Shown here piece by piece: positions 1-64,000 of a DNA stretch of 64,000 nt. The notes under the pieces are model-generated. The model did not search any database. It worked only from the letters and a program-made list of their open reading frames with translations, and was not told the origin of the DNA. How positions within the stretch are numbered: position 1 is the first letter of the stretch; each line of letters starts with the position of its first letter. Source of the DNA: Polytrichum commune (taxonomy: Eukaryota; Streptophyta; Polytrichopsida; Polytrichales; Polytrichaceae). Made by a program: the position numbers and the translations under genes. The DNA lies in contig OX485809.1 in assembly GCA_950295325.1 (NCBI GenBank), forward strand, positions 3,472,001 to 3,536,000, read 5' to 3'.

Positions 1-849
1 TCTCAAAGCAGGACATGCTCATGATTGCCAAACAAGTCCCGTCATAAGCAGACTAGCACACCTTTTCAGAATTTGCACATCTTGGTCTCATCAAGGGAGC
101 AGTCATCATTCTGGTGTAAGTTCAAGCATACTTAAGTGTACGAACACTTCAAATTGCTCAAATATAAGTTAAGGTTATTGGGCAGGCAAGATGAGTGTTA
201 AGATCTTCCATGTGTTTCAAACTCTCTACTTGCCATAAGCGTGTGCCAAGTTTATCCAATTTAGCCATTTGAAAGGGGCATTGTAAGGAAATTATTTTTT
301 TGGTAATTTTGGTAATGATGGAATCGCTTCCCATTCATGAAGGCTGGACCAATTTTCACTTGGTCTGAGATTGAATTTAAACTTAACACATCATCTTACA
401 AAGAGGAAAATGAAAATATGGATACATGCAGTAATGGTGATCAAATACACAAGGCATGTGTTTAAATCTAGGTCATTTGTACATGCCTAACCTTCCTCTA
501 GTCTTATTGGTCCAACTTGGAAGCAGATGAATTAGTTTTAGATGGGTCCATTTGGATATTATCACCTAAAAATAATAGTAAGTAGCCTCAAATACCTTTG
601 TATGATACCTTAGAGGGTTAACACTCTGAAAATTGGGAACATGCCCATGATACTGGGCAAATCTTCTCATAATCATCTGCTTTCGAGGCTTCTACAGGTA
701 TGATGGTATGCTTGTCCATTCACTTGCAACCAAAATTTTTCATTGTCCACTGATATTATGTTACAGAGGCCCTCTCTGTGGAGGCATTTTCCAGGCAAAT
801 GTTCTCATATTTGCCCGACTTTCAAAAAGAGGATTTCCTCTTAGGGAGA
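1..849. other. intergenic, no gene seen
   Basis: AT-rich sequence with stop codons in all frames. I see no splice-flanked coding segment, tRNA or clear terminal repeat here. Confidence 0.5.
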
Positions 850-1175
850 CATGATACATGGATATTTTTCTACCTACACCCACTTTTGGTAGGATTTGAA
901 ACAGACAATGAGTGTCAGATGATTGGCAAATCCGACTTTCCCCACTCTCTTTGAGCTCATAAGAATATCTTATTCATTATCAAAGTGAAGATCCTCATCC
1001 TCATGAAGTGGTCAAGTAAGTCTCCCCAATCATGTTGACCATTGAGCCTAGAATGGTTATTGTATTTTGAGCACATAGTCTAGTCTCTTTTGAACACATG
1101 TCTTTTTGGTGCCAATTCTTAGATCCACACCTAACCACATTTCACTCAAATATGTGTGTCGTGTCCATTTTTTTC
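850..1175 (-). mobile_element. family A MITE, degraded copy
   Basis: It carries the family A internal landmarks in reverse orientation: CACCCACTTTTGGTAGGAT, then GAGCTCATAAGAATATCTT, then a stretch reading 'last ATTGAGCCTAGAATGGTTA' and 'TTCTTAGATCCACACCTAAC'. The same order recurs at about a dozen other places in the window. Termini are too worn to place exactly. Confidence 0.6.
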
Positions 1176-1574
1176 TTTTCGTGTTGGATCTAGGCGTATG
1201 TGTGGCATGATGGGGTTGTCTCTGATGATATCCCAACAAAAGAAAGCTCATTGAGCCGGTTGGGATGTAAAAGATTAGTTTGGGCATGTGTTGTTGCACT
1301 TGTGCAAATGAATGAATGTCCCATGTCATCTTGCACCTTTCTAGCTTGACTTGTTAAGGTTGAATATTTGAAAATGGTGAATGACCACTGCTAATGCACT
1401 ACACTAGGGTAGAATGATTCTTGTGTGGACCCAAAAATGGCTAATTGTAAAAGTGGTGGGCCAACAAGGATGTAGTGATTGGTTGGATAGGCCATGTTTC
1501 ACACCACTTGGGGTCACTTTTGGGTGTCATTGAGTTAACTGATTTTTGCGTATTCATGTGTAAAGTAGGATATT

Positions 1575-1790
1575 TCGACGCTCAATTTGGTAAACTCTAC
1601 TATACAAAGACGAGGTTTGACTTACTTGCCTCTTTGAGAAAATGTAACTAATAATTTACATGGAATAAAATTATGAAACAACTGGCATTCGCCATCATTT
1701 CCTCTACTCCCATCTTCGAAGAATATTGCACAAATTTCAGGCCACTCTTTTTGGCCAAATTAGCTTATTTTCACAATTTTTCATATTTTG
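1575..1790. repeat. dispersed repeat H, copy 1
   Basis: The segment containing GAGGTTTGACTTACTTGCCT and then ATTGCACAAATTTCAGGCCA is repeated, with substitutions, at about 11,925-12,170. No coding potential is visible. Confidence 0.55.
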
Positions 1791-2664
1791 CCTTACACAT
1801 GTGAATATGGGAATCGGTGTCTCAGACCATCCCCACATTGTTTGTTCCATTTGTTGCTGTCAAAAGTCGACCATTTTGGAACTTTGAAATAGTGATTGTT
1901 ATAATGTCCACATGTCCCGCATTGAATATAGAGTAACCTTGTATATTCAACACTAAATAGGTTCATAAGTGTGACCATTTGAATAGTTTTGATTTGCAGT
2001 TCCATGTGATTGAGAAAGGCACTTCCATTTATTGACATGTGGAGACATGTGGTGTTTCATTTTGACAAAATCTATTTCTATTGAGCATAGCATTCTACAT
2101 CGATTGAGACCACTTTGAATCTTGCATCAAAACTACATCTAATATGGGTATCCTACATCCTTGTATAATTAGGTTCTATAAGGTAGAAGTGCCCAACTCG
2201 ATCATGGATCTAAGCATAACACGTACTTTTGGTCTCTTTACGGGCTGCCACAATTCCTTAATCAATTATCATGTAATTAGTTTAGTCTTGTTAGAATTCG
2301 TTATTAGCAAGTTGGTATGGAGTTCAATTATTATAGGTGATAAACATGTTGGACACAAATTAGTCCAAAATTTAAGAAAAGTGGCACATGGCACTTTCCT
2401 ATAAGTGAGAACCTGACAAAATCCTATGTGTGACCTCCAAAAATTAGCATTTCCGCATCAAAATGCCAAAGTGGGTTTGAAGTGATCACCTGCAATACCT
2501 TCATAATGTGGCTCCCTACTGTTTGATTTAAATGGTACATGGTCAGCTTGGAAACTATTGCGGGTATGTCATGCAAGTGGTTGTCACAGATCTCAAGCAA
2601 TCGCATACACACATGATGTCAACATTATTATGTTCACAAAGTTGGAAGATACAAATGAGTGGTA

Positions 2665-3780
2665 GTGGCCAGTGGTGATTTTTCACCAGGTCCCTGACAT
2701 GTTCATTAAAAAAAAAACATTTCCAATGGACGGGTTCTTAAAAAATGAACTGGTTTTTGGACATGTCAAATTCACTTTGGATGGGTTCTAAAAATAAAAA
2801 TAAAAATAGATAATTTTTTCCAAAAAGAAAAAATGGTACAAGTATTAGTTACATTATGTCATATATGACATGTGAATATAAGCATAATGCAATCAAACCA
2901 CTAATACCCAATCAAAATATCAATCTTGAAGTGCTTGATTCACCTGCATACATTAATTAATCAATCACAAAATTTAAAACCTTTTTAACATAATGTCAAA
3001 GATTATAATTGAAAGTAAACTTAGCAATTGAATAAGAATTAGTATATATAAACATGTTCAAAAATTTAAAAATAAAGAGCTACCTTACCCTTCTAAGAAG
3101 TGGATGAATTCTCCTATCCTTCATGTTTCTCCAAACAAGCATCATTGCATTCCAATTGATGTTTTCAACTGGAATATTTGCACATGAAATGCCCATCAAA
3201 GCATCCAAAGTCTCTAACTTCAAACTAGTACGTAGATGACTTTTGATTAGGTTTTGTCTAGAAAAACCCCTCTTGTGGAGGGAATGTGGGTGGTGATGGA
3301 CGGGCGATGACGGGTGATGGAAACACCTTGAGGATAGAGTGTGCGGAAAGAAATGGGAGATTGAAGGACAAGAAATAAAAAGAAATGATGGTGGCAGAGG
3401 AAATTAGAATGGGGTGTACTGGAAAGATGAGAATCGACAGCAAAAGACAAATAATTGACAGGCATTGAAGGCATAATTTGTCAAGATCCTATTGTCTCCA
3501 AGTGCGACCAGTCACATGTCAACATCTTTCGTTTTTTTTGTTTTTTGTTTTTAAAAATTGTTACCAACATTGTAAGAGACTTATTTATACCTCTTGCGGG
3601 ACAAGTATTTTCATTTTCAAACCGGTTTTGGGACGTGTTGTTTTTTCTTTAACCTTTCTATGGACAGGCTGGTTTAGAAATTATCAGTTTTGGGATGGGT
3701 TGCAATTTCTTTTACCTTTCAATTCAAGGTTTTTGGATGTGGATGGGCAAAAACTTTGTGAAAAATCAGCCCTGGTAGTG
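2665..3780. mobile_element. CACTA-like non-autonomous element
   Basis: The right end reads ...TGAAAAATCAGCCCTGGTAGTG, whose complement starts CACTACCAGGGCTGATTTTT. The left end has the matching but damaged CCAGTGGTGATTTTTCACC. The subterminal regions carry repeated short motifs of the form GGACGGGTT, GGATGGGTT and GGGACGTG, as is usual for CACTA (EnSpm/CMC) elements. No transposase reading frame remains. Target-site duplication is not clear, so the superfamily call rests on the termini and subterminal repeats. Confidence 0.5.
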
Positions 3781-3876
3781 GCACAAGTCACTTTGTGCAC
3801 AACTTGTGTCCACTTGACTACTAATAAAGAGCATGCAATCACATCATCACACTAAAAAAGTTCCAGGTTAGGGAAG

Positions 3877-3922
3877 GGAAGAAGTGCTCACAGTGTCCAT
3901 CCTAGGCACATCTACCTTATGA
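3877..3922 (+). repeat. family A MITE, terminal fragment
   Basis: GAAGTGCTC...CCTAGGCACATCTACCTTA matches the right-hand end of full-length family A copies, such as the one ending near 22,962. The rest of the element is missing. Confidence 0.4.
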
Positions 3923-4291
3923 AATGCAGTATAACAAGAAAAATTTACTTACTCACAGAAATGCAAGAAATTCAATATCCCTAAGTATCCACCTGAACGA
4001 TTAAAAATCTATTGCTCTATCTACTACTTAGGCATCACAAAGGACGCTACTTATTTGCTGTGCTTTGAAAATAGAACATGCATACCATAATGCTACAAAG
4101 TCTTGCACAAGTGTACTTGCACTTTATTTGCCGCCAAAATTTACTTTCGCAAGAGTTCGAGAATGTCTGAGCATGAACTCTTTATCTATTTTCACAAAAT
4201 GTAAAATGGAAATCAAAACTGTGGCACAGATCGAGGCTTACGTAGCATGTACTTATGTGCCTAATAAGTTATGTACATAAAATACTCATCC

Positions 4292-7200
4292 TTACTTTTC
4301 AATATACAGTGGCTTCTGAACAATAGGCTCTGCCACCCACACTCCGGGGGATGCCTCATATAGCTTGGAGCCCTTGTGAATCACTGCAGAAGTAAACAAT
4401 AACTGCCATTAATGACTTAAGGTAATGCATTTAAAAATGTTTAAAAAAATAAGTTGTGAAGCACTATCAAAGGATCACATCCATATGCTTAAGAATACCA
4501 AAAAAATACTTTTTGTCCACAATTAGAAGTGAAAGGTATGGAAATTCACCATAATCACAAATCTCATCTTTTTCACAATAACCTTCATGTAATTAGCTGA
4601 AATTACAGACACTGTAGATTGGTGGAAATTTGCAAAGCATGATATGACCTTGAAGTAGATAAAAGCTACCTCTGAGATAACAGTTGCTAAAGGAATATTT
4701 TTTTAAACTTGAGAGTCCCATTTTGGGACATATAGGCCATTAATGGCTAGATAAATTTAGATTGCTGTATGAATTACAATGAATTGCAAGTACTCACCAG
4801 TATTGGGGAGATTGTAAATGAACTCATCCTGTCATTCCAATTGAAACATGTCAGCCTCAGCTTGTAGTTCAAAAACCAATGCCCTGTGCTTTAGGACATT
4901 GTTGGGTCTCAAGAGTCGTGTTTACCCTATTCTCTTACCATATTGACTTTGGTTGATTCAATTATATGGAAACTATGTAACACTGTTCTGTTATTCATAA
5001 AATCTTTTAAAAAAATGCTAAATTGTTTTGTGCTTCAGTAGCAGCATAAGATTGTCAAAGGTTTGTGCTTCAACCTGTTGAAAATTATACGCAGACTGGT
5101 CACTATCTTCCTTGTAATTTGCTGAAACAATAGGATCTTTGTGCCTGAAACTCTCTTCTTGAACACAAGAGGAATGGTCTCTAGCCTTCAGATCCTCAAT
5201 TGCAAGCACCATACCTATTATTGAAAATTATCCTATTAAGCCTTTTGTGGAGACCACATACGATAGGAGCAGAAGTGGCCTTGTTGTGACATAGTCAAAT
5301 AAACTCAAATAAAAACAACTGTAGAAAGAAAATTTTAATTCATGTTTATCCCTACAAGACCTCAGATCTGTCTTGCCAGAAAGACCCTACCCTGAAAGAA
5401 AGGAATACAGAGACTACATAGTGTTAGAAACACAAGGTAACCAAACAAACCGTTTTTATAAATGATCTACACTTGGAGCCTCTGTTTTCCTACAATATGG
5501 GCCAGTCTTCACTATGAATGGAGGCAGTGACCATGAAATTGTGAGGACCCTTGAAACTCATCAGGAGACTGTACCATATAAAATTGAAAACCATAAAATT
5601 TGTAGTTTCACAGGCCTTCCAAGTGTAGTGTAAAGACAACCATGACCAGGCTCTCCACTGAATGCTATTTCAGTACCAATGATGTGGGCCCTTCTACACA
5701 ACAAGCTATAATAAACCCAGGGTTGTGAGATTTTGAAGTGTCATGGTCTCCCAACTTGAGGTGGGCCTGATTCAAAGTCTGATAGACCATGAAACATTAT
5801 CCATTGCAAACCATGTAGGAATCCATGTAGGTTTATTTTATCCATTCAAACTCCCTTGGTCCCTCAGAGGGTATCAGCATGTTACACCAATGACATATTT
5901 AGATTTCAAAGGTTACAGGCCCTCAAGCTCTAGTATAAAGTGCCCCTAACATCTCTGGAACTGATGCAGCCAGGGAAATAAGACTTAGTACAAAGCACCC
6001 ACCTCCTCAATTCGTGGTATGGAAGTTGGATCCAAGATGGAGATCCAGGAAACAATGTTGCCATCCATCAAATTAGAATCCTCAAACTTAGGTAGCTTCG
6101 GCAGCAGACGACGTATTGATTCAATCGGTGACAAGTCAACTGCTTCAAGGACTGGTACAGCTGCAACAAGAAGTAAAATTAAAATTCTCAATGGATGCAC
6201 ACATACACACCATGAAGCACTAAGACAATGCTTTCATCCTTTAAGAGCTTAAAAATATAACATGAAATATGTGAATGAATTTGTGATACCCTCTTGGGAA
6301 TTTCCAGGGGAAGGATAAAGATGGTAAACTGAAGGGCTGTCTTCCACTTCTGCAATTGTGTTGCCACCATTGTGGACATGTTTGGCCTGTAGAAACAAGA
6401 TAAGATATAAAGCAGGTCTGATTAGTGCTTGTGAAAGAGGGATTACTATCTTCAGACGTTTATCCAATGTGTTCCAATTTCCACTGGATGAGTTCTGGGG
6501 ACTTGCTTGCATTGACAAAAATAGTGAACTGCCCTACATGAATATCACAACTACTAGCATCAAATAAAAGCTTTGATGAAAAATTGAACAATACTACAAA
6601 GGACAGACCACCAGGTCTGCATGCATGCCAATTTCTTGATAATTGAACAATCCAGGAACAACTAATTAAGGTAAGGTTTTTACATGGTAAATTAATCAGA
6701 TCAGCACCACTACTGCAGTTGAAATTGGTAACCTTACCACATTTTCATATACTGAGAAATGAGTCTCTGCACGTGACATGTTCCCGATTCCCTCATAAAG
6801 ATTGGATACTTTGGACCCAACTGCAGTACAGCATTGAACATGTCAGTATTGCTTAGAATGCAAATGCGTAACAATCATACTCAATAAAAGATTTTACATG
6901 ATCACATAACTAACTCGTCTGAGAGTCAACCACCACAACTATTTGCTCTCTGACATCCCAAACATCACATAATCTTGGGTCCATAACAATGTTGGACTAG
7001 TATATTGGTGAATGCATGGTATCAATACACAACCTTAAAATGGTTGTTTCAAAGAGCCTACCGACCAGTATCAAAATTGCAAAACCAGTCAAAATTGATA
7101 CTCAGTTAAAAGACTCTTTGTATACCTGAGTAACTATTTGGGTCAATGCCATTCTAGTACTAGAAAATATTTACCTAGGTATTTAGGTCCTTGCATAGTG

Positions 7201-8865
7201 ATAGACCCGAATAATATTAAAATCAGAAATATCGTTCAACACACGTAACCTACTAATACAAACATCCTCAAAAGATATATCCAAGTGGTATCAATAAAAG
7301 TTTAAATTCAGTCCAACATCGGTCCTTACCCATGTCCTTGGATGCTTCATCCACTGATTCATCCTGAAGACAAGGAGCATCCTCCACAGTGTGTCCCTGC
7401 AAATGCTGTCAGCATCAGAATACAATGCCTGTAAGCACACTCGGGACCAAATTCCTCACAATTTTGAACACCACCTTGCACCCAGAGGTAAGCTTCTGCA
7501 TCAATTGTGACCTGGTTGTAACCAACTAGAGCGACTCCCTCAACATGAAAAATGCTTAACTTTTGCCACTGAATCATCACTGCATGTCACTTCCTCTATT
7601 TAAAGGACAGTGCAAGGAAATATCATGGACTGTTTTTTATTTATAGAAGTTGGCACCACTGTTCTGTTCCTGTATAAACTGGTAGACCTACCACAATATT
7701 ATTTGTAGAGGAAAGTTCCCCAGTAGTCTCTGCAAGCTGTAGTTTTCCACTTGCCTCGGAAAGACTAGGAACTGCATTAAAACCTCAAACATGTCAATAA
7801 ATATTTTGAATGCAAATGCATTACCACCATTACAAGAATGCTCAACAACAATCTTCACATGACGACCCACCTCCAGCAGACAGTCCACAACCACAACAAA
7901 TTGCTTTATGACATCCAAAACATCACATATTCTCAGGTCCATACCTGTGTCCATTACTTCTTCATCCTTAGAGTCTTCCTCCACTGTCTCTCCCTGCAAA
8001 TGCATTCAAGGCAAGTGTTTCAGAATCTGAATACAAAGCATGTAAGCACATTGTAAAACCTCACATTTCAGCCTTACCTTCATACAGGAACTTCTGTATT
8101 GTCATCTAGTTGTAACTGGCTAAATTGACTGCTCAAAAACAGAAAGCTCACTCAACTACAAAGAAAAACCAGCAGACTACCGATAACCAATTATGTGTTC
8201 TTTCTACCAACTAGTACACCCTTCAATGCATCATATTCAAATATAACATACCAGATATGGAATGTCAGTTGGTGACATGATTTCAGTCTTGGTCAGCTGA
8301 GGCAGGTTGTTGAAGTTGTCATCAAATGAGCAATAATGCAACAACCACTTGCTTCCACTTACAACATCCTCGATCAGACCCTTTACTGCTTTCTTCATCA
8401 CCTGCACAGACCAAGCCTTCTGATGTGAATACAGAGCCCCTCACATTTGCAGCCAAATTCAAATAAATAAAACAAAGCACAAAACCCTGCAATTTGTTCC
8501 TCTGTGAGGTAAGGATGCCTAATCCAGTTACTTACCTTAATCAGACACCTATATTTGAATGGTGTGTGCTTAGGTGTGGATCTAAGAATGGACACCAAAA
8601 AGACATGTGTTTCAAAGAGATTGGACTACATGCTCAATTTCTGTTAACCATTCTAGGTTCAATGGTCAACATAATTTGAGGGACCTATATGATCCTTCAA
8701 GAGAATCTTCACTTTCAAAATGAATAAGATATTCATATGAGCTCCAAACATCAGGAGAAAAATGGCTACAACCTCGATATGGAATTGCTAATTATGTAGT
8801 ACATATCCTAAGAGAAGTGGAATGGACCAGCTTACCTTAGTGCAAATCTCCCACTCTTCCCACAT
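4292..8865 (-). CDS. unrecognised 11-exon plant gene, about 318 aa
   Basis: I do not recognise this protein. Eleven exons on the minus strand join in phase: 8865-8836, 8401-8252, 7993-7945, 7771-7692, 7396-7330, 6820-6738, 6386-6290, 6160-6003, 5194-5075, 4828-4798 and 4383-4292 (stop TAA). Nearly all have CAG acceptors and GTA/GTG-type donors; the exon 8 to 9 join is the weakest. The start gives MWEEWEICTK, then a segment with SGSKWLLHYCSFDDNFNNLP. The middle is acidic and Ser-rich. Exon 8 encodes VDLSPIESIRRLLPKLPKF and the C-terminus YEASPGVWVAEPIVQKPLY. There is no signal peptide, membrane span or catalytic motif that I can see. Exons 3-4 and 5-6 look like a duplicated pair. MITEs sit in introns 1, 5 and 8. 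An alternative donor just before the stop could extend the protein. Confidence 0.6.
5499..5946 (-). mobile_element. family B (Tourist-like) MITE in intron 8 of the unknown gene
   Basis: It starts GGGCCAGTCTTCAC and ends AAAGTGCCCC followed by TAA, which are worn versions of the family B terminal repeat. Internal landmarks GATAGACCATGAAACATTAT and CCATGTAGGAATCCATGTA match the copies at 20,424 and 51,782. It lies wholly within the intron between exons 8 and 9. Confidence 0.6.
6985..7322. mobile_element. small inverted-repeat element G in intron 5
   Basis: It is bounded by ATGTTGGACT on the left and AGTCCAACAT on the right, an exact 10-bp inverted repeat. The parallel intron upstream (about 7,800-7,945), which appears to be its duplicate, lacks this block, so it was inserted after the exon duplication. 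Related sequence (GTGAATGCATGATATCAACACAC) occurs near 32,345. Confidence 0.5.
8505..8840 (+). mobile_element. family A MITE occupying most of intron 1
   Basis: It runs from AAGGATGCCTAATCC to CCAGCTTACCTTA and contains the standard internal blocks (GGTGTGGATCTAAGAATGGA, GAATAAGATATTCATATGAG). The terminal ACCTTA, read on the minus strand as TAAGGTAAG, coincides with the 5' splice site used by exon 1 of the unknown gene. Confidence 0.65.
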
Positions 8866-9189
8866 CAAACATTCACAAACCCCAAAGACTTTCTGTGCCA
8901 ACAAACTTTATATCTCACCGTTTCAGACCTCTCATATCTCATCGCCATCTTGACTCTCAGCTGAGGATTCTGAACACTTGAGGATTTCCTTGGCAGCTGC
9001 CTGGCTCCCTGTAAGCTTTGAGATTCAATGCAGGACAAAATGCAGCCTCTCCCTCCTGGTCTCTTACACCTCTCTCCCTCTTCACAATAAACTGCAACCA
9101 CAAAAGAAATCACCACATTGCTTTTGCGTTTAACCCTTGAATGCAATTAGGGGTTAACAATCAAAGCCGTTATGAGAGATTGTCCAGAA

Positions 9190-9680
9190 ACGAGAACCAA
9201 ATCTGTGCTTGCCATTTTTTCTTTCCTGCATAACTGAAGAGAACCATCTAAAACCCTAACTAAGCTCCACGCCCACTGAAATGGCTACTTTACAATCCAA
9301 TTGGTTGACGAAAAAGATGCTTGTATCATGCGTATAATTTTGGAGTGAAAGCATTCAGATAATAACAATCCAAGCCGTTCAAATATTAGTCCAAAAACGG
9401 ATCTCTGCTTGCCATTCGCTTTATTTGAAAGACTGAAGTGAAGGCTCAAAAACCCTAACTGGCTGAATTTGATAATTCTGGATCCAACTGGTTGATGACA
9501 GTGATGTAGGGGTTGACAATATAAGCATTTCAAAATTTCTCCAATAGCCTCCACTGCTTGCCATTGCCTTCTCTCTAAGACTGAAGAGAAGGCTGCGAAA
9601 CCCTAATTAAGCTGCAAGCTCACCGAATTGGATATTTCTGAATCCGATTGGTTTCATACACAACTGGATGGAGCATAGCT
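9190..9680 (-). promoter_or_regulatory. three imperfect repeats with telo-box-like motifs upstream of the unknown gene
   Basis: Three copies of a block run 'GCTTGCCATT..., ACTGAAGAGAA, AAACCCTAA, ...ATCCAATTGGTT'. The AAACCCTAA-like cores begin near 9,251, 9,450 and 9,598. AAACCCTAA is the plant telo-box, known from promoters and leaders of genes active in dividing cells. The array lies 330-820 bases upstream of the proposed ATG at 8865. A promoter role is inferred from position. Confidence 0.45.
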
Positions 9681-10074
9681 CCTAATTGCAAAGAAATAAG
9701 CTTGTGTCGGGGTTGGGGTTAGGGTCCGGTCCCACTTTCCACCACAACTACGGTTTGATTTTTTTGTTTTGTTTTCCATTTACGTACAACTACTCCTTGT
9801 AGCAATTGAAGAGTGGACTACAACAATCAACCACCAAAACAATGCAATAATTACAAGTGTGTAAACGCAACTTGAACTTGAATGAGCTGTTTTCGACTGC
9901 GAAGATTGGAAGATTGGAATTGCAATTCGTTTTCGAAGCCTGATTTATAGCTGCATGCAAGCAAATGATTGCGGAAGGTTACTCCGGAATTCCCCAATCC
10001 ATTTGCCTTCCGCAACCAAACCGATACAATCCAGTGATGTAATAGAATGGCCAGAAAATTGAGCTTATGCCCCG

Positions 10075-11080
10075 TGACCATTGAAACCTAAAATCTCTCA
10101 TTGGTGGAAAATGGTAAGACCGTCTCACTTCACTTTGCACTAAAGCTTGAGGGCCTAACTTAACGGACCAAGGAAGTTTAAATGGATGAAAAATATACTT
10201 AGAGAAGTCCTACATTCAATGGATGATGTTTCACGGTCTTCTTGAATTTGTGTCAAAGCCACCTCAAAGAGATTGAGGGTCTAAGGGACATTTTACACTA
10301 GAGCTTACGTTGAGGGCTTTAAACTAATATTCAAGTATATTTGGACAAACCACTTTGTTTAAAATTAATAAGGGATGTGCGCTTTGTGGGGACAAAAACA
10401 TCAAACAACAATAGTAACCACAACAACACAACAACCACAAATTTTGAATGTTTGTATTCCATGTTCACCAACCACCATATTTGTCTAGTTTTGCGATCTA
10501 GTGCATATCGTATTGGCAATAGGAATTGGTCCAACATTCTTGCATAATTCCAAATGATACTTCAATCCTAGTTATAAGGGATCAAGGATGTTTGAATGGA
10601 AGTTCAAACTTACCTGGAATCTTATATGGCATGTAATGGAGAATATTGTTTCGTGGTATACAAGAGTGTGTGTCAAGCCCACCTCACAGAGATTGTGAGC
10701 TTTAAGGGCCCGTGCTCATTGAAATCTAGAATCTCTCGTTGTTGGAAAATGACGAGACCGTCCCACTTCACTTTACACCAGAGCTTTAAGGGCCCAAGTG
10801 ACCAAGGAGGTTTGAATGGATGGACACGGATACATGACGTCCTACATGACAATGGCTAAGATTGTGTCATTGACTATCAAATTGTGTGTCAAACCCACCT
10901 CAAAGAGATCGTGCGCATTAAGGCTTGTGACCATTGAAATATGGAATCCCTCATTGGTGGAAAGTGATGAGACCATCCCACTTCACCTTACACTAGAACT
11001 TGAGGGTCTAAGAGACCAAGGAAGTTTAACGCATCAAACCTCCTTGGTCACTTGGGCCAAAATTGTGACAACCCTTATCC
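10075..11080. repeat. array of family B internal sequences
   Basis: At least three partial units share ATTGAAATCTAGAATCTCT, GAGACCGTCCCACTTCAC and CAAGGAGGTTTGAATGGATG, near 10,075, 10,700 and 10,930. They resemble the family B MITE interior but most lack the outer termini. Reading frames here are not conserved between units. Confidence 0.5.
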
Positions 11081-11257
11081 CGTCCCATATAAATGCACCA
11101 TCGAGAACACACACCATAGAAGGTCTTCCAATCTTTAACAATAATATTTAGAAAAAAATCACATTCATGAGTTTTTCAACCATCTAGATTCTAACTAGGA
11201 ATGAGTGGTAGGACTACATCATCCCCCTAATGAAATTTTGAGTGAAACTTATGCCAA

Positions 11258-11447
11258 CTAAGGTAAGCATATCTAATCTAGTTAGTACTTATCTTCATCA
11301 AATACCTAATTTGAGTGATGTGTGGTTGGGCGTGGATCTAAGAACAAACTCCAAAATTACATGTGTTTGAGAAAGGTTGGATAGGTTCTCAATATTTGCT
11401 AATATATCTAAGTTCAATAGTCAAAATAAAGGGAGGGAGAAATTACA

Positions 11448-11523
<76 letters not shown>

Positions 11524-11625
11524 CACTTTGATAACAAATTGAACATTTGTAGGAGCTCCAGAAATTTTGAGGAAAACGACTAGGGCTGCAATTTGGATTC
11601 GTTAATCATCTTGTACTACTAAGTT
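11258..11625 (+). mobile_element. family A MITE with a TA microsatellite inside
   Basis: It starts AAGGTAAGCATATCTAATC and contains GGGCGTGGATCTAAGAACAA and a late block GTTAATCATCTTGTACTACT. A long TA run replaces part of the middle. The right terminus is degraded. Confidence 0.55.
11455..11521. repeat. (TA)n microsatellite
   Basis: About 33 uninterrupted TA units. A reading frame through it that would encode alternating Tyr-Ile is an artefact of the repeat. Confidence 0.95.
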
Positions 11626-11924
11626 GCATATTCAAGTTAACCAAAAAGTCACCAAAAGTGGGGACCAATTCAAGCTTTTTGATGGCAAATTAGCCACTTC
11701 TAACACTTGTGTCAGTAACCTTAAAATAAAACCAGGGAGGGAAGCCATTTTGCTCTATTTTGGGGCAAAAAAACTTTGAGAAAAATTGGAGTTCTTTCTT
11801 ACGTTTGATTTTATTTGAGGAATACACAAGTGGTGAGAGGAGAAAAGAGATGCATGTGCACATAGATGGCAAAGTAAATATATATTTTTTTTTAATTATT
11901 TAAAGATTAAACATGTCGGCGTCT

Positions 11925-12170
11925 AAATCTCAAAGAAGCTACTCTACAAGGAGGAGGTTTGACTCACTTGCCTCTTTGGAAAATGTAACTAATCAATTAT
12001 TGAAAAAAACTAAAATTTTAAATTTTAAATAACTCACAAACAACTTGCATTTGTCATCATTTCATGCACTCCATCTTTGAAAAACATTGCACAAATTTGA
12101 ATCGACTCTTTCTAGCTGAATCAACTTATTTCCACCGTTCCCCGTTTTCCCTACCTTATAGCCTTGGAGA
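11925..12170. repeat. dispersed repeat H, copy 2
   Basis: GAGGTTTGACTCACTTGCCT and CATTGCACAAATTTGAATCG correspond in order to the copy at 1,575-1,790. Confidence 0.55.
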
Positions 12171-12442
12171 AGTGGGCTAATTGGAAAGTTACCATTTAAG
12201 ACCCATCTACCGTACATATAGCCCACATCAAGCATGTTATTTATTCCCATGGTACACAATGTGCCTCAAAACACAAGAATGCTCTCGATCCTTACAAAAG
12301 AAATAATAACACCTATAACTCAGTACCGGCATGAATGCGAGCCCGTTAGTCTTGTGTTGATCACGGTATTCCGTGATGCAGCATAAGGTGTTTTGCCTCC
12401 ATGGGAGGTGGGCTCTGATAGCATATTAGTAATCCCAATTCA

Positions 12443-13160
12443 TTATGGTGGGGGGACAAGGGTTTGTTTGTTGTCTAGTTTTCTTTTGTTTAGGACTAGG
12501 GATGTGAGGTATTTGATGGCATTTTGGTGTATACTTTTCATGAGGGTTTTGATGTTGGCTTTTGGGATTTTTAGTTTGGTCAATTTATCTATGGAATGTG
12601 CACGTATGGCTCCTCTAACTCCAGATGTGGTGGTAATGAGGGGGTTGGTCTTCCATCCATTGTTGTGTAGGGTGTTGATTAATGGGTTATATTTCATGTG
12701 TTTGCGCATGAGGACTTGTTCTGGAAATCTATCATGGTAGTATGTGAATTCGATAAATTGGACTATATGTGTGGGGGAGGGTGACATGTGTGTTTATGTT
12801 TGGTTGGGGGCTCCGATTATGCATAGGATGTCCAATCTTAGTTTGGCTTGGCATCTGCATGGCAATTGTTCACATGAGCACTTAATGAGCCAATGAAGGA
12901 TTGTTTGTTATGGTGTTTTTGTTCTCAATCCTTAGACTTCCTTACAATGAGTGGTGTCAAACCAAAAGAAGGTTGTCATTATGTGCCAAGAAATTATTGA
13001 GAAACCACAAGCTATGTAGCGTAGTTGCGTCGGTGGTTTTTCTTAAGAATTTCTCCAGATACAACTATTGGAGAGACAAAGTTGCACATGGATGATAGTG
13101 CAAATTTCAATCCAAAGTTGTACACATTCATCTCAATATACATCCGGTTCCTATGACTAT
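12443..13160 (-). pseudogene. retroelement-like coding remnant
   Basis: The minus strand holds an open frame ending in NKRKLDNKQTLVPPP and including EFTYYHDRFPEQ, TSGVRGAIRAHS and MKSIHQNAIKYLT. It continues upstream with at least one stop (WLIKCSCEQLPCRCQAKLRL... before it), and more frame-shifted coding-like text follows up to about 13,160 (YIEMNVYNFGLKF). The composition and decay look like the 3' part of a transposon polyprotein. I associate it loosely with non-LTR or tyrosine-recombinase retroelements, but no reverse-transcriptase catalytic motif is in view, so the class is not established. Confidence 0.4.
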
Positions 13161-13538
13161 TATGACTTTTGTAGCACCTTCTAGTTTCTACTTTAAACTA
13201 AAGAGTTTCTCGGTCTCATTAACATTGGGCCACCTCTAAGTAGTGTAGCTTAACCCATGGTTTACATGGAGGTGTTTGTATGTTACGTGCGTGGAGTTAG
13301 TCAAGTAAGTGTCTTGCATCATGAGACATTTGTAAATCTATCATTTTGGTAGATTTGTAAGTTGTTCACCAACGCACGATGGGTTACCCAAGTCTCATGT
13401 GTTGTTAGTGTAAGGTCAACACGGTGGTATGTCAAAGAGAGATAAAATATGCTATGAGAGGCTTGTTGTTGCCACATTCGTTACCAACATATGAGTCCTA
13501 GAACACATGTCTTGTGTAGAATTACACTGTTTTATTTT

Positions 13539-13690
13539 ATTAGTGTGGGTTACCATTTGGAGTTATGTGTTGGTATAACTCGTTACCGACATTATCGTTT
13601 CTATCCACTAAAATATATCATATTGTTTGGTGATACTCTATATAAAAAGTTATACCAACACATTAACTCCAAATGGTAACTCACACTAAT
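13539..13690. mobile_element. foldback element, 152 bp
   Basis: Arms of about 42 bases: ATTAGTGTGGGTTACCATTT on the left and its near-complement AAATGGTAACTCACACTAAT on the right. Between them lie about 65 bases. It has no coding capacity and could form a stable hairpin. Confidence 0.75.
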
Positions 13691-13866
13691 TACATCCCTA
13701 CTTTGGGTGGATAAGCAACCCTGGCTTTTTGAGGCTAACTGGCTAAACACAAGTTACAAGGTTAAAACTAGGAGAATCGGCCTTCATCATTTTGGGGTAA
13801 CTATACTATAGTTGAGAATGAAACACTTTTTTTTTTTGTGTTGGAGTGTTTCCTTTATAATTGCAC

Positions 13867-13897
13867 TTTATTCCTTTATTCCTTTATTCCTTTATTG
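13867..13897. repeat. short tandem repeat, unit TTTATTCC
   Basis: About four consecutive copies of an octamer TTTATTCC, flanked by poly-T. Confidence 0.8.
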
Positions 13898-15057
13898 TTT
13901 CCTTTAAGAAACAATAATTCTTCATTATTTGAGAATGTAGCCTCAAATTTGTCTTTCAATTGGATTGTCACGTTTATATCAACCTCTATCTCACAGGAAG
14001 ATGCACTCTGCTAGGCCAAGGAATTAGCAAGTTTGACACCATCTTGATGTTATTTTAATCACATAGGCAATACCACAGTTCAAGGGCTAGTCCAACACTA
14101 GTAAGCCGGATACTTAATATAAGTATGCCAAGGAGGTCCAGCTATTAGGTGGCATTTTCTTACTTTTTTGGCACCCATCCATAGATTTATTTTAGAATTA
14201 GGCAATCATTCCCCTCTTATGACCTCCCATCTATATAATTCTAGATTCTTAAACCCTAGAACACAAGACTTGCTTAACTAGTTGGCAAGTCATACACATG
14301 CCAAACCCCATGAAAACCCACAAGATGGCCAAATCAAGGTCAACCACTAACATGGACAAAAAAATTTAGTGAACCATGCATCTCTCAAAAAATCAACCAA
14401 ATCATGTCATAACACAACATGGCCAAATGAAGGCCAACTTACAACATGGCTGCCTTAGTTTTCTTTGTGCCAAGCATCAAAATAGAAAGACTTAGCCATG
14501 CTTTCTAAGTAGATCCTTTCACAAAGCAAGATTGCCTTTGGCATGCTACTTACATGCTATTTTTTGAGGACTTTGGTAGAAGAGATTCCATTTTGGGTTT
14601 GAAAAATTAGGCAAACTTTTTTTGCCGAAATAAAATTATTAGAGAATAAACTAAAGATTGAATTTTTTTTCGAGCGTGCCCTTGAAGTAGGGTAAGCCTT
14701 TTGATGATGACAAGGAACAGAACCTAAATCCTGGGACGAGATGTGGACGAATTCCTGCGTCATCGACGAAGCATGAACGGAAGTTCATGATATCAACGAA
14801 GCCCTGACGGGAAGGTCATCACATTTCGCGGTTAGTCTTTGTCAATCTGAGAGATTGCGCACTCCATTTGAGCTCGAGAAGTTGCGGTGTTGTGGGTTCC
14901 TCTGAATTGACATTCGGATTATCTAAGGGACTGCTCGAATTCAAAAAATATTGGGTTGGTGACTGCTCAACTTCAAAATTTGTGGGTTGGTGTGGAGCTC
15001 GCTCTTGTCGGCAGAAGAGATTTTGGGTTTTCAAGGGCTTAAGGAAGGTTTTAGAAA

Positions 15058-17176
15058 ATGGTGCGGGGAGGAGGATTGTTAAAGCAAGCAGTCTTCAACA
15101 AAAGTTTACTCGAGGTTATAGCTTGCCCTCTTTCAAAGGAACCTCTCAGGTAAAAATTGTTTGGTCCCTTCAAATTTGGCTATTAGTCTCAACCCGTCTC
15201 TGTTTCACCCATAAGGCATGCAGGTGCCATTTGGTTAGTTTTTTCTTATTCTCCATCTTCTATTGATCAGATTTACGTCTTGAAACTTTTGTTGCATCAG
15301 CGAATCTATGATGAAACATCAACAGAAATCGGAGTTCCGCCGATATAATTATGGTTATCGAAAGCGCATGTGTATCGATTCCTTAAATGACTACTTAGGT
15401 CCCCTCCAATCGTGTTGACTATTGAGTGTAGAGGAGTTAAAGTGTGAAGGTGCAGTTCAAGCTCATTCAAACATGTGTCTCCATGGAGTTTGTTCTTAGA
15501 TCCCCACCTAACTACACCCCATCCAAATATAGGCGTCCGATTAAGCTAAGTAACCATATGCAATCTATGGAAACATATGAATTTGTAACGGAAAAGAAAT
15601 CAGGAAGGAATCTCAAAATTGCTCATCTTATTCTATTGTGTCAAAATGCAGGTACTGTGAGAAGTCTCAGGAGCTAGTGAACGATGCATTCGGCGTGGCT
15701 TATCCGGTTAGTGATCTGAATTCACTCACTATGTAGTTGACCCACATTTTTTTTATTGTCCCCTAAGGTAGATGGGCCTAATTTGGTTATTTTGTGTTGT
15801 TTGCTACCTTACACTACTTGGATTTGCAAGGTTGAAATATCTGTGTGTCCACCAATGTAAGTTTCTGAAGAAGCCAGGAACAATCCCAGAGAGTTTTGGA
15901 GCTGATGTCAAATTGTTATGACTTATTAAAGTCCACTGATATAGAGCCATGAGAAGGCCACTTAGGTCCCTCCAAGTATGTTGACTATTTTGGAGCCTAG
16001 AATGGATAACAAATTTGGAGCATGTAGTTCAATCTCTTTTGAACACATGTGTTTCTGGTGCCTGTCCTTAGATTCACACCTAATCACACACCACTCAAAT
16101 ATAGGTGTCTGATTAAGATAAGTAATCGAATTAGGCCTGCTTATCTTATACTTAAATTCTGACGTGCAGCTCCTCTTCTGAATGTTCTTCGTTGCAAAAA
16201 TAGGGTGTTTTCTCGAATGACCTAAACTTTTTGGCTTTTGTTTTCCCACTCAAGGGTTTAGTCTTATTTGTCCTGGTTTCCTTTGGGTCCAAATTGAGGT
16301 CTTTGTACACATTTTATAAGTATAAGGTACATGGCCCTATTTTGGGCACTCCCAACCCCACAGATAACTGTGTTCACTACATTGGATCAGGAATCCTCTC
16401 ATCTGGTTACTAATTGGGGATTGTTGCTACAAGTTTCAGAATTGGAGTTTAATGAGATGCAAAAGTTATAAGAGGTCAAAGTGATGATTCTCTTTCTCTT
16501 TGAGCTATTGCACAAACCCTCTCAATTGTGTTAACTATTGAATCTAGAACGGTGTCTATATTTTGAGCACATATCCTGTCTCATCATAACATGTGTCTTT
16601 TGTTGTTCGTTCTTAACAAGAAGCCTTGGTAATACATCACTCAAATATAGGTCTGATATAGAAAAGTGACCACATATCTTACAACAGTTTGCTTGAGTTT
16701 TCCTGTTACCTCTAGAGATGGGTAGCAGAAGCTCAAGACAAGAATTCACTGATAGGAGCTGATGATGAGATCAGTGCGGATGCATGTCATGGAGGTTGGC
16801 TTCTTCCTTCCATTTAGATTGATTGTTGATGGATGGCCCCCTGGTCAAATGGCTTGCACCAAGATTTGGCTATTACCGTATGTGTGATTTGTTCATTTTA
16901 TTTTATTCTGATTTCTGATTGCATCCTTTTGATTGCTTCATACATCCAATGTGAATGGCATAGTTCCTAGGTAATCCGGATAACCTAAGAATGATTCCAT
17001 TGGGGACTCATGCACCTCTTCAATTGAATCTTGCTACATGGAAGAATGCTTTGTGTCCAAAGATAGGCATCAATGAGGTGTTGACTAATGAGAGCTTAAT
17101 GCCACTTGAGTGTGCTCAGCAGTCATGCATGTCCTCAAGGACCTTGATTGTTGAAGCTCCCTTGAAGCTAGAATAG
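15058..17176 (+). CDS. preY/Trm112-like (UPF0434) protein gene, unusual C-terminal half
   Basis: Exons 15058-15149, 15652-15706, 16716-16794 and 16971-17176 join in phase and give about 143 aa. Exons 1-2 encode MVRGGG..., then LLEVIACPLSKEPLRYCEKS and NDAFGVAYP. This is the start of the Trm112p-like domain of preY/UPF0434 proteins; preY is a mitochondrial factor linked in animals to complex I and coenzyme Q methyltransferases. The start ATG at 15058 gives the expected short leader. The family normally continues with a segment like IVDGIPxLVP directly after AYP. Here the next supported exon gives RWVAEAQDKNSLIGADDE and then a 67-aa exon with MIPLGTHAPLQLNLATWKN, ending EAPLKLE. I do not recognise the second half. 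Introns 1 and 2 contain family A MITEs. Exons 1-2 are firm; 3-4 are moderate. Confidence 0.65.
15385..15555 (-). mobile_element. family A MITE fragment in intron 1 of the preY-like gene
   Basis: It contains CTTAGGTCCCCTCCAATCGT, GTTGACTATTGAGTG and TAGGCGTCCGATTAAGC in the order of reversed family A. Both outer ends are missing. Confidence 0.55.
15955..16160 (-). mobile_element. family A MITE fragment in intron 2 of the preY-like gene
   Basis: CTTAGGTCCCTCCAAGTATG, GAGCCTAGAATGGATAAC, CTTAGATTCACACCTAATC and a right end TTAGGCCTGCTTATCTTA. One terminus is preserved, the other truncated. Confidence 0.6.
16500..16680 (-). mobile_element. second family A MITE fragment in intron 2
   Basis: AACCCTCTCAATTGTGTTAA, TGAGCACATATCCTGTCTC and CACTCAAATATAGGTCTGAT match family A in reverse. 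It ends about 35 bases before the acceptor of exon 3. Confidence 0.55.
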
Positions 17177-17212
17177 AAAGAGAGTGTCATTGCACATGCT
17201 TAAGAATGTAAT

Positions 17213-17590
17213 GAAAGATAGACGTGCCTAATTTGGTTCTTATCTTAATCGGACACCTATTTATGAATGGTATGTGGTTAGGTGGGGCTCCAAGAACAGA
17301 TATCCAAAACACATGTTTTTAAAAGAGATTGGAGTATGTGCTCAAAATATGATAACCATTCCAGGTTCAAAAGTCAAGATAATTGAGGGACCTATATGAC
17401 CATTCAATGAGCATGGGAATGTTCCCTTTGATAATGAATAAGATATTCATATGAGCTCCGAAAAGTATGAAGAAAGTGGGTATGCTCTCGATTTGTATTT
17501 GCCAACCATCTTGTACTGATCACATGTTTCATATCCTAGCAGAAGTGGGCTATTCAGGAAAGAGTAACCATTTTAGGACCCATCTACCTT
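17213..17590 (+). mobile_element. family A MITE, near full length
   Basis: It starts AAAGATAGACGTGCCTAATT and ends GGACCCATCTACCTTA, a worn inverted pair. The internal blocks GAATAAGATATTCATATGAG and CATCTTGTACTGATCAC are intact. It lies just after the preY-like stop codon and may fall in its 3' untranslated region. Confidence 0.7.
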
Positions 17591-18149
17591 ATGGAGTATG
17601 TAACTCTAAAAGCTTTGGAGTGACTATCTATCTCGATTTTCATTGTATGATATACCAGTTATCTTATCTGTAAGTGTTGATGTTTCAACACCGATACTTA
17701 CAAAGATATGACTGATCTGAGCAGATTGTGAATGGAGTGCCGTGCCTGGTGCCCATGAGAGGACGAATCCTTGACAATTCCAAAGATAATATCTCCGACC
17801 CCAGCCTTGCGAAGTAACTCTCGCAACAACTCATGTAAGTAAGTTATGTACTACATATGGAGTATACAAAGATGAGTTTGGTGGGACGACAAAAGTGTTA
17901 CTGATGATCTGGTGATGCCTATCATCGAGTTTGACTTGTCGATTAGACTTCCAGATTATTTTGAAACTATCAGTACTGCACCTGTGAAGTATTCTCCCCA
18001 AGAGTTGCAACCTTTCAATCCTCACAAAAAGTAGAAACCCTAGCAATATGTTTGCAATTTCTTAGACCTTGCAACTGAGGAATTCCTCCCCTCTGAACAT
18101 GCTAGAAACACCGTTTGTGTGAAATTCGGCATTTGATGGAGGAACCACA

Positions 18150-18527
18150 ATGGCAGAAAAGAGGGCAGCGATCGTGGTGGCCAAATGGCTGAAGGAGCAA
18201 GTGGGCAAGGACCGGACCCAAACCAATGACCCAGAACAAGCCGAGGAGCTTCGTGGCCGTGCAGAGCGATTTTTTTCGCACTTGTTTGTCGATTTCCCGT
18301 CATTGATGAGGATTATGCTTGTGAAAAACTTGCCCCTGCGGTGTTTGATCTGCTCTAGGAGACCGCCGTTCGGGAGCCTCGGGGAACTCAAAAGGCACGC
18401 GCACGATCGCAAGAGGACGCGAAGAAAGGCTGAGCATTTGGGTTACTATGATGCTCTCACCCGTGCCCGGCTACCGAGGTACAGGACGGAGAGTAGTAGC
18501 GACTCTGGCTCGGATGAATCTGATTGA
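18150..18527 (+). CDS. single-exon protein with one C2H2-like finger, 125 aa
   Basis: An ATG-to-stop frame of 125 codons in a locally GC-richer block. The N-terminus is charged and probably helical (MAEKRAAIVVAKWLKEQVGK). The middle has CLICSRRPPFGSLGELKRHA followed by H, fitting C-x2-C-x14-H-x-H, a variant zinc-finger spacing. A basic stretch, DRKRTRRKAEH, follows and could be a nuclear localisation signal. The C-terminus ends in a Ser/Asp/Glu-rich tail (ESSSDSGSDESD). It has no signal peptide or membrane span. I do not recognise a named family. Codon and base composition differ from the surrounding repeats, which supports real coding or a recent gene copy. It could be an intact small gene or a captured gene fragment. 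Confidence 0.5.
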   Translation: MAEKRAAIVVAKWLKEQVGKDRTQTNDPEQAEELRGRAERFFSHLFVDFPSLMRIMLVKNLPLRCLICSRRPPFGSLGELKRHAHDRKRTRRKAEHLGYYDALTRARLPRYRTESSSDSGSDESD

Positions 18528-18564
18528 TTTTTGTTGTTGTTTATATACTGCTCCTCCTCCTCCT

Positions 18565-18735
18565 AGTAGTAAATCTATCCTCCAAATTTTGCACGGCATT
18601 CCTCGCATAAGCCTCATGCTCAACTTTCTCATTGTCATCTTACTTGCAACAATCTCTTCTCAAAGTTTGCATTTGGTTTGCGTCATGGTCAACATTCTCA
18701 TTGTTACCTTACAACAACTCCTTTTAAAGTGTAGA
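18565..18735 (+). repeat. dispersed repeat J, copy 1
   Basis: Shares CATGCTCAACTTTCTCATTG, TCTTCTCAAAGTTTGCATTT and GGTTTGCGTCATG with the copies near 19,080 and 19,500. Confidence 0.55.
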
Positions 18736-18829
18736 AGGTACGTGGGCCTTAATTGGACACTTTCCACTCTGCACACACTTCTCGCAGGATACGAAACATG
18801 CAATTAGTGTGAGACAATAACCAAGTCCA

Positions 18830-19075
18830 AATCATGGCCATTTTCCTCGATTTCCAGAGCTCATGTGAAAACGTTCTACTCTATCAAAGTGAAGATGCTT
18901 GTACTCAGTAAATGCTATATATAGGTGCCCCTCAATTGTATTGACTATTTGAGCTAAGAATGGTTAACATGTTTTGAGAATGTAGTCCAATCTCGTCAAA
19001 CACATGATGTGATTTTGGTGTCCGTTCTTAGATCCACACCAAACCACATACCCCTCAATATAAGTGCCCACATTT
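18830..19075 (-). mobile_element. family A MITE, reversed
   Basis: GAGCTCATGTGAAAACG, ATTGTATTGACTATTTGAGC, CCGTTCTTAGATCCACACC and CACTCAATATAAGTG-like blocks in reversed family A order. It is flanked on both sides by copies of repeat J, suggesting it was inserted into or between them. Confidence 0.55.
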
Positions 19076-19079
19076 TAGG

Positions 19080-19195
19080 AGTGTTGATTAACACCAGTCT
19101 ACCTTGTTGGGTTTGTGTCATGCTCAACTTTTTCTTTGTCATCTTACAACAATCTGTTCTCAAAGTGTGCATGTGGTTTGCATCATTGAATCACA
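19080..19195 (+). repeat. dispersed repeat J, copy 2
   Basis: Contains CATGCTCAACTTTTTCTTTG and ACAACAATCTGTTCTCAAAG, matching copy 1. Confidence 0.55.
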
Positions 19196-19224
19196 TGTGG
19201 TTGACTTGCATTCGGTACAATGAA

Positions 19225-19465
19225 CAGGGAGAACCGACCGTTAGTTACAGATGGAGTAGTTGGATTAGAGAAATAACCAGTTGAAATTCAAGACCTCAGG
19301 AAAATTATTCATCATTTTAGAGGAATTTAGAGAATATACCTCAAAACAATAAAGAAAGGCCGAGAGATGTCAACATGTAACCGGTTGAACTTGGAAACAC
19401 TAGAATCTCATCTAATTATGCCCAAAAACCTTCCTGGACACTGATTTGGTAGACATGAATCATCC
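19225..19465. repeat. dispersed repeat K, copy 1
   Basis: AATAACCAGTTGAAATTCAA, CATTTTAGAGGAATTTAGAG and TTCCTGGACACTGATTTGG match, in order, the segment at 23,700-23,935. Confidence 0.55.
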
Positions 19466-19499
19466 AAATTGATGTGCACTCCCATGTTCATGTTGTGCT

Positions 19500-19655
19500 C
19501 CTTGTAGTCGTAAATTTATCCTCCAAGTTTCTATGGCATTATGAGGGTGTTGCATTAATATCCGTCGACCTTATTTAATTTACATCATGCTCAACTTTCT
19601 CATTGTCTTCTTACAAATAACCTCTTCACAAAAGGGTGCATTTGGTTCATGTAAT
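19500..19655 (+). repeat. dispersed repeat J, copy 3
   Basis: Contains CATGCTCAACTTTCTCATTG and GGGTGCATTTGGTTCATGT, matching copies 1 and 2. Confidence 0.5.
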
Positions 19656-19714
19656 TCAAAGACAGAGGTAAGGTAGAGGATCTTAAATTATTACTTTTTC
19701 TGAGTAGCTAAATT

Positions 19715-20060
19715 CTCTAGGATATCAAACACATGATCAGTACAGCATGATTAGCAAATTCAAATCAAGAGGCTATAGTCAATTTCTTTCTGAATGTTCA
19801 CTTCTGGAGCTCATATGAAAGTGAACATTGTCATGCTTATTAAATGGTCACATAAGCGCACCCCCCCCCCCCCAACTTCCCTGCAATTATGTTGACTAGT
19901 GAACTTCGAATAGCTATCATATTTTGAACACGCAATCCAATTTTTTTTAAACATATGATGTCTTTTGGGTATCCATTCTTGGGCCACATCAAACCACATA
20001 CCACTCAAAAATAGGTGTCTCAATAAGAGAACCAAATAAGGGTTTTCTATTTTAGGTGTT
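19715..20060 (-). mobile_element. family A MITE, reversed, with a poly-C run
   Basis: GGAGCTCATATGAAAGTGAA, a C14 homopolymer near 19,860, then TTGACTAGTGAACTTCGAA and ACCACTCAAAAATAGGTGTC. Ends are worn. Confidence 0.5.
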
Positions 20061-20094
20061 TTACATTTTGTATAAGCTAGAAGTGTGTTATTTG

Positions 20095-20423
20095 GATACT
20101 TCTCTCTACACCCACTTCTCCTAGAATATGAAACACACAATTACTACAAGATGATTAGCAAATCCAATTCAGCTCGTAAGTCATTTGCCTCACAATTTTC
20201 AAGGCATATATTATCCCATATAAAATTGAAGATTCTCTTGGTCATATAATATCCCCTCCTCTCAAAATCATATTGACAATTGCACTTCAAATTGTTAGTG
20301 TATTTTGAGCACATCATCCAATCTCTTTTAAACACATGTTACATTTTTGGTGTCCGTTCTTAGATCCACACCTAACCATATATCCAAATTATTTATATAT
20401 TGGATTTAGGCGCATCTACCTTA
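20095..20423 (-). mobile_element. family A MITE, reversed, right end intact
   Basis: CACCCACTTCTCCTAGAATAT, CACACAATTACTACAAGATG, TTAGATCCACACCTAACCAT and the terminus TTTAGGCGCATCTACCTTA. The next element (family B) is inserted directly at this terminus, sharing the TTA. Confidence 0.6.
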
Positions 20424-20760
20424 GGGCCACTTCACACACGAGCCAAAGGTTGTGACCATGTGATTTTGAGGGCCCTTGACTCTCATCCAAAGACCATACA
20501 AATCATTTAACTGACGTGCTCTGCCAAAATTTACTTCAAACCTACCTCTTGAAGGTGGACCCTGACGCAATTTCCAATAGACCATGAAAGATTATCCACT
20601 ATCTATCATGTAAAAATCCATGTACACTTCTCATCCATGATCATTTCTTTGGGCCCTTGGGTCTTCACCTCCTTAATACAAAGTGAACCTGGACATTCTT
20701 GGCCTTTTTGAGCAATGGTCACGGGCCTTCAGTCTCGTACGTGCAGTCAAATGGCTCAAG
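20424..20760 (-). mobile_element. family B (Tourist-like) MITE, shortened
   Basis: It begins TTA-GGGCCACTTCACACACGAG at the edge of a family A copy. It contains AATAGACCATGAAAGATTAT and CCATGTACACTTCTCATCC, and ends with a degraded inverted terminus near GTCTCGTACGTGCAGTCAAA. It is about 340 bp against about 500 bp for intact copies. Confidence 0.6.
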
Positions 20761-20925
20761 TAAGTGGGGGTTACTAAAGATGACAAGGGTTGAGATGAGA
20801 AAATTGGGGTTCCACCAATCATTGGCTGCCACGTGGAAGGCACCAAAGGGAAGAGGTGCAAATATCAAGAGGCAGGCCAGAGGCTTGCTTAATCATATGT
20901 CCCTGCACTTTCTAAAATAGTTGAG

Positions 20926-21416
20926 CCTAAAAGCGACACTTCCAAAAACCTTTTTCTATTCGAGGCAGTTTGAATAGTTTTGGGAATTTTCAAAACACTT
21001 TTCATAGGTCTGCAAAACTTTGAAGATTGTACATGGGAGGGAAATCGAAATCGAAAATTAAAATCAAAACATCGAAAAAATAAAATTCACATGCAACCTA
21101 CACAAAGAATTCGTAAAGTTGTTTGCCTGAAATGAGCCTTTTGCAATTATCCATTGGGGGAGTCCATTGATGTTGGATTGCTGGGTGAGAATTGTCACAA
21201 ATGAGCGTTATTGCAGGTGAGTCTCATCTATTGAATAAAGGTTTTATCCTGCTTTTGTGGAACACTTCTTACACCACCTCGTTGAGTGGAGGAAATCTTG
21301 GAATAGCCATTGTGAGTGGCCAAAAAGTTGGTGCTCTTCTTAAAGTGTTCTTACATCCTTCATACACTGCTACTATGAATGACTGAAGTGGTTCTATTTT
21401 ACACTTGATGTTTGTC
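20926..21416 (+). repeat. dispersed repeat D, copy 1, left part
   Basis: CTTCCAAAAACCTTTTTCTA, GATGTTGGATTGCTGGGTGA, ACACCACCTCGTTGAGTGGA and GTTGGTGCTCTTCTTAAAGT match the copy at 48,500-49,002 over nearly 500 bases. Confidence 0.65.
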
Positions 21417-22410
21417 GCAACCCTTGCTAGCCCCCTTAACAATCTTAGTCATTTTCCATTTCTAGCAAGAGTCACGAGCGCTAACCCTTCGCATTCCGCC
21501 ATGCCAATGGTTAGCTCCTCCTACCCTGGACCTTAGAGGTTATAGTAGGGAAACCAACCCCCCTACTTTGCTTTCGGGACTCACCCCTTAATCGGTAACC
21601 AATTCTTAGCTATGGACTTCCATCCATGGAAGTCCAATCTTATGTTGATCGTCGCGTTGCCGGAGCAACACTACAACAACCCGAACTATATTAGGCAACT
21701 ATCCTCACATTGGACCAAAGCCCATGAAGGTTGTGCCGTTCGGCCTCGGGTGGGTGAGGCCACTCCACCTCACCCATATAAGCCTCTACCACCGTCAAGA
21801 AACCTTGTCTCTCTACCAAGAGTTGGGGCCAAGTAGACATTTTCCTTTAGCCGCTGGGCCTAGAAGCCCCCAGCAGCTTCAGAACACTATAACTTTCTTG
21901 CATGATGTCTGATGCTAACAAGTGACCACTCCGTCGTCATCTACGCTTCACGTAGATGCCGGTGGACTCCTCACTTGCCCCATTCGGGCAAGTATTGAGA
22001 AAGTTATGCCTATTCAAACCTTGGCAGTCCCGGGAGCCACTCTCATGCCACTGCTGTATTAGGACGCTGTCTTGGGACAGAGCCCCACTCAAATTGCCAT
22101 ATCTCCTAGCTCACACCTCCCATTGAGGTGTTCATGAGAATTCTAGAATCAGCACGGCATATGCTACGCATAGCTCACGGCCTTACCCTCATGCCTCCTA
22201 GTCTCCGTGGGTGGGAGGCATTCCCAACGCCCGGGGTCCTCACCCACACTAGGATCACTTGGGCCCTCTCACCAACGGCGCCACAAGTCCCAGGTGTCAC
22301 TCTGGGGTCCCCCTTGTGCCCATGGTGTTTCGGGCACTCCTTATGGAGAGGTGCGCGACATTGCTGCACATGATTTATCACTTTTATCCATGACTTACTT
22401 GTTGGCACCC
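21417..22410. mobile_element. about 1-kb C-rich insertion in repeat D, possible solo LTR
   Basis: Comparison with the second D copy shows that about 1 kb of unrelated, C-rich sequence interrupts copy 1, between ...CTTGATGTTTGTCGCAA and GTTGCACTCACTTGTTGAC. Its size, single-copy state in the window, lack of coding frames and a TATA-like CCATATAAGCC near 21,774 would fit a solo LTR. The TG...CA ends and target duplication could not be fixed, so this is an inference. Confidence 0.35.
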
Positions 22411-22500
22411 GTTGCACTCACTTGTTGACGATTTAAGGATAGAAAATAGGTGTTACCGCAAACAAGGTATTATTTGAAGGCATTGCTACTTTATTTAAAT
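22411..22500 (+). repeat. dispersed repeat D, copy 1, right part
   Basis: CACTTGTTGACGATTTAAGG and AAAATAGGTGTTACC continue the D repeat after the insertion and match 49,344-49,440. Confidence 0.55.
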
Positions 22501-22572
22501 TCCACTTCCAACTTGGGATATTTCGCACACAATTGTTTGTTGATGGCATTTTTCCTTCATAGAGGGCATTGT

Positions 22573-22962
22573 CGCGTAAGATAGACGTGTCTAATTTCAA
22601 CATAGTAATAATTTGGAAGCTTACATTTGAGTGGTATGTGCTTAAGTGCGGCTCTAAGAACGGACACCAAAAGGGCATGTGCTTAAAAAAAAATCAAATT
22701 ATGTGCTTAGAGGATTTGTTACCTAATCTAAGCTCAAAAATCAACATAATTGGGCAGGATCGATATGACCACTTAACAAGCATTAAATTTCTTGATTTGA
22801 TAATGAATAAGACATGCACATGAGCTCCAAAAAATTTGAGGAAAATAAATATGGACACTATGTAGATCTGTTAATCATCTTGCACCTATTGCATGTTTCC
22901 ATCTTACTAGAAGTGGGTGTAGAGAGAAAAAAAAATATGAGTTAGGCACATCTATCTTATGA
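22573..22962 (+). mobile_element. family A MITE, full length (reference copy)
   Basis: This is the best-preserved copy. Its left end is TA-AGATAGACGTGTCTAATTT and its right end GAGTTAGGCACATCTATCT-TA, an inverted terminal repeat of about 16 bases. Total length is about 390. Internal order: GTGCGGCTCTAAGAACGGAC, GGGCATGTGCTTA, AGCTCAAAAATCAACATAAT, GAATAAGACATGCACATGAG and AGAAGTGGGTGTAGAGAG. There is no reading frame of note. TA flanks are compatible with a Tc1/mariner or related origin, but other copies do not confirm this. Confidence 0.7.
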
Positions 22963-23699
22963 AGGTACCTCTCATCCATCCAACTTAAAAACTTAAAGCC
23001 TTATAGATTTTTGAATGATTCATCTCAAATTCACTTGGACTAGACTAATTCAAGGTCTTTGAAGTTGATTCCAGTCTCAAGTCAACTAAAGTAGTGATCT
23101 CCAAGTTGCGTACTATTTCAGGGATTTTATGTTGGATGAATGGGAGGTACGCTCATTGCGATATAATTCCTTCTTGCCCATTTTCATCAATGAACATGGA
23201 GAGCTAGCTGCTAGTTAGAGTCGAACCACCTATTCCCAATCGGACCCCATCGGGAATCTATAGGGCACTAGAATTTCAATAAGGTTAAGACTGATCTTGG
23301 TGATTTCTTTTCGTGGGTGGTAAAAACAAGGTTCCACGTTTCACGGCTTGGGCTTTTGTGCATAGGAGGACATGATTTCCGTATGTCCCATTAATTAAAA
23401 CACGAGTTAGTGAGAATGTCAAAGTTTTCAAAACTAATCATAAGCAAATATTTCCAGAAAGCAAGGGTTTGTAGGTCCTAATCTAGACCCCAAGAAGGTA
23501 TTTATTTTCACTTCTAAATAGAACAAAAAAACACAAAAAAAAATGCAAAATGCTTGCAACCTGAAAGAGACTCCAAAAGAGTGTTTAGAACTTTTCACTC
23601 TTTTATTCTTCGCTCCAAAATTCCAAAGAATTGCGGGTAAAATTTGCACCACCTTGTACTTCTCCAAAATTGGTGCAAATCTCTTAAGTGATCGGCTGT

Positions 23700-23935
23700 G
23701 GGTGGGCTCTACCTTTCAGATGAACCAGTTTGAGTTTGAAAAATAACCAGTTGAAGTTCAAGACTTTAAAAATGTTCCCAATCATTTTAGAGGAATCGAT
23801 GGAATCTACTTCAATTTCGTTCTTTAAAAACAAAAGATCGAACTATGTAACCTGTTCGACTGGGAACACTCCGATTGTGCCCCAGAAATCATCCCGGACA
23901 CTGGTTTTCATGGATCTGAACTCCAGATGAAAGAG
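23700..23935. repeat. dispersed repeat K, copy 2
   Basis: AATAACCAGTTGAAGTTCAA, CATTTTAGAGGAATCGATGG and TCCCGGACACTGGTTTTCA correspond to 19,225-19,465. Confidence 0.55.
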
Positions 23936-23949
23936 TAACATCAATTGTT

Positions 23950-25200
23950 AGATCTTGAGTTCGATTCTTCATTGCAACTCTAATGGGTGATATGTGAAGG
24001 TAGTGGAAGCTAAAACCATTACACTTTCATAACCAAAAGCATAGTGGAATCTTGCACGATGTAATCGTATATGATATTGAGAATGTCCACCCCTTCAACA
24101 TGAGGTTAATAAAATGAAATTCAATAGGCTAATGGGACTGAAAGTACATCAGGCTAAACGTGATGGTTTTAGATCACCTACTAATATTAATAAAACCGAA
24201 CCTACATAGTTTTTTATGCACTTCTTGTGTAAGATTATGGAGTGCTGGTATTGGATGCAATGTTAGTACAAGTGCATAAACGGTTTTGCACCAATCAAGC
24301 AATAGATTTTAAAACTTCAAACACTGGGAGTTGTTTGCAATGGAAAAAGTGTGGGAATTCTTGTGGGTCACTTTAGAAAAACTATAGTACATTCATTTAA
24401 TGTGCAACTTATTTTTTTGTTTCTGGCATGTCGAAGCCAATTTGCGAAGCTAGTAATGCATGCCACTAAACCATGTGGATTCCAAAAATAGGTTGAAATG
24501 TCTGAGGGACGATTGAACCCCAAATGTTGAGGACTTTTTGCGGTAATGGCAACCAACATGTACAAAGTCAACTTAATGTGCTAGCTTGAGTTTTTTTAGA
24601 ACTTGAGAACGTATTATTATCCTACACAAGACAAGGGAATTGCTCGTAACAAAATTGGCATTAAAATTGACAAGATGAAAGCGAATGAAGGATGCTCTAG
24701 CTATGAAAATACTTGGGTACCACAAATCCCCAGCTGTCTCCAGTGCACAACTACTTTAAAATAGACCGTGTCATAATGTCATTTAAGAGGAAGGGTTTAC
24801 CCAAAAAACATATAAATTTGTAGGATCTCAATTGAAAGTTCCAATCAGCTTCTACCTTCAAGAACTAAAGTAGACCTACAAAGGAAAGAGTCGTGCACAA
24901 TCCCTAGAGAGAGCACCTTTCTAGCTAAAACAATTGTGTCAAACCTGATCAGTACTGTTTAGTACTACTAGTTCGAATGGCCTATACTAAGTCCAACATT
25001 CGAAGCTCCCAAAAGCAAACAAATCCAACAAAAGCAAACAAATCCAACACAAGCAACTAGAGCACAAATTGTCCTGAACCCTAGACCACTGTGACAACAG
25101 AGTTAAGGCATGAGACAGGCACATAGGACACAGATGAGGAATCTCAAAGTATGCAACAAATATGGCCTAATATTCAATACTACAATCCAAACCCCCATTA
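23950..25200. other. intergenic, nothing recognised
   Basis: No splice-compatible coding segments, no shared repeat blocks and no terminal repeats were seen. The last few hundred bases may belong to the 3' flank of the Di19 gene. Confidence 0.4.
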
Positions 25201-25515
25201 TTAATTTGGAAAACCTACAAGAGCACCGTCAGAATTTTCTGCGTCCAGGTATCCACTAATCTGCATCAAAGAGCCGCCATGCTGGATCTTCACTTCACCT
25301 CACAGCTGCAATGAAATTGATCTAAGCATATCGCTAACCTATACAAACCCTAAGAAAATGCAAGTGGATCGCCTGGCAAAGTTTGCTCATACAAGATGAT
25401 TTCCAGCATCCAGGTAAACAGAGTGGACAAGGTCACAAGTTGTAAAATGCAGCTCTGTCTGAAGCTTGGCTTGATGTCATCATGTGGGAAGGTATAATGC
25501 ACAGCGCTGGGGTAG

Positions 25516-28103
25516 TTAGTTGTCACCCAGAAGCGTGGATAGAACAAGCTGTTGTACGAATTTCGCACGTAGCTTTGCTTGTTTATGTTTCTCTTCGCGC
25601 TCTTCGGCTGTTAATGAGGGGTCGACACTGTTCAGCAACCACCAACAAGCACTTGTAAATACAAACACATCCGCACAGCAAAGTACAAATGCATACGATC
25701 CAAGTCACATCTCGCCCTATCAGATTGCATGGTTTAAACATGCACAACTTCAAGTATTAATCTGACAAGAACCAGACACAAGAAAGTCATGAAACAGTGC
25801 CTTTATTTAATTGACCACAGCCATGCTGATTCTAATTAGTAGATTGTTCCTGTGAGGAAGACATAAATGGCACCAAGGTGTCACAAAAGGAAGAGGATAG
25901 TTTCTGTGCAACATGCAACAATAGAGTTATCCTTTGACTCTATGGAGCTTCGAAGGTCCCCTTTCATTTTCCATTGGATGTTTTACATACAATATGAATA
26001 ATTTCTTTCCACTTGTGATGCAACTCAGAGGTAATTTTTGAGTTTGAAAGAAGACCAACCTACTTCAGTCATTGAGAGCCAAACTCATTTAGCACCTCTG
26101 CGGATGCAAGAATAGTTTGACCCTTGCTGAACCAATATACAACGTTCTTCAATCAAATTTCCATACTACCTCCAAGGAAGGTTGACCACATGCCATGTTC
26201 AATTATAGGACACCTCTAATTTAGTATAACTCCTAGCAGATAAAAGAGGGCCAGAAAACAGTTTTAAGGAGCAACTTGCCTTGGCTTTGACTGTTGACTT
26301 AGCGAGGATAGTTTCGATGGTGGTTCCTCATTAATAGCACTAGGTTTGGGAGGATCTTCAGCCTCAGTTATAGGAACATTGTACACCAAGGTGGAGAGTA
26401 GAGGATCAGTGGCATGAGACAAGCCCGACAGGCCCGACGAGCGAGATGTACCCCCTAGAAGGGCCTGCAAGTGCGCCTCCCGAAGTTCCTTCCCAAGGAG
26501 TGAAAGTGTTGCATTTGATGGAACACCAGCTCTCCTGAACCTCCTCCGACGCTGCATGTGAACTGTTGTTAAGGGTCCCTGCAGATAATAATTGATATAT
26601 CTCTATCCTTACATGGAACATTCAACACACTTACTGAAAATCTTTACATGACCTAGTAGGTAGATGTCTTTTCCATTCACTCTCTCCACTTACTCAACAC
26701 AATGATACAGGAACAGTAGATAAAGAACAACTTCAAATACTAGCAAGTTGTCAAAAGGATATCTTAAATAAGTGACCATGCTGCAATGAAATGTGTCCAA
26801 CCATGTCCTTTGGAATCTTCGCAGCACAAACAGGGCACATCTGTTCCCACATGTCACAATTAGATGTGCAGAGATAACCTAATTTGCAGTCAGCCACACC
26901 CTACATGTAGACAATCGGCACAAGAAACCACTCCAAGAGTAAACAGTCAAAAAAGTATATTAATAAAACAACATCTCTAACATAGGCTGACTATTGTGGG
27001 ATATTCAAAATGCCCTAATGTATAAAACGAAATGGATTGCCAGATTAATTACAGTTGCAAACTAGCCTTACCCTACAAGAACATCTGCAAATTCAGTTTA
27101 AAAAAATGCAGAATTGAAATCAGGTTTACAAACTTACAGCAGCTTTAGATTCAAAACAATGTTCATCTTCAAGATGTGAGCAGAGAGCAGTGACATCAAA
27201 TTCCTCGTAGCAATAAGGGCATGAAAATTCAGGTCGCAAATCCTCATCACCATCCACATCATCTAGGTTAATTTGATGACGATCTGCAAATCAAGGTACA
27301 ATGCCTATTAATTATGATTCTTAACACTGACGTGCTACACTACCTGCTAAGACACTGTTATAAAAAGAAAAAAGTTTGAATTCAATAGAGATCTCTAGGA
27401 AACTCCCATTGTTGCAACATTGCCTTGCAAACTCCATCTCTTAAAAGATGGTGTAATGCACTGACAAAAACCCGTAGATACCTCGTGCAGATTTTTGAAT
27501 GGTGAAGAATATTGGCACTGTCTAACTGCTCTTTCTTCCAAATCTAGAGAACCGCTGAGATAGCAGACAAAGTAGTCCATAAAGATGTAGAGTAACTAGA
27601 TGTAAGTTGCATCACTGTGGGCCAAACCCATACCAACACCAAAAAGGAGATAGCAATTGTAAACTTGCGACTCACAAACAGCATATCAAGAGGTCACCTT
27701 CATCATGAACAGCATCGAAAACTATCATTGCAACCTAATTAAATCAAGAGACCCAAACATCTAGACAAAATGAAGACAATCACCTTACACATTGAAGAAA
27801 ACAATGGAATCCGAGTCCTAAATTCTTTAACCTGCAACCTCGCCTTCTCGTTCAATCGACAAACATACCCACAAAGCAAGTAACTCTACAAATTTCCCAG
27901 GCACTAATCCAAATGACTAAGTCACAGCTGATCATCTTCACAGGAAGATGAAAAAAAGGAAAACATTGAAATAAAGGAGGCTCTCCATGTATATAGTTCA
28001 GCAGAAGAGTTGAGAGGAACAAACCTAGAAGGGACTGAGAAGGCTGAAGTGTGTGGTGGCGCTTTGAGGTTGACATCCGCGCAGTCCACAAGTCCCCATC
28101 CAT
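25516..28103 (-). CDS. Di19: Di19 (drought-induced 19) zinc-finger protein, 230 aa
   Basis: Five exons on the minus strand join in phase: 28103-28025, 27283-27138, 26840-26763, 26557-26280 and 25627-25516 (TAA). The protein starts MDGDLWTARMSTSKRHHTLQ. It carries two family-typical C2H2-like fingers: CPYC at 48-51 with H63 and H68, and CPVC at 77-80 with H91 and H96. A basic stretch QRRRRFRR follows (103-110, likely nuclear localisation), then the conserved LSLLGKELREAHLQALLGG (119-137), and the C-terminal KFVQQLVLSTLLGDN. Length and domain order are those of a complete Di19 protein. In other plants these are nuclear factors in drought, salt and light responses. Intron 3 is AT-AC with U12 signals; intron 4 is GC-AG; introns 1 and 2 are GT-AG. 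All key cysteines and histidines are present, so it is likely functional. Confidence 0.93.
25628..26279 (-). other. Di19 intron 4, GC-AG type
   Basis: The exon 4 end reads CCAAG|GCAAGTTGC, the classical GC-type donor context. The acceptor is GCTGAACAG|TGTCGAC. Splicing here joins phase 2 to phase 2 (AG+T = Ser) and adds the conserved Di19 C-terminal tail. Without it the frame stops after six more codons. Confidence 0.8.
26558..26762 (-). other. Di19 intron 3, AT-AC U12-type
   Basis: The donor is TTTAAG|ATATCCTTTTGA, matching the minor-spliceosome ATATCCTT consensus. The acceptor is CAGTTCAC|ATGCAG. The branch-site sequence CCCTTAAC lies at 26575-26568, with its probable branch A at 26569, 11 bases from the intron end, which is in the usual U12 window. 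Length is 205. It lies between the second zinc finger and the basic stretch, at phase 0. No GT-AG pair nearby would preserve the conserved protein. Confidence 0.9.
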
Positions 28104-29439
28104 ACTGCCTGCCGCTTACTAACCCTCCCTTTGCTTTCTACCTAGAGCACCTTCCACACCCAAGGTACCAGATATCCCAGCAATTTTACCCTACTCCTTC
28201 ACCTATCCCTGCTTTTGTTGGAACTACCCTCTCTTATCACCACAATGTTACTGTTGCATCTATATAAATAAGGCCTCCAGCAATGTCTTCTTCCTTATAT
28301 CCCTATGGACTACCTTCAAACTGCTTCTTGATCTCCAATACGAAGAACCTGAAATTCCTTGATTTTTATGTTCAATATAATCAAACCATCTTGACCTCTT
28401 CAACTCCTTTCCTCAATGGTGCAAAACGGTACCACGGTTGTCTTGAAATTTCTTTACACAAGTAGTGACCTCACGGAATTCCTAAAAGCTATCTATATTC
28501 ATAAAATCCAGTGTACAATATGTCTTCCTTTTCTGCGCAACACAATGAACGGGTCTCAGTAAAATAATACAAAATCAAATCTGAGTCTTTAAACTTTTCT
28601 TCCCCGCCCAATGCAATCACTCCATTGCACAGTCCTTAACTGAGAAACCTCCCACGCAATTGTCAGGGCTTAAGAAACCTACATACTCAAAGACAGGCAA
28701 AAATCAGAAATGACAACCCACTTTCCTCACTAATTTGTGCATGAAAAAATCATAAAGACCTATTCATTCCTCCCTTCTGATATCCAACTCAAGAAGGTCC
28801 CCTAAAATACCACAACCCAATGACCGGTGAAAACCTGGTTACCCGGAACCCTAAAACACTAACCCCAGTTCAATGCGACCTATCCAATGCCTCCGCCTCG
28901 GACAACCAGTTCTCCACGTAAGGCATAACATATCCAGGGCATTAGTACTATTGTTAGGATTGCTCCTAAATCAATTGAATTAGGTACGTGACAGCCAATT
29001 GAAGAACTCTAAAGCCATAACTGGTTCTCATAAGGATCCCAAAGCCAATTCCAGAACTGAAAACCTTCCCAAGGAGCATCCTCTTCTCCTTTTCATTCTT
29101 CGCTTAAGCTTACACCTACACCGACAACCTCAAGTGCCTCTCCCACCGCAAGAGATCAAGGAGCAACCGTAGTGGAAAATATACACATACTACATACTCA
29201 CGTCACAAGAGTTTCCACATGAAACCCCACAACACACCGTTCAATGAAAACCCTAGTCGTGTTGCTTGAGAGGCGCAACAAGAACTCGTGTGGCACAGTC
29301 TGCACTTTCAAGAGATAATTTTGAAGTAGTGAAACAATACACAGTAACCAAGGCGGTCACAAAATACCCAAGCATAGCTTGGAACTCAAAGTACCAGATG
29401 ATACACACATGAACGAAGCTCTTCTCTTCTTTTCCTTCC

Positions 29440-30700
29440 AATGGAGTCTCAACCAGCCTTCCTGAAAACTACAGAATCCAAATAAGATGTAACATTCGTG
29501 GACCTCACACTTCAATGGCCACCGCCACCTCGCCTTTTGTCTTCACTTCTGGATCTAAAGCCTAAGGCGTTGAAATGGCCGGAATTCACTGTGATATCCG
29601 CACCAGAGGAGTAGCGAGAAACAAAAAGCACTGACACGGGAGCACAAAGGCATCAGAAGATGAACGAAAAGTCTATGGCACACTGGCAATGGCGGTAGTC
29701 TTATAGACAAAGCTCATGCATCCTCTTCTTCCATGGCTTGAAAAGGAAGTGATGATGCATCATCACAATTGCCGTGAGACCAGAATAGGAACTAATTATG
29801 GAGGGCGGTGCAAACCCTACCTCAACAGGAAACGTGGCACAATTGGTCAAAATTCCTCTCTCCTATGTCCAACCACATTTGACAGGAGGAGCAAATCCAC
29901 AAGAACCCGAACGAAACCCCGACGGTATGCATCCACGATGGCAAAATGGACACACCACTAACCTCACGCTCTCTCTCTCATTCTCTTTACTTCTCTTTCT
30001 CTCTTTCTCTCTCTCCTCCTATTACCACCGTCTTGATGTCCGCACGAAGCCACCGAAACCTCACCACCTAAAATACGACCTGTGGCGAAGTAGTCGTGCG
30101 CACCAAGGGCACTAGGAAACCCTACCTCCGAGTAATTGGCCGCGTTCCTCCTCCCCCACAGCCCGCGCCACGCGCTTGCTCCTCCTGTAACCACTTGAGA
30201 AGGAAGGCGCCCCTGGACACGATGATTCCCAACCAAATGCGGCGTGGGAGAGGTCGATGGGAAGAGGGAAGCGCGGCCGTGACGAAGTAGATGTGTGCGC
30301 GATGTCAATTTACGGCCTGCGTAGAATCTGCGTCGCAATCTGTCGAGTGTTGTCCAAGTTCGGTCTGTGCTTGCAAACCCCAGCTGCCCTTCCCTTCCCT
30401 TTCCTTCCCTTTCCTTTCCTTTCCTTCCTTCTCCGCCAGCCCTCCCTTGCTTCCTCCCTTCCTTCCTTCCTTCCAGCTGGGAATGGCATCGGGAACGAAT
30501 ATGGGAACTCGGGGAACTCGGGGATCGGGCCGTCGTGTAGGCAGGGTCCACGCGGGGTCCACGCCACGCTCCCGCGTTCCCAACTTCATGGGGATCTTTT
30601 TGGTAAAAAGGCCATGCACCCAGCCAAAAGGTGCTGCTCATCACTTCAATGCCAAATTATTGCCCCATTACAACTCCATTAGACATAGGTTTCCTTCCCT
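29440..30700. other. GC- and pyrimidine-rich tract, possible promoter or leader region
   Basis: The local composition is clearly richer in C and G than its surroundings. CT-rich runs lie at 29,965-30,020 and a CCTTT/CCTTCC-rich run at 30,385-30,475. Such runs are common in plant 5' leaders. Long open frames cross it on both strands, but they consist of low-complexity Arg/Gly/Glu or Pro/Ser text and show no family resemblance. It lies 1.3-2.6 kb upstream of the Di19 ATG, so a non-coding leader exon of that gene is possible but unproven. Confidence 0.35.
30385..30475. repeat. polypyrimidine tract
   Basis: An irregular run of TTCCC, TTTCC and CTTCC units on the plus strand. Confidence 0.8.
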
Positions 30701-30799
30701 ATTTCCAAATGTAATAACTAGGGGCATCGATTGTCCCAATGAATGCGTGTTACTCTTCGGAGTTACAAGGTGCAATTACGTCTTATTCGGGAGTTTGAT

Positions 30800-32340
30800 T
30801 TTTTACTGATAAAAGTTCAATAGCTTGTTATAGACAGACATCATAATAGAAGGACGATGACTTTGCGTAGTAAAATATTACGTTCTCGTTGAATGGTTAT
30901 AGCATTGTGTAACCCCGCATAGTAGCACGCACTCCTTGGGATGATCAATGTAGTCTGAAGTGGCCAATATCGTATCCAAGATTACCTCTCATTCATCCAA
31001 CATAAAGATTGCATGAACATAGTATGCAACCCGAAGGTTAGGTTTTCTAGTTGATTTGACACAGAAAAATACAGTGTTTATCCCGTTTAGTGCGCGTGGT
31101 ACTAATTCCCGAAACATGCACTATTTTGCCAAATCTCAAAATTAGTGAAGGTCGAAACTACTGTTTGAGTGCCACTAAATTCATGCGTACAAGCTCATTT
31201 CACCATACATCTCAAGGAAATTAGTGTGTGCTCTAAGGTGTTTGTAGATTGTACAATTTGTTATGTTGGGCTCAAAGAGGTTTCTTCTTCTTCTTCTTTT
31301 CGATTAGCGTCACTCACTCCCAAGGCACCAAGAAAATTGAAAAGAGCTTGCATTCAAAGTTTGTGGCACTTTGACACTTCGGACTCCCGAAACCCTAGAA
31401 CTTTTGGTGGCACTAATTTCATAACGTGAAGAAATTTAGTATCACCTTCATTAATTTCTTACACCCACTAGTAGCCTGTCCTCACTAAATGGGATAACCA
31501 ATGTAGTTTCAAAGACCCACACTAGCATAGTTGAGGTCATTCGAGAAGAATCGGCAACAATCCTATAGGGGGGTTGAGTTTTCTTTTGTTGGATGGTGAG
31601 AAGTATGCTCGTATATATGATGATTCCCTCTCTTCGTCTTCAGTCTTCCTTCCAATTGGACATCAAGTTGATATGAACAACCTCTATTTCACAAAGGCCA
31701 CAACACTATCGTCACTTTGGGAATTAGCTCTTTTGAGACACCATCTTGATATACTTTTATTCCCATAAGTTTTTTGGCTTCCCAAACTTTAAAATCCATT
31801 TCATTTCATTGGTTTCTCATACTTAAGTAGCATTAGGTAAATTACGGGATGAGGTTGAGTGGCAAGTCAAATTTCTTGTTCTCCATCTTCTATTGATTAT
31901 ATTTACATCTTCAATTGTGTATTACATAAATAAACCTTTGATGAAATATCAACAAAACCCATATGCAACATTGGACCTTCTCTAATTTACTTATGACTAT
32001 TGAAGTGCATGTTTGTTGATTCACATAACCGATCATATATGCCATCCCAACTATGTTTGGAGTAATTAATAAAATTGAAGGCTTAATCCAAATTCTTTTA
32101 GACATGAGTAATTTATGGTATTTTTTCTTTGACCGTCACCTAACCACACACTAATAAAAAATAAGTGTCCAATTGAAAAAAAACTTTAAAAAACTAAACA
32201 CTAAAAACCACCCACATATTTTAGTATATGTGCATTCATGTGTGGTGTTTGAATAGCAAGGGCATAACATTGTTAAGTTAGGATCGGGGTATGATAATTA
32301 TTTTGTCGAAATGAGGAGTCTAGACAAGCTAACATGTTTG
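30800..32340. other. intergenic, nothing firm
   Basis: It contains a short CTT repeat near 31,282 and two direct matches of the form GTGCCACTAAATTCATGCG and GTGGCACTAATTTCATAACG about 230 bases apart (31,158 and 31,402). These may bound a small unknown element. No gene is supported. Confidence 0.4.
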
Positions 32341-32344
32341 GGGT

Positions 32345-32460
32345 AAGTCCAATCAATGTTGGATTGGCATATAGGTGAATGCATGATATCAACACACAAT
32401 ACCAATAATGGTAACAAAGAACATACTTGGCTAGTATCAAATTGTACTACCAATCAGCTA
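32345..32460. repeat. element G-related fragment
   Basis: ATGTTGGATTGGCATATAGG and GTGAATGCATGATATCAACA match the left part of the intron 5 element at 6,985. Confidence 0.4.
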
Positions 32461-33980
32461 CATTGTTTATGGTATTTAGTGCCACTTACCCAATTTTGGA
32501 GGCATAAGATAGGTTCACTAATGATCAACTACTTCATAGTTAATGTCACCTCATGACACTTGGCATTCAAGCACGCTTACTAATATGTGGGCACAAGTAT
32601 GCTCTATAATGTTATGAGGTATATACATGCTTATGGTACACAACGGGCTACAAGTTGACTAAAATTGTACACAAATGACACTTGATATTAGTATGTTCGA
32701 GAAAATCTTCCTCGTGCTTAGGGAGCATGCATGGCCAAGTATACGGAAACAATGCTCTGGTATACTAAAACCATGATTTTTTTGGTCAAATGCCTAGAAG
32801 TAGTATCAACTTGTTTAAATTTGATTTTTCTCATGGTGCCTTTTGTTGTTGTGTTAAGTACTCAAATATAGCATATCAAGATGAGATCTTCAAAACTTAT
32901 CATTAAAAGTATTGCTCAAAAGGCAATGGCTAAATATGGTTTTGGACATAGTTTCATGACCTTAAATATTTTGAAGTTGGATTTATTTTTCATATTCCTT
33001 GATTCATCATAAACTGAGGGCATCATTCCCAAAAAAAACAACAACAACAACATAAATCTTATATAAATTTATCATGTTTAAAACAAATTTTAGACAACTA
33101 CGTGTTCAATATATCTACGTGCACACTACTTGCACCGTCTTCTAGAATATGTAGACTTTCTTTTAAAAAAAATTGTCAACCTAACTTGCTTGGCTTTGTA
33201 GATCGATGTGTTTTTCAAATGTTTATGATTTTTTCCTTCACAAAATTCAAAGTCAGTATGTAGTTTTGCATCACTTTCACTTGAACCTATGCATGCTAAT
33301 GGAGTTGTGTACTTGACCATGCTCGCACCCCATACCCAAATGTGACACACGACTCTTGCGATTAGATGCTCAATAATATCTTCCCCTTGCATATTACAAC
33401 GCATAACTATCATCTCAGGTATCCCAATGTGCTACACTCAATGTCACAATGCAAACATTTTCACTTCCAAAGAGCTACTTATGTTGACAAATAGAATCAT
33501 GCTGACAATCAATGAACATGAACTGTGAGGCCTCTAGGCATGTAGTTTAGATGATTTGACAACAATTTGCATGACACTAAATGCCATAAATGTTGATTTG
33601 CTACTTGGTGGGTACCACAAGGTACCACAATCTTTGTGTTACTAAGTTATAATTAGGGTGAATACCATATTGATAGTAGGATGGTTTTACATGGCTATGG
33701 AGTAATCATGGGTGGTATATAGGCCCGAATAGTATCAAAAAAATATAACACGTTAAAAAGGGTTGGGATGGTATCCATGCCCTATTGGTATTAGAAGCAT
33801 GTAAAATCCTCATAATAGAATCCCCAAGTGATATAAAAAGGGTTCAAAAAGGAAAACACCATTCAACACTAATCAGAACTTGAGTAAACAACATTATTAC
33901 CTCCATGCAAATCATTATTCTTGTTGCAATGCTTGGGATGGGACTCATAAAGAGCTTGGCAATGTTGTGGGTCTCCAATG

Positions 33981-33986
33981 TATGTA

Positions 33987-34031
<45 letters not shown>
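33981..34031. repeat. compound (GT)n(GA)n microsatellite
   Basis: A run of about 15 GT units followed by about 10 GA units on the plus strand. Confidence 0.95.
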
Positions 34032-34032
<1 letters not shown>

Positions 34033-34919
34033 AACCACATCAGGCACAAGTAAGTATATTGCACCTAAATAGTACTCCGTATTCCATAACATTACTCATC
34101 TCCTTGTCTACATTCCATGGGATTAGGTCTCGGAAAAGCAACATAAATCCTTCTTTACTTATGACATTCCATATTCATGAGGAACACTCATGTTGTATAT
34201 TATAAAAGTCAACAAAACAACTATAATTTCACACAATTAATTACAACCTTTTCTTTTCGAAAATAAATAAATAAATAAAACACTACGTCAACATCCTATT
34301 CCCCTAAAACAACATGCAGACAAAGCCCATGAGCTTAGACACAAAAATTGTTTTAAATACATGCCAAATAGCTTATTTATGCACATGCATTGCTTAGTAT
34401 AATTATGTATACACGAGGTAGAAATTAAACCCAACTTACTTGACTTGCAAGCATCATGTTATCTCTAGCATTCCCAATGGCACATGTATACATATGTCGC
34501 CATGTGCACATAATCAAACCAAAGCATTTATGGAGGAAGAAATTCTACACAGGTGCCACATCATTGAAAATATGACAACACTAGTATGTGCAATTAGGTT
34601 GCCCCAAACTATTTTATTAATGTTCCACACTATTTTGAACATTTATTCTCAAAATAACATAAAGGAAATCTAAAATTAAAAATGTGGTGCTATACGCATT
34701 AACAAAGTTCCATGTTTTTGTAATGTATTTTGACCCAAGGTAATTAGCATGGGGTAAAGAGGCAACTTAATTGCACACATAATGTACATGTTGTCTAGCA
34801 TAAAGGAGTACATAAAAGAGAGGGAGATAGGAGTTGACGCTAACCGTAAGTTGGCATGAATGAGAGACGCTTCACCCTTTATCAAAGTTGCATGAGATAA
34901 GAGGGTTTTAAACACTTTT

Positions 34920-35445
34920 CTTTTTCTTTTTCTCTCTTTACACCCACTCCTTGTAGGATATGAAGTACACAATTAGTGCGAGTTGATTAACACATCCAAA
35001 TCATCCCATAGCCATTTTCCTTGTGATTTTCATAGTTCAGGCAAGTATCTTATTTATCAAAATCTGAATAATCTGTAAGCTATTAAGAGATTATATAGGT
35101 CCTCCCCCCCAATTACGTACTACTATGACTAAAATGACTAATACATTTGAGCATATAGTCCAATCTCTGTTCAACACGTATCTTCTTGGTGTCCACTCTT
35201 GGATTTAACAATCATACGTGTTTGTTTAAGAACAACATAACATTATTCATATCCATGACAATTTTATGTGGGATTGACAATTCCACGTAATATTCTTGGA
35301 TATTCCCCACGTTCGGTTTGAATGTGGGGAATATCCAGGAGTACTAAGTGGAATATTGTCAATCCCACATAACATTGTTATGGATTTGAATAATGTTATG
35401 AAACACCAACGTAGGCACATTTTCCTTACTTAAATGTAAATATGG
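34920..35445 (-). mobile_element. family A MITE interrupted by a hairpin element
   Basis: CACCCACTCCTTGTAGGATA, ACAATTAGTGCGAGTTGATT and GTGTCCACTCTTGGATTTAA follow reversed family A order. The right terminus, TAGGCACATTTTCCTTA, appears only after a 165-bp palindrome, so the palindrome was inserted into this copy. Confidence 0.6.
35236..35400. mobile_element. 165-bp near-perfect palindrome (hairpin element)
   Basis: Two arms of about 78 bases around a loop of a few bases (CGGTTT). The left arm begins CATAACATTATTCATATCCA and the right arm ends TGGATTTGAATAATGTTATG. The centre pairs GGATATTCCCCAC with GTGGGGAATATCC. By eye, arm identity is above 85 percent. It has no coding capacity. If transcribed it would form a long stem. 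Confidence 0.85.
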
Positions 35446-36359
35446 TTTATGGTGAGTAAATTTGTCTTCCATCCCATCTGCCCTTCAATCCTCTCCTCAT
35501 CCTCCTCCTTCCTCCCTTCACTTCTACCTTGTGCGTTTCATGGGTGTTGCCTTACACGTGTATACCTTATTGCGTAGATTAAAGTTTTAGTGAGTTTCAA
35601 GCTTTTGACTATGTATTTGTTTGAGGATCACAACAATTCACACATTGCCCATAGCCAACTCTCCCATAAGGGGAATGCTATCATGTGACCGGTGAGTGAT
35701 GAGTAGTAACTTCTGAATGAAAATATTTGGAAATACTCCCACTAGTATCTAATGCCCATGGTTTTTTGGCATATCTAGTAACACATCTTATATAGTAATA
35801 TAAGTATACCAAGGTGCCAACAAAATGCAACTAACATAATAAATGGTTTACTCTACAATCACAAACCATAGGAATGGCATGAGGTTAGGGGTCATCATGA
35901 ATTTAATATTGTTGCTAGCTTCAACATGAATACACATATGCAATCACATTCTAAGTATTGAGGATGCACCATATTCAATTCTATGATTCACTTAGGTTTG
36001 AGAAATGAATGGAGAGAAAGAAACAAAGTCCCATGGATTCAAGTGAGGGGCTCAAACTTTATGTTTTATAACAATGCCAAATCTAATGTCTTTCATGTTC
36101 CATACTAGTTGTGAGCCCAATTTGGTGCCCACATGTGTTCTTAATCCTTGTTTACGTTAAAAATTGGGTTTGCATGTTATCAGGCCTTGAAAATGACATA
36201 AAAAGAGTGAAACTTTGATTGAAATTGCCACTCTTAAGGTTAGGCTTGAGTGTGAAGATTGGTGTTAATTAGGATCAGGGGAATTGGTTTTTAGAGGCTT
36301 GATTAGGTTAAGTAATGTTTAAGGCAAGCCGGGTGAGCCATGGTTTTAGTGTTAGGAAT

Positions 36360-37390
36360 GGGAACCCTCACTATCCATTTTGGGAAGGGGGTCGGGGTTT
36401 ATGGATCAGACTGGATTATGGGCGAGGAGAAGTCGGAAGCTAGTTGGGCCTCAGGAGTTCGGCGGCAGGAGAGTTTGGCAAGAGGCATTGTTCGGTTGCG
36501 GTGAAGGGAGATGGGTGAAAAAACAGGGTAGGAGGAGGGACTCTCCAGGGGTGCTCCTTGGCAGCTGAGGATGGCGTAGATTCGAGGGAAAAGTGAAGGG
36601 CAACTGGGGATTTTGGCAGCAGCTGGTGCTCCTGGGCAGGGCATTGGCGAGCCACCAATGTGAGGATTCGGCTAGAAATTCACAAGCCTGGAATGGCGAA
36701 TCTGAGCGAGGAGGAATCACTAGTATCAGGGATCGCACTAACCGAATGAGGAAGGCTCACATAAGTTGAGGCCGAGAAACCCACTGTAACCAGGTAGATT
36801 CAATCTGTAAACGCTGAGCGCTTAGGCAACTACCCTGGAGTCTGAGGACGAATTTGAACACTCGAAGTCTGATGGGTAATGGCGCTGGGTTATGAATGTT
36901 AGTGAGAATCAGGGGAATGCGGATAGGCTATGTGGAGGGAACAGAGAGGGGAATGTGAGAGGGGGCGAGGTGAAGCAACATTCCAGAGTGGGTAGTTTAG
37001 ATGTTGCCTGTGGGCGGCATTGGAGGGTGTGAATGGAAGTTGTTGTGTGAAGGAGGGAGTATGCTACCGGCCGAGACGGTACTCGGGGGTCAGAGAAGGG
37101 GAATGGCGAGAAGGAGGGAAGTGGAGGACTGGTCCGGACTGTAGCCGGTATCTGCAGGAATCCAGGGCAATGCCGAGAGGTGGTTGGACACTGGAAACTC
37201 CTGCCACTTAATTAGTGTGTAGACAGTGGATGATTAGGTAGGATATTAGTTAGATTAGGGCATTAGGCATGATGTATTTTCTTTACGATTACTTAATGTT
37301 AGTAGTGATGTGTTGTGAGTATGTACACACAGTGGGTGTTTTTAAACACTTACATACTGTGTGAATTAAATAAAGACTTATTGGCTAAGG
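36360..37390 (+). other. G-rich block, possibly transcribed, no convincing ORF
   Basis: It is G-rich on the plus strand from about 36,360 to 37,205 with only short frames. It is followed by an AT-rich tail with AATTAAATAAAGACTTATTGG, which resembles a poly(A) signal region, and a small imperfect palindrome around ACACAGTGGGTG...ACTGTGTG. It could be a non-coding transcript, a decayed gene 3' part or an LTR. I cannot choose. Confidence 0.3.
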
Positions 37391-37568
37391 TTTAAGCATT
37401 GGAAAATTGGGATGGAACCCTCAGCGAGAGGGATCAAGTGAACACATGTGAATCCCACAACCTCACCGGGACACAGACGCATAAGGGTGGGTGTTTTGGT
37501 CTCACACTAGCCATACCCAACCATATTCAATCCAATCCAATCAAACTTATGGTGGATGGTATTGTCAA

Positions 37569-38534
37569 CTATCTAATCCCCCCCCCCTTGTCCTCCAATG
37601 CCCCAATTTTGAACAATATCTTCATGTTTGGATCAAATTTGCGGAACTTCGTTCGAGGTGCATGTGTTGATGTTGCAGCTTGTGCAATAATAATGCCCTC
37701 TGCATAGATAGGGAGCACCGACTCCTTGGGAGGGGATGCCACCAACTCCATCATCATGCTAACAACGTGCACAAACATTTTTATTACATTGGGAAATGAT
37801 CATAATCGAAGCACTTCCATGTATTTTTAAAAAGCAATTAAATTGAGGCTAAACTCACTCAAACGGGATGTTCTTGTGACCTTCCAAGGAGGTTCCTCAT
37901 CCTCGTATGTTGGAGGAGGTTGTGATACAAGACCCGCTCCGGGTTGTTGTGAAAATGACTCACAAAGTGATTGTAACGTTTCCTTGAAAATGTGGTCATA
38001 TTGCTTCGTAAACAACAAGATGGCGTCCACTTTGCAGCATGCATGGATAGAGGCGCTTACACATCACACCCCAATGAATATCACAAAGAAAAAAGAAAAA
38101 GAATTAAACATGGAGGTGTTATAAAAACCAACCCTTGAAAATGGTGACATCCACAACGATCGATCCCGGTGTTGTTAATGCCTCAATAAGTAAATTGTGT
38201 GGACCAACCTATACAATACTTTCCATGATCATCCACAACATACACATACAAAACTTTATCGTCTTCTCTAAAAGCCATTAACAAGTTCATTTTCAAGAAG
38301 TTGGACATCCACTTCAAGAATTGGACGAATCAATGGCAATGAAACCAAATGGCATATGGGGACCGAGAGGCATGGTTTTCCAAATGGTCTAATACGCAAG
38401 CCATAAATAACTATGAAGTTTGTATTTAAGCCTAATGCAAGGCTGTGAATATCACCATCCGATTCATCCATAGACTCTTGGGACTCGTCATAATTGGAGT
38501 CACTAATAACCACATGTTGCAAAATGATGTTCAA
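37569..38534 (-). pseudogene. transposon-type coding remnant, minus strand
   Basis: Successive minus-strand segments look coding but are broken by stops and frame changes. One is ESMDESDGDIHSLALGLNT followed by LEVDVQLLENELVNGF and REDDKVLYVYVVDDHGKY (to about 38,190). Others are HIFKETLQSLCESFSQQPG to KVTRTSRLSEFSLN (37,827-38,030), and TKFRKFDPNMKILFKIGALE (37,569-37,778). The style suggests a decayed domesticated-type or transposon gene. I cannot name the family with confidence. Confidence 0.35.
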
Positions 38535-39639
38535 ACAATATCAAACCCCGTATCCCAAACATTGATATTGACAATCATTGTTCACAATCTAGAAATTGTA
38601 TTGGATTTGGATAATATAATATAATTAAAAATCTAAAACTCAAAATTCCTAAACTAATTAGCAAACCAATTTAAGACCTATTTGCACATCCACAATTACA
38701 AGAGGCCATGGGAGGGGGGCTAATATGGTCACCCCCAATAACACCACACTTGCATATCTATGCTAAATTCTTGGAATTAGTTATGGTAGATACCTATACA
38801 GTCACAGGGGGTGGGTTGGGTTGGGGGGGGGGGGGGGGCAATGTGGTCACAAACGTAGAACAAAAAGAATTTATTCGAACTCATATATGAATCAAGTTTG
38901 AGAAAAAAAACATAATTGCAAAGTGATATGAGCCACCAACCCAAAATCGTAGTGCACAAGGCTTGAAATCAAAGGCTTCGATAAAAGGGACTACATGTAC
39001 TGAGGTTTGATACACATTGGCAAGCACATACCACATGAGGGCATGAAGGAGGAGGTTGCATGGTCTCGGGGGGTTCACTGGCGAAAATCATAGAACAACG
39101 TGCGATAAAAAATAGGGTCCAATACATTCATTGTAGATAAATTTTATAAAAAATGTACATGTAAAACAAGGGGTTTTAAAGTAGTGAAACATGTTTACAT
39201 GTAAAATACCATCACATATGATTTTTTCAGGCTTTTTACATGTGAAATACCATCACCTTATAATCTTTTCTACAAGGTAAATACCCCCCCCCCCCCAATA
39301 AATTGGTCCCGAACGCACGTGTATGCAAAATATAAGAGGGAGTGAACCCCCCGAGTGCATGGTTGGGCAAGACTTGAGCTCAAACATGAATTATCATTTG
39401 CAAAAGAATGGGGATCACAACTGCACAAAATGGATCGGTATTACACTCTCTCCATTTGTGGTTAGCAGAGAACCACTAGAAAATCTAGGGTCCATTGGAA
39501 GGTTTGTCATGCCTCTCCCACGTGTCTTGTTATTTGTCACACCAAATTAAGTTGCATATGTTCAATCTCAATCGCCTATCATTTATCATGCATGTATCCA
39601 TTGGAGTGTTCACAACCACCCTATGTCCATTGGACTTTG

Positions 39640-40640
39640 TTGTGAATCACTAATGTAGCTCTCCAATTTGTGGCTAATGAGGTGTTCAAAGCCCCTACTG
39701 CGAAGAATTTTGCGATTGTTATGGTTGCTAGTAAGTAATTCTTAGTTGATTACATTCTCAAATCTCCGCTCCTTGGAGAAAATAACCATCTCCATGATGC
39801 TTCCTTCGAGATTCTCATGGACAAATTCTTTACTTTGGCCTTTCCTAACATGAACTTCGTGGCAATTTCTAAGCATTGAATTCGTAGTGGGATGGGTTCC
39901 ATGGATAGTATAATGGCCCTGAAATGCCATTTTGGGTTCAAATGTGTTTATGATACTCAATTTCTAAGGCAATCCAAAGACAAGGTTCAAAATGTCCATG
40001 GATTTTGTTGGAAATGAAGTCGATCTTGTGAGGCACATGTAGAGTGAAGGCGACATGAGGGAATGCATGGATCATGGTTGACCATGACAAGCGATTTCGC
40101 GATTGAACTATGATGGCATGTCATGTCTATGACAACAAACATTGCAAGATTCTCACCAAAGCCTACTGTGTTATGCAAGTGCAGGATGCCTAGGCTCAAA
40201 TTGCTTTTGGAAAAACCTAAATGATGTCATTATAGACAATGGTATCCCCAATGTTAACTTCAAGATGTTCATGTTGGATAGTGCACATGCAAATTGGATT
40301 CGTGTGAGGAAGATTTGTGGTGATGGTGATCTGTGTGTGCCTATGTAGGGTTGTGAATGTACATGCCCTTTCCATTGGTATGCCAATCTAGATAAAAGAA
40401 CACAAAAACACATCATTTTTTCTTCGTAGCATCATCACAAACAACTCTACAAGGAATACAGAGACGCCAAGAGTATAAAGGACACGGATGTCAAATACCA
40501 TGTGGCTTGTGTTTGGTGGTTGTCCTCAAGTGCGACCACATAGGAGGGCATCTACAACTTGTTTGAATGATTGGGGTTTTGGCATTATCATTATAGACAA
40601 TGGGGAGAACATGTGCTTATTATAAGTTTTTGATTTCTAG
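39640..40640 (+). pseudogene. transposase-like coding remnant, plus strand
   Basis: Frame-shifted, stop-containing coding text on the plus strand, best preserved at 40,200-40,330 (FWKNLNDVIIDNGIPNVNFK, then FMLDSAHANWIRVRKICGDG). It continues with ...CPFHWYANLDKRTQKH, YRDAKSIKDTDVKYHVACVW and WLSSS, ending near IYNLFE-LGFWHY. The pattern resembles a zinc-binding or MULE-like transposase segment found repeatedly in plant genomes, but this is from general resemblance only. Confidence 0.35.
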
Positions 40641-41589
40641 TTTTTATCTATATTCTCTCAATGTTTGTATAATAGTCTCGTTGTATTGGACTCTTACATT
40701 TTTTTCTTTTTAATATGTCGTGCAATCTCTCTAAAATATTGCACCCTAAATTTATAGACCAATTATATTCCAGTTCATACTTAATTTAGCCTCTTATAAG
40801 ATTAAAAAAATCCTCGCTACTCACATGTCACTGCTCACCACTCACATGCTAGTTTCCCTCCTTCCCATACATCATGTGCATCTCCTCGTGTCTAATCTTC
40901 CAAGTGCACCAATTCATCTCATCTCTAGGAATAGCTCAAAATTATGCATATTTGAATTATGTACAATGTGTGTTCATTAATATAAACTATTTCTTTCTAC
41001 ATGTTTTTCCCCTTCCTTTGTGGTTTTTAGAACCACTTTGTAATAATATATCCATGGAATGGCACGGGCCAACCAACATATAATAAGTTTGGTAAGTTTT
41101 AATGAATTGATTCATATTTCATGATGAGTGTTCACTTTCATTAAATGTAGTGTATCTTGATGCTATTGGACCACACGTAAAATATGATAATAATGTTTGA
41201 TGATTTTGGACATCGTTTCATCGGACATGGCTTTTGGTGTTTTTGGAGGCTTTCATCAACAATGAGATGTTGCAACAACTAAACGTCACACTCCAAACAC
41301 ATTATGCATTGTGCTCATGTGGCCAATACTCTTCCCACAATCAAATCCACAACCACACTTCACTCTCAAATCCACAAGATCGTGCACTCCAACTACATTA
41401 GGTCCGTGTTGCTTGCTTTGTTGTAATTTAATCAAAGACCATAGAGCCTACATTGCTTGCTTTAACTTATAGGTAATATAATGAAAGGCCAAATAAAAAT
41501 TGACCTCAAGGCTAGAGGCTTCCAAGCAAACACAAAACAAAGAGGAACTAATGAACAACGAGAAGGCAAAGAATGTGAAATGAGGAGGC

Positions 41590-41880
41590 AAGAAATTGAG
41601 AAGTTGAGAAGTTGAAAACCACAAAGTGCGAAAAAATTCATGAAATTGGTTTCATAAATTCATGAAATGGATAGAGGTAAAGGTCCACTATCATGAAATT
41701 AAGGTGTGCCACATGTCAAGTCAGTTTAGAAGAATCATGAACTAATTTACAAGGTTCATGAAATTGGTAGAACACTATTATAACATTGGTTGGGAATGTT
41801 CATGAACTAGATTGGAACCTTCATGAAATCGACTGTGCACTTTCGTGAAGTCATCTTACCAAAGCGTCATAAGGAAAACA
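41590..41880. repeat. cluster of TTCATGAA-like motifs
   Basis: At least eight occurrences of TTCATGAA or one-base variants in under 300 bases, spaced irregularly. It is a degenerate palindromic-motif cluster of unknown origin. Confidence 0.5.
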
Positions 41881-42224
41881 AAGTGGTGGAAATTATTTTG
41901 AATCCATGACATCATGATACATGTAGCGGAAGTCAATAAAACATGTGCAATGAAGATATGTTGTTTGGGATTGCACATTTTACCTATCATGCATATCATA
42001 ATGTTTGATTATAACAACACCTTATGAGAGAATGTGCATGGAATCAAAGAGCAAAGCACAACCAAGGTCGAAGAAAAACAAAAGGAGGAAGCTCCCCATG
42101 GCCATTGAAGAGCGGATCATGGAGGAACATGAGTAGGAGACGACGAAAGCCTGGAAATCGAAGGGGGGGGGGGGGTGATTTAAAGGCGAACCCTCAACCC
42201 CGCTAAGAACCCCCCCCCCCCAAC

Positions 42225-42290
42225 CTCAAGACCCCCAACGAAGACCCCATCTGAAGACCCTAGCCCAAGACCCTAGCCCAAGAACACCAC
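42225..42290. repeat. short tandem repeat around AGACCCTAGCCCA
   Basis: Two exact copies of AGACCCTAGCCCA with related AGACCCC units on either side, next to C and G homopolymer runs at 42,164-42,218. Confidence 0.6.
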
Positions 42291-42299
42291 CAAAGACCT

Positions 42300-44200
42300 A
42301 TGTCTTGGGAAATGATGAAGACCTAGTATTCAAACTTAGGACTTAGAAAATCTTAGAAAGTAGTTGAGAACAACTACATTAACCATCATATGTTAGTGGA
42401 AATATACATTAAGAAGTTGTTAGAGCCACATCTTTAAAACAAAAATTTGTTTATACTAAATATAGGTTTCAATGACATCACATTGTTATATTTAATAAAT
42501 ACGAAAATCAGTTGAAATAAGGTCATTTTAGGATATTACAAACTATAAAAAGGGGAATTAAAATACCCTATTACATTTCGTTCGACCTTGAACTATTTAC
42601 ATGAAGTGTCACAAAGGTCTTGATATATGTGAGAAACCACATGGGACTTGGAATTTAGAATTGGACACTTAGCATGACACTTGAAACTCGGCACATAGAT
42701 TCTCAAGATTTTTATTTAAAAATTTGAGAGCTCCGATTTGAGTCTTTCAATTAAAATTTACTTAGAACTTGAAGGCTCGAGGGTTGAGCCTTCTCATGGA
42801 TATGCAAGATAGGACCAAGGAAATAAAGAAATTTGAAAACTTTGTCAAGATGTGTGAGAAGAGAAATACCTTTGATATTTTGATATTTAGACACATGAGA
42901 TTGATATTTAGACATTTTGTAGAGCTTGGAACATTTGAATCATAAGATATTCATTGAAGGCATATTAACTTCTCGGAATTTGAAGAACGGTCAAACTTGG
43001 AAGCTCAAAAATACTTAGAATAACATTTGGAACGGGTGCTCAAGTACGAGAATAACTCGAAGTTCTAAATGAAGGTTGGAAGATTTGTGAATTTGGGTAC
43101 TTGAGGATTTAAATTGGAATTTGAGAACTCGAGCACTTCAACAAATGTGAGAGTTGACACTTAAAGAGTACTTGAAAACTTATTATGCATGCTTGGAACT
43201 TTTTCTTTTCTTTACGTGGATATTGGAGACTTAAAAGAATGATATAGGAAATCTAATTAGGACAAAGTGAAAATCATCATTGGAAAGGAGATTCAAGGGT
43301 GGAAGATGATTCATACGAGGCCGCCAAGTAGGCCAAATCATAAGGGTCCTCAATCAAATCAAGTAGAATTAATCACTGATAAATAAAGGAGTAAACCCAC
43401 TGATCACATTTGGTAACTCATGAAAGAATTCAAATTGAGGTCTTTCATCAACAGACTTGATATATAGGAGGATTTTCCACTTAGTTCATGCAAGTTGTAA
43501 GGAGGGTGAGGGATCACTTAGCTTTAATGTATTTGATAATAATATTGGAAGACCAAATCCTAGTTCTATCATAAAGACATCTAACTTTGACATTAAGATT
43601 TTAGGGGAACATAGGCTTATAAAAACAATCGAGCACCTACTACTTAGGAGTATTAAAATTAACCTTTGATAACCCATTCAACTAAGAGGAAATCTTACCC
43701 CTTGTAATTGATTGTGCGTATTTCTACCTTCATGGATTTTTGAAATTTGTGAAGTCTAATTCTGATAGGGGTGATGTTCATGAAATTAGTCAACAACATG
43801 TTACACCGTCTAAAGCTGAGGGTAGAAGGTGACCTCGACACTAGTGTGATATGCTCCAAATGCATATGACGTTGCCATGGATTTCAAATGTAAATGCTTG
43901 GAATTGGGAGGATCAAACTTTGTTTGCAATCAATATATGAGTAAAATAATCATTATATAAAATAAAAAGGGATTACAATCTTTAGAGACAAGCATTATAA
44001 AAAATAAATATTGGATAAAAATGGATATGATTTCAAAAGATTTTTTGACAATATATAATTTTTCAATATATGAGATGTTTAACCATATGTAATATAATTG
44101 ATTGGGCGTAGCAACTTCATATACCACAAATAGAATAGATTATAACAAAACAAGTTTTACACTAAGTAAATTTTAAACTAATTTTTTTCCGTTTTTGTTT
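42300..44200. other. intergenic, AT-rich
   Basis: Between about 42,600 and 43,200 the sequence is a degenerate mixture of ACTTGA/GAACTT/TTGGAA motifs. The remainder is AT-rich without shared repeat blocks or gene signals. Confidence 0.4.
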
Positions 44201-44484
44201 CAAGAGAGAGACAATCTCCCACAATTGGAAGCTAGAGAGAGAGGGCTTGGGTTTCTCTCCAAATCATTACAATGTAACATGTCACCATATGTGGTGGAAT
44301 TCATGTTATATTGATTCTAGATTTAGGGTACTTGGTTTGATAGTTCCATGTTTGCATCATCATCAATATGGGAATGTATGTGTCGCGGAGGACAATAATA
44401 TTGATCTTGTAAGCATTTTTGTGGTTGTAATTCATGTGAGTCTAAAATGGACATTGATTGTGAGAAATGGGCCAAACCTTCTAA

Positions 44485-44986
44485 GGGCCACTTCACACAC
44501 GAGACTGAGAGCCCGTGACCATTACACTTCAAGCACTCTCATTGGTGGAAAAGGCGGAGCCGGTCCAAGTTCGCTACTTCACACAACGCTTGAGGGACCA
44601 CCGGAGTAGGTGAATGCAAGATGGATGTAAAGTCTACATGGATTCCTACATGGCATCAAATGAATCATGTTTCATGGTCACTTGGACTATTCTCATAAAC
44701 CACCTCTTCGAGGTAGGCCTAACACAAAAGCGGGAGACCATGGCACTCCGAACACTCACAACGATTGATGTATTCTATTTTATCATGTACGAGGACCCAC
44801 GTAAATAGAAACCCATCAAAACAACATTTGGTTGAGGACCCGGTCACATATGGCTTCGCACTACACTTGAGGATCCGTGACCACACTACATGATTTTGGA
44901 GGTGTCTTGGGACGGCCTTTGGACACTTGCTTTTGGGCTCTCACAATTTCATGGTCATGGCTCTTGGCTCGTGTGTAAAGTGGCCC
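44485..44986 (+). mobile_element. family B Tourist/Harbinger-like MITE, intact
   Basis: Target duplication TAA flanks both ends. The left terminus is GGGCCACTTCACACACGAGA and the right is GGCTCGTGTGTAAAGTGGCCC, which are inverted repeats. Length is 502. Three-base TAA/TTA duplications and GGGCC termini are typical of PIF/Harbinger (Tourist) MITEs. Internal blocks TGAATGCAAGATGGATGTAA and CTACATGGATTCCTACATGG define the family. Confidence 0.85.
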
Positions 44987-45294
44987 TAAGATATAGCATG
45001 TCTCGTTCATTTTATACGTAAATCTAGGGTCGTTGTACATTGATAACCATTTATGAAAAGGGCTCATTTCAGGCTCACACACAAGTCACGTACCCTAGTG
45101 AAGACATGTACAAGGTGGCAAGGGATTTGTGTTGAAGGACTTGAAGGAATGGGGAAATATTATAGCTCTAAAATTCTCTGCCTACAATACCAAAGTGTTA
45201 GTGCAATTTGTGTAATAGAATTGACCAAAAAGTGCCCAAGTGGGGACCGACCAATAGGGGTCTAAACCCCACATATGTTGCCCTTTCATATCTA

Positions 45295-45903
45295 CAGTCT
45301 ACCCTCTATAAATGTTAACCCTTGGGAGTGGATCAAAGTTAACATTTATAGAGGTGTTAACAATTAACAATTATAAAATTACTTTTTTGAGCAATATACA
45401 AATCTTAACATTTATAAATATAAGAAATTGTGAAGAGTCCTTGTGAGAGAATACCATTCATAAAATTGCAAACCCAATCAAAACTTTATTCAATATCAAG
45501 TTTACAAATCACGGGTGAAGTATGAATCAATGGTTCTTTGGTGAGATTCATTTGCATGCACAACTTGCAAATATTTCTCAATCTGCACCAACAAACCCAC
45601 ATACTTGGACACATCACATGAACGTGATTCCATGTACCTTCTAATGGTACCAAAACTAGATTGCAAGTCACTATAAGATGGAATGGGTTCCACCTCACTG
45701 GATGTGTAGTTTTTATCATCCATATTATGGTTGTATTTCATTTGTTAACATTTATAGAGTCAAATTTACAAAGAAGGGAGTACCATTTTGTTAACAGTTA
45801 ACACGTTTAACATTCATAGTGTGCAATATGTGGGGAGTAGAAGAAAGTTAACATTTAGAGAGGGTTAACACTTATAGGTGTAACATTTATAGAGGGTGGA
45901 CTG
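45295..45903 (-). mobile_element. pogo/Emigrant-like element, copy 1
   Basis: Flanked by TA on both sides. The left terminus is CAGTCTACCCTCTATAAATG and the right complement is CAGTCCACCCTCTATAAATG. This is very close to the published style of Emigrant/Lemi pogo-like MITE termini (CAGT...CCTCTATAAAT). Length is 609. The interior has extra copies of TTAACATTTATAGAG in both orientations. It carries a 79-codon frame on the minus strand (see separate entry). Confidence 0.85.
45502..45741 (-). pseudogene. transposase C-terminal tail, 79 aa, internally deleted
   Basis: Starts MKYNHNMDDKNYT and continues EVEPIPSYSDLQSSFGTI, YMESRSCDVSKYVGLLVQIE, ending HQRTIDSYFTRDL. The acidic part present in the second copy is missing through an in-frame deletion of about 102 bases after KNYT. 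The final QRTIDSYF resembles the tail of pogo/Tigger-type transposases. The DNA-binding and catalytic parts are absent. Confidence 0.5.
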
Positions 45904-46038
45904 TATGTCTCCCCTTAAAATATCCCAAAACGAACCGGGGTAGAAACTAACTCATACGAGGACTAATCTTGGCAAAGAAAATCTTCATGCCTAGGTGTGG
46001 ACTATTATGGAGTCCTAAGCTTCAACGACCACCTCTGA

Positions 46039-46212
46039 AGCAACAACAGTGTCGAAGCCTTGAGCCATGCCACACAAATTGACCAGTACCAGAACATGGA
46101 TTTCGCATTGTGGGACGATCCATACGTAGTCTTGGATCAATACTTGGATAGAGAAGGGCTCGAGGAACTAATCTTGAAAGAGGACAATGTTTCTGACAAC
46201 GATTTGTCATAA
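46039..46212 (+). other. short coding-like frame, 57 codons
   Basis: An open frame without its own early ATG. It reads NNSVEALSHATQIDQYQNMD, then FALWDDPYVVLDQYLDREGL and KEDNVSDNDLS before a stop. The acidic, well-mixed composition looks more like a real protein fragment than the surroundings. It lies just outside the first pogo-like element and could be an exon of an unrecognised gene or a relic. Confidence 0.25.
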
Positions 46213-47433
46213 AGGACCTCATGGATTTATGTCTTCGATGATTTTCAGTAGAAAAATATAAACAAATATTTTAAAATGTATTTCATAATGCCGCCTCCGA
46301 CCTCTAGAATAAAAAATGCAACACTAAACATAGTACATGCGGATTGTGGCAAAATGTAGGCGTTTAAGAGTTTAAGAATCTCATCAATTGGAGTTTCATC
46401 CTTGCCTACTTGCTTTGGAGGCAATCACGGAGTTGAAGTTGCCGAATGTTTGCAAGCTTGCCGAAGTTGTCGAATGCTTGATGAACTTCTTGAATGTTTG
46501 TTGACATTGCTAACTTTCAATGCTTGCACCCACAACCCTATCCCTTGCACCACATGTTTGACCTATGAGCTTGTTTGAATTGAATAATTTGTATGAAGGC
46601 GTTGTGCCAACCATGATTATGTGCCACTTGAACAAAATATCATCGAACTCCTATGTGATTTCATTGTAAGTACCATAATCATCTACATGTACGTCGCCAA
46701 ATCCATGATTGTATGAATATTGTTGTTGTTGGTATATTGGTATTGTGGATGTAACAAAGTTGTAACTCAAACTGTTGCCAAAATTTTAAAGTCTTGGCCT
46801 AACTACATCCCCACTGTCAGAAACATCAGTTAGTGTGGGACCATTGGGTTTTTTCCATTTATGTTGGGTGTCGACCCAACATAGACATTGTAAGCCAAAA
46901 AGCTCAAAATTCCAACAAGGACCACGCATGTGTGATGGGACCTGCTAGAAGTGTTACCTAGAGGACATGTACAAGGCTAATATGGGGTTAAGCTCCTTAC
47001 ATGTACGACAAAGTGCAAGGAGGTCCGACTTTACGTTTTTACTCAAACAAGGGGTGAACTATGTATTTGTTGCCATGTTGGACCGAAGACTTTATGGTCA
47101 ACTCTAATGTGCCATTAAACACATGTTACGATTCCCACGTGAATGCATAATCCATGCAACCTCCATTGATCAAATTTAACTTTAATTTTACATTATATAT
47201 ATGATGGAATTGAAATAATATATTTACAATTTATGTATATCTAATGCATTTGAGAAGTATATTATTGTAAGACATTACCATTTTTTATTATATGAGCTAG
47301 AAATATCAATATCTAATCATCAACCCCTCCGTACAACACCTTGAGGTCCATAATGAATTACAAATTAACATGGACAACATTCGTACTATAGGAAGAGCTT
47401 ACATGCCAAATTCACAAGCAAAGTGCTAAGAAA

Positions 47434-47437
<4 letters not shown>

Positions 47438-47463
<26 letters not shown>
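47438..47463. repeat. (TA)n microsatellite
   Basis: About 13 TA units followed by GACAGACAGAGAGAG. Confidence 0.9.
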
Positions 47464-47468
<5 letters not shown>

Positions 47469-47761
47469 GACAGAGAGAGTTTTGCACAAAACAATCCACA
47501 ATTTCTAGGAATGTCCATAATCTAAGGACAACATTTTTCTTTAGACAAAACACAAACAAAAGACAAAATAAACACTTGGAAAAGTCTAGAAATAAAATAA
47601 TGGTACGTAGTTGGCAACACGTATCAAAATAGCCAAGGTACTATAGTGCTATGGTGGTTATTGGTACCTTAGCAAGTTTAACAAGGTTCAATAGATTGTC
47701 CCATTGGATACATCAATAGAATTTATATACTTAAACAAACAATGGGAATCTCAATACACTA

Positions 47762-48478
47762 CAGTCTACCCTCTATAAATGTTAACCCTCGGGAGTGGAT
47801 CAAAGTTAACATTTATAGAGGTGTTAACAATTATAAAATTATAAAATTACTTTTTTGAGCAATATACAAATCTTAACATTTATAAATATAAGTAATTGTG
47901 AAGAGTCCTTGTGAGAGAATACCATTCATAAAATTGCAAACCCAATCAAAACTTTATTCAATATCAAGTTTACAAATCACAGGCCGGGTGAAGTATGAAT
48001 CAATGGTTCTTTGGTGAGATTCATCTACATGCACAACTTGCAAATATTTCTCAATCTGCACCAACAAACCCACATACTTGGACACATCATATGAACGTGA
48101 TTCCATGTACCTTCCAATGGTACCAAAACTAGATTGCAAGTCACTATAAGATGGAATGGGTTCCACCTCACACTCCTCTCCCTCACAATCATCATCTGAG
48201 ACATTAGAAGTCCCACCAATAGAGCCTAAAACATCCCATACATCCTCTTCGGTGAGAGAGAGAGGAATGTAACTGAATGTGTAGTTTTTATCATCCATAT
48301 TATGGTTGTATTTCATTCGTTAACATTTATAGAGTCAAATTTACAAAGAAGGGAGTACCATTTTGTTAACAGTTAACACGTTTAACATTTATAGTGTGCA
48401 ATATGTGGGGAGTAGAAGAAAGTTAACATTTAGAGAGGGTTAACACTTATAGGTGTAACAATTACAGAGGGTGGACTG
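47762..48478 (-). mobile_element. pogo/Emigrant-like element, copy 2 (longer)
   Basis: TA flanks both ends. The left terminus is CAGTCTACCCTCTATAAATG and the right ends AGGGTGGACTG. Length is 717. It is nearly identical to the copy at 45,295 except for about 100 extra internal bases and small indels, so the two are recent relatives 1.9 kb apart. Both are internal-deletion derivatives of a larger autonomous element. Confidence 0.85.
47954..48316 (-). CDS. transposase C-terminal tail, 120 aa
   Basis: An open frame of 120 codons. It starts MKYNHNMDDKNYTFSYIPLS, then an acidic stretch TEEDVWDVLGSIGG...SDDDCEGEECEVE, then SYSDLQSSFGTIGRYMESRS, KYVGLLVQIEKYLQVVH and QRTIDSYF near the end. It is placed inside a pogo-like element, so the simplest reading is the last exon of its transposase (Tigger/jerky/CENP-B-like group) with the HTH and DDE parts deleted. 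It may be non-functional. The ATG is only the first available one. Confidence 0.5.
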   Translation of the reverse strand: MKYNHNMDDKNYTFSYIPLSLTEEDVWDVLGSIGGTSNVSDDDCEGEECEVEPIPSYSDLQSSFGTIGRYMESRSYDVSKYVGLLVQIEKYLQVVHVDESHQRTIDSYFTRPVICKLDIE

Positions 48479-48499
48479 TACTTCCAAAGCCCCCAAGAT

Positions 48500-49002
48500 A
48501 CTGCGAGGTATTTGAGCTTGAAAGTGACGCTTTCAAAAACTTTTTCTATTTCAATCAAGTTGAATACTTGGATTTTTTTTTTAAATATTTCCATTGATCT
48601 AAAAAACTATAAATAGTCTACACAATTTCATTCAAATTCATATGCAATCTACATAGTTTTGCAATCTACATAGTTTTGCAAGATTGTTTTTAAGAAGTGA
48701 GCCTTTTATTATCCACAAAGGGTTCATTGATGTCGGATTGCTAGGTGAGAATCATCACAAAATCAATCTTTTCATGTGAGAGTCTTCTATTACTCTCGAA
48801 GGTGTTGTCCCTCTTTGTGAATCACTTCCTGTACCACCTCATTGAGCAAATAGGTTCACAATTATCGATTGTGTTTGGCCAAGTTGGTGCTCAACTTGAA
48901 GCGTTCTTGCACCACTACTCACTACGAATGGTCAAAGTGCTGTTATTTTGTATTTGATTAGTTGCTATCAATAATGACTAACTCGATGGCATTCTTGCAC
49001 TC
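48500..49002 (+). repeat. dispersed repeat D, copy 2, left part
   Basis: GACGCTTTCAAAAACTTTTT, GATGTCGGATTGCTAGGTGA, GTACCACCTCATTGAGCAAA and AAGTTGGTGCTCAACTTGAA match 20,926-21,416. It contains a local duplication of GCAATCTACATAGTTTT near 48,650. Confidence 0.65.
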
Positions 49003-49340
49003 GGGTTGGATCACACATGAGATTGAAAGCATGTGACCATTGCATTCTAAAATCTCTTATTGGTCGAAAAGGCCGAGATTGCCAAAGTTCCCTTTACACT
49101 AGAAGGTGAATGCATAAGGGCCTAAAGAAACTATCATGAATGAAAAGTCTACATGGATTCCTACATGGGCACACCATAAATAATGTTTCATGGTATGCTT
49201 GAATTTGCATGAAGCCCACCTCCTAGAAGTAGGCCTGACACAAATCCTAGCAAACCGTGTTAGTGGTACGGCCTCTAGATGAGAACCAAGGGCCCTCACA
49301 AGTACATGGTCACAACCCTTGGCTTGTGTGTGTTGTGGCC
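49003..49340 (+). mobile_element. family B MITE inserted in repeat D
   Basis: It starts GGGTTGGATCACACATGAGA and ends GGCTTGTGTGTGTTGTGGCC. CTC flanks both sides (49,000-49,002 and 49,341-49,343), which fits a 3-bp duplication. Repeat D resumes immediately afterwards with CACTTGTTGAC. Confidence 0.65.
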
Positions 49341-49343
49341 CTC

Positions 49344-49440
49344 ACTTGTTGACAATTCAAAGATGAAAAATAGGAGTCGCCAAAAGGAAGGTGTTACTTT
49401 AAGGTGTTGCTGCCTTAGAATGTAGATTTTGTTTCATAAC
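49344..49440 (+). repeat. dispersed repeat D, copy 2, right part
   Basis: ACTTGTTGACAATTCAAAGA and AAAATAGGAGTCGCC continue the repeat as at 22,411. Confidence 0.55.
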
Positions 49441-50329
49441 ACCTATTGAAGGAGAGAGGGAATTATTGTATATACAAGCATACGTCTCATCCATCCAACA
49501 TACAAACTCAATCCCCTATAATTTTGTTGCCAATTCATCTCAAATGACCTTGAGTTTGACTATTCAAGGTCTTTTAAACTAATTACAGTGTCAAATTATG
49601 TAATAAAATAAAATCCCCTTCAAACTTTTATGTTGGATGAATAAGAGGTACTCTTGTATATGATAATTCCCTCACTCCCCTGCCAAAGATGTAATATTAA
49701 AATGTTTCCTTTTGAAGGTTGGTTGTTTACTCATCCCAACTTAGTTTCACTAAACTAATTTGGGTTTCTAACTCCAGTCTAAGAATCAATTGGCTAAAAC
49801 AAAAGAAATCATGGTCCTACGATAGTTATTAACATTTTCAACCCCCCCTCCCAAGGTTCACCCTCCCTTTTGGTAGGGTTTATTTATGCACCCATACAAT
49901 GTGGCCAAATATTTATGGCAACTGTGAGGCCAAACCACCCACCCTTATGTGTCATAGTCCGGGTGAGGGCATGGAACTCACATTGATCCCTATGTCATTC
50001 TCAATGTCACATGATCGCGCTCCACTGCATTACACATTGATGTGGACACACCAGTTTCTTTATAACATGAGCATGAGCATTGAAAAATGCTCCTCTCCTT
50101 TATTGCACTCTTCCACACAAACTCACAAAACCACACACAATCCCTCACCTAAAATTCACTCCCTAATTTCACCACATTACATTGAGTGGCTCCCTAATCC
50201 TCCACTAACCCCATTTACTAGCCTAATCCCTTGTTTTCACCCTAGCCAACCCTTCCACCATGTAAGGTAGTACTAATACTAACCCCCCTCTATACTAATT
50301 AAGGTCAGCCTCGGTCCCCTAAGCACAAA

Positions 50330-51110
50330 ATTACGTTGTTCGGCTCGGGGACGCTACCCGTCATCGCCCGTCACTGGGCAGGCCGTCAGTCCCTGGGCCG
50401 GCAGTTAGCCACCGAGCTTCTTCCTTGCTGTTCAGCCACAAGCTAACTCTCTGCTGTCTAGCCATTGAACTTCCCCCTTGATGTTCGTCCCCGAGCTCAG
50501 CTCAATGTTGTGCGGCCCCTGAGCTAACTCTCTGCTGTCTAGCCACCGAGCTCCTCCTTGTTGTTTGTCCCCGAGCTCCGCTCAATTCTGTTAGGCCATC
50601 GAACTAACTCTTTGCTGGTCGGCCCCGAGCTCAACTCATTGCTGGCTAGCCACCGAGCTCCCGTTCTTTTCTGTTCGGCCACGAGCTCAGCTAAATGTTG
50701 TCTAGCCACTGAGTTCCCCCCTTGTTGTTCGTCCCCGAGCTCAGCTCAATGTTGTGCGGCCCCTGAGCCAACTCTCTGCTGTTTAGCCACCGAGCTCCTC
50801 CTTGTTGTTCGTCCCCGAGCTCAGCTCAATTCTGTTAGGCCATTGAACTAACTCTTTGCTAGTCAGCCCCGAGCTCAACTCATTGCTGGCTAGCCACCGA
50901 GCTTCCTCTTTTCTGTTCGGCCACGAGCTCAACTCAATGTTGTCTAGCCACTGAGCTTCCCCCTTGCTGTTCGTCCCCGAGCTCAGCTCAATTATGTTAG
51001 GCCATCGAACTAACTCTTTGCTGGTCGGCCCCGAGCTCAGCTCATTGCTGGCTAGCCACCAAGCTCCCGCTCTTCGGAGCCTGGGAACCGAGCTTCCTCC
51101 TTCGCCTTCT
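50330..51110. repeat. 27-bp satellite with higher-order structure
   Basis: Roughly 27-base units built on CCGAGCTCAGCTCAATGTTG plus a variable half (TGCGGCC, TCTAGCCA, TTAGGCCA, GTTCGTCC). Nine different units form a block of about 245 bases that recurs from near 50,490 to near 50,735; a third block is shortened. Because 27 is a multiple of three, long frames stay open on both strands, with 9-residue repeats such as WLASNELSS on the minus strand. It is GC-rich compared with its surroundings. Confidence 0.8.
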
Positions 51111-51781
51111 CGTTCTGCAACTCTAACCGGAACCACCACACACAAAAACCAACAACTTTTTTCTCTCTTTTTCCCCGCATTTCTCCACCCCCTTAATTAG
51201 GAATCCGAACCAGGCTTATCCATAAGTCACCCCTTCAACCCTTAAACCAACACTCTAAGGCCCTAATGCGAACATTAAACCCGAACCCCTTGTGGGCAAG
51301 CTCCACTCCCAATTCGGACACCTAACCCGGCCTTAAGCCCAAGCTCACATCCCCTCTCCCAATAACAAAAGTACTAACTACCATTACTCTAACTAAAACT
51401 AATTAACACTAACCCTCTCCCAACACACAAATGACGTAAATCACTTGTTAACCCAAAAACACACTAAACCCAAGGGTTACACTCTTTTTAATTTTGAGTT
51501 ATCAATCACAATGAACAAAAATCAAACCCCTAATAACTTTTGAAATTAACCACACATGTGGGCACCATTTTGGGCTCACATCAACCATAAAAGTGGAGGT
51601 AACAATGTTGGAAACCTATTATAGCTTTTTGTTCTTATTTTTTGAGTAATTTTGATATAAAAAATAGTAGCATTGATTGCCTTGAGCTAGTCTAGCAAGA
51701 TGCAATTGCGATGAATTAATCATAAACTTATAGGGGGTCAGTATCTACTAGAAGCCTTAACATGGTTGTCGCGAATCCTAA

Positions 51782-52280
51782 GGGCCACTTCACACAGGAG
51801 ACTGAGAGCCCGTGACCATCACACTTCGAGCACTCTCATTGGTGGAAAAAGGCAGAGCCGGTCCAAGTTCGCTTCACACTACTCTTAAGGGACCAATGGA
51901 GTAAGTGAATGCAAGATGGATGTAAAGACTACATGGATTCCTACATACCATTAAATGGATCATGTTTCATGGTCATTGGACTATTTCCAAAAACCACCTC
52001 TTGGAGGTAGGCCTAACACAAATTCAGGAGACCATGGCACTCCAAACGCTCACGACCATTGGTTTATTTTATTTTTATCATGTGTGAGGACCTGCATGAA
52101 TAGAAATTCATTGCGATAGCATTTGGTTGACGGCCCCATCACATATGACTTTGCACTACACTTGAGGATCCTAACCACACTACATGACTTTTGAGGTGTC
52201 TTGGGATGGCCTTTGGACACTTTCTTTTGGGCTCTCACAATTACATGGTCACGGCTCTTGGCTCACGTGTGAAATGGCCC
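51782..52280 (+). mobile_element. family B Tourist-like MITE, intact
   Basis: TAA target duplication on both sides, left terminus GGGCCACTTCACACAGGAGA and right terminus GGCTCACGTGTGAAATGGCCC, 499 bp. It is highly similar to the copy at 44,485. Confidence 0.85.
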
Positions 52281-52424
52281 TAAGCTTACATTTGAGACAT
52301 TCATGCTTTAAAATTTGTATTTAAAACATGGGTTGCACAACAAAAACGCCATGATGTTATCCAATATTCTTACATTCATGAACATTGATACGATGTCCTC
52401 GAATTCTAAACATGTATTTTGTTT

Positions 52425-52850
52425 GTTTGTTGGCTCTGTTTGTAGGACAGAGACTATGCATCAACTTCTTCGTTTCAAGAGCAAATTTCTTAACCACTTT
52501 GTGTTCACACTTGGACGTTACTTGTTCTTGTTATTTTTGGTCCACTTTATGTAATGTGGATGTTAACTATAGTTTATATAAGTGCTCCCTAAAATACATT
52601 GAAAGAAATCTAGTTAACTATAGTTATTTCGGCAGTTCTTGATTATTTATTTTAAAAAAATTGGGTGATAAATGATTAGCTTCAATCCTTGACCCATATT
52701 TGAGAAGAAGGTGCACAAAATCCAAGAAAGGTTTGGTATAGTGAATAGCCATGGATTGGCATGAGCAAAGTAATCAACTACAATTGTAGTCTTTCATAGC
52801 AAAGGACAGAGCCTCACGGTTCTACCGTTTTCTTGTTTATTTGTTTGTTT
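52425..52850 (-). repeat. dispersed element E, copy 1
   Basis: GGACAGAGACTATGCATCAA, TTCGTTTCAAGAGCAAATTT, GGTCCACTTTATGTAATGTG, CTTGACCCATATTTGAGAAG and CCTCACGGTTCTACCG appear in this order. The same blocks occur in the opposite orientation at 62,893-63,320 and 62,085-62,475. Confidence 0.7.
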
Positions 52851-53247
52851 GTTTGTATGATACAACCACTTGTGAATTTTGTATAGATGTTTGTTACCAA
52901 AATGTTTTTGGGAATTCACACAACTTGTAGATTTTAAAAAGACACAATGAAAGACCATTGTGGAAAACGGTCAATATCCCCTTGCCCGTAGCTAGCTTCA
53001 TAAGCTCGTGTTGGGCCTACATGTAATGTCCACCTATACCTAAAAACGAAAGCATCTCTCATCACGCCAACCCTTTCTTTGTAAGTGTCAACTATCTCTT
53101 TTTGATACACTCAATCCTTATCATACAAGACTCGTTTCAACATACTTGTAGATGTTGTCAACAAGGTTATCAAAAATTCAAATACGTTCACATACATTAT
53201 TCTACTTGTCGATTCATTTTCTTTGTAAATGATCATATAGGGTCCCC

Positions 53248-53400
53248 AAAGCATGTTTTATTGTTGAGCTTGGAATGGTCAACATTTTTATTAATCACGT
53301 AGTTCATTCTCTTTTAAACACATGTCCGTTCCTAGAACTACACCACTCAAATATAGGCAACACTTCATTGAAGATCGGTGACCAAATTTGGACTACTTCC
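53248..53400 (-). mobile_element. family A MITE fragment
   Basis: GAGCTTGGAATGGTCAACAT, TTTTAAACACATGTCCGTTC and CACTCAAATATAGGCAACAC match reversed family A; the ends are absent. Confidence 0.5.
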
Positions 53401-54494
53401 CTTAGGTGTTTAAAAAGCATTTTTATTACACACAATGCACTGGTATTATCACATTATGTAGTGAAGTTCATTAAATATAATCAAACACTAAATATTCCTT
53501 TTTTTTGGTGTAGTTCTAAATTGAAGGATAGTCCAACCATTGTATTATTCCATACAAAATTTAAGTAAGTGACTATTACCATTACTCCATCGGTAAAAGA
53601 TAGGAAACCACACGGGTGGGAAAGTGGTCTTTTGTTACATGGAACATCATATAGTGATCATGCCCACATTTACATTAGTTCTAGTCAACTTGAGTGGTCA
53701 ATATAGCCAAGTCCTCAAAGGAGCAACTTCGATTTCCAAGATATTAAGATATGAACTCTCTATTGTCTACTAAAGTCTCGACCTTTGCAAATTGCTTGAC
53801 TCTACCAACTTCAAGTTTTGGAGGACTTTCTATGATCTTTGTTGTCTAAACAAAGATACAAAACCAAACTTTCCTGATACAACATTATTCCACATAATAT
53901 CTTCAGTTATGTGGACTTTCATGTGTATATAGGAAACATACCAAAGACTAGGTTTCCTTATTGTCATTGTATTTTGGTTATTTGATGTGGTCATCACATC
54001 TTTACATTCTTCTTCTTCTTTTTTCTTTTTTTATTCCTTGTTTTTCCTCTTCGATTGAAGCTTGAATTTAAAGCAAGGATGTTCAATGAAATGATGCACA
54101 CATTTTAGATTAGACATACAAGATCACGACTGTTTGTTTGGGTTCAAGGAATTGGATATGAATATACATCAATCATACACAAATGTACAAGATTAGAGTT
54201 GGAAATAGTATACCACTTGTTGTAGTTGACAAACGTCAACTTACAGTCTTTAAATCAAAAATTAGATGGTCATCACGAGACCCTAAAAGACTCATGTGAT
54301 CACAAAGTGGTCACTCACGTCTTCAAAATCCTCTTGATTTATGAAAAGTGTTATTTTTTTCTCCTCATGTTTATGTAATAATTTATAATTTATAACAATT
54401 TATAACTATATAACTATATAATTATATATATATTTCACTCAAGTACCATGCAAAATTTAACTCAGGAATGAAGTACGTATGTGGAAAGGTAAAA

Positions 54495-54578
54495 AACATG
54501 TTATTTATAGAGTTCACTACACAAGGAATTTGTCTAGCTTATTGATGAACATGTTATTTATAGAGTTCACTACACAAG
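54495..54578 (+). repeat. direct repeat pair, 31 bases, 53 apart
   Basis: AACATGTTATTTATAGAGTT...CACTACACAAG occurs at 54,495-54,525 and again at 54,548-54,578. The second copy runs into the left end of the next element. Confidence 0.85.
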
Positions 54579-54942
54579 TTGAAAACCACGTGCGAACAAA
54601 GTTTGCTACCCCTATATTATATGCCATAGATAATTTTAAAAATTATGATGTTTTTTCTATATATACATATCCATTGATAATATCTTTTGTATATTTTTGT
54701 GAAATTTTTAGTCATCTCCATTTTTCTAGTAATTTTTTAGTTCAATTCTGCGTCATTCTAGTTAGAAACGGTATGTTTTCTAGAAAAAACAAATTATCAA
54801 ATTTGGTTATCAATTTTTACTATGTAATAGATACCATGTATATGTACTCATAATTTATTTTTTTGATAAAAGTTTGACCCATTTTGTTGATGCAACTTAG
54901 AAAAAGTAGATTTTTTTTTGTTCGCACGTGGTTTTCAACTTG
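54575..54942. mobile_element. MITE with a perfect 26-bp terminal inverted repeat
   Basis: The left end begins CAAGTTGAAAACCACGTGCG and the right end finishes CGCACGTGGTTTTCAACTTG; 26 bases match exactly in inversion. ACA flanks both sides (54,572-54,574 and 54,943-54,945), a 3-bp target duplication. Length is 368, AT-rich inside, no coding frame. Perfect termini suggest a young insertion. No other copy is seen in this window. Confidence 0.85.
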
Positions 54943-55814
54943 ACAATGGAGTGACCTCCCCGTGGGTTCCAACCACTCATAGCAAATCTCGAGAGGTGTG
55001 GTCTAATAGTTGTTGTTTATTTTAAAGAAGATGATTTCTTACGGAGGTCATTGCTAGTGTTTGGGTTGGAACTCTATTGATGAAGCGGAAACTTTTACCC
55101 ATCCACACCTTTTGTTTTCGTCATCAACTCTAAATTAGAGTGACATGCGAATCACGGCTTGTAATGTTTTCATGCATCTCATGGGACTGCAAATTTTAGC
55201 TATATCCATGTTTGATAACAAAAAATGTTATTATAAAGAATATAAAGAATGACGATTATGTTATCAATGCTAACAACTATGAGCCTACCAACACTAGCAT
55301 ATTTGGAGAGTCTCGTTGTTTGGAGCCTAACACCTCAATTACGGGATGTTTGATCTCATCAAACCATAGCTTGATTCTTGAATGTCCAAGGAACCCCCAC
55401 AAGGCTTCTCAACTTCATTATGTTATTGAACTCCTTGGATGCAGTCCATTGGACCAAGTATTTGACGAGCATAATTCTCCTGTAATCTAGGGATTTCTGT
55501 TTACAAAGAAGACTCAAGTTGTGTACGGTAAAGTTTTCACCGAGCAACTATAATTTATTGCAGTTTTTTTAATCGCAACTTCTGTTTTTTTGGGAAAGAG
55601 AGTGTCATCTTGTTGCTTAGTAAACTCATGTTGTATTTTAAGCTTTACGTATACGTTTTGATAGTTAATCTTCGATTTTTTTTTTGGGGGGGGGCACAAA
55701 TTGAAAATTAAAATGAAAGAATAACCAAAATATAACCACGTTGGGATAACCAACACAAACCAAGGGGAAAGCAAGAAATAATGCCCATCTGGGGCCTAAC
55801 CTTCCACGTGACCA

Positions 55815-56340
55815 CTTAGTTACTCCAGGTTATAATAAGACCTTTGACCCCCCCCCCAAATCGTATTGAATTCGTTAAGAACATCTTGGTAGGCAACATC
55901 CAGGGCCTTCTCCAAATCCACGAGGGTCCGTTGCCACTCAATACTAGGATAATCCTGCAAGGCGTCCCAAATGACTTGACTTGTTTTCTCAATGGGCCAT
56001 TGCAACACATCGAACACCAGATCATTCCGTTAGCGCTAAATGATTCACGGAAGACCACTCTTCAAGAAAAAACTAGATGTGGTTGAATTGTTTCAATGTC
56101 TTGCACAGAGGTTGATCAAAAGGGCATTGCACCATAGAAAGGATTAGCTCAGACCAAGGTTCCCTCTTTTGGCAAAGAATTGCCACATGGTATTGGTGGC
56201 GCACTAACATCCTTGTTGAGCAAGTGGACAGCTAAAGAACCTACGTTCCACCAATTCCACCGCCTACGGGGTGCAGTGGGGGCAACTTTTGTCAATCTAT
56301 GCTGAGATTTTCCCAAGCTACTCATTAACCACCACAACCT
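55815..56340 (-). pseudogene. coding remnant beside the large inverted repeat
   Basis: The minus strand reads FDVLQWPIEKTSQVIWDALQ, then DLEKALDVAYQDVLNEFNTI and WGGG, a helical, well-formed C-terminal segment. Upstream segments in shifted frames include ELILSMVQCPFDQPLCKTLK. Frame breaks show it is decayed. It could be the C-terminal part of the same kind of element as 37,569-38,534, but this is only a stylistic guess. Confidence 0.35.
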
Positions 56341-56342
56341 TT

Positions 56343-57305
56343 TTGAAGGCCACTTATCCACAAATCCCATATCAAGTGCACTTCATTTTCAAGGTCCCAA
56401 ATCCAATATATATGTTCAGTTCCATCGAGTAAATAAGCAATTGACTGGATTTCATCTTCAAAATGAAACCGCCAATAAAGCATGTCATTAACTTGGGAGT
56501 TAAAAATATTACAAAATCCTCATTAGCAACGAAGTTAAAATTTTTGTGACTTACAATTGAAAGGGTCGTTGTCATTCTAAAATGGAACTAAAATTAAAGA
56601 TTTATTTTAATATTTTAATATTATATTTTATAGTTAATACCTTCTACTTTCACAAAGTTTTCATATGCATTTAAACTAGTTAAGTGTGATTGAATGCAAC
56701 TAAGTCTAATAAATTCTGATTAATCTTGATTAATTCTAATTAAACCCAATTAAATCAGTAAGCATGCTAACCAAAATAATTAAGCCTAATTAATTATAAA
56801 ATTTACTTACTGGAATTAATTATGTTTTAATGGAATTAACTCCAGTAAATATAATTTATAATTAATTAGGCTTAATTAATTTGGTAAGCAATTTTCTGAT
56901 TTAAATAGGGTTATTCAGGATTAATCAGAATTAATTAGACTTAGTTACATTCAATCACACTTAATTAATTTAAATGCATATGGATACTTTGTGAAAGTGG
57001 GAAGGTATTAACTAGACTATAAATTTTAACATATAAAAAATAAATCATTGATTTTAGTTTCATTTTAGAATGACAAAGTCCCTTTCAATGGTAAGTCACA
57101 AAAATTATAAGCTCAATGCTAATGAGGATTTTGTAATATTTTTGACTTCCAAGTTAATTACGCGCTTTATTGGCGGTTTCACTTTGAAGATGAAATCCAA
57201 TCAATTGCTTATTTACTCAATGGAAGTGAACATATATGTTGGATTTGGGACCTTGAAAATGAAGTGCACTCAATATGGGATTTGTGGATAAGTGGCCTTC
57301 AAGAA
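56343..57305. mobile_element. 963-bp inverted repeat (long foldback)
   Basis: Two arms of about 480 bases meet near 56,824. The left arm starts TTGAAGGCCACTTATCCAC and the right arm ends GTGGATAAGTGGCCTTCAA. Both arms carry the same broken reading frame, with SHKN, ANEDFVIFLT, LKMKS and LLIYSME in each (minus strand in the left arm, plus strand in the right). By eye the arms are about 80-85 percent identical, so the palindrome is not recent. Transcripts from either side would fold into long double-stranded RNA. Confidence 0.85.
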
Positions 57306-57309
57306 TGCA

Positions 57310-58900
57310 AGGACAATAGTTTTTTCGAAGTCAGGCGGGCGGGCAACAATTTTCGGTCGGGTCCAGAAAATATGACGGGTCGTTGCCCCTGCCCAAATAT
57401 TCCTCCCCCGAAAAGTTCGTGTGGGGGGGGGGGGGCGAACTTAACGTCCGCCAAACCCTTGAGGGTGAAGCTTGTCATGTCACCTCTACTTCATGTAAGG
57501 TAAGGAAGTCTTAAAAGACATTTTTTTTCCTCTCTCTTTGCACCCATTTCTTGCCGAATATGAAATAAGCGACTACACTAAATATTGTATTTAGTGTCAC
57601 TTACTATGCATCCACCTCAAGTACCTTGTTAACTCAATTTCCATCGCTATGCTCCTTGTTAGCTCGATCCCCTTACGGTAATTAGAATGGTTTTTAATTG
57701 CTATGGTCAAAACCGACTAAAGTGACCCCGAGTTGGGATTGGCAAACTAGGAGAAGTACATAAGAAGTTAGAAGTAGTACCCACAAGTGGAGCTCCAATG
57801 GAAGCTTTGGCACGAAAATCGCGGCGACAAGTGGCCTTTGGTTGCCTTTGAGAAGTTGCTTTGTAAGCACCAAGTTGTCTGCACAAAGGGGAGGCATGTA
57901 TCATAGGGTACATTTAATATGGATATTAGCCAATAGCCACAAGAATCCGGGTATAGCCAATAGGGCTAGGGCAGAGTTCGGGAAGTTTTTGAAGCCTTAG
58001 TGGCTAATTGCCAGTAGTTGCTACGAAGGGTCGGATGTTTCCCAATTTACATCGGCAACAGCCGGTCTTTTGTAAAATCAATCGGCCAATTGCCTATATT
58101 TTCATCTTTTCATTGGCCAATATCCGCTTAAATGGAATTCATATCGGCACTAATTGTTTTAAAAATGTATGAAAAGTTATTAGAAATCATTTCTTAGTAC
58201 AAAATCTTGAATAAGTGAAAAGAAAGGCATGTTCAAAACTTTAGATTTGAAGAGTTAAAATCCTTGGCAGGAATTGAACCTAGCAATGCCTTCACCACTT
58301 GAAGGCCAAGGGTCCCCCAATTCTTCATAGAAGCAATTGGATTTGGTCATGGAAAGGTTGCATAATTCAATTTAAGGTTCAGGGTACTTCCTCAAGTGCA
58401 TCATCAGATGCCCCAGACAAATAGCGCTTTGGATGCTTCCGGTTGAAATCTAGTAACTCACAAGAAGAATCGGCTACATTTCCGGGACATTTTTTGGTCC
58501 ATCGGCTAATTACCGGAGGATTGAAATTACAGTCGGATTGCCATCCGATGGTTGGAAATTGGGACCGGCCATGAGGGGAAATCCATCGGCTGATAATGAA
58601 CTAGCCATGGGTTTTCCCCGAACATAGGGCTAGGGACTTGTCATGTCTACGTAAACTCATCCGTTGTGAAGGTGAAAACGTCATGAATTATGTTATAACA
58701 TGTAACTCTCTACATGGTTTTAGACGGTTCCACTCCAGAGATAGAGTCAAAGACCTCACATTAGTATGGTGGTGTCTAATTGGAATGAGCTGGTCATCGA
58801 TCTTGTAAGGATTTTAAAGTTACTCGAGCCCCTTCAACCATGATGGATGGATGAGTTTACGTAGATGCCACGAATCCCAAACCAGCTGATGGCAACAAGA
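57310..58900. other. intergenic, no gene seen
   Basis: A G homopolymer lies at 57,424, then a fragment of family A (CACCCATTTCTTGCCGAATA, 57,540) and a CACTA-like terminus fragment (CTACACTAAATATTGTATTT, 57,572). Between 58,030 and 58,600 the motif ATCGGC and its complement recur. No coding segments are supported. Confidence 0.4.
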
Positions 58901-58904
58901 ATAC

Positions 58905-59395
58905 ATGTACAACCAATAGCCACAAGGGAGGCTAGAAGTTTGGAGCCCTAAATGAAAACGCAATCAATTCTATCATAGCATGACGATTTGACCCCAAAAT
59001 TAGCATCATATGTCTTGAATTGGATTGGAGGGACTCGTTTGAGATGAATCAACCACAATTATACGGGGAGGTCGGGTTTTTACTAGACTCTTATTTATTA
59101 CCTTGATTAGATTAGTGGGGGTTTGTTTGTACAAACATGAGGCATATTATAGGTACAATTAATACGAGTATAGCCACTAGCCACAAGGGAAACCATAAGT
59201 TTGTGGCCCTAGGTGAAACCACAGTGAACTCTATTATAACATGACGATTTGACCCCAAAATTAGCATCGGATGACTTGAATTGGTTGGAGGGACTCATTT
59301 GTGATGAATTAACCACAATCATTGGGAGGTCATGTCTTTACTAGACCCTTATTACATTTTTTGGTAAAGTTAGTGGGGGTTCAATTCAATGAGGT
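58905..59395 (+). repeat. tandem duplication, unit about 260 bp
   Basis: GACGATTTGACCCCAAAATT occurs at about 58,981 and 59,243, embedded in flanking matches (AATAGCCACAAGGGAGGC / CTAGCCACAAGGGAAACC; GAATTGGATTGGAGGGACTC / GAATTGGTTGGAGGGACTC; TTAGTGGGGGTT). The two units differ by scattered substitutions. Confidence 0.75.
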
Positions 59396-59534
59396 GTGTG
59401 TCTAGCCTTGGCCTACTTAGGGTGATGAATGATCAACTATATTGTAACAGAAAATTGATTTGTAGATTATGATCCACATCCGATGTCAAGACTATCCTCC
59501 TTTTACCTCAGTGAGTTTGTTGGGGGCCTACAAC

Positions 59535-60080
59535 AAATGTTATATTTAGTGTCATGTGGTATTTTATGTCGTTGTGAAAATTTTCTAATAATACATCTTA
59601 TGAACAAGTTCACAAGTATTGTCATCCCAACTTACTTTTAGTTCATTCACTTTTATTTTGGTACATTTTGCATCCTTCCTATTTTTTTTTGGGTAATGGA
59701 ATATCTTCATGGATCATGACATTATTAAGCAGTGTGTGTTCGTTGATGTGGGCCCTACGAATATAACCATGGGATGTCCCAATCTAATGCAAATTAAGAC
59801 TTGATTTGAGTCTCGTTGCACTAGGTTGGGGCATCCCATGGGATATATTCTCATGCCCACATGAACTAATGCACACTACTTAGTAATGTTTTGATGATTA
59901 AAATATGGATGAAAATCCACTTGGAAAGTGACAATAACTGCAACATTGTAAATCCATAATTCCCAAATGATATTAAAAGGAAGGACAATATTTTTAAGTT
60001 AACATTTGGTGTTGGTGACACCACACGGGCAATTTACAATTGGTAATGAGCAAGACAAATAGGAATGATGACACTAAGGG
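59535..60080 (-). mobile_element. CACTA-like small element F, copy 1, with nested foldback
   Basis: Its sequence is the reverse complement of the element at 63,565-63,945: ATATTTAGTGTCATGTGGTA, TATGAACAAGTTCACAAGTA and ACAATTGGTAATGAGCAAGA. The two differ mainly by a 169-bp foldback block at 59,720-59,888 that is absent from the second copy. Confidence 0.65.
59720..59888. mobile_element. 169-bp foldback element nested in element F
   Basis: Arms of about 60 bases. The left arm starts CATTATTAAGCAGTGTGTGT and the right ends ACACTACTTAGTAATG; the inner part pairs CCATGGGATGTCCC with GGGGCATCCCATGG. The empty site is seen in the other element F copy. Confidence 0.8.
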
Positions 60081-60588
60081 TGTGATTCCATGTAGGCTAC
60101 TTGCCCACCATATTCTAGTGTGAATAATGAGAAACCCGTTCAAATGTAGATGCAATATAGTGGGATAGGGTTCAAATGTGCCAACTAGCTACTCCCATGT
60201 TCTCAAATTCAGATCCACCTACTAACCTCCTCCTCTTGGTTACCAAGGATGGAGGACCAGACCAACATTGGTTCTCTTGAGTCTTCAACGTGACTCAATC
60301 CTTCGAGTACTATCGCTTGCAAGTCAAATTTTCCTTAGTGGGTGCATGGAAGTCTAGTTCTCCATGTTCACAACCCTGAAGTCACATTCTAGTGGACCAC
60401 CAAGTATGATTGGATGTGTGACTTGTGCTTAACTACATGTAAACACCTCCAACCCACTATTCTCTAGAATCCAATGGACGAGTGGTCTACCTAGAAACTC
60501 ACCCTAAATACAACATTTAGTGTTGCACTTCCCCGAGTCCATTCATGTATGGCATTCCTCAAAAGATCATTAAGTAGGTACATACTTA

Positions 60589-61697
60589 GGGCCACTTCAC
60601 ACACAAGACTGAGAGCCCGTGACCATTACACTTCAAGCACTCTCACTTGTGAAAAAGGCGGAGCCAGTCCAAGCTTGCTTCACACTATGCTTAAAGGATC
60701 AACGGAGTACATTGTCCTCCCACTTAAGTACGCACTTCTAACCGGAGCCGTTGGTGGGCACTTACTGTAGTTGGTAGGTGCGTATTTTACTCATATAGCC
60801 AATGTTCCAGATTGGGCTACACAAAAAAAAATACCGTTTAATACCCATCTAGCTTACCCTTGAAAGAAAACATGTTAGGATGCTCACAAAGCCATTGGTT
60901 TTGTTCAATCCCCTTTCCATTGAGGCTTGATGTTGATGGACAAGCTTCAGTTGACAACCTTAGAAGAAGAACCACCTATCTATGACATTATCTAGCCTAT
61001 CGAGACATTTATTGAATCTAAAAGTGCTACCGACCTCAAAGGCTATTTAGCTCCACACAACACTATCCTCTACATCGATGACCAATTGCTTTGCTCCGAT
61101 GTTTAAACAGAAGGTGGACAAATGTATGATGAACTACGATGATCGTTTGAAACGTTTCAACTAAACGTTAACAAACTGACATTGAATGTCAAGCATGAAA
61201 AATCATGCATTTGCAGCAAATGACTCTGCATGACATGTTCAAACAATAAAATATGAACCCTAGTTTTTGTCAAAAAAATTGGGCACTTAACTAGAATGCG
61301 TACTTAAACGGGTGCGTACTTAAGCAGGAGATTATTGTAAGTGAATGCAAGATGGATGTAAGGCATGAAATGGATCGCGTTTCATGCTCACGTGGACTAT
61401 TTTCAAAAACCACCTCTTGGAGGTAAGCTTGACACAAAACTTATGGACCATGGCACTTTGATTGCTCACAACCGTTGATATGTTCTATCTTATCATGTGT
61501 GAGGACCCACATGAATAGAAACTCTTTGACATAGCATTTGGTTGAGGGCCCGGTCACATATGGCTTCACACTACACTTGAGGATCCGTGACCACAACACA
61601 TGATTTTGGAGGTGAGTTGGGACGGCCTTTGGACACTTTCTTTCGGGCTTCTCACAGTTTCATGGTCATGGCTCTTGGCTCATGTGTGAAGTGGCCC
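60589..61697 (+). mobile_element. family B MITE split by a nested insertion
   Basis: TTA target duplication on both sides. The left terminus is GGGCCACTTCACACACAAGA and the right is GGCTCATGTGTGAAGTGGCCC. Length is 1,109 because a 628-bp element sits at 60,710-61,337. Without it the copy would be about 480 bp, like the others. Confidence 0.85.
60710..61337. mobile_element. TA-target element nested inside a family B MITE
   Basis: The left end is CATTGTCCTCCCACTTAAGT and the right complement is CAATAATCTCCTGCTTAAGT, both continuing ACGCAC; TA lies on both sides. Intact family B copies read GAGTAAGTGAATG across the empty site. The interior has broken coding-like text on the plus strand (ESKSATDLKGYLAPHNTILY, MTLHDMFKQ). 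TA duplication and CA-type ends suggest the Tc1/mariner-pogo group; the family is inferred. Confidence 0.8.
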
Positions 61698-62068
61698 TTA
61701 ACCCTTAAACGACAAATTCATGGCTTGGGCGGGCAACCCCAAATTGGATCACGGCATCTTTTATGCTTGGGCATCATGAATAGTGCACTTTTTGAACTTG
61801 GGCATCATGAATGAGCCAATCAATGATGAGCTTGCAACCTCCTACAAGGTTGTGTGCAACCCCAACCTACCTACCACAATCCTTTCAAAGCACAAATCAC
61901 TCATACAAATTGTGATTTCAATTGTAAAAGTTCACTTTGTGAATGTATCATAAGAAGGTGATTAGAATGATATCAAAAAATAAGTGAAAAGTTGAGTACC
62001 GGAAGAGCTACAGAGAAGATTCTGTAGAAATCAAGCCCCTCGGGCTTGCTCTGTCGTTTAAGGGTTAA
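61698..62068. mobile_element. 371-bp element with a 17-bp terminal inverted repeat
   Basis: The left end is TTAACCCTTAAACGACA and the right TGTCGTTTAAGGGTTAA, exact inverted repeats. It directly adjoins the right TTA of the split family B MITE. No coding frame. Confidence 0.65.
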
Positions 62069-62084
62069 GCACTATCCCCGGCTA

Positions 62085-62475
62085 CGGGGAACAAGAAAAC
62101 AGTAGAACTGTGAGGCTTTGTCCTTTCTAATGAATAACTATAATTATAGTTGTACACTTTGCTCATGCCAGTCCATGACTATTTACTACACCAATAACCA
62201 ACTATAGTCAATCAAATTTTTTTTCAATACATTTTTTGGCAGGTCAAATCGTACACAACTATAGTTACGAAAGACAACTAGTTAATTAATAGTTGAGTTA
62301 GTTGGTTAGTTGTCCAAGGTATACAAGCTTTTACCATCCACGTTAAATAAGTTGGACCAAAAACAACATGAACAAGTGATGTTCAAATGTGAACACAAAG
62401 TGGTTAGGAAATTTGCTCTTAAAACATAGAAGTTGATGTATAGTCTTTGCCCTATAGATAGAGCCAATAAACAAA
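62085..62475 (+). repeat. dispersed element E, copy 2
   Basis: AACAAGAAAACAGTAGAACT, TTTGCTCATGCCAGTCCATG, AGTTGGACCAAAAACAACAT and AGTCTTTGCCCTATAGATAG match copy 3 in order. The middle is shorter than in copies 1 and 3. Confidence 0.65.
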
Positions 62476-62892
62476 GACCACTTGTAAGCCTTTCGCCCTA
62501 TCCCATAGCATCATTCACGGGACGCTTCCTTCATTAAATTATACCTTCGTCTACTAGATTTTGCAAACAATTTCCTACTTTTGCTCCTTGTATTCGGCCC
62601 TAAATATCCGGGCTTATCAACCCGGGCCTATGGAACGTATGGTAAGTTGGATTCCGGGTGTTGGAAGTTTGGATTCCGGGAACTTGGGGTCCGGCCCGGC
62701 TCCCAATGGACAATGGAACTCATTAGTTGGTACATCATTTGGCCCACCTTTTACAAACGGAAAGCCCAAATGGCGGCCATGGCTACACTATATATTGTGT
62801 GTAGTATCACCCATTCTATTTGTCTTCCTTAATAAAAAATGTAACTGCCCATTTAGTGTCACCAACACTAAAGCATACCTGCCTTTGGTATT

Positions 62893-63320
62893 GGTAACAA
62901 GAAAACGGTAGAACTGTGAGGCTTTGTCCTTCACTATGAAAGACTACAATTGTAGCTGTCCACTTTGCTCATGCCAATCCATGGTTATTCACTATACCAA
63001 ACCTTTCTTGGATTTTGGGCACCTTCTTCTCAAATGTGGGTCAAGGATTGAAGCTACTCATTTCTCACTCGAAATTTTTAAAATGAATAATCAAGAATTG
63101 CCAAAATAACTATAGTTAACTAGATTTCTTTTAATGCACTTTACGGAGCAATTATATATATATATATATATATAAAGAGAGAGTCCACATTAAATAAAGT
63201 GGACCAAAATTAACAAGAATAAGTAACGTCCAAGTGTGAACGCAAAGTGGTTAGGAAATTTGCTCTTGAAACGAAGAAGTTGATGCATAGTCTTCGTCCT
63301 ATAGACAGAGCCAACAAAAT
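62893..63320 (+). repeat. dispersed element E, copy 3
   Basis: AACAAGAAAACGGTAGAACT, CTTTGCTCATGCCAATCCAT, GGGTCAAGGATTGAAGCTAC, AGTGGACCAAAATTAACAAG and CGTCCTATAGACAGAGCCAA. It includes a TA microsatellite at 63,152-63,173. Confidence 0.7.
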
Positions 63321-63379
63321 TGGGCATCATTAAAGTAGAACTACCTTCGTCACTAAAGTAGACCTACCTTCGTCACTTA

Positions 63380-63540
63380 TTGAGTGATTTTTTCATCCAA
63401 ATTTCAATCATTCATCACAATATGCCAAACTTTGTAAAAGTAAGTTGAGGTGACTGAACTTATGAGTCCATTCATAGAGGTCATTAGAATCGTCATCACG
63501 GTGAAATAAAATACCATATGATACTAAATACACTATCTAG
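63380..63540 (+). repeat. element F fragment
   Basis: TCATCCAAATTTCAATCATT and GAAATAAAATACCATATGAT match the right half of element F. It lies directly upstream of the fuller copy. Confidence 0.5.
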
Positions 63541-63564
63541 TTGTACTTATATTGTAGTAGTGCT

Positions 63565-63945
63565 CTTTCACTACTACACTAAATGTTGTATTTAGTGTCA
63601 CCAACTCTATTTGTCTTGCTCCTTACGAATTGTAAATTGCATGTTTGGTGTCACTAACACTAATTGTTAACCTAATATTATTTGTCATTCCTCATCAAAT
63701 ATTTGGGTGTTATGGATTTGCAATATTGCAGTTAATTGGATTAGAATGTTCCAAAGTGGATTTTCATCCAAATTTCAATCCTCTATGACAAATGTATTCC
63801 ATTACAAAAAAACAAGGATGAAGAATTTACCAAACTAAAGTGGATGAAAGTAAAAGGGATGACAACACTTGTGAACTTGTTCATAAGAAGTGCCACAATG
63901 ACATAAAATACCATGTGACTTCAAGTACCATATTTAGTGTAGTGT
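63565..63945 (+). mobile_element. CACTA-like small element F, copy 2
   Basis: It begins CACTACTACACTAAATGTTG and ends ACCATATTTAGTGTAGTG, so the outermost bases are CACTAC and GTAGTG. Subterminal ACTAAATGTTGTATTTAGTG motifs recur. Length is about 380. A clean target duplication was not found, so CACTA membership is moderate. Confidence 0.55.
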
Positions 63946-63988
63946 TGCCCATAACTTAGTGAAATGCATATGGTAAATACCCCATAAA

Positions 63989-64000
63989 TACTAAGGGCCG
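63989..64000 (+). other. possible family B left terminus cut by the window edge
   Basis: The last bases read TACTAAGGGCCG. TAA-GGGCC is how intact family B copies begin. Too short to be sure. Confidence 0.2.

Follow-up and report, generated by a model that had tools for sequence, protein, structure and literature searches.

A Di19 gene of Polytrichum commune with a probable U12-type AT-AC intron next to a GC-AG intron

Di19 genes have already been tied to the minor spliceosome in Arabidopsis, in which Di19-2 is a U12-intron gene that has been used as an assay in minor-spliceosome mutants (PMC4892727, PMC5853960, PMC3422263). The passages of these reports that deal with Di19-2 describe defective splicing in u11-48k plants (PMC4892727), but on knockdown of 31K they conflict. 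In one report Di19-2 was assayed and Di19 is listed among the genes that need 31K for correct splicing (PMC3422263), whereas in another the splicing of Di19-2 in 31k lines was "not significantly altered" and the gene served as a control that gave no rescue of the plants (PMC5853960); since its splicing was not significantly altered there, the failure to rescue says little. Four introns are the commonest structure of Di19 genes, being found in 31 of 36 genes from seven species according to the part of that survey consulted (PMC8954995). Minor introns of land plants are described as very stable in a pan-eukaryote survey, again from an excerpt (PMC10639083), and the AT-AC U12 intron of CBP20, in passages of one study, occupies a single position in ten species of plants, with mosses, liverworts and a lycophyte among them (PMC5932401). 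Among the passages retrieved from the Di19 literature on U12 introns, the minor spliceosome and GC-AG introns, a search outside which most subscription journals lie, none reports an AT-AC and a GC-AG intron together in one Di19 gene.

The gene considered here lies in a stretch of 64,000 nucleotides of Polytrichum commune (GCA_950295325.1, contig OX485809.1, positions 3,472,001 to 3,536,000), referred to below as the window. It is very probably a zinc-finger gene of the Di19 (drought-induced 19) family, and intact, in which, to judge from the splice signals, intron 3 is of the U12-type AT-AC class and is removed by the minor spliceosome, and intron 4 is a U2-type intron with a GC donor. The coding sequence, rebuilt from the DNA, runs from 28103 down to 25516 on the minus strand in five exons with intron phases of 1, 0, 0 and 2, and this rebuilding arrived at the same exon and intron coordinates as an earlier sequence-only reading of the locus. 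The features are as follows.

28025..28103, minus strand: exon 1, 79 nt, with the start codon at 28103; length and phase as in exon 1 of the paralogue described below
27284..28024, minus strand: intron 1, GT-AG, phase 1, 741 nt
27138..27283, minus strand: exon 2, 146 nt, encoding the bulk of the zf-Di19 domain (Pfam)
26841..27137, minus strand: intron 2, GT-AG, phase 0, 297 nt
26763..26840, minus strand: exon 3, 78 nt, encoding the end of the zf-Di19 domain (Pfam), last residues ...HGHLFK
26558..26762, minus strand: intron 3, probable U12-type AT-AC, phase 0, 205 nt, donor ATATCCTTTT, branch site CCCTTAAC, terminal AC
26280..26557, minus strand: exon 4, 278 nt, starting MQRRRRFRR and opening Di19_C (Pfam)
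25628..26279, minus strand: intron 4, probable GC-AG (AG/GCAAGT ... CAG), phase 2, 652 nt
25516..25627, minus strand: exon 5, 112 nt including the stop, encoding the end of Di19_C (Pfam)

The predicted protein has 230 amino acids (231 counting the stop) and matches both Di19 models well above their cut-offs, zf-Di19 (PF05605) with 84.5 bits against 27.5 over model positions 2-54 of 54 and Di19_C (PF14571) with 102.5 bits against 29 over positions 1-102 of 102. Its layout of five exons and four introns is the usual one for Di19.

The donor consensus of U12-type introns is RTATCCTT, and the donor of intron 3 fits it. The donor, the branch site and the terminal AC that had been put forward as marks of a U12 intron are all present, and the sequence supports the AT-AC reading well; the branch-site A does stand 11 nt before the end of the intron, the motif itself ending 10 nt before it. 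Intron 3 lies between two codons, directly after that of residue 101, four residues past the end of the zf-Di19 match. Passages on the U12 branch site give its consensus as TTCCTTRAY, near the 3' end (PMC5932401); the branch site ACCCTTAAC agrees with TTCCTTRAC at 7 of 9 positions. A chance background was drawn from 134,150 positions, both strands included, in 48 sequences, namely the window, with 2,700 bases around Di19 replaced by N, and 47 fetched loci, a few of them overlapping, the 10 loci of Di19 and CBP20 being excluded. In this background ATATCCTT occurred ten times, CCTTRAC was followed by AC at the proper spacing in 13 cases, and there was no pair of the two at intron distance. The looser donor ATATCC gave seven chance pairs in the same background, and what carries weight is therefore the longer donor match and the precise codon at which it stands. 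When both strands of the window were scanned for [AG]TATCCTT followed by CCTT[AG]A[CT] and AC or AG, three matches were obtained, all starting at the Di19 donor; one has the end of intron 3, and the other two combine the donor with a CCTTAAC that lies 3' of the gene and is unrelated to it.

A search of the genome with PF05605 and PF14571 (E <= 0.001; counts are lower bounds) found two Di19 loci, the window gene and a single paralogue; in the control for PF05605, one of 14 control genomes gave a match, which was below the cut-off. The paralogue lies outside the window, on the opposite strand of the same contig at a distance of about 64 kb (C7:3564277-3566278; L004 3778-5779), and has five exons as in the window copy, with the same phases of 1, 0, 0 and 2. 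Its intron 3 (L004 4690-4934) interrupts the same codon position and reads ATATCCTTTT...ACCTTGAC...TTAC, the ten donor bases being identical to those of the window copy; the branch motif is CCTTGAC, spaced as in the window copy, and the intron likewise ends in AC. Each of the branch sites CCCTTAAC (window) and ACCTTGAC (paralogue) matches 7 of 9 consensus positions, and 10 nt separate the end of the motif from the end of the intron in both. The two proteins share 162 of 228 aligned residues. Nonsynonymous divergence (pN) is 0.16 and synonymous divergence (pS) is 0.77, which is saturated, so that dN/dS between the copies is not computable; both copies thus appear to have been long under protein constraint. 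The introns have no clear similarity, with 46 to 55% identity, and 97 of 202 identical positions in intron 3, in forced alignments for which no null was computed. Nothing speaks more strongly for a probable use of the U12 signals of intron 3 than their survival in the paralogue. In a separate observation, intron 1 of the paralogue reads GC-AG with a weak donor, GCACGC, as the best of 14 open pairs.

Intron 3 might instead be cut by the major spliceosome at a GT-AG pair (donor CATG/GTCACT, acceptor AACAACAG/TTCAC), the AT-AC signals being coincidental. Rival sites were compared by taking all GT-AG, GC-AG and AT-AC pairs within 90 nt of the junctions that left the frame open, which gave 72 pairs for intron 3 of the window copy and 127 for that of the paralogue, the chosen pair included. 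The AT-AC pair described above scored highest in both copies (782), although the test is partly circular because the yardstick for each copy was the AT-AC model of the other. The GT-AG pair keeps the frame and its protein scores 760 against 782, but it turns GHLFK into VH beside the second zinc finger and its donor departs from a GTAAGT-like consensus. A further point is free of the circularity: the paralogue reads CATGCTCAA at the corresponding place, with no GT, yet keeps the AT-AC signals. Cutting of intron 3 at GT-AG is thus very unlikely. Other frame-keeping GT-AG or GC-AG readings of the intron were also less fitting among the best 8 of the 72 window pairs, which were the ones compared.

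The GC-AG assignment of intron 4, made previously on the strength of its context, agrees with what the DNA contains: the junctions read AG/GCAAGT...CAG and the predicted spliced product gives the complete Di19_C match. Of 52 pairs of sites that leave the frame open, this one scored highest with the paralogue as the yardstick. The paralogue has a GT-AG intron with the donor GTGAGT in the same place, so that a GC donor at intron 4 distinguishes the window copy from its paralogue. Sliding the paralogue intron by 2 nt to an AT-AC pair gives a score of 788 against 782, but GT-AG was chosen because the donor reads GTGAGT. In its donor and its CAG acceptor the window intron is like GC-AG introns of the U2 type, with no difference seen, and it looks like an ordinary change; since the paralogue has GT at this place, the adjacency of an AT-AC and a GC-AG intron carries no shown meaning. 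The presence of the GC donor in one copy only might also be taken as a mark of lost function in a decaying gene. However, both copies are open throughout and match both Pfam models across nearly their full length, pN is low at saturated synonymous sites, and AG/GCAAGT is a strong context in which functional GC-AG introns are usually found, so that decay of the window gene is extremely unlikely.

The assembly, in which seven contigs of 42 to 78 Mb account for about 406 of 407.8 Mb, also contains genes for the machinery that an intron of the U12 type would need. Genes for U12 (87.6 bits), U6atac (91.2 bits) and U11 (68.9 bits) all exceed their Rfam cut-offs, and a 738-aa open frame has a zf-U11-48K domain (31.3 bits against a cut-off of 21.1), which is its sole Pfam match; NCBIfam gave no match to this protein. 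The zf-U11-48K family was also above the cut-off in one of 14 control genomes, that of Sulfolobus acidocaldarius, and the match alone is therefore no proof of a minor-spliceosome protein. The family search of the genome gave no match to U4atac, and as the controls were equally silent absence is not implied. These genes, together with the Di19 gene model, its splice signals and their retention in the paralogue, are present as such in the DNA. A second U12-like locus (C1:4725816-4726008; L009 1501-1693) falls just below the Rfam cut-off, with 52.9 against 53 bits; its 5' end is intact and its 3' half diverged, and it is possibly a variant or a pseudogene.

CBP20 (C3:45603600-45606600, minus strand; L024) provides a positive control for minor splicing within the same genome. 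Read by eye, it has the AT-AC intron already published for plants (PMC5932401), which follows a 34-nt exon, ATATCCTCTC...TCTTTAAC...AC, which is of the same AT-AC U12 type as Di19 intron 3 but in a different gene. Conservation of the CBP20 intron has been published across land plants (in the passages cited above), whereas for the Di19 intron it is documented here between the window gene and its paralogue, within a single genome. Both the subtype, AT-AC, and the precise codon of insertion have survived a duplication old enough for synonymous sites to be saturated, and Di19 is therefore a candidate for a long-lived U12 target like CBP20. Arabidopsis Di19-2 and the window gene are alike in being Di19 family members with a U12-type intron. 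The window gene, with its AT-AC intron, comes from a different land plant; the passages on Di19-2 give neither intron number nor termini, so that identity of position is not implied. The known dependence of Di19 on a U12 intron is thereby extended to another land plant, and because Di19-2 is already published the case is a further example of low novelty.

It is inferred from these sequences that the introns are spliced in the way modelled, and so is any regulatory consequence. U11 would pair with the donor CCUUUU of intron 3 and U12 with the CCUU of its branch site; the U11 gene of the same genome has a complementary AAAAGG and the U12 gene a complementary AAGG. The 5' end of U11, TAAAAGGG, forms duplexes of -8.2 kcal/mol with the Di19 donor of the window copy and -8.3 with that of the paralogue, and of only -4.4 with the donor of CBP20, but free duplex energies are weak discriminators. 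Removal of intron 3 would join the last codon of exon 3, just past the zinc-finger block, to the MQRRRRFRR stretch. If minor splicing failed, a predicted stop three codons into the intron would leave the zinc fingers alone, or a target for NMD, and skipping of exon 3 would keep the frame and remove the second zinc finger.

These predicted products have a bearing on whether, beyond constitutive removal, the U12 signals of intron 3 form part of a regulated switch, in which retention of the intron or skipping of exon 3 under stress would yield a Di19 with zinc fingers only or with one finger and the efficiency of U12 splicing would set Di19 output. Translation into a retained intron 3 would meet a stop after three codons in the window gene and after 30 codons in its paralogue, and exon 3 can be skipped in frame since its 78 nt lie between two phase-0 introns. 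In Arabidopsis, At-Di19-5 is named, in the passage available, among genes under alternative splicing with NMD (PMC3591102), and the mis-splicing of Di19-2 in u11-48k plants (PMC4892727) points the same way. However, an early stop would give any intron such an appearance, and the 31k knockdowns in which Di19-2 was not significantly altered (PMC5853960) count against a switch, though the other report counts Di19 as needing 31K (PMC3422263). A regulated switch thus seems unlikely, and the proposal of the sequence-only reading that Di19 couples the stress response to U12 efficiency is unsettled.

The U6atac gene is the one component that departs from expectation. In human U6atac an AAGG sequence pairs with the CCUU of the donor. 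The sole U6atac found (C4:35254560-35254679; L010 1501-1620), in a family search that scored 46 of 23,735 candidates, reads UGAGCCGAGAGAAGG where the Rfam consensus has UGAAAGGAGAGAAGG, so that the donor-pairing AAGG is replaced by GCCG, and the three U12 introns read, those of both Di19 copies and of CBP20, keep CCU donors. The locus otherwise looks intact: a TATA stands at -27 and the gene ends in a run of seven T. A USE-like box at -64 matches 9 of 11 positions of the consensus, a best score that was also reached in 32 of 2000 random 100-mers; such a box stands at -65 in two U6 genes looked at, and the gap from box to TATA is 26 in U6atac, 24 in the two U6 genes and 27 to 29 in U11 and U12. 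Duplexes with the two Di19 donors are weaker for the U6atac found than for the consensus (-5.6 against -7.4 and -3.0 against -8.7), and with the CBP20 donor they are about equal (-7.9 against -7.8), both by way of GAGAG and outside the accepted register.

A second U6atac of the AAGG type was sought with the pattern AAGGAGAGAAGGTTAGCA, which gave 33 matches in the assembly (25 forward, 8 reverse), all with two mismatches and none with fewer, compared with 29 for the pattern written backwards. Rfam, run on all 33 (6 in loci already cut and 27 fetched), gave one U6atac match, below the cut-off (16.4 bits against 33). Pattern AAAGGAGAGAAGGTT gave five exact matches (control 6), none of them U6atac at E <= 1, and no second DNA copy of the U6atac found turned up in the assembly; the control search for U6 returned 43 matches, 41 of them above the cut-off. 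A further U6atac copy may possibly lie outside the assembly. It is improbable, if conceivable, that minor splicing in this plant relies on a U6atac with GCCG for AAGG while the CCU donors of its U12 introns, among them those of CBP20 and the two Di19 genes, stay canonical, in which case the choice of donor would fall to U11 and proteins, without U6atac pairing at +5 to +8. If it holds, this oddity would outweigh the Di19 finding, as it would test how far pairing between U6atac and the donor is needed.

Elsewhere in the window, Rfam gave no match at gathering scores, and Pfam, applied to 7 of the 17 listed open reading frames of at least 110 aa, gave one match, below the cut-off. An imperfect tandem array occupies 50406-51059, with periods of about 244, 108 and 27 bases and many words resembling CCGAGCTC.
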